Source: a virus
Direction: 5' to 3' (one strand)
Virus record (IMG/VR): IMGVR_UViG_3300025309_000221
Location: 1-20,419 of that record
DNA length: 20,419 nucleotides
Shown: one piece after another, positions 1 through 20,419 of the stretch
Layout of the letters: each line of letters starts with the position of its first letter
How positions within the stretch are numbered: position 1 is the first letter of the stretch
Translations under genes and position numbers: made by a program
Notes under the pieces: generated by a model
Told to the model about the DNA's origin: nothing
The model's input: only the letters and a program-made list of their open reading frames with translations
The model's database searches: none

Positions 1-108
1 CAGGGGGAGGATCAGCGCCTGCTTGGTGGTTTCTTCGGTGGTGCAGTGCTCGCCGACTTTTTTGATGTGTTCGGCGTGCTGGCGCAGACGGGTTTTGAAG
101 TCATCCAT
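1..108 (-). CDS. HsdR-N-like / type IV restriction-endonuclease-like protein, N-terminal fragment
   Basis: Only the first 36 codons are in the window; the gene runs off the left edge. The start is the ATG at 108-106, preceded on the minus strand by a good ribosome site (AAGGGGA). The N-terminus begins MDDFKTRLRQHAEHIKKVGE and continues with a TEETTKQALILPL segment. From memory this resembles the opening of phage and bacterial proteins with a type I restriction HsdR N-terminal nuclease domain (COG2810-like). The catalytic motifs would lie outside the window, so nuclease activity is inferred. It is third in the leftward operon after the repressor and the 63-aa ORF, so it would be expressed in the lysogen. 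That position would suit a superinfection-exclusion or defence role, which is also inference. Confidence 0.65.
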   Translation of the reverse strand, partial: MDDFKTRLRQHAEHIKKVGEHCTTEETTKQALILPL

Positions 109-122
109 GCGGTTCCCCTTTT

Positions 123-314
123 TTATTTTCCCAGCATCTGTTCATGCGTCTGCATCCCGGTGCTGATTACTGTGGGTTCGATTTTGTATTCGGCGACAAC
201 CTGCCGAATAACATCGGGCTGTTCCGCCTCATTCAGTTTTTCGAGAAGCTCATCTTTGATGGATGTCTTCAGCAGCGCGTGAAGCAGCGCGAGCGTCGCG
301 TCATTGTCCGGCAT
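123..314 (-). CDS. Small repressor-linked protein, unknown function (63 aa)
   Basis: This short acidic and helical protein is encoded directly downstream of the repressor and overlaps its 3' end by 14 bp, so the two are probably translationally coupled. It begins MPDNDATLALLHALLKTSIK and contains a charged helix (KDELLEKLNEAEQPDVIRQV). No cysteine pairs, signal peptide or membrane segment are visible. I do not recognise the family. The gap to the next leftward gene is only 14 bp, so the three genes look like one lysogenic transcript. It could be a repressor partner or a moron; nothing in the sequence decides between these. Confidence 0.6.
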   Translation of the reverse strand: MPDNDATLALLHALLKTSIKDELLEKLNEAEQPDVIRQVVAEYKIEPTVISTGMQTHEQMLGK

Positions 315-681
315 CGTGTTCTCCCCTCGTCTCGGTTAATAAATCAAGCAACGCCGCCTGCGCTTTCGGCGTGAGCTTGTCGAACTCCCTCATCAACACC
401 TTGTGCTTGTCATTGATGGACTGCACGATATAAGCGCCCTGCGTTTGCTGCACCACATTCGCGGGACACTTGTCCCCCTTGCCTGTAGATAACCACTCAG
501 GGTTTACCCCCAACGCGCGAGCGACCGGGAACAAATAAACCGCCTGGATGCTTTTGGTGTTGCCGTTCACCCACCCAGAAACAGCAGCGCGACTAACTTT
601 TGCGGCGCGTACCAAATCAGCCTGCTTCATCCCTGTTTCAGCCAGTCTTTCATTTAACCGCTCAAGCGTACTTAGTGCCAT
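301..681 (-). CDS. CI-like phage repressor, XRE-family HTH, no autoprotease domain
   Basis: 126 aa. Residues about 8-65 form a classic lambda-repressor-like helix-turn-helix: MKQADLVRAAKVSRAAVSGW is the HTH core, followed by NGNTKSIQAVYLFPVARALG and the NPEWLSTG closing segment typical of XRE phage repressors. The remaining 60 residues are helical and charged. They contain no S24/LexA-type Ser-Lys protease domain, and the protein is about half the usual length of lambda CI. The repressor would bind operators in 682-772 and shut off the rightward early promoter. Without a self-cleavage domain, classical RecA-driven induction is not expected. The P22_AR_N antirepressor gene at 1309 offers an alternative way to inactivate it (inference). 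Start is the ATG at 681-679. Confidence 0.88.
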   Translation of the reverse strand: MALSTLERLNERLAETGMKQADLVRAAKVSRAAVSGWVNGNTKSIQAVYLFPVARALGVNPEWLSTGKGDKCPANVVQQTQGAYIVQSINDKHKVLMREFDKLTPKAQAALLDLLTETRGEHDAGQ

Positions 682-772
682 TTGTTAATTCTAATTAGCG
701 TGATGATTAAAGTGCTTGACATGAATGTTAAGGTCGTTTAACGTGTCATCTGTAAAGAGTGCTTAACAAGGA
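682..772. promoter_or_regulatory. Divergent control region between repressor and early operon
   Basis: This AT-rich gap separates the divergent repressor and early genes. A consensus -35 box TTGACA lies at 716-721 on the plus strand; 16-17 bp downstream is TTAACG/TAACGT (738-744), a weak -10 candidate for the early rightward promoter. Candidate operators: AGTGCTTGACATG at 711-723 and AGTGCTTAACAAG at 758-770 are near-identical direct repeats 47 bp apart. GTTAAG (727-732) and CTTAAC (762-767) are inverted half-sites. Binding sites and promoters are predicted by eye only. Confidence 0.6.
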
Positions 773-1072
773 ATGATGTTGAAAACAACGAACGCAGTCC
801 ATTATCTCGGCAAGGAGCGCACCTTCGATGAGTTGCTGGCATCGGTCGGCCCCGAGAAGGTGTACAGCATCAAGCTCGAAAGCGTATGCGATCTCAACCG
901 CACTCTGGAGGATGCGGCGGAGGCTGCGGGGTTGCTGGCAACGATGAGCTGGCTCCCGGACAACCGGGAGAGCGAGCAGGAGATGGTGCAACGCCTCCGC
1001 AATTTTATTCTCGATCTGCGGCTGAATTATTCGGGCCGCGACACGCCGGGCATTTTTAAGGGCGGACATTAA
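773..1072 (+). CDS. First early-operon gene, unknown function (99 aa)
   Basis: This is the first gene right of the repressor, 20 bp before Cro. It has a helical, charged composition, with central segments RTFDELLASVGPEKVYSIKL and an acidic EDAAEAAGLLATMSW region, and no metal-binding or membrane signature. I do not recognise the family. The start is ambiguous: AAGGA (768-772) directly abuts the ATG at 773, leaves 3 nt to the ATG at 776, and sits at ideal 6-nt spacing from a TTG at 779. The true protein may therefore begin two residues later. Its promoter-proximal position suggests an early regulatory or anti-host role, but nothing in the sequence proves it. Confidence 0.65.
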   Translation: MMLKTTNAVHYLGKERTFDELLASVGPEKVYSIKLESVCDLNRTLEDAAEAAGLLATMSWLPDNRESEQEMVQRLRNFILDLRLNYSGRDTPGIFKGGH

Positions 1073-1091
1073 AGAAACGTAAAGGAGTTTT

Positions 1092-1289
1092 ATGAAAACA
1101 GCAGACGCAATCAAACATTACGGCTCGGCGGCACGCCTTTCCGAGGCGCTGGACATTTCGAGCGCGGCGGTCTCGATGTGGGGCGAAGAAGTTCCATTCG
1201 GGCGCGCCTATCAGTTGCAGGTTCTGACCAAAGGGAAGTTGCAGGCCACACCAAAAGAGCAAAACACCAAGGCCGCCGCAGCGGCATAA
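1092..1289 (+). CDS. cro: Cro-like repressor (P22 Cro type)
   Basis: 65 aa. The N-terminus MKTADAIKHYGSAARLSEAL followed by DISSAAVSMWGEEVPFGRAY reproduces the layout of P22-type Cro: a short helix, an HTH whose recognition helix carries SSAAVSMW, then the VPFGRAYQLQVLTKGKL segment. The C-terminal tail is Ala/Lys-rich and probably flexible. The start has a strong ribosome site (AAAGGAG at 1080-1086). Cro proteins dimerise on the same operators as CI and repress the repressor promoter, favouring lytic growth. Position after the first early gene, divergent from CI, is the standard arrangement for this family. Confidence 0.85.
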   Translation: MKTADAIKHYGSAARLSEALDISSAAVSMWGEEVPFGRAYQLQVLTKGKLQATPKEQNTKAAAAA

Positions 1290-1308
1290 CCATATAAAGG
1301 AGCGAGCG

Positions 1309-1884
1309 ATGAGCAAGATCACGTTTCAAATCGAGTACGCAGGATTGCAGTTGACCATCGGCAAGAACGAGCGCGGCGAGGATGTCACGCCGCTGAAACC
1401 GATTGTTACCGAAGTGCTGGGGCTTAACTGGACAACACAGTACGAAAAGGTCACAAAAAGCACGTTTTTGATGCGCGAATTAGGGGTCTGCATACCCCTT
1501 AAGGGGTACGCAGATGACCAAAAACGCGAGCAAATCTGCATAAAACTCGACCGGGTTGCCTATTATTTGATGACCATCAACCCGGACAGGGTGCGCGCCA
1601 ACGGCAATATCTCCGGCGCGGAATATCTCGAAGCCAAGATCAGCGAGTGGGCCGATGCCCTGCACGACTACGAGGAAATGGGTGTCGCCTTCAACCTGAA
1701 CCACTACAAGATGCAGGAATTCCGCATGAAGACGGATCGCTTCATCGCCCAGGTGATCGCCATCAAGAACAAAACCGAACCCAAGAACGACCGGGCGTTG
1801 CTGGAGCAGATGATTCTTTCCAGAGCCAAGGAAACGGGATATCCGTACCAGCCCGATCTGATCGATACGCCAGCAGCCAAGTAA
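1309..1884 (+). CDS. Phage antirepressor, P22_AR_N domain
   Basis: 191 aa. The segment TPLKPIVTEVLGLNWTTQYE (about residues 26-45) and the ICIKLDRVAYYLMTINPDRV block (about 75-94) match the two conserved stretches of the P22 antirepressor N-terminal domain. A helical C-terminal half with WADALHDYEEMG follows. Antirepressors of this family bind and inactivate phage repressors, which fits a repressor here without an autoprotease domain. Start ATG at 1309 follows AAAGGAG with good spacing. Around residue 60 the insert GVCIPLKGYADD is encoded by a strong DNA palindrome (see 1482-1512), which may be a small insertion or a regulatory hairpin. The partner repressor is inferred. Confidence 0.8.
   Translation: MSKITFQIEYAGLQLTIGKNERGEDVTPLKPIVTEVLGLNWTTQYEKVTKSTFLMRELGVCIPLKGYADDQKREQICIKLDRVAYYLMTINPDRVRANGNISGAEYLEAKISEWADALHDYEEMGVAFNLNHYKMQEFRMKTDRFIAQVIAIKNKTEPKNDRALLEQMILSRAKETGYPYQPDLIDTPAAK
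1482..1512. repeat. Palindrome inside the antirepressor gene
   Basis: A perfect 16-bp palindrome, TACCCCTTAAGGGGTA (1493-1508), is extended by TGC/GCA arms with one mismatch (1489-1512). An additional AGGGGT (1482-1487) can pair with the same ACCCCT, so two mutually exclusive hairpins are possible. It lies in coding sequence. It may be a switchable mRNA structure, a binding site or a small inserted repeat; the sequence alone does not decide. Confidence 0.6.
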
Positions 1885-1885
1885 T

Positions 1886-1918
1886 ACCCATCCCTGCGGT
1901 TAGCGCCGCAGGGTGGGT
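1886..1918 (+). terminator. Strong hairpin after antirepressor, no U-tract
   Basis: ACCCA(T)CCCTGCGG pairs with CCGCAGGGTGGGT around the loop TTAGCG, a 13-bp stem with one bulged T, starting 2 nt after the antirepressor stop codon. No run of T follows, so it is not a textbook intrinsic terminator. It may attenuate transcription or protect the 3' end. The rest of the gap to 2016 holds a small inverted repeat (TTAAAA 1981-1986 / TTTTAA 1998-2003) and the AAGGGGG ribosome site of the next gene. Confidence 0.45.
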
Positions 1919-2016
1919 TCGGGTGGTACGGTGAAACTCGCTCGCTTTAGTCAGCAGCTACAGTATCCCGCCCCGCCCCGTTAAAAAGAAGGTTAGCTTT
2001 TAAGGGGGTTTCACAG

Positions 2017-2484
2017 ATGGGCAATCCAATTCCCACCGACGTGCAGCAGGCGTTTTACCGGGTGGTTCACGATTTTGGCGTGGAGAGGCTGGCGGGCAGG
2101 ATGGGGATGTCGCCCGGCACGCTTTACAACAAGGCCAATTACAACCAGAACGAGAACAACCACAATAAGCCGACGCTGGCCGATTGCATCGTGGTCACTC
2201 ACCTGACCGGCGACAAGCGCATCGCGCAGGCTTTTGCGCTGGCTGCCGGCGGGGTGTTTTTCGAGTTGCCCGACCTTTCGCGCCTTTCCACCGACGCGCT
2301 GTTGATAAATCTGACGCACATCCAGATCCGCAACGGTTCGTTTCACCACGAAATCCATGATGCTTTGTCCGGCGATGATTTGATCGACGCGAAGGAGTTC
2401 GCCCGCATCGAGCGCGAGGCGCACGGGTATTTAGCGGCGTTGCTGGAGGGCTTGGAGCGGATGCGGGAGATGAGCGGTGGCTAG
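2017..2484 (+). CDS. Phage CII-like regulatory protein (Phage_CII_2 type)
   Basis: 155 aa. Residues about 20-70 read FGVERLAGRMGMSPGTLYNK, then a basic/Asn-rich turn and KPTLADCIVVTHLTGDKRIA. This is the layout of the phage regulatory CII family (PF06892-like): an HTH followed by the LTxxTxD-type segment. The C-terminal half is helical and acidic, as in family members. Such proteins are transcription activators that act on lysogenic promoters. Start ATG at 2017 follows AAGGGGG. The target promoter is not identified in the window. It overlaps the next gene by 8 bp. Confidence 0.75.
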   Translation: MGNPIPTDVQQAFYRVVHDFGVERLAGRMGMSPGTLYNKANYNQNENNHNKPTLADCIVVTHLTGDKRIAQAFALAAGGVFFELPDLSRLSTDALLINLTHIQIRNGSFHHEIHDALSGDDLIDAKEFARIEREAHGYLAALLEGLERMREMSGG

Positions 2485-2701
2485 GCAATCCCGGCAGCTC
2501 GCCTTGCCGCTAGAGCGGGCGATTCATGAATCGCCCCTACGGGATCGGGGTGAGCCGCCGGAAAGCCTGTTGCGTGCCGCCTGGGAGCGCAGCCGGTTGA
2601 AGATTGATTTTGAGGAGGCGATGCGGTTGACGCACTTTCGCATCTGTTTGAAGCATCTAGCCATGAGCATGATGGCTGCTAAAGGGAGGAAGTCGAGATG
2701 A
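2477..2701 (+). CDS. Small early protein containing a REP-encoded insert, unknown function (74 aa)
   Basis: It starts at a GTG overlapping the end of the CII-like gene by 8 bp and ends in a 4-bp ATGA overlap with the next gene, so it sits in the coupled early operon. Residues about 14-21 (RAIHESPL) are encoded by a complete REP-like palindrome (2517-2540). The flanking N-terminus is short and basic, and the rest (RAAWERSRLKIDFEEAMRLT and onward) is helical. The repeat may have inserted in frame into a pre-existing gene, or the start may lie after it. No family recognised. Confidence 0.55.
   Translation: MARQSRQLALPLERAIHESPLRDRGEPPESLLRAAWERSRLKIDFEEAMRLTHFRICLKHLAMSMMAAKGRKSR
2517..2540 (-). 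repeat. REP-like element with GTAG head, copy 1
   Basis: Read on the minus strand it is GTAG followed by the perfect 20-bp palindrome GGGCGATTCATGAATCGCCC. A GTAG tetranucleotide next to a palindrome is the signature of REP sequences mobilised by RAYT (TnpA-REP) transposases. A second copy with the same orientation lies at 19926-19949. No RAYT gene is in the window. This copy lies within the coding sequence of the 74-aa ORF. Confidence 0.75.
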
Positions 2702-2928
2702 GCAATATCCTGTTTCACCCGCAGTTGAAACTTACCGAAGCGCATCGCCTCGCCCGCGAACAGGGCGGGATGCTGGTTTACAGCATGGGGCGGGTGCGCA
2801 TCCGCGAGGCGATGCGGCACAACGACCAGGCTGCCGCCGCGATCGAGGCCGAGGAATACGACGCGGCGCGGGTGAGTTTGCGCGCCGCGCATGAGGCGAT
2901 CTTCGGGGGCGAGTCATGCGCGGCCTGA
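2698..2928 (+). CDS. Conserved-looking small phage protein, unknown function (76 aa)
   Basis: Start ATG overlaps the upstream stop (ATGA); a GGGAGG ribosome site lies at 2685-2690. The protein is helical, beginning MSNILFHPQLKLTEAHRLAR and ending with an EEYDAARVSLRAAHEAIFGG helix. It has no metal-binding cysteines apart from one near the C-terminus, and no membrane segment. I do not recognise the family. It overlaps the following 45-aa ORF by 13 bp, so translation coupling is likely. Confidence 0.6.
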   Translation: MSNILFHPQLKLTEAHRLAREQGGMLVYSMGRVRIREAMRHNDQAAAAIEAEEYDAARVSLRAAHEAIFGGESCAA

Positions 2929-3053
2929 TGCGGCGTATCAATGTGGCGCTGGGGCGCGGCTGGCGTTTTGTCGGCGATGTGCGGTTCTTTTGGTGGGACC
3001 TACGCTACAGCTTGCGCGAGTCGCTGGCGAAGGCGCGCGACACGATTTACTAA
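2916..3053 (+). CDS. Very small basic protein, unknown function (45 aa)
   Basis: The ATG at 2916 opens 45 codons beginning MRGLMRRINVALGRGWRFVG and ending SLRESLAKARDTIY. It is rich in Arg and aromatic residues (WRFVGDVRFFWWDLRY), so it could sit at a membrane surface or bind nucleic acid. It overlaps the previous gene by 13 bp and continues the tight operon. GGGGG at 2905-2909 is a possible ribosome site, 6 nt before the ATG. It is too short for a confident family call, but its place in a gap that is otherwise 160 bp long supports a real gene. Confidence 0.5.
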   Translation: MRGLMRRINVALGRGWRFVGDVRFFWWDLRYSLRESLAKARDTIY

Positions 3054-3088
3054 CCGCCCGGCGACGGGCATTTCAAAAGGAGCGAGCG

Positions 3089-3790
3089 ATGTTTAACCAG
3101 AATCAAGCAGAAGGGACGGCGGCGTTTGGGCGCTTTCTCACCCCAGCCGAGCAGCGCAAGTTGCTGGGCGTTCTCAAGCAGTACGCGGGGCCGGTGGCGC
3201 GGCGCGACGGTGCGCTGGTGCGGCTGTTGATCGGCAGCGGAATGCGCATCACCGAGACGTTGCGGGTTTCGGTGGGCGATGCGGTCGCCGCGCTGCAAAG
3301 CGGCTATCTGTTTATCCCGAAGGCGCACCGCAAGATGGAGGCGTGCGATCTTTCAGTGTTGCTCACCAAATCGGTGCGCAAGGCCTTGGAAGACTTGCTC
3401 GGCCTGCGCGAGGGGGCGGAGCTGGACGAGGCGCTGATCGTGTCGCGCAAGAGCCGGGTGCTGGGCTGGCGGGCGATGACGGTGCGCGCCTTCGAGCAGC
3501 GGGTGGCTTATTGGGCGAAGCTGGCCGGGTTGCCGGAGGGGGTTTCGCCGCACTGGTTTCGCCACACGCACGCGAAAAACATCATGCGCGACAGCGAGGC
3601 CGCCGACCCGCTGCGCGTGGCGCAGTTGGCGCTGGGGCAGCTTTCGCGCCGCAGCACCGAGGTTTACACCCGGCTCGACCGCGAGGAGCTGGAAACGGCG
3701 CTGCGCAATGTGGACGGCAAGGTGAACGGCCAGCCGAGGCTGCGGCTGGCGGATTTGCGCAGGTTGCACGAAGGGAGGGTAGCGGCATGA
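3089..3790 (+). CDS. Minimal tyrosine recombinase (catalytic domain only)
   Basis: 233 aa from the ATG at 3089, which follows AAAAGGAGCG; the open frame extends further left but without a better start. Catalytic residues visible: R53 in GSGMRITE, K78 in FIPKAHRK, H155 and R158 in HWFRHTHA, and the nucleophile Y193 in STEVYTRL. The usual His of the LGH box is Gln here (LGQ, residue 184). Only about 15 residues precede the catalytic fold, so the N-terminal core-binding domain of phage integrases and XerC/D is missing. It sits inside the early operon and overlaps the next gene by 4 bp, so it is not placed as the attachment integrase. Possible jobs are multimer resolution, inversion or a regulatory role (inference). 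Confidence 0.8.
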   Translation: MFNQNQAEGTAAFGRFLTPAEQRKLLGVLKQYAGPVARRDGALVRLLIGSGMRITETLRVSVGDAVAALQSGYLFIPKAHRKMEACDLSVLLTKSVRKALEDLLGLREGAELDEALIVSRKSRVLGWRAMTVRAFEQRVAYWAKLAGLPEGVSPHWFRHTHAKNIMRDSEAADPLRVAQLALGQLSRRSTEVYTRLDREELETALRNVDGKVNGQPRLRLADLRRLHEGRVAA

Positions 3791-4272
3791 ACGCTCCAGA
3801 AAAAATTCCAACGCTTGAGATCGCGCTGAAAGACTTGAACGAAGGCGGGATTGCGCTTAGTCCAGACAAAATGATGCGGGTCACGCTCACCTTGCCGCAA
3901 ACCGATATACCCAAGCTGCACGCCTTTATGCAGTCCGACTCTTACGAGAAGTCCGAAGCGATCCGCGAGGCCGATATTGAGGAATACACCAAGAGCCTCG
4001 AGCACGCCGTCAATTACGCCAGCAGGGAATTCGGCAGCGCCGCCACAGTATTCGCGCAGTTCCTCGCATCGCTCTACAACGGCAACCGCGTCAAGGCGGA
4101 TGTTAGCGGCATCAGCTCGCTGGATGTCCGCAACTTCGAGCACCTGATGAACGTGATGCGGCTCTGCAAAATAACATACAGAGAACCGCATTCGTTCTTC
4201 AAGAACGGCAACGACATCTTCGAGGCCATCATCAAGCGCCACGGGCTTGAGAAGAAGCGGAGGGCATCATGA
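3787..4272 (+). CDS. Phage protein, possibly DUF7673-like, unknown function (161 aa)
   Basis: ATGA overlap with the recombinase gene sets the start. The N-terminal half is mixed and acidic. The C-terminal half (about residues 80-155) carries VFAQFLASLYNGNRVKADVS, then LDVRNFEHLMNVMRL, then PHSFFKNGNDIFEAI. From memory this resembles a small phage and plasmid family of unknown function (DUF7673 type), which has the FLxSLYNG motif and a C-terminal NG-x-x-xFE motif. The assignment is tentative. No catalytic residues are known for the family. It is part of a run of coupled small genes. Confidence 0.6.
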   Translation: MNAPEKIPTLEIALKDLNEGGIALSPDKMMRVTLTLPQTDIPKLHAFMQSDSYEKSEAIREADIEEYTKSLEHAVNYASREFGSAATVFAQFLASLYNGNRVKADVSGISSLDVRNFEHLMNVMRLCKITYREPHSFFKNGNDIFEAIIKRHGLEKKRRAS

Positions 4273-4685
4273 GCGCCGCCTGCCCAAAACACGACACCGG
4301 AGGCGGGCCGTGCTACTGCCTGCCCGCACCAGTGCAGAAGTTCCGCGCGCTCTACGATGCGGTGAACGCGATGATGTTACCGCTCGGCGCGAACGGAGAA
4401 ATCACTACCATTCACCCGGCCGTCGATGCGGTGATGAATGCGCTGCACGCCATCGATGGCGGCGTGGCTCAAGACTCCAGAGAGCACCATGTCTCCGTAT
4501 TGATCAAGGCCGCGCTCGATGCGGCGGTGCAACTGGACGACATGAAGAACGGCATCGTCGGCGTCAGCAAAACACCCGACGAGGACCAGCAAAGGCACGA
4601 CAAGAGCAGTCAGGTTGTCGAGCGCGTCTACGCCGCCTGCGAGGTGCTGGGCGTGGATATCGGAAAGCATGAGGTGGCAGCATGA
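4269..4685 (+). CDS. Small phage protein with N-terminal Cys/His cluster, unknown function (138 aa)
   Basis: It starts by ATGA overlap and ends by ATGA overlap. The N-terminus MSAACPKHDTGGGPCYCLPA places Cys and His residues close enough for a possible single metal site. The rest is helical, with a long segment from about residue 45 to 138 containing TIHPAVDAVMNALHAIDGGV. No known family is recognised, and no signal peptide or membrane segment is seen. Its context is the coupled early operon between the DUF7673-like gene and further short unknown genes. Confidence 0.6.
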   Translation: MSAACPKHDTGGGPCYCLPAPVQKFRALYDAVNAMMLPLGANGEITTIHPAVDAVMNALHAIDGGVAQDSREHHVSVLIKAALDAAVQLDDMKNGIVGVSKTPDEDQQRHDKSSQVVERVYAACEVLGVDIGKHEVAA

Positions 4686-4915
4686 GCAACTACACCGACA
4701 ACCTCGAATACTCGCTGGCGAAGCGCGTGCCGGATATGGAGCGCGGGTTCACCATCGAAACCAGCTATGGCGGCATCGTGATCGAGGCCGATCAGGCACC
4801 GAAGATCATCAAGGCGGTGCGTGCCGCGCTCCAGCGCGAGCTGGCCGAGGCGAAGATGGTGCGGCCTGGCATCAGCCAACCCAAGCCCGGCGTGACCCGG
4901 CATCGGTGCGTGTGA
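4682..4915 (+). CDS. Small phage protein, unknown function (77 aa)
   Basis: The ATGA overlap with the preceding stop decides the start. The protein begins MSNYTDNLEYSLAKRVPDME and has a central beta-like stretch (FTIETSYGGIVIEADQ) followed by a helix (IIKAVRAALQRELAEAKM) and a Pro/Lys-rich tail. No family recognised. The stop is 2 nt before the next start codon, consistent with coupled translation. Confidence 0.55.
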   Translation: MSNYTDNLEYSLAKRVPDMERGFTIETSYGGIVIEADQAPKIIKAVRAALQRELAEAKMVRPGISQPKPGVTRHRCV

Positions 4916-4917
4916 TC

Positions 4918-5154
4918 ATGGCTGAAAAAGAATTGATCTCGCTGCGCATCTGGAAAGAGGATGCGCTGGAAGCGATGGCCGACCATGACCGAGCCTATCG
5001 CGCGCAGGCAGTAATGATCGCGGAAATGCACGGCGTGATCGGGAATGTTGCCAACGCTCTTCATGACGCCCAGATGTGCCTTAATAAGTACATTGAAATA
5101 AAAGATCACTGCTTGCCAAAAATAAAGAAGCGGAAAGCGAAGGTGGCCGGATGA
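4918..5154 (+). CDS. Small coiled-coil-like phage protein, unknown function (78 aa)
   Basis: ATG at 4918, 2 nt after the previous stop; the longer open frame to the left has no better start and overlaps two real genes. The sequence starts MAEKELISLRIWKEDALEAM, is helical and charged for most of its length, and ends in a basic tail (KIKKRKAKVAG). A DALEAMADHDRAYRAQAVMI heptad-like stretch suggests a coiled coil. Unknown function. It overlaps the next gene by 4 bp. Confidence 0.55.
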   Translation: MAEKELISLRIWKEDALEAMADHDRAYRAQAVMIAEMHGVIGNVANALHDAQMCLNKYIEIKDHCLPKIKKRKAKVAG

Positions 5155-5450
5155 GCACCGTTACGGGGGTTTATCAGTGCAGTGGTTGCAGCTCGTGGCA
5201 CTACGACGAGGATGCGGCGCGCGAGTGTTGCGCGCCGACCCTGATCGAGGGCTGGTGCTGCGATTTATGCAAGCACTCGTACAGGAAAAAGGCGGATGCG
5301 GTGGTGTGCTGCGGGTTTTTGTGCAGCGAATGCGGCACGGGGAACGATGATTCGGATGATGTCTGTAAAGAGTGCGGGCATGATCCGGCGAGTGATCCGA
5401 TTCCGCAAGCCGTGCTCGAAGCCGCCGGGCAGCAGAGGCTCACACTATGA
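5151..5450 (+). CDS. Cysteine-rich zinc-ribbon-like protein (99 aa)
   Basis: Thirteen cysteines in 99 residues, including CxxC pairs at about 10/13 (CSGC), 37/40 (CDLC), 58/61 (CSEC) and 72/75 (CKEC). There are also CC doublets at 26-27, 36-37 and 53-54. This spacing suggests two zinc ribbons or rubredoxin-like knuckles. The sequence between them is acidic (DDSDD). Such small proteins usually make protein-protein or nucleic-acid contacts; the partner is unknown. ATGA overlaps at both ends put it firmly in the early operon. No named family recognised. Confidence 0.65.
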   Translation: MSTVTGVYQCSGCSSWHYDEDAARECCAPTLIEGWCCDLCKHSYRKKADAVVCCGFLCSECGTGNDDSDDVCKECGHDPASDPIPQAVLEAAGQQRLTL

Positions 5451-5920
5451 GCGCCCGCCAAAAACCCAAGCGCACCAAGCGCTACAACCCGAACCGCATC
5501 CGGGTGCGCCTGCCGGTCACCGGCCTGCTCAACGACTTCGGCCTGGTGCTGCACACCGCGCTCAACGCCGCCGCGCTCGGCTATTTCAGCAAGCTGCAAT
5601 ACGACCGCATCGGCCAGGCGATCAACTGCATCTACGGCGCGCTGGTGCTCAAGCCGCCGAAGGATGCCGCCGTGCTCACCGTGATCGAGGGTGCGATGCG
5701 CGCGATGAACGAGGCAGGAAGGCGCGGTGATGCCAGCGGCATCTGGGCGCTGCGCGGCACCGAACAAGCCGCGCTGCTGGCCGGCATCCACAAGGCCGAA
5801 GAACAACTGCCGAAGATGGACGTGATGACGCTGTACGAATCCATGCAACGGCTGAAGGCGATGCCGCCGGGCGCGATGAACGTGCCCGCACAACAATATT
5901 TTGAAAGGGTTGCGGCATGA
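5447..5920 (+). CDS. Early phage protein with basic N-terminus, unknown function (157 aa)
   Basis: The start is fixed by a 4-bp overlap. The N-terminal 20 residues are strongly basic (MSARQKPKRTKRYNPNRIRV), suggesting nucleic-acid binding or a flexible tail. The remainder is helical, Ala/Leu-rich and contains FGLVLHTALNAAALGYFSKL and a MTLYESMQRLKAMPPG segment. No catalytic motif is seen. I do not recognise the family. Its neighbours are the zinc-ribbon-like protein upstream and a small membrane protein downstream, again by ATGA overlap. Confidence 0.55.
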   Translation: MSARQKPKRTKRYNPNRIRVRLPVTGLLNDFGLVLHTALNAAALGYFSKLQYDRIGQAINCIYGALVLKPPKDAAVLTVIEGAMRAMNEAGRRGDASGIWALRGTEQAALLAGIHKAEEQLPKMDVMTLYESMQRLKAMPPGAMNVPAQQYFERVAA

Positions 5921-6270
5921 TCCCCCTCGACACCATCCCCTCACTCCACGCGCTGCTGCTCACCCTGCTCGCCGCGATCGACAAGGACGCGATCAACGGC
6001 AGCTTCGAGCTGGCCGCCGGAGTTTTCACGCTCAACAACTGCCGCGTGCTCTATGAACACAAGCAGGCGCGCGGCGTGTCGCTGCTCAGCACCGCGTTCT
6101 TCACCCTGTGGGGCTGCTGGAACCTCTACTACTACCCCGCGCTGGACCAGCCGCTGAGCTTCTACGGCGCAGTGTTCATCGTCGCGGCCAACGCGCTCTA
6201 CCTCGGCATGATGTTCAGTTACCGCAGCCGTGGCTCATTCGATGCAATTTACATCGGCACAGGGAAATAA
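5917..6270 (+). CDS. Small membrane protein, PQ-loop-like phage protein (117 aa)
   Basis: Probable inner-membrane protein with about three hydrophobic segments: roughly residues 28-44, VSLLSTAFFTLWGCWNLYYY (about 53-72) and a third at about 80-101 (YGAVFIVAANALYLGMMF). The order NGSFELAAGVF, then KQARGVS, then FFTLWGxWNLYYYP resembles one three-helix repeat of PQ-loop/SWEET-type proteins. Proteins of this look occur in phage early regions, but their function is unknown. ATGA overlap with the preceding gene decides the start. Confidence 0.6.
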   Translation: MIPLDTIPSLHALLLTLLAAIDKDAINGSFELAAGVFTLNNCRVLYEHKQARGVSLLSTAFFTLWGCWNLYYYPALDQPLSFYGAVFIVAANALYLGMMFSYRSRGSFDAIYIGTGK

Positions 6271-6273
6271 AGC

Positions 6274-6681
6274 ATGACGAACCTATTTTTCCCCATCGAG
6301 CGGCTGCGCCTGTTTTCGGCGAATGGGCAGGTGTACCGCGCGTTCCATCACTTGCTGGCGGCGCGCATGGGGTCGCTGTTGATGGTGCCGCTGCATCTGG
6401 TGCTGGGGCGCTGCGACGCGGTGATCGACGGTTGCCCGGTGCCGTGGGAGGAGGTGCATGCGGTGCTGGATTATCCGGCGGTGAACCCGCTGACGAATCC
6501 GGCCAAGTGGGACATTGATGACCATGTGGCGCAGTTCGGCTACCTGGGCATCGCGCCGGCTGAATGCGTGCTGGATTACATCACGCCGATGGTGGGCGGC
6601 GAGGAGAAGGTGCTGCGGCTAGTGCATCCGTGCGGGGTGCGGTATGCGGTGGCGATGGGTAACGTTCAAATTGGGCGCTGA
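6274..6681 (+). CDS. Phage protein at the integron junction, unknown function, C-terminus possibly replaced (135 aa)
   Basis: Begins MTNLFFPIERLRLFSANGQV, 3 nt after the membrane-protein gene. It is a globular mixed protein with no recognised motif. The last residues, GNVQIGR, are encoded by AACGTTCAAATTG (6661-6673), a 13-bp exact match to one side of the attC repeats at 6856 and 8170. The natural 3' end of this gene was therefore probably cut and replaced when the cassette region arrived (inference). Codon use up to about 6650 is GC-rich like the phage operon; the DNA after the junction is visibly more AT-rich. Confidence 0.6.
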   Translation: MTNLFFPIERLRLFSANGQVYRAFHHLLAARMGSLLMVPLHLVLGRCDAVIDGCPVPWEEVHAVLDYPAVNPLTNPAKWDIDDHVAQFGYLGIAPAECVLDYITPMVGGEEKVLRLVHPCGVRYAVAMGNVQIGR

Positions 6682-6937
6682 TCTGCACGATTTACCAGCC
6701 GAACATCCAGACAGGAATAGACCTCTAGCAGGATGTTGGTACAGATGGACGAAAGGGAAGGCGTGGCGCGAAGTGAAGCAAACATTCGGCATCGCTCACG
6801 CTTCATACAATGATCTTGGCCCGGCATGGATAGAGACAAGCGTTTTTTGCTGGGTGCCCAACGTTCAAATTGAGGGGCAGGCCGCTTCTGGCCTGTCCCG
6901 CTCGAATGCAGGGTTGTGCGTCAATATTACGGAGTGA
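6644..6937 (+). CDS. Cassette-remnant ORF with attC-encoded tail, unknown function (up to 97 aa)
   Basis: The open frame runs through the partial attC at 6661 and ends just past the attC at 6856. The middle (about residues 13-70, including RPLAGCWYRWTKGKAWREVK and a WIETSVFCW segment) looks like a real short protein. The last 27 residues, starting VPNVQIE, are encoded by attC and the few bases beyond it, and are shared with the ORF at 7976. The ATG at 6644 overlaps the upstream gene by 38 bp and has a weak ribosome site, so the gene may be 5'-truncated or start elsewhere. No family recognised. Confidence 0.45.
   Translation: MRWRWVTFKLGADLHDLPAEHPDRNRPLAGCWYRWTKGKAWREVKQTFGIAHASYNDLGPAWIETSVFCWVPNVQIEGQAASGLSRSNAGLCVNITE
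6661..6673 (-). repeat. Partial attC (L'-spacer-core side only)
   Basis: AACGTTCAAATTG is identical to the first-core side of the two full attC sites. On the minus strand it reads CAATTTGAAC followed by the core G^TTACCC, whose last bases are phage DNA. No matching R''/L'' half was found within the next 130 bp, so this looks like a degenerate or truncated site at the left end of the array. Confidence 0.5.
6856..6919 (-). repeat. attC recombination site X
   Basis: 64 bp. Minus-strand order: R'' GCACAAC (6919-6913), spacer, L'' ATTCGAG (6907-6901), variable stem, L' CTCAAT (6874-6869), spacer, R' GTTGGGC (6862-6856). R' fits GTTRRRY exactly; R'' differs from the ideal complement by one base. 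L'' has one extra C relative to L', and a second unpaired base (T6896 on the plus strand) lies 8 nt further in. This matches the two extrahelical bases (G20'' and T12'') known for attC bottom strands. Inner stem: 6875-6883 with 6890-6899, loop GCTTCT. A near copy lies at 8170-8233. Confidence 0.8.
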
Positions 6938-6941
6938 GGAC

Positions 6942-7979
6942 TTGGAGAATGAATTGCGAACCATGCACTTGTTTGCCGGAATTGGAGGCGGATTGCTTGC
7001 CGATCTCATTCTCGGACACAGGCCGATTATTGCCGTCGAGTGGGATAAATACGCTTGCAGAATCTTGCGCGAACGAGCAGCAGGCGGATGGTTTCCACAC
7101 TTGTCAGTGTGGGAAGGAGACGTTCGGATGTTCGATCCATCCGAATACGCGGGGCGAGTGGATTGCATTCATGCGGGGTTCCCTTGCCAAGATATTAGTG
7201 TCGCTGGAAAACAGGCCGGGCTTGGAGAAGGCACTCGCAGCGGGCTTTACCGAGAAGTCTTGCGAATCGCTGGCGTGGTACGACCGCGATACATCTTCTT
7301 GGAAAACGTATCAGCGATCCTTTCTAACGGGCTGGGAACCGTACTCGGAGACTTGGCCGCGCTGGGGTATGACTGCCGATGGCTCTGCATTCGTGCATCC
7401 GATGTCGGAGCGCCGCATGGGCGCGATAGATGGTTCTGTCTCGCAACAATTGGCAACACCGAACACGATGGACAGTTTACCGCCGAAATCGGCGGAAGCA
7501 CTGGAGCGGGAAGCGACGATTGCGCGCCCTGGGCGCAGCAAGCCTGCGAACCTGCGCGACCAAGTGAGCAACATGCAGAACTGGCCGACACCAAGCGCGA
7601 CAGACTACAAAGGCAGCGGGAAAACGGGAACGCTACGCGACAGATTGGATTATGCGGTGGAGAGAGGCGCAACCAAGAGCAAGACATTTGCAACGCCGCA
7701 GGCGCGGGACTATCGGACAGGGCAGGAAAGCCGCTGGAACGATCCGGCGCGCAGTCGGAACTTGAACGACCAGATTGGTGGGCAACTCAATCCGAAGTGG
7801 GTCAGTTGGCTCATGGGGTTCCCAACAGAGTGGGCGCTCTTAAAGGATTAGGAAACGCACAAGTCCCGCTACAGGCAGCGGCAGCATGGCGGATTTTGAC
7901 GCACAACGTAGAGGTAAGGGGGCCGCGCTTTTGCGGCTCCCGCTTCACCGATGGGTTGGGAAACGAAAGGATGATATGA
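6942..7979 (+). CDS. C5-cytosine DNA methyltransferase
   Basis: 345 aa from a TTG at 6942 that has GGAG at 6931-6934; an ATG at 6963 is the alternative start. Transfers a methyl group from SAM to C5 of cytosine. Motifs in order: SAM-binding FAGIGGG (about residues 11-17), catalytic Cys in GFPCQDIS (Cys about 82), ENV (about 121-123), GAPHGRDRWF (about 156-165), then a long variable target-recognition region. After that come QLAHGVPNRV and GLGNAQVPLQAAAAWRIL (motifs IX-X, about 288-318). All key motifs are intact. The last 25 residues extend past the usual end. It lies in cassette 2 between attC sites and overlaps the next ORF by 4 bp. A different protein is readable in another frame at 7171-7851. 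The target sequence is unknown. Confidence 0.88.
   Translation: MENELRTMHLFAGIGGGLLADLILGHRPIIAVEWDKYACRILRERAAGGWFPHLSVWEGDVRMFDPSEYAGRVDCIHAGFPCQDISVAGKQAGLGEGTRSGLYREVLRIAGVVRPRYIFLENVSAILSNGLGTVLGDLAALGYDCRWLCIRASDVGAPHGRDRWFCLATIGNTEHDGQFTAEIGGSTGAGSDDCAPWAQQACEPARPSEQHAELADTKRDRLQRQRENGNATRQIGLCGGERRNQEQDICNAAGAGLSDRAGKPLERSGAQSELERPDWWATQSEVGQLAHGVPNRVGALKGLGNAQVPLQAAAAWRILTHNVEVRGPRFCGSRFTDGLGNERMI
7171..7851 (+). CDS. Overlapping-frame phage protein of the MRGSLAKI / WLMGFP type (226 aa)
   Basis: This ORF lies entirely inside the methyltransferase gene in another forward frame, yet it reads as a recognisable phage protein rather than noise. It has MRGSLAKI at the start, SSWKTYQRSF, YSETWPRWGMTADGSAF, NWPTPSATDYKGSG, and finally GGQLNPKWVSWLMGFPTEW. 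From memory, proteins with these motifs are common in phages near cytosine methylase genes. The WVSWLMGFP DNA is the same DNA that encodes methyltransferase motif QLAHGVPNRV in the other frame, so the overlap may be old and general. No obvious ribosome site precedes the ATG at 7171. Function unknown. It could be a true dual-coded gene or a conserved shadow frame. Confidence 0.5.
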   Translation: MRGSLAKILVSLENRPGLEKALAAGFTEKSCESLAWYDRDTSSWKTYQRSFLTGWEPYSETWPRWGMTADGSAFVHPMSERRMGAIDGSVSQQLATPNTMDSLPPKSAEALEREATIARPGRSKPANLRDQVSNMQNWPTPSATDYKGSGKTGTLRDRLDYAVERGATKSKTFATPQARDYRTGQESRWNDPARSRNLNDQIGGQLNPKWVSWLMGFPTEWALLKD

Positions 7980-8251
7980 AACCAATAACAGTATGGGAGC
8001 GATGGTACAACAAACCAGCGCCTGGAAGATACGAACACAACCATATTGAGGGCGGACACTCTGACAGAGATGTACCCCGCGCAATTATACAAGAGCAACA
8101 TAACTCATGGATAAATGCGGATGGGTGGAAGGCAACATTTTGCTATCTCGACGCAGATAATAAAGTAGTGCCCAACGTTCAAATTGAGGCGCGGCGCGCT
8201 GTTGCGCCGTCGCTCTCGAATGCAGGGTTGTGCGTCAATACTACGGAGTGA
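7976..8251 (+). CDS. Cassette ORF with attC-encoded tail, unknown function (91 aa)
   Basis: ATG at 7976 overlaps the methyltransferase stop (ATGA) and follows GAAAGGA. The first 66 residues, beginning MKPITVWERWYNKPAPGRYE and including HNSWINADGWKATFCYLDAD, form a small Trp/Tyr-rich domain without recognised family. The C-terminal 25 residues (VPNVQIE to NTTE) are encoded by the attC at 8170-8233 plus 18 nt beyond it. The tail is nearly identical to that of the ORF ending at 6937, although the bodies of the two proteins are unrelated. ORFs that stop in attC are common in integron cassettes. Confidence 0.6.
   Translation: MKPITVWERWYNKPAPGRYEHNHIEGGHSDRDVPRAIIQEQHNSWINADGWKATFCYLDADNKVVPNVQIEARRAVAPSLSNAGLCVNTTE
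8170..8233 (-). repeat. attC recombination site Y
   Basis: Same 64-bp layout as site X: minus-strand R'' GCACAAC (8233-8227), L'' ATTCGAG (8221-8215), inner stem 8213-8204 with 8197-8189 (loop GCTGTT), L' CTCAAT (8188-8183), R' GTTGGGC (8176-8170). The extra C in L'' and the bulge at T8210 are both conserved. Compared with X, four of nine inner stem pairs change and every change is compensated, which supports selection on the fold. The R'' of this site is an exact complement of the 5' end of cassette 1 at 9189-9183, over ten bases (GACGCACAAC). Confidence 0.82.
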
Positions 8252-8254
8252 TGA

Positions 8255-9181
8255 ATGATAAAACACGTTATATCTGTTTCTGGTGGAAAAGATAGCGCGG
8301 CAACGCTGTTGATCGCGCTGGAGAACTGCCAGCGTGAGCATGTGTTACCGATTTTTTGCGACACGGGGAATGAACACCAAGCAGTATATGAATACTTGAA
8401 CTATCTCGAACAGGAACTGGACATCAAGATCACGCGGCTTAAGGCTGACTTTAAGGAGAGAATGCAACGCCACCGAGAGCGGCTGCTTGAGATAGCTAAT
8501 GGCGGAGCAGATTATTTTCCATCCGCAAAATTTCCGTGGACAAAGGAAAGAGCCGCGCTGGCGGCGGATTTAATGCATCCAAGCGGCAACCCGTTTCTTG
8601 ACCTGTGCATGATTAAGGGTATGTTTCCATCACATGGTCGCCAGTTTTGCACCGAAGAGTTAAAACGCAATCTTGCCGTAGAGTTTCAATTGGAAATTGT
8701 GGATAGTGGTGATTCGATGATTTCGTGGCAAGGTGTTAGACGCGACGAATCTGCAAGACGTAAAAATGCAAAAAAGATGGAACGCATCGGGCCGCGCATG
8801 TGGGCATTTAGACCGCTTGTTGATTGGTCAGCGGTCGATGTGTTCGCATATTGCAAAGAAAGAGGAATACAGCCCAACCCGCTTTATCTGCAAGGGATGA
8901 ACCGGGTTGGTTGTATGCCGTGTATCAATGTCAATAAAAATGAGTTGCGTGAAATCGCAGCACGCTTCCCAGAACAAATAGACCGCATTAGAGCTTGGGA
9001 AAAAATAGTATGCGCCGTAAGCCGAGCCGGGATGTCATCAATGCTTCATTCCGGGGGGTTTGAAACAATAAATGATCGTGTCGAGTGGGCTAAGACTACG
9101 CGAGGTGGAACGCAATTTAATTTGCTCGACACGCTGACTGATTACAAAGCCTGTTCGTCGGCGCACGGATTATGCGAATGA
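8255..9181 (+). CDS. Phosphoadenosine phosphosulfate reductase family protein (PP-loop ATPase)
   Basis: 308 aa. The PP-loop SGGKDSAAT (residues 9-17) binds nucleotide and defines the adenine-nucleotide alpha-hydrolase fold of PAPS reductases, sulfurylases and DndC-type proteins. A conserved FCTEELKR segment follows in the middle, then [13 protein letters not shown] with a CxxC pair, and a C-terminal [10 protein letters not shown] with two more Cys that may join a metal or Fe-S site. Phage members of this family are common, but their substrate is unsettled. A role in sulfur chemistry of nucleic acids is possible, as is plain sulfate assimilation. Start ATG follows GGAG in the conserved sequence just beyond attC Y. 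It is the only gene of cassette 1, and its base composition is clearly more AT-rich than the phage operon. Confidence 0.82.
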
Positions 9182-9250
9182 CGCACAACTTAAATTCAAC
9201 GACACCCAATGTCGCCTCAATAGACACCGATGTCGCATAACTCAACTACC
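9181..9250 (-). other. attI-like zone upstream of intI
   Basis: Just 5' of intI, read outward on the minus strand, there are several GTT boxes: GTTGGTA, GTTGAGT, GTTATGC, GTTGAAT and finally GTTGTGC at 9189-9183. The last joins the first cassette. Two near-identical motifs, GACACCCAATGTCGC (9201-9215) and GACACCGATGTCGC (9223-9236), lie between them 22 bp apart, each an imperfect GACA/TGTC dyad. Known attI sites combine a core GTT box with extra integrase-binding repeats, and lie upstream of intI as here. Assignment is by position and pattern only. Confidence 0.5.
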
Positions 9251-9269
9251 AACCACGGGAGGTATTGTC

Positions 9270-10292
9270 ATGACTGAGATTCTGGAACAAGAAGCGACAG
9301 TTGAATCTGTTAAAAGCGACACTCCTCGCCCTGTGAAACTGCTCGACCATGTGCGCGAGCGCATTCGCGTCCTGCACTACAGCCGCAGCACCGAGACAAC
9401 TTATCTCTACTGGATACGCTTTTTCATCCTCCACAACAATAAACGCCACCCGCGCGACATGGGTGCTGCCGAAGTAGAAGCGTTCCTCTCCCACCTGGCG
9501 ACACAGCGCGAGGTTGCCGCTGGGACACAAAACCAAGCTATGCACGCCATTCTGTTTCTCTACAAGCAGGTGCTCGGCATCAACCTGCCTTGGCTCGACG
9601 GAATCACCCGAGCCAAACCATCGCAGCGTCTTCCAGTCGTTCTTACGCAGGATGAAACCCGCCGCTTGCTGGCGCAAACGCGCGGTGTGCCTGGGCTGAT
9701 CGTCAAGCTGCTTTATGGCACCGGTATGCGCCTCATGGAAGCGCTGCGCCTGCGCGTCAAGGATGTTGATTTCGAGCATCACCAGATCACTATACGCGGC
9801 GGCAAGGGTGACAAGGATCGCGTCACGATGCTGCCTGCAAGCATCGTCCCCGAGTTGCGCGCCTGTATCGAGCAACGCCAAAGAATGCACCACATCGACC
9901 TTGCCACCGGCATGGCGGATGTGGAACTCCCTCATGCGCTTGAACGCAAATACCCCAACGCCGGGAAAGAGTGGGGCTGGCAATACATTTTCGCAGCAGC
10001 GGGTTATAGCGCCGACCCGCGCAGTGGAGTGATTCGCCGCCACCATATCAGCGAAAAAACCATCCAGCGCCACGTTAAAGACTGTGCCCAGCGCGCCAAT
10101 CTGAACAAACCGGCGCACCCCCACACGTTGCGCCACAGCTTCGCCACCCATCTGCTGGAAAACGGCTACGACATCCGCACCGTGCAGGAGCTGCTCGGCC
10201 ATTCGGACGTGAGCACCACCATGATCTATACCCATGTGCTTAATCGCGGCGGTCATGGCGTGGCGAGTCCGCTGGACAGAATTGCAACATGA
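9270..10292 (+). CDS. intI: Integron integrase IntI
   Basis: 340 aa, colinear with IntI1 over its whole length. Core-binding domain about residues 22-110 ([40 protein letters not shown]). Catalytic residues: R154 ([11 protein letters not shown]), K179 (GGKGDKDR), H285 and R288 ([10 protein letters not shown]), H311 ([10 protein letters not shown]), Y320 ([11 protein letters not shown]). The region about 222-270 ([32 protein letters not shown]) is the additional segment that distinguishes IntI from XerC/D and phage integrases. Start ATG follows GGGAGG. IntI enzymes recombine attI with folded single-stranded attC. Nothing looks inactivating. Two attC sites lie upstream in canonical orientation. 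Confidence 0.93.
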
Positions 10293-10344
10293 ACTCCCGC
10301 CCCGCAACGGGGCACGACCCAAGCCGGTGAGTGGGGATAGATAA

Positions 10345-10407
10345 CCGCCGGCACGCTGCGACGAGAATGGCAACTCCTTAAACGTGCCGGCGGGCGCAGC
10401 TTTTTTT
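10345..10407 (+). terminator. Structured terminator-like element after intI, possible pseudoknot
   Basis: CCGCCGGCACG (10345-10355) pairs with CGTGCCGGCGG (10383-10393). GCTGCG (10355-10360) pairs with CGCAGC (10395-10400), directly followed by seven T (10401-10407). The two stems interleave, so they form either a pseudoknot or two alternative folds, one of them terminator-like. A smaller hairpin GCCCCG-CAA-CGGGGC lies at 10299-10313. It would end intI or cassette transcription. Confidence 0.55.
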
Positions 10408-10410
10408 ATA

Positions 10411-10437
10411 CCCTTCGACAGGCTCAGGGCGAACGGG
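10411..10437. repeat. Dispersed REP-like sequence (TTCGACAGGCTCAGG type)
   Basis: CCCTTCGACAGGCTCAGGGC followed by GAACGGG is, from memory, a dispersed imperfect palindrome seen in many proteobacterial genomes, often between genes. Here it lies between the intI terminator and the primase start. It supports a chromosomal history for this segment. Only one copy is in the window. Confidence 0.55.
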
Positions 10438-10466
10438 ATTGATTAACGAACATCAGGGACTGGATC

Positions 10467-13250
10467 GTGGCAAGCATAGAAGAACTAAAAAACCGAATTG
10501 ATCTGGAAGATTTGGCCGAGCGGCTGGGTCTGGAGCGTCCCGGCAAGACGGGCAACTGGAAAAGCCCGCACCACGCGGACAAGTCGCCCTCGCTTGAGAT
10601 TGCGCCGGCGCGCAACCCGAAGTCGTGGCGCGATTATTCGTCGGACGATGGCGGGTCGTGCATCGATCTGGTGATGTATGTGCGCGGCATTGATGACGTG
10701 GGCGAGGCGATCAAGGAGTTGCACAATATGTACGCCATCCCGCTGGATAAGCCGCAGCGCGCCGAGAATGAGCCGAGGCGCGAGGCCAGCCGCGCGGAGT
10801 ACATCGCGGAGCGCAGCGTCGGCGCAATCGCGGAGCGGGCTGTCGAGTATCTGGCCGGGCGCGGCATCTCGGAGGAGGTGGTGCGCCGGGCGATCAAGAA
10901 GGGCAGCGTGGGGTTTAACGATTACGCGAGCGTTAAGGTTGAGGAGGGGCAGCCGGGGCACGGCGGCCCGGCGGTGGTGTTTATCACGCGCACGCTGAAC
11001 CCCGGCCATGTGGTGGCGGTGGATATGCGCTATCTCGACCCGGCCAAGAACGGCAACGTGAAGACGCAGTGCCAGGGGGAGAAGTACGGCTACGGGTGGA
11101 CTTCCGATATCAAGCGCCTGCATGCGGCGCATACGGTGTATCTGGTGGAGTCGCCGATCAACGCGCTGTCCATCGAGTGTTGCGCCCTGAACGGTTCCGC
11201 CGCCTATGCGACGCGCGGGACGAATGTTGACCCGATCGATTGGGGCTTTTTGAAGGGCAAGAAGGTGGTGATCTGCATGGATAACGATCAGCCTTTGCCC
11301 GACAAGCATGCCGACGGGCGGCCCAATCCGAAGGCGGGCGAGCGTCCCGGCATGAAGGCGGCGTGGGCGTTGCATGAGCGGCTGACGGCGCTGGATATTT
11401 CGGCGCTGCTGGTGGATCAAGATGAGTGGAAGGACGACAAGGAAGCGCCGATCAACGATGTGAACGATTACCTGAAGCTGAAGGGTGCCGAGGGGCTGAA
11501 GCGCGCGCTGTGGAAGCTGGAGCCGTGGCTGATTCCGGGGCAATCCGCCAGCATCGAGGCGGGGTTCGGCAAGCGGCGGGTGTATTTGCCCTATCACGAT
11601 ACGAGCGCGTATACACATTACCGGGTGAAGGAGGATTTCACGCAGTTTTTTACCGAGAAGCGCAGCGTGGACGAGAAGGGCGAGGAGTATTTCACGCCCT
11701 GCTATTCCGATCTGGCGGGCTTCCGCGTGGCGGCGATTTCGCGGGTGACGATTTCGGGGGCAACTTCGACGATGACGGGCGACGAGGATAATCAGCCGAA
11801 GGTGTCTTTTGCAATATCTGTGCAGACGCCGCGCCACGGCAATACGCTGGTGCGGCGCGTGGTGGAGGACGACAAGCTGCACAACATCGACACCTGGAAG
11901 AAGTTCGGGCCGGTGTTCAATCAGTCGCCGTTCCTGCGCATGGTGAACATTCTGGAGCGCGCGGCGAATATCGGGGCGCGCAATGCGGCGAATTTTGTCG
12001 GGCTGTGCTACCGCGACGGCAAATTGATCGTGAACGAGGGGCCGGACTGTTATTTCACCAATCCCGACCAGCAGTGCCCGTACCACAATCTGACCTTCAA
12101 CTCTGGATCGCGCTCTGACGCGATGAAAGTGATCGGGGAATACCAAAGCACCTTCAAAAAGAACGCGGCCTTGTTGCCCCTTGTATGGGGCTTGGGTGGG
12201 CATCTCAAGGTTTTATTGGGGTTCTGGCCGCACATGATGATGCAGGCGGACAAGGGACAGGGTAAATCGACGCTGATCAAGCGGCTGGAGCGCACTATCG
12301 GCTTTACGATGTTTTCCGGGCAGTCGCTGCAAACCGAGTTCCGCCTGCTGACCTCGATTTCGCACACGTCGCACCCGGTCGGGTGGGAGGAGCTTTCGGC
12401 GCGGCGGCAAGACATCATCGACAAGGCCGTGGGCCTGCTGCAAGAAAACTACCAGTACACGGTGAACCGGCGCGGCTCGGATATGACCGAGTTTCTGATC
12501 TCGGCTCCGGTGTTGCTGGCCGGCGAAGATGTGCCGGTGCGCAGTCTGATAGGTAAGATCGTGCGCACCGAGTTGACGGGCAAGAAGGGGCCGATCATGC
12601 CGGACGATCTGCCGCGCTTCCCGGTGCGGCAGTGGCTTGAGTTTCTGGCGACGTTGCAGCGCGGGCAGGTGCTGGAGTTGTACGGGCGGATGCGAGAATT
12701 CTGTCTCGACCGCTCGATGGCCAGCGGCGAGGACGACGGCGCGGTGCGCATGGCCAGCAACTATGCGGCGCTGCTGACCTGCTGGCGCTATCTGTGCGAG
12801 TTCGCCGGGGTCGATCCGAAACAGGGCGATTTCACGCACGATCTGCTGGAGGAGATGAACCGGCATATCAAAGAGACCAGCGCCGACCGCGAGCCTTGGG
12901 TGTGGATCGTGGAGACCATCCTTTCCGAGATCGCCTCGCACCAGTATCAGCACCCGTACAAGTGGGATCACGTCGAGGGCGAGGAGTGCCTGCTGATCCG
13001 CACCAGCCATGTGATGGAGCACCTTGCCCGCACGCCGGCGCTGCGCGAGAAGTGGAACGGCCTGCCGGTGAAGTCTGACCGGGTGTTCAAGAAGCAGCTC
13101 AGCCAGGCCGAGGTGGTGCTGTCGGATACGGTCGAGCGTACCATCGGCGAGCGCCGTATAGGCCACCTGACCGCGCTCAGCCTGAACAAGCTGGAACAGT
13201 ACGGCTTATACGCCACCCCGACCAATCAACCAGGTAACCCATTCCCATGA
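10467..13250 (+). CDS. Phage/plasmid-type primase-helicase with Toprim domain
   Basis: 927 aa from a GTG with AGGGA 7 nt upstream. Order of parts: an N-terminal region laid out like a CHC2 zinc-finger domain (about residues 28-75, WKSPHHADKSPSLEI and GGSCIDLVMYV) but lacking most of the zinc-binding cysteines; a Toprim domain (about 222-275) with acidic VESP and VVICMDND motifs; a middle region; and a C-terminal ATPase with P-loop ADKGQGKST (about 594-602, K600) and a GWEEL segment near 630. It would prime and unwind DNA for phage replication. The degenerate zinc finger suggests altered primer-template recognition. The candidate origin follows immediately downstream. Confidence 0.85.
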   Translation: MASIEELKNRIDLEDLAERLGLERPGKTGNWKSPHHADKSPSLEIAPARNPKSWRDYSSDDGGSCIDLVMYVRGIDDVGEAIKELHNMYAIPLDKPQRAENEPRREASRAEYIAERSVGAIAERAVEYLAGRGISEEVVRRAIKKGSVGFNDYASVKVEEGQPGHGGPAVVFITRTLNPGHVVAVDMRYLDPAKNGNVKTQCQGEKYGYGWTSDIKRLHAAHTVYLVESPINALSIECCALNGSAAYATRGTNVDPIDWGFLKGKKVVICMDNDQPLPDKHADGRPNPKAGERPGMKAAWALHERLTALDISALLVDQDEWKDDKEAPINDVNDYLKLKGAEGLKRALWKLEPWLIPGQSASIEAGFGKRRVYLPYHDTSAYTHYRVKEDFTQFFTEKRSVDEKGEEYFTPCYSDLAGFRVAAISRVTISGATSTMTGDEDNQPKVSFAISVQTPRHGNTLVRRVVEDDKLHNIDTWKKFGPVFNQSPFLRMVNILERAANIGARNAANFVGLCYRDGKLIVNEGPDCYFTNPDQQCPYHNLTFNSGSRSDAMKVIGEYQSTFKKNAALLPLVWGLGGHLKVLLGFWPHMMMQADKGQGKSTLIKRLERTIGFTMFSGQSLQTEFRLLTSISHTSHPVGWEELSARRQDIIDKAVGLLQENYQYTVNRRGSDMTEFLISAPVLLAGEDVPVRSLIGKIVRTELTGKKGPIMPDDLPRFPVRQWLEFLATLQRGQVLELYGRMREFCLDRSMASGEDDGAVRMASNYAALLTCWRYLCEFAGVDPKQGDFTHDLLEEMNRHIKETSADREPWVWIVETILSEIASHQYQHPYKWDHVEGEECLLIRTSHVMEHLARTPALREKWNGLPVKSDRVFKKQLSQAEVVLSDTVERTIGERRIGHLTALSLNKLEQYGLYATPTNQPGNPFP

Positions 13251-13326
13251 CCTCTCTCCCCCGCACCCCCTCAAAGGGGAAGCTGCCGCTTTTTGGCGCG
13301 CAGAGCGCTATTTTTCCCAAAGGTTT

Positions 13327-13338
13327 GGGGGGGGGGGG
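13327..13338 (+). repeat. Poly-G tract (12 G)
   Basis: A run of 12 G lies between the primase stop and the first iteron, in non-coding DNA. It is liable to slip in replication and in sequencing. A shorter run of eight G is at 15113-15120. Confidence 0.8.
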
Positions 13339-13343
13339 CCAGA

Positions 13344-13711
13344 AACCCGTGGATTTCGCCGGATTTTTTGCTAAGTCGTTGATGTTGGAGCGGAACCCTC
13401 CCACGGGTCTAGGTGGTTTTTCCACGGGTTGCGCTGTAGCGTCCACGGTTTCCCCTATTTTCTCCACGAGCGCTGTTTTCCGGTTTTGCGCCCTTGTATC
13501 TCTATATCTCTCTCTTTTTAATAAAGAAAGAAAGAAAAAAGAAGGGCTGAAAGGGAAAAGCGTCATCCACGGGTTTGAACATCTGCTTAAAAAAGCATCC
13601 ACGGGTTTTCACCCCGTTACACCCCTAACCCGTGGATACCCGTGGATGCGGTTTTTTAATTGCGTCAATGGGTTAGGGGTGAATAACAGGCCATCCACGC
13701 ATCCACGGGTT
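13344..13711. repeat. Iteron cluster, candidate replication origin
   Basis: About eleven copies of ATCCACGGGTT or its complement, some diverged: 13344-13354 (minus), 13401-13408, 13421-13430, 13442-13450, 13463-13470, 13565-13576, 13597-13607, 13627-13637 (minus), 13638-13648 (minus), 13693-13699 (half) and 13701-13711. A 12-bp inverted repeat (CACCCCTAACCC 13620-13631, GGGTTAGGGGTG 13670-13681) frames the two minus-strand copies. Between the clusters lies an AT-rich pyrimidine/purine stretch (13497-13545) that could serve as an unwinding element. This fills the 504-bp gap between the primase-helicase and a recombinase. An alternative is recombinase binding sites. Confidence 0.7.
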
Positions 13712-13754
13712 GTTTTGCGTGTGGGTACTTTGGCTTTCTGGCTTGGGGTGTCGA

Positions 13755-14756
13755 ATGGATAAGTTGATCGAGGCGTTTTTGGAGTTCAAACAGCACAACG
13801 CTGGCCGCTCTGCGCGCACCGTCGAGGTGTATCGCCTGGCGCTGTCTCGCCTGGTGGAGTTCTTCGCCGGGCGCGATCCGCTGCTGGCCACGCATGATGA
13901 GCTGGTGATCTTCACGGGTATCTGGCTGCACAAGCGCGGGCTGACCGACCCGATGAGCCGCCGGCCACACATCGCGGCGGTGCGGGAGTTCTTCCGTTGG
14001 GCGCTGGATAACAAGCATGTGCGCGGCAATCCAGCCGAGGGGCTGCCCTACCCTTCCGTGGGTCGGAAGATCCCGCGCGTGATGACGTTGAAGAATGCCG
14101 AGCGGTTGATGTGGGCGCCGGATTTCAGCACGTTCGAGGGGGTGCGCGACGGTGCGATGTTGGCGCTGCTGGTGGGCTGCGGGCTGCGTGTTTCCGGGCT
14201 GGTAAATCTGAATGTGGGCAACGTGATCGAGGATGAGGTTGATGGGAAGGTGCGCCTGATATTGAAGGTGCGCGAGAAGGGCGACAAGGAGCGCCGCATC
14301 CCGATCCCGCCCGAGGCGGACATGCTGCTGCGCTTGTACATGGCGCACGAAGACTTAAAGCAGATCGACCGTCTATTGCCTAATGGTGATCAGGTGTTGT
14401 TCGTGAGCATGATGAACCGGACTATTTCGGTTGATGAGTATCGCGGCGAGCGCCGCCGCCTTAATCGCCGCGCGGTGTTGGAGATGGTGGCGAAGTATGG
14501 CCAGCGCCTGAGCATCCCAAACGAGCAGCTGCACCCGCATGCGATGCGCCATCTATTTGGCACTGAGCTGATCGAGGACGATGTGCACATGCTCAACGCG
14601 CAGAAGCTGATGGGGCACGCCGATCCGAAGAGCACCGAGATTTATGCGCACACGGCCATGCGCAAGCTGACGCGCGAGATAGACCGCGCCAATCCGCTGG
14701 CCAAGATGAACACGCCGGTCAGCGATCTGCTGAAGCAGCTCAACAGAAAAGGGTGA
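13755..14756 (+). CDS. Tyrosine recombinase, XerC/XerD-like
   Basis: 333 aa from the ATG at 13755; a longer frame reaches back into the iterons without a better start. It has an N-terminal SAM-like core-binding domain (about 1-100, RSARTVEVYRLALSRLVEFF) and a catalytic domain with R145 (GCGLRVSGL), K175 (REKGDKERR), H262 and R265 (HPHAMRHLFGTEL), H288 (LMGHADPKSTE) and Y297 (IYAHTA). All five are present. It resembles XerC/D in size and layout. Its position beside the candidate origin suggests resolution of replicated multimers (inference). The 236 bp after it, to 14992, hold no gene or clear promoter that I can see. Confidence 0.85.
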   Translation: MDKLIEAFLEFKQHNAGRSARTVEVYRLALSRLVEFFAGRDPLLATHDELVIFTGIWLHKRGLTDPMSRRPHIAAVREFFRWALDNKHVRGNPAEGLPYPSVGRKIPRVMTLKNAERLMWAPDFSTFEGVRDGAMLALLVGCGLRVSGLVNLNVGNVIEDEVDGKVRLILKVREKGDKERRIPIPPEADMLLRLYMAHEDLKQIDRLLPNGDQVLFVSMMNRTISVDEYRGERRRLNRRAVLEMVAKYGQRLSIPNEQLHPHAMRHLFGTELIEDDVHMLNAQKLMGHADPKSTEIYAHTAMRKLTREIDRANPLAKMNTPVSDLLKQLNRKG

Positions 14757-14992
14757 TCTTGTGGTTTTCGGTGCGTGTTTTTCTGGTTGCGGGCTGGCGC
14801 AACTCAAGCAAGGGGTGGCGATACTTTATATTCAACGCTTCGCAATCCCTTTGTATATGCGGCGCGGCGATGCGGTTGTGTCGGCTTTGCAACTGACCTC
14901 AATATCGGGCTAAGTCGGTATGCCTCCCGCAACTGTGGAATTTCGTAATCCTGACAAAAAGCGTAATTCGTTGGCGTGTTGATGAGGGCTGA

Positions 14993-15517
14993 ATGATGAG
15001 AATTGAGAACGAAAAGCGAAGTTCGAGGCGTGAAAATGCCAGGCGATGCAGTCGCACGGCGGAACTGTTTGATGGGGTGGGGGGTCGGCAGGCATCGGCG
15101 CACCCTCCGGCTGGGGGGGGTGGGTACCAGAATATTTGCACCGTTTTTAACTTTCATCTGGATGGTGAGCAAAAAAAACGCGACCCGCGCCTCGAAGAGT
15201 TGCGCGAGATGGGATTGCGGCGCGTTTTGCAGGACATCGCCGCCGCAATCGGCGTCGATAACACGCTAAAAATGTGGCGCATCATTGATGCGAGCGAAAC
15301 ACGGCTGGGGGATGACGGGGAAATAAGACTGCCTTTTCCGCGCTATAAATCCTATTTGCGCTATCAGCGCAACCGCTACATCGAAACGCTGGTGGGACTT
15401 GGACATAGCATCACCACGATCAGGGAATTGCTAAATAAACAGCTTGGCGAGCGGCTGAGCAAAAGGCAGCTTTCGCGTGTAGTGAAAAACCTCAAAGATA
15501 GGGATGCGCGGGGTTAA
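14993..15517 (+). CDS. Putative transcriptional regulator, possibly Mor-like (174 aa, start uncertain)
   Basis: The C-terminal 105 residues look like a DNA-binding regulator: LREMGLRRVLQDIAAAIGVD, NTLKMWRIIDASETRLG, LPFPRYKSYLRYQRNRYIET, then a helix-turn-helix-like SITTIRELLNKQL. The pattern of an N-terminal helical domain ending in LKMWRI and a C-terminal HTH recalls Mor/C phage activators, but the match is loose. The first 55 residues are low in coding character (basic, then Gly/Pro-rich around an eight-G run), so the true start may be the ATG at 15209 or a nearby upstream codon. It precedes DUF4224 and the integrase, so it may regulate them. Confidence 0.5.
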   Translation: MMRIENEKRSSRRENARRCSRTAELFDGVGGRQASAHPPAGGGGYQNICTVFNFHLDGEQKKRDPRLEELREMGLRRVLQDIAAAIGVDNTLKMWRIIDASETRLGDDGEIRLPFPRYKSYLRYQRNRYIETLVGLGHSITTIRELLNKQLGERLSKRQLSRVVKNLKDRDARG

Positions 15518-15519
15518 TT

Positions 15520-15762
15520 ATGTTTTTGAACGGCGCCGAACTATTCGATCTCACTGGCTACAAGCGCGGCGCTGAGCAGGCGCGCTGGCTGCGCGCGAAC
15601 GGATATTACGTCGAGACGAATGCGCGCGGTGTGCCGCGCATCACCGAACAACAAATTAACGAGCGCCGCGCGCTATCACAAATGCCGAATACAACCGCAC
15701 CCGCAACAGGGCCGGATGTATTGGCATTCCGGCAAAAATTAACCTTGAGCGCAAGGCATTAA
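15520..15762 (+). CDS. DUF4224 domain protein
   Basis: 80 aa. The N-terminal 45 residues (LFDLTGYKRGAEQARWLRAN followed by GYYVETNARGVPRIT) fit the DUF4224 pattern LTGYKxxxxQxxWL...G. This small domain is typically encoded immediately upstream of phage integrases, as here (9 bp gap), and may be an excisionase-like or regulatory partner. The C-terminal tail is Ala/Thr-rich. It begins 2 nt after the regulator stop, so the three genes probably form one unit. Confidence 0.75.
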   Translation: MFLNGAELFDLTGYKRGAEQARWLRANGYYVETNARGVPRITEQQINERRALSQMPNTTAPATGPDVLAFRQKLTLSARH

Positions 15763-15771
15763 GGATGCAAT

Positions 15772-16839
15772 ATGGCTACCGTGGGGCGACGCAGACAAAA
15801 CAACTTTAACCTTCCTCCCCGGGTCTATCTCAGGCACGGTGCGTATTACTACGCCCACCCTTCAGGCAAATGGGAGCGCTTGGCCAAAGAAGGGGATGAG
15901 GCGGAAATGCGCCGGAAATGGGCTGTGCTGGAAGACCCCGCTGGCGCACACAGCAATATATCCGCGCTGATTGACGATTACCTGGTCAAGTACGCTTCAA
16001 CCAACAAAGCGCCGCGCACCTACACGGACAATCTCCGTGAGGCAGAATTCTTGCGGGCGTTTTTTGGCCGCATGCGGCCGCAGGATGTGCTGCCGCTGCA
16101 TGTTGGGCAATATCTCGATGAGGGTGTGCTGGCAAACAGGCCGGTCAGGGCGAACCGCGAAAAGGCGCTGCTATCCCATATTTTTACCTGGGCGATGCGT
16201 CATCCGATGTGGGGCAAGATGGTTACTTTCAACCCCTGCCGAGGGCAGCACCGCAACCGTGAAACGAAGCGCATCCGCATCGTGGAGGATGCGGAATACA
16301 CCGCAGTTTACAAACTTGCGCACCGCAGCGTGCAGAGACTCATGACGATGGTTTACCGCACCCTGCAACGGCCAAGCGACCTGATAAAGATCGGGCCGCG
16401 CAACATCATCATGCGCACCATCGAGGGCGAGGAAAGGCGCGTGCTGAAAATCAAACAGGGAAAGACTGGCTCAACTGTCGAGATCATAATCAACAAGGAC
16501 ATCGAGGATGCCATCGCCAGGCTAGGTAATGTCGTTTACCCAACATTTATTCACACGGCGGAAGGAAAGGCTTACAGTTACGCCGGGATCAGCGCCATGT
16601 TTCGCCGCTCAATGGAGAAGCGCCGCAAGGAGGTTGAAGAGAAAACAGGGCACAAGCCGCCGCCGTTTGGTATCTACGACCTCAAAGGAAAGGGTGCCAC
16701 GGATATGTACCAGTCAGGCATCCCGCTGGAGCAAATCCAGCAACTTGCCGGGCACAGTTCTGTGACAACAACCGAGATTTATATCAAGGCCAGATTGATC
16801 GATCCGGTCATGCCGAATGAGCGAAAAATTACAGGATAA
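15772..16839 (+). CDS. int: Phage integrase (tyrosine recombinase)
   Basis: 355 aa. A basic N-terminal region with VYLRHGAYYYAHPSGKWERL (about 18-37) is the arm-type binding segment common in phage integrases. Core-binding domain about 60-160. The catalytic domain has R200 (RTLQRPSDL), K231 (QGKTG), IYDLKGKGATDMY in place of the HxLRH box (about 301-313), H328 (LAGHSSVTTTE) and Y337 (IYIKAR). The DLKGKGATD variant is normal for one clade of phage integrases. It lies directly before the tRNA-Asn attP, which it presumably recombines. A terminator follows at 16895. Confidence 0.9.
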   Translation: MATVGRRRQNNFNLPPRVYLRHGAYYYAHPSGKWERLAKEGDEAEMRRKWAVLEDPAGAHSNISALIDDYLVKYASTNKAPRTYTDNLREAEFLRAFFGRMRPQDVLPLHVGQYLDEGVLANRPVRANREKALLSHIFTWAMRHPMWGKMVTFNPCRGQHRNRETKRIRIVEDAEYTAVYKLAHRSVQRLMTMVYRTLQRPSDLIKIGPRNIIMRTIEGEERRVLKIKQGKTGSTVEIIINKDIEDAIARLGNVVYPTFIHTAEGKAYSYAGISAMFRRSMEKRRKEVEEKTGHKPPPFGIYDLKGKGATDMYQSGIPLEQIQQLAGHSSVTTTEIYIKARLIDPVMPNERKITG

Positions 16840-16846
16840 AAACGAA

Positions 16847-16870
16847 AATATTGGACAATTGTCCAATATT
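16847..16870. repeat. 24-bp perfect palindrome near attP
   Basis: AATATTGGACAA is followed immediately by its complement TTGTCCAATATT. The core TATTGGACA occurs a third time at 17093-17101, on the other side of attP. Such flanking copies could be integrase arm-type or excisionase sites. It could also be a stand-alone hairpin after the integrase stop codon. Confidence 0.65.
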
Positions 16871-16894
16871 CGTTCAATAAGTGGTCAAAATAAA

Positions 16895-16920
16895 AAAGGG
16901 CTGCATCGCTGCAACCCTTT
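16895..16920. terminator. Bidirectional intrinsic terminator between int and attP
   Basis: AAAGGGCTGCA (16895-16905) pairs with TGCAACCCTTT (16910-16920) around TCGC, with one mismatch. On the plus strand TTTATTTAT closes it and would end integrase transcription. On the minus strand the stem is followed by CCCTTTTTTATTTT, the usual terminator of the tRNA gene, so the phage appears to carry the tRNA terminator along with the tRNA 3' end. Confidence 0.8.
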
Positions 16921-16927
16921 ATTTATC

Positions 16928-16972
16928 TGGCTCCCCGACCTGGACTCGAACCAGGGACCTGCGGATTAACAG
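16928..16972 (-). other. attP: Phage attachment core: 3' 45 nt of tRNA-Asn(GTT)
   Basis: On the minus strand this is the 3' part of a tRNA: anticodon loop CTGTTAA (anticodon GUU), 3' anticodon stem TCCGC, variable AGGTC, T stem CCTGG / loop TTCGAGT / CCAGG, acceptor TCGGGGA, discriminator G, CCA. The 5' half is absent: the bases before the loop (TGGTT) cannot pair with TCCGC and no matching acceptor strand is found. Homology begins at the anticodon loop, a usual crossover place for tyrosine integrases. It lies 88 bp after the integrase. Phage genes on both sides make attP likelier than attL or attR. Confidence 0.8.
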
Positions 16973-17172
16973 AACCATACTCTTTCTCAGCGCAAAAGCA
17001 AGCCCCGTCTGGTTTTTTGTGTTTTTGCTGTTCAATATAATGAAGAAATCTCCCCCTCGAAACCCTTGATTTTGCGTGGAGCATTTGTCTTTTATTGGAC
17101 AGTTTGAAGGTCGTGTAAACCGCCTCATTCCGGCCTGTTTGTGGCTTGCCGGTTGCGCGGATACTGTGCAGT

Positions 17173-18126
17173 ATGGCAAAAGACCGTTCAAAACCTCTTT
17201 CTGAAATTACATTCCATTGCAAGCAGCCTGCATGCTGCCAATCGTTCAAGGTTGAGCCTGGACGGGTGGAGGATGCGCCGGAGCTGGAGGCACACCCGTT
17301 TTTATATTTCGCGGCTTGTCCGAAGTGCGGGACTGAGTGCGAGCAGGTGCATTGGGAACGGAATCTATTGAGCGCGTGGCGCAATGCCACGGGGCCGCGC
17401 ACCGAAGAGGGTAAGGCTGCTGCGGCCAACAATCTTGAGGGACACCCCACACCAGACGAAGCATTGCGCACGCGTTTCAATGCGATGAAGCACGGGCTGA
17501 ATGCGCGGACGGCCACCTACTTTCCGGCCAAGCCGGACGGGTATGCGTTCTGCAAAGCGTGCGAGGTTGACCGGGTGTGGTGCAAGGCGCAGGCGGCTTG
17601 TTCCAAAAAAACCGAGCTGTTCATGCAGCACCATGCGGCTTTCGAGCAGAAGAACCCAAAGCACTTGATGGGGATTTATGCCGACCTGCAAGCCTCTATT
17701 TTTGCGGTGGTGCAACAGATACTCCAGACGATCATTGCGGACGGGGTGAAGATCACAACGCCGGAGTGGTACACCGACCGCGAGACGGGGCGCGTGGTGA
17801 TTGCACAATACACGGACGCGAACGGGGCTCTACGCACCATTCACAACATCGAGGCACATCCGCTGTTCCGGCCTTTGGGTGAAATGCTGTCGCGCGCCGG
17901 GCTCTCGCTTTCCGACATGGGGATGACACCCAAGATCATCGACAACGAAGATGCGGAGCTGGGCAAGTTGAACGATGGCACTGCACCGCGCGAAGAGATG
18001 AGCGATTACAGCCGCCGGCAGGTCGAGGCGCTGGAAGGGTTGGCGGCAGTGATGACTCGGGCCCAGCAAAACAAGGCGCGCGATCCGGTGTTGATCGAGC
18101 ATCAGGCGCAGAACGGCAATGGCTGA
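17173..18126 (+). CDS. Terminase-associated protein, probable small subunit type (317 aa)
   Basis: ATG at 17173 lies within the palindrome ATACTGTGCAGTAT (17161-17174); a TTG nine codons upstream is possible but less likely. The N-terminal 60 residues hold a zinc-ribbon-like set (HCKQPACC, CPKCGTEC). Next come NATGPRTEEGKAAAANNLEG and RTRFNAMKHGLNARTATYF, then a second Cys-rich stretch (CKACEVDRVWCKAQAAC), a helical middle and an acidic C-terminus. From memory, proteins like this precede large terminases in related phages and are taken as small-subunit or DNA-recognition proteins. Direct evidence for that role is only the position: the gene overlaps the large terminase gene by 8 bp. Confidence 0.65.
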   Translation: MAKDRSKPLSEITFHCKQPACCQSFKVEPGRVEDAPELEAHPFLYFAACPKCGTECEQVHWERNLLSAWRNATGPRTEEGKAAAANNLEGHPTPDEALRTRFNAMKHGLNARTATYFPAKPDGYAFCKACEVDRVWCKAQAACSKKTELFMQHHAAFEQKNPKHLMGIYADLQASIFAVVQQILQTIIADGVKITTPEWYTDRETGRVVIAQYTDANGALRTIHNIEAHPLFRPLGEMLSRAGLSLSDMGMTPKIIDNEDAELGKLNDGTAPREEMSDYSRRQVEALEGLAAVMTRAQQNKARDPVLIEHQAQNGNG

Positions 18127-19711
18127 CCGGATCAATTCGGGCGAGCGCATCAAACTGCAATCCCGCGCGGAGGTGGAGATCATGCGCTATGCGCAGGTTG
18201 ACCCGGTGACGGGGATACGGCCTCATGCACTGTGGCACAAGCATGTCCACAATGCCGACCTCGATCCGATGCAGGTGTTGCGGATGATGGAGATGGATCA
18301 GCACCCCAACACGATCGACTTTTCATGCCGCCGCACGCGCAAGACTTCCACGAAAGAGATTTACAACATGGAGAAGCTGGCCACTTCTCCGGCGCTGGAG
18401 CTGGGCATCGTTGCGCCGCGCGAGCAACAGAGCACGAATAATCTGAATTACATGCTGGATGCGATCAAGCGCTCGCCGATTCTGGAGGGATACATTGCCT
18501 TCAACCGTGGGCGCAGGCGGCTGAACGATACGGGGTTTGTGTTTGCGAACGGGTCGAAGGCGACAGCTTACGGGATCATGGGGCAGATCGACGGCGATTC
18601 GCTGGCGATGGCCTCGCTGGAAGAGGTGGACGACATGCCTTCCGACCGGCTGCTATCGCGCTTCCTGCCGATGCTGGGCGCGTCGGAGCGCATCGGGATG
18701 AAGATCAAGATCGAGCCGGAAATCCGCATCTCGGGCGTGTTCAAGGGCGCGGACGTGCTGCAAGGGCTGATCAACTCCGGCCAATACCATGTACTGCCTA
18801 CGGTGGACGTGTACACGGGGTTGGAAATGGGCATCATCGGCCAGGCGTGGGTGGATTCGATGCGCGCGCAGCAGACCGAGGGGGAATGGCTGCGGCAGTT
18901 TTTGTGCTTGAACATTTCGGCGCAGAACTGGATATGGGAAAAGCATGTACTGAAGGCCAAGGCGGTGGGGCTGGCTGCTGGGCTGGAAATTGCCGAGCCG
19001 TTGCCGGGGAAGCGTTACAAGCGGCGCGGGCTGATCGCGTTCGGCTATGACCACGGCGGGCACGGCGAGAGCATGAAGGCGTCGCGCGGCTGTCTGGTGG
19101 TGGCGGAGCTGATCGGCAACTTTGTCACGTTCCCGCGCGTGCGTTTCTGGCCGGCGGATGCGGATGAGAAGGGGATCGAGCGCGACATTCTGGCGGAGTG
19201 GGAATACTTCAAGCCGGATTATGCGATGGGCGATGCCTACGGCATCGGGCTGATGACTTCGGTAAACGATGCGCTGTACCGCAAGGGGCTGGTGGAGGTG
19301 GACCGCATGACGGTCGGCGACGGGGCCAGCTCGCAGAGCACCTGGACGCAGTGGGCGTTCTCGCCGATCCGCTTCCAGGGCATGACCAAGCACGCGATGG
19401 CTTCGGCGCTGCGCAGCGTGTACCACAACGGGCGCGCGGCGATGCCGTATTTCGACGAGGAAGATCCGCGCTGCGCCGATTGGCGCGACCTGGTGCGGCA
19501 GCTCGGCAACATCAAGGAAGTGAAAACCAAGTCGGATTATTCCAGCTTCAAACAGGTGGACGAGAAGATCGGCGATGACGGATTCGATGCGTCGTGCGCG
19601 GCGGTGTGGGCGCTGCAATGTCGCGGGGCGGAGGATGTGCCGACGGTGATCGGTAGCCGGGTGCAGTCGCGCGAGGCGCTGATGGGCTTGCCGGAAAGGC
19701 TGGCGGCGTGA
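18119..19711 (+). CDS. Phage terminase large subunit
   Basis: 530 aa, normal length for the family. ATPase domain: a Walker-A-like CRRTRKTSTK (about residues 70-79) after an FSCRR lead-in, IVAPREQQSTNN (about 97-108), and the acidic hydrophobic SLAMASLEEVDDMP (about 161-174) as Walker B with catalytic Glu. C-terminal nuclease domain: FGYDHGGHGES (about 304-314), YAMGDAYGIG and the final GDDGFDASCAAVW, which supply the acidic metal ligands of the RNase-H-like fold. The enzyme cuts concatemeric DNA and drives packaging. The Walker A loop lacks a textbook GKT, as is usual in some phage clades. Confidence 0.82.
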   Translation: MADRINSGERIKLQSRAEVEIMRYAQVDPVTGIRPHALWHKHVHNADLDPMQVLRMMEMDQHPNTIDFSCRRTRKTSTKEIYNMEKLATSPALELGIVAPREQQSTNNLNYMLDAIKRSPILEGYIAFNRGRRRLNDTGFVFANGSKATAYGIMGQIDGDSLAMASLEEVDDMPSDRLLSRFLPMLGASERIGMKIKIEPEIRISGVFKGADVLQGLINSGQYHVLPTVDVYTGLEMGIIGQAWVDSMRAQQTEGEWLRQFLCLNISAQNWIWEKHVLKAKAVGLAAGLEIAEPLPGKRYKRRGLIAFGYDHGGHGESMKASRGCLVVAELIGNFVTFPRVRFWPADADEKGIERDILAEWEYFKPDYAMGDAYGIGLMTSVNDALYRKGLVEVDRMTVGDGASSQSTWTQWAFSPIRFQGMTKHAMASALRSVYHNGRAAMPYFDEEDPRCADWRDLVRQLGNIKEVKTKSDYSSFKQVDEKIGDDGFDASCAAVWALQCRGAEDVPTVIGSRVQSREALMGLPERLAA

Positions 19712-19938
19712 GGCATCATTTTTTTGTAAAGCCGGAGCCGCCGTATGCGGAGCCGGTGCTTCGCCCGCTGCGTGAGTTGAAACCGGACGAGCAGGCGAAA
19801 GTGGCGCGGAATAAGGCTTCGGTATATGCGCATTTGCCGGAAGCGGTGCCGTTTATCAAGGAGCTGCACGAGGCGGGGATGATTGACGGGTGGCGCGGGG
19901 TTGGCGAGGTGGTTTTGTTGAACAAGGGCGATTCGTGA
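19708..19938 (+). CDS. Small protein between terminase and portal, unknown function (76 aa)
   Basis: It begins at a GTG with a 4-bp overlap to the terminase stop. The sequence starts MRHHFFVKPEPPYAEPVLRP, with a basic/acidic helix (DEQAKVARNKASVYAHLPEA) and a WRGVGEVVLLNKGDS end. The last residues and the stop codon (TGA) are supplied by the REP-like element at 19926-19949, so the repeat probably replaced the original 3' end. No family recognised. Confidence 0.6.
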   Translation: MRHHFFVKPEPPYAEPVLRPLRELKPDEQAKVARNKASVYAHLPEAVPFIKELHEAGMIDGWRGVGEVVLLNKGDS

Positions 19939-19949
19939 ATCGCCCCTAC
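19926..19949 (-). repeat. REP-like element with GTAG head, copy 2
   Basis: On the minus strand GTAG is followed by GGGCGATTCACGAATCGCCC, with 9-bp arms around a 2-nt centre. It differs from copy 1 (2517-2540) only at the centre. It overlaps the stop codon of the 76-aa ORF and leaves the AGAGGAAA ribosome site of the portal gene intact. Confidence 0.75.
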
Positions 19950-19963
19950 AAGAGGAAATAATC

Positions 19964-20419
19964 ATGGGACTGCTTGACGGGTTGAAGGCGCGGGCGAAAA
20001 GTGCCGCAGTGAAATGGGGTGGCGGCGTGCCCGCTCAGATGCTGCCGAACGAGAACGCCGCGAGGAACGCACCGACCAGCGAGCGGGGCTATCGGCCTAC
20101 GCCGGAAAACCAGCTTGCTTACGCCTACAGGTTAATGTGGGTTGATCCTGTTTTACGCCAGTCGATTCTCGACATCCGCGAGATGGACAAGCTCGACGGG
20201 CGGGTGAAGCGGATACACAGCAAGATGGCGGGGCATATCGTCAAGGGCGGGCTGGTGATGTTGCAGGGCAGCCCCAGCGAGGTGCTGGCGCGCGAGTGGG
20301 ATGCGTTTCAGCGCCGGGTGCAGTTGCACCGCATCGAGAAGCTGAAGTCCGACGCGCGCGGGCTGGTGATGGAAGGCAACCTGCCGCTGCAATGGGTGCT
20401 CGATCGGGAGTTCAGGGTG
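19964..20419 (+). CDS. Phage portal protein, N-terminal fragment
   Basis: 152 codons are present and the gene runs off the right edge. Start ATG at 19964 follows AGAGGAAA. The N-terminus is short and basic (MGLLDGLKARAKSAAVKWGG). Then come AYAYRLMWVDPVLRQSILDI and REMDKLDGRVKRIHSKMAGH, a layout typical of portal proteins, in which a conserved DP and a following helix lead into the clip region. The position after the large terminase supports the call. The portal forms the dodecameric ring through which DNA enters the capsid. The rest of the protein cannot be judged here. Confidence 0.75.
   Translation, partial: MGLLDGLKARAKSAAVKWGGGVPAQMLPNENAARNAPTSERGYRPTPENQLAYAYRLMWVDPVLRQSILDIREMDKLDGRVKRIHSKMAGHIVKGGLVMLQGSPSEVLAREWDAFQRRVQLHRIEKLKSDARGLVMEGNLPLQWVLDREFRV

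Follow-up and report, generated by a model that had tools for sequence, protein, structure and literature searches.

A putative phage-adapted integron with reversed gene cassettes within a temperate phage's early operon

The window, by which we mean the whole analysed stretch of 20,419 bases from a virus record, very probably contains a complete integron that has become adapted to a phage, with attC sites whose bottom strand is the plus strand and with reversed cassettes that would be read by the phage operon. Judged from its sequence, this integron comprises an intact IntI, an attI site, three attC sites and three cassettes, and it belongs to a temperate phage, in whose early operon it lies. 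In a classical cassette the gene is located on the top strand of attC, with attC at the 3' end of the gene. By its enzyme, its attI and its attC sites the window element is an integron, but it lacks this classical gene polarity, since the genes are on the plus strand and the attC top strand is the minus strand. The features are as follows, with E values for attC sites taken from a covariance model (CM):

301-681, minus strand: phage repressor (phrog_4, E=1.2e-13), divergent from the plus-strand early operon, which starts near 773
6661-6859, strand unassigned: left edge of the array, a half attC relic and a cassette-like remnant reaching as far as attC 1
6661-6680: the half attC relic, AACGTTCAAATTGGGCGC, identical to the left half of attC 1 and attC 3, without CM match
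6856-6919, minus strand: attC 1 (minus strand only, E=4.9e-12), with C and A bulging from the minus-strand 5' half
6856-6862, plus (bottom) strand: R' box of attC 1, GCCCAAC, the predicted cleaved box
6860-7904, plus strand: cassette 1, with a C5-cytosine DNA methyltransferase gene (6942-7979; Pfam DNA_methylase, E=5.4e-34) behind attC 1
7901-7961, minus strand: attC 2 (E=9.9e-11, minus strand only), same three-bulge design
7901-7907: R' box of attC 2, GCACAAC
7905-8173, plus strand: cassette 2, attC 2 followed by a small plus-strand ORF (7976-8251) running into attC 3
8170-8233, minus strand: attC 3 (E=1.8e-13, minus strand only)
8170-8176: R' box of attC 3, GCCCAAC
8174-9186, plus strand: cassette 3, attI-proximal, with a PAPS-reductase-like gene (8255-9181; Pfam PAPS_reduct, E=8.3e-26) behind attC 3
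9183-9241, minus strand: attI, with the junction GCACAAC to the last cassette (AAC at 9187-9189), the conserved core AACTTAAATTCAACGACACC and then imperfect repeats
9270-10292, plus strand: intI, integron integrase of 340 aa, intact (NCBIfam TIGR02249, 477.5 bits, cut-off 265)
10467-13250, plus strand: phage primase (phrog_5629, E=0), directly downstream of intI

The order of the window is thus repressor (minus), early operon (plus), integron and primase, and two more tyrosine recombinases as well as a weakly matched terminase are also encoded. The primase is 62-63% identical over 99% to those of the P2-like Burkholderia phages KL3, KS5 and Musica, which have the same order of repressor, early operon, primase and integrase. 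Unlike in the window, the interval from the early genes to the primase contains small ORFs and no integron in KL3 and Musica. The three tyrosine recombinases of the window lie within 7.6 kb in the order IntI (9270-10292), XerD-like protein (13755-14756) and phage integrase (15772-16839), and a low-complexity run of about a dozen G (13326-13338) separates the primase from the XerD-like gene. A tRNA suspected near 16930-17000 was not detected there by ARAGORN.

Two 64-bp attC sites, at 6856-6919 and 8170-8233, had already been named in a preliminary description of the sequence, and their coordinates and sequences are correct, with boxes, spacers and L arms identical between them. As claimed there, the inner stems differ at four pairs, each of which (4/4) is compensated; the remaining differences are two loop bases and one bulge base between the named bulges (C versus A on the minus strand). 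The minus-strand left half has the described extra C (ATT-C-GAG) and, exactly eight bases further in, an extra A, which read on the plus strand are a G and a T whose identities and spacing match G20'' and T12'', the extrahelical bases of attC (PMC2727003). One further unpaired base is located between these two bulges, and bacterial control attCs of the same type share it. What had been overlooked is attC 2 (7901-7961), the relic at 6661-6680 and attI, and the description also did not reach the complete phage-borne integron or the opposition of its cassette genes to attC polarity. For the proposed scoring we used a covariance model trained on 38 attCs, which were taken from bacterial integrons and class 1 plasmids only. 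It recovered both described sites on the minus strand and gave three matches in the window in all, every one on the minus strand and none on the plus strand. Our own attC finder overlooked most of the sites that were later detected by this model. As a measure of covariation, paired cells amounted to 86.6% across 145 distinct attCs, nearly all of them viral, versus 67.7% in shuffles. The folding that had been proposed as a further check came out divided: the energies are unremarkable (z between -1.4 and -1.8 for either strand), and on the plus strands the single minimum-energy fold, which makes up only 2-4% of the ensemble, mispairs the R boxes, whereas in the centroid both AAC/GTT and the inner stem persist. 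Folding energy was therefore dropped as an attC test, and covariation and the covariance model were used in its place. With a resemblance far beyond chance, the window sites are, as judged from these comparisons, attC sites, and covariation, conserved extrahelical bases and cassette turnover in relatives indirectly support the view that they function through single-strand folding. The relic at 6661-6680 is fused to a phage gene whose terminal peptide, NVQI, also ends the ORFs that enter attC 1 and attC 3.

The bulges had also been held to fix the orientation of the sites, and three concordant tests agree on the minus strand as top strand and on the plus strand as bottom, i.e., recombinogenic, strand. 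In class 1 integron controls of known gene direction the bulges lie on the same side, and the array of Vibrio phage p16, with its genes on the minus strand, likewise agrees with the window in the side of its extra bases; from this it follows that the top strand is the minus strand and the bottom strand the plus strand, and the cleaved R' box is therefore expected to be the left plus-strand box. The second test is the bacterial-only attC model, which matches only the minus strand of the window. The third comes from sister phages, in which insertions and deletions of cassettes break at the predicted left plus-strand AAC (R') or at attI. The flanks are 96-100% identical in L006/L007, 99-100% in L008/L009 and 100% in L035/L038, and within each pair the contents differ by whole cassettes. 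The internal breakpoints in the three pairs lie 0-5 nt from the left-box AAC or attI; the exceptions are one end with an attC left unscored by the model, and blocks that end in attC or leader stretches of similar sequence. These phages are relatives rather than twins of the window phage, with IntIs 77-79% identical to that of the window in two pairs and 64% in L035/L038, and they are metagenomic contigs, in which repeated arrays can be misassembled. As read from these alignments, gains and losses of entire cassettes have occurred in relatives, the breaks lying at R' or attI. When all loci are turned so that intI is on plus, 176 of 178 attC sites in viral loci are on the minus strand and 2 on the plus strand, and in bacterial loci 225 of 226 are on the minus strand; the polarity of attC relative to intI is classical in viral and bacterial loci alike.

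What differs is the direction of the genes. Gene direction was scored by a codon model between neighbouring attCs, with a model-free ORF count as check, in a phage set of 30 loci, which combines the window with 28 viral loci and one phage-like MAG contig, L066, in which no gene was scorable. The best-scoring gene is opposite to attC in 95 of 98 cassettes (3 same), compared to 5 of 95 (90 same) in 29 bacterial loci, of which a few are mixed in gene direction. Since the cassettes are not independent (L044 and L045, e.g., are the same phage), the corresponding Fisher p=1e-44 is only descriptive. Counting simply the longest ATG ORF gives 79 opposite versus 22 same in the phage set and 14 versus 99 in bacteria; in about a fifth of the phage cassettes this ORF is on the other strand, and gene maps based on longest ORFs were dropped as misleading in GC-rich loci. 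Statistically, the cassette genes of the phage lineage sit on the strand opposite the attC top strand, and attC therefore precedes the gene, usually with a ribosome-binding site and a start codon behind it: a Shine-Dalgarno (SD) sequence plus start codon within 60 nt after attC on the plus side is found at 92 of 144 phage sites versus 10 of 150 bacterial sites, against a background of 14.6%. In the window all three cassette genes begin closely behind their attC, and in cassette 1 a GGAG/start region is located directly behind attC 1. The ORF of cassette 2 has no family match in the family scan, and the PAPS-reductase-like gene of cassette 3 also corresponds to phrog_424 (E=1.7e-65) and is similar to SspD/DndC-type models. 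Inside the methyltransferase gene (6942-7979) there is a second, overlapping plus-strand open frame (7192-7851, +1 frame). Both frames match phage DNA-cytosine methyltransferases in tblastn, as would be expected if the other frame carried the C-terminal part or if this part were encoded twice; a frameshift or an overlapping gene is possible.

The enzyme and the platform are those of an integron. IntI aligns to VchIntIA (2a3v, E=8.5e-87) and retains the catalytic signature residues of tyrosine recombinases, so that an intact recombinase of the intI family is found in the window together with attC sites that have paired R and L boxes, extrahelical bases and a covarying stem. An attI that adjoins intI and receives cassettes is recognised in the window by homology with relatives. 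It is located ~80 bp upstream of the intI start codon and was delimited by comparison of relatives, with the boundary at AACTTAAATTC: relatives are variable left of AACTTAAATT and conserved right of it, and insertions break there. We find the attI core AACTNNAATT in 27 of 49 viral and 2 of 74 bacterial loci, and the two bacterial carriers, L066 and L070, are short phage-like contigs inside the phage IntI clade. A perfect LexA-like box upstream of intI occurs in 1 of 49 viral versus 12 of 79 bacterial loci. The imperfect repeats GACACC-ATGTCGC of attI (9187-9241) recur in close relatives and could serve as an operator or as accessory sites for IntI. As intI is ~80 bp from the array, a CALIN, i.e., an attC cluster without integrase, was ruled out.

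In a quick IntI tree, in which the bacterial rows are the 80 nearest only, the window IntI falls into one clade of 43 rows (SH-aLRT 87), made up of 41 viral rows and the two short MAG contigs L066 and L070. The clade sits beside classical betaproteobacterial and gammaproteobacterial integrons, and all its scorable members are reversed except L015, which is mixed. Among the downstream proteins of the clade contigs, 29 of 74 match phage integrases, and others are tail proteins. Phages with IntIs only 63-69% identical have cassettes in common that show 86-92% nucleotide identity among the matches listed, and the bacterial matches to these cassettes, likewise among the matches listed and in a small bacterial sample, cover the attC part only.

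Other readings of the same locus have to be weighed against a functional integron of the phage. The window could hold an ordinary segment of a bacterial chromosomal integron with classical cassettes, either caught in a phage or mis-binned as viral, and the attC sequences are indeed much like those of Nitrosomonadales and Gallionella-type integrons; integron captures are also known in Vibrio phages (PMC9892861), and one viral contig of our set (L043) resembles such a case. We consider this improbable, because the window integron is flanked by a phage repressor and a P2-like primase, its IntI groups with the 41 viral rows among 43, the reversed genes in 95 of 98 scorable cassettes do not fit classical cassettes, and the genes downstream in relatives are phage integrases and tail genes. 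Equally improbable in our view is that the sites are dead remnants, in which recombination has ceased and the hairpins are kept as transcription attenuators or translation leaders. The position of attC as a 5' leader with an SD site and the decayed half-site at 6661-6680 would fit such remnants, but intI is intact, both the boxes and the extrahelical bases have been conserved, entire cassettes cut at R' or attI distinguish phages whose flanks are identical or nearly so, and whole cassettes are common to phages with rather distant IntIs.

The orientation itself could be questioned as well: if the attC top strand were really the plus strand, genes and attC would agree and intI would be the inverted part, as in Treponema integrons. 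The genes end close to the next attC as they do in classical cassettes, the Treponema-like arrangement exists (PMC3607928), and the phage Rctr41k may have one, which is a weak case. Against this speaks that plus-strand CM matches are absent from the window and limited to the 2 of 178 in other viral loci, that the extra bases are on the side seen in the class 1 controls, and that natural breakpoints lie at the left-box AAC and at attI beside the intI 5' end. It is the reading to which we give the least credence, and a Treponema-type inverted integron was ruled out by the position of attI at the 5' end of intI.

According to the phage-adapted integron that we favour, IntI would recombine the folded plus strand of attC by cutting the AAC of the left box, and the partner would be a double-stranded attI or another attC. 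Since the polarity of attC is fixed relative to attI, the incoming gene would always be oriented toward attI and intI, and because it faces them, it would not be read from a promoter at attI, unlike the genes of classical integrons. Cassettes of classical integrons are expressed from the promoter Pc at intI/attI. Judging from gene direction, Pc-driven expression is unlikely for the window cassettes; instead, transcription of the phage early operon would enter from the left, cross the array and continue into intI and the primase. What the array exchanges may be, with less certainty, DNA-modification and counter-defence genes. The Pfam matches among 111 cassette proteins point mostly to enzymes of DNA modification or to nucleotide enzymes, namely N6/N4 methylase (4), PAPS-reductase-like (4), Mom (3), DHH (3), Dam (2), C5 methylase (1) and MT-A70 (1), besides one weak match to an Acb2/Tad1 hairpin (5e-4). 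The array would be a store from which DNA-modification genes and other early genes can be switched, probably directed against host restriction and other defences, an anti-restriction role that is read from the gene names of about a fifth of the cargo. Taken more broadly, we rate it at somewhat better than even chances that there is a phage-specific lineage with turned cassettes, in which attC serves as 5' leader, the early operon replaces Pc and intI is co-transcribed behind the array, in which cassettes placed from phage into bacterial integrons or vice versa are silent, and which shares a separate pool of counter-defence genes.

Phage integrons and integrons with inverted intI are already known (PMC9892861; PMC3607928). 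Qi et al. (2023; PMC9892861) described three complete phage integrons, one In0 and 17 CALINs, most of them typical in structure and one element with divergent attC directions, and they found that attC sites of lytic phages were recombined by IntI1 in an assay. These phage integrons resemble the window in having integron parts and methyltransferase cassettes in phages, but neither a phage-specific IntI clade nor systematically reversed cassettes are described in that study. Our literature search, which covered few subscription papers and no bioRxiv preprints, likewise returned no account of either. The p16 array is classical in the scan with our own attC finder, and the known lytic-phage CALINs allow a weak comparison, with one CM site in TJE1 (plus, genes plus) and none in P12002L. 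With class 1 and beta- and gammaproteobacterial chromosomal integrons the window shares the IntI family (57% identity to IntI1, 58-67% to the nearest bacterial chromosomal integrons), the attC design, the polarity relative to intI and the crossover at attI beside the intI 5' end. Unlike in those integrons, its genes are opposite the attC top strand and face attI and intI, attC stands before the gene, intI and the cassette genes run in one direction, and phage loci usually have no LexA-like box upstream of intI. In Treponema integrons intI is flipped and transcribed toward attI (PMC3607928), so that cassette genes and intI are co-directional as in the window; in the window, however, the layout of intI and attI stays classical and the genes are flipped instead. 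In the phage Rctr41k (L004, KX853513), intI lies upstream of candidate attCs that share the polarity of the gene, an arrangement perhaps like that of Treponema; these sites come from our own finder only, and without a covariance-model match Rctr41k was set aside as a relative.

According to integron theory, the choice of the attC strand guarantees that a captured gene is expressed by the platform (PMC2727003). In the phage lineage this choice of strand persists but the gene is turned round; this suggests that the polarity of attC and gene can be uncoupled and matched again to another operon. Phages would thereby have a site-specific means of swapping DNA-modification genes, and the reversal suggests a barrier separating the cassette pools of phages and bacteria: if true, the inverted polarity silences phage cassettes in bacterial integrons and bacterial cassettes in phages. 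Annotation rules that presume agreement of gene and attC will misread such arrays.

Several loci outside the phage clade deserve mention. The viral contig L043 has at least ten classical attCs, its genes run in the classical direction, and it is apparently a captured chromosomal integron. Reversed loci outside the clade are L039, which groups among Gallionella IntIs, and L054, which is unplaced in the tree; together with L109 and L111 they do not fit a simple story of a single origin. In L109 and L111 (both Gallionellaceae) as well as in L039, the IntI is near a viral one and plus-strand genes are located upstream; the three may form a second reversed group, independent of the first, or be prophages.
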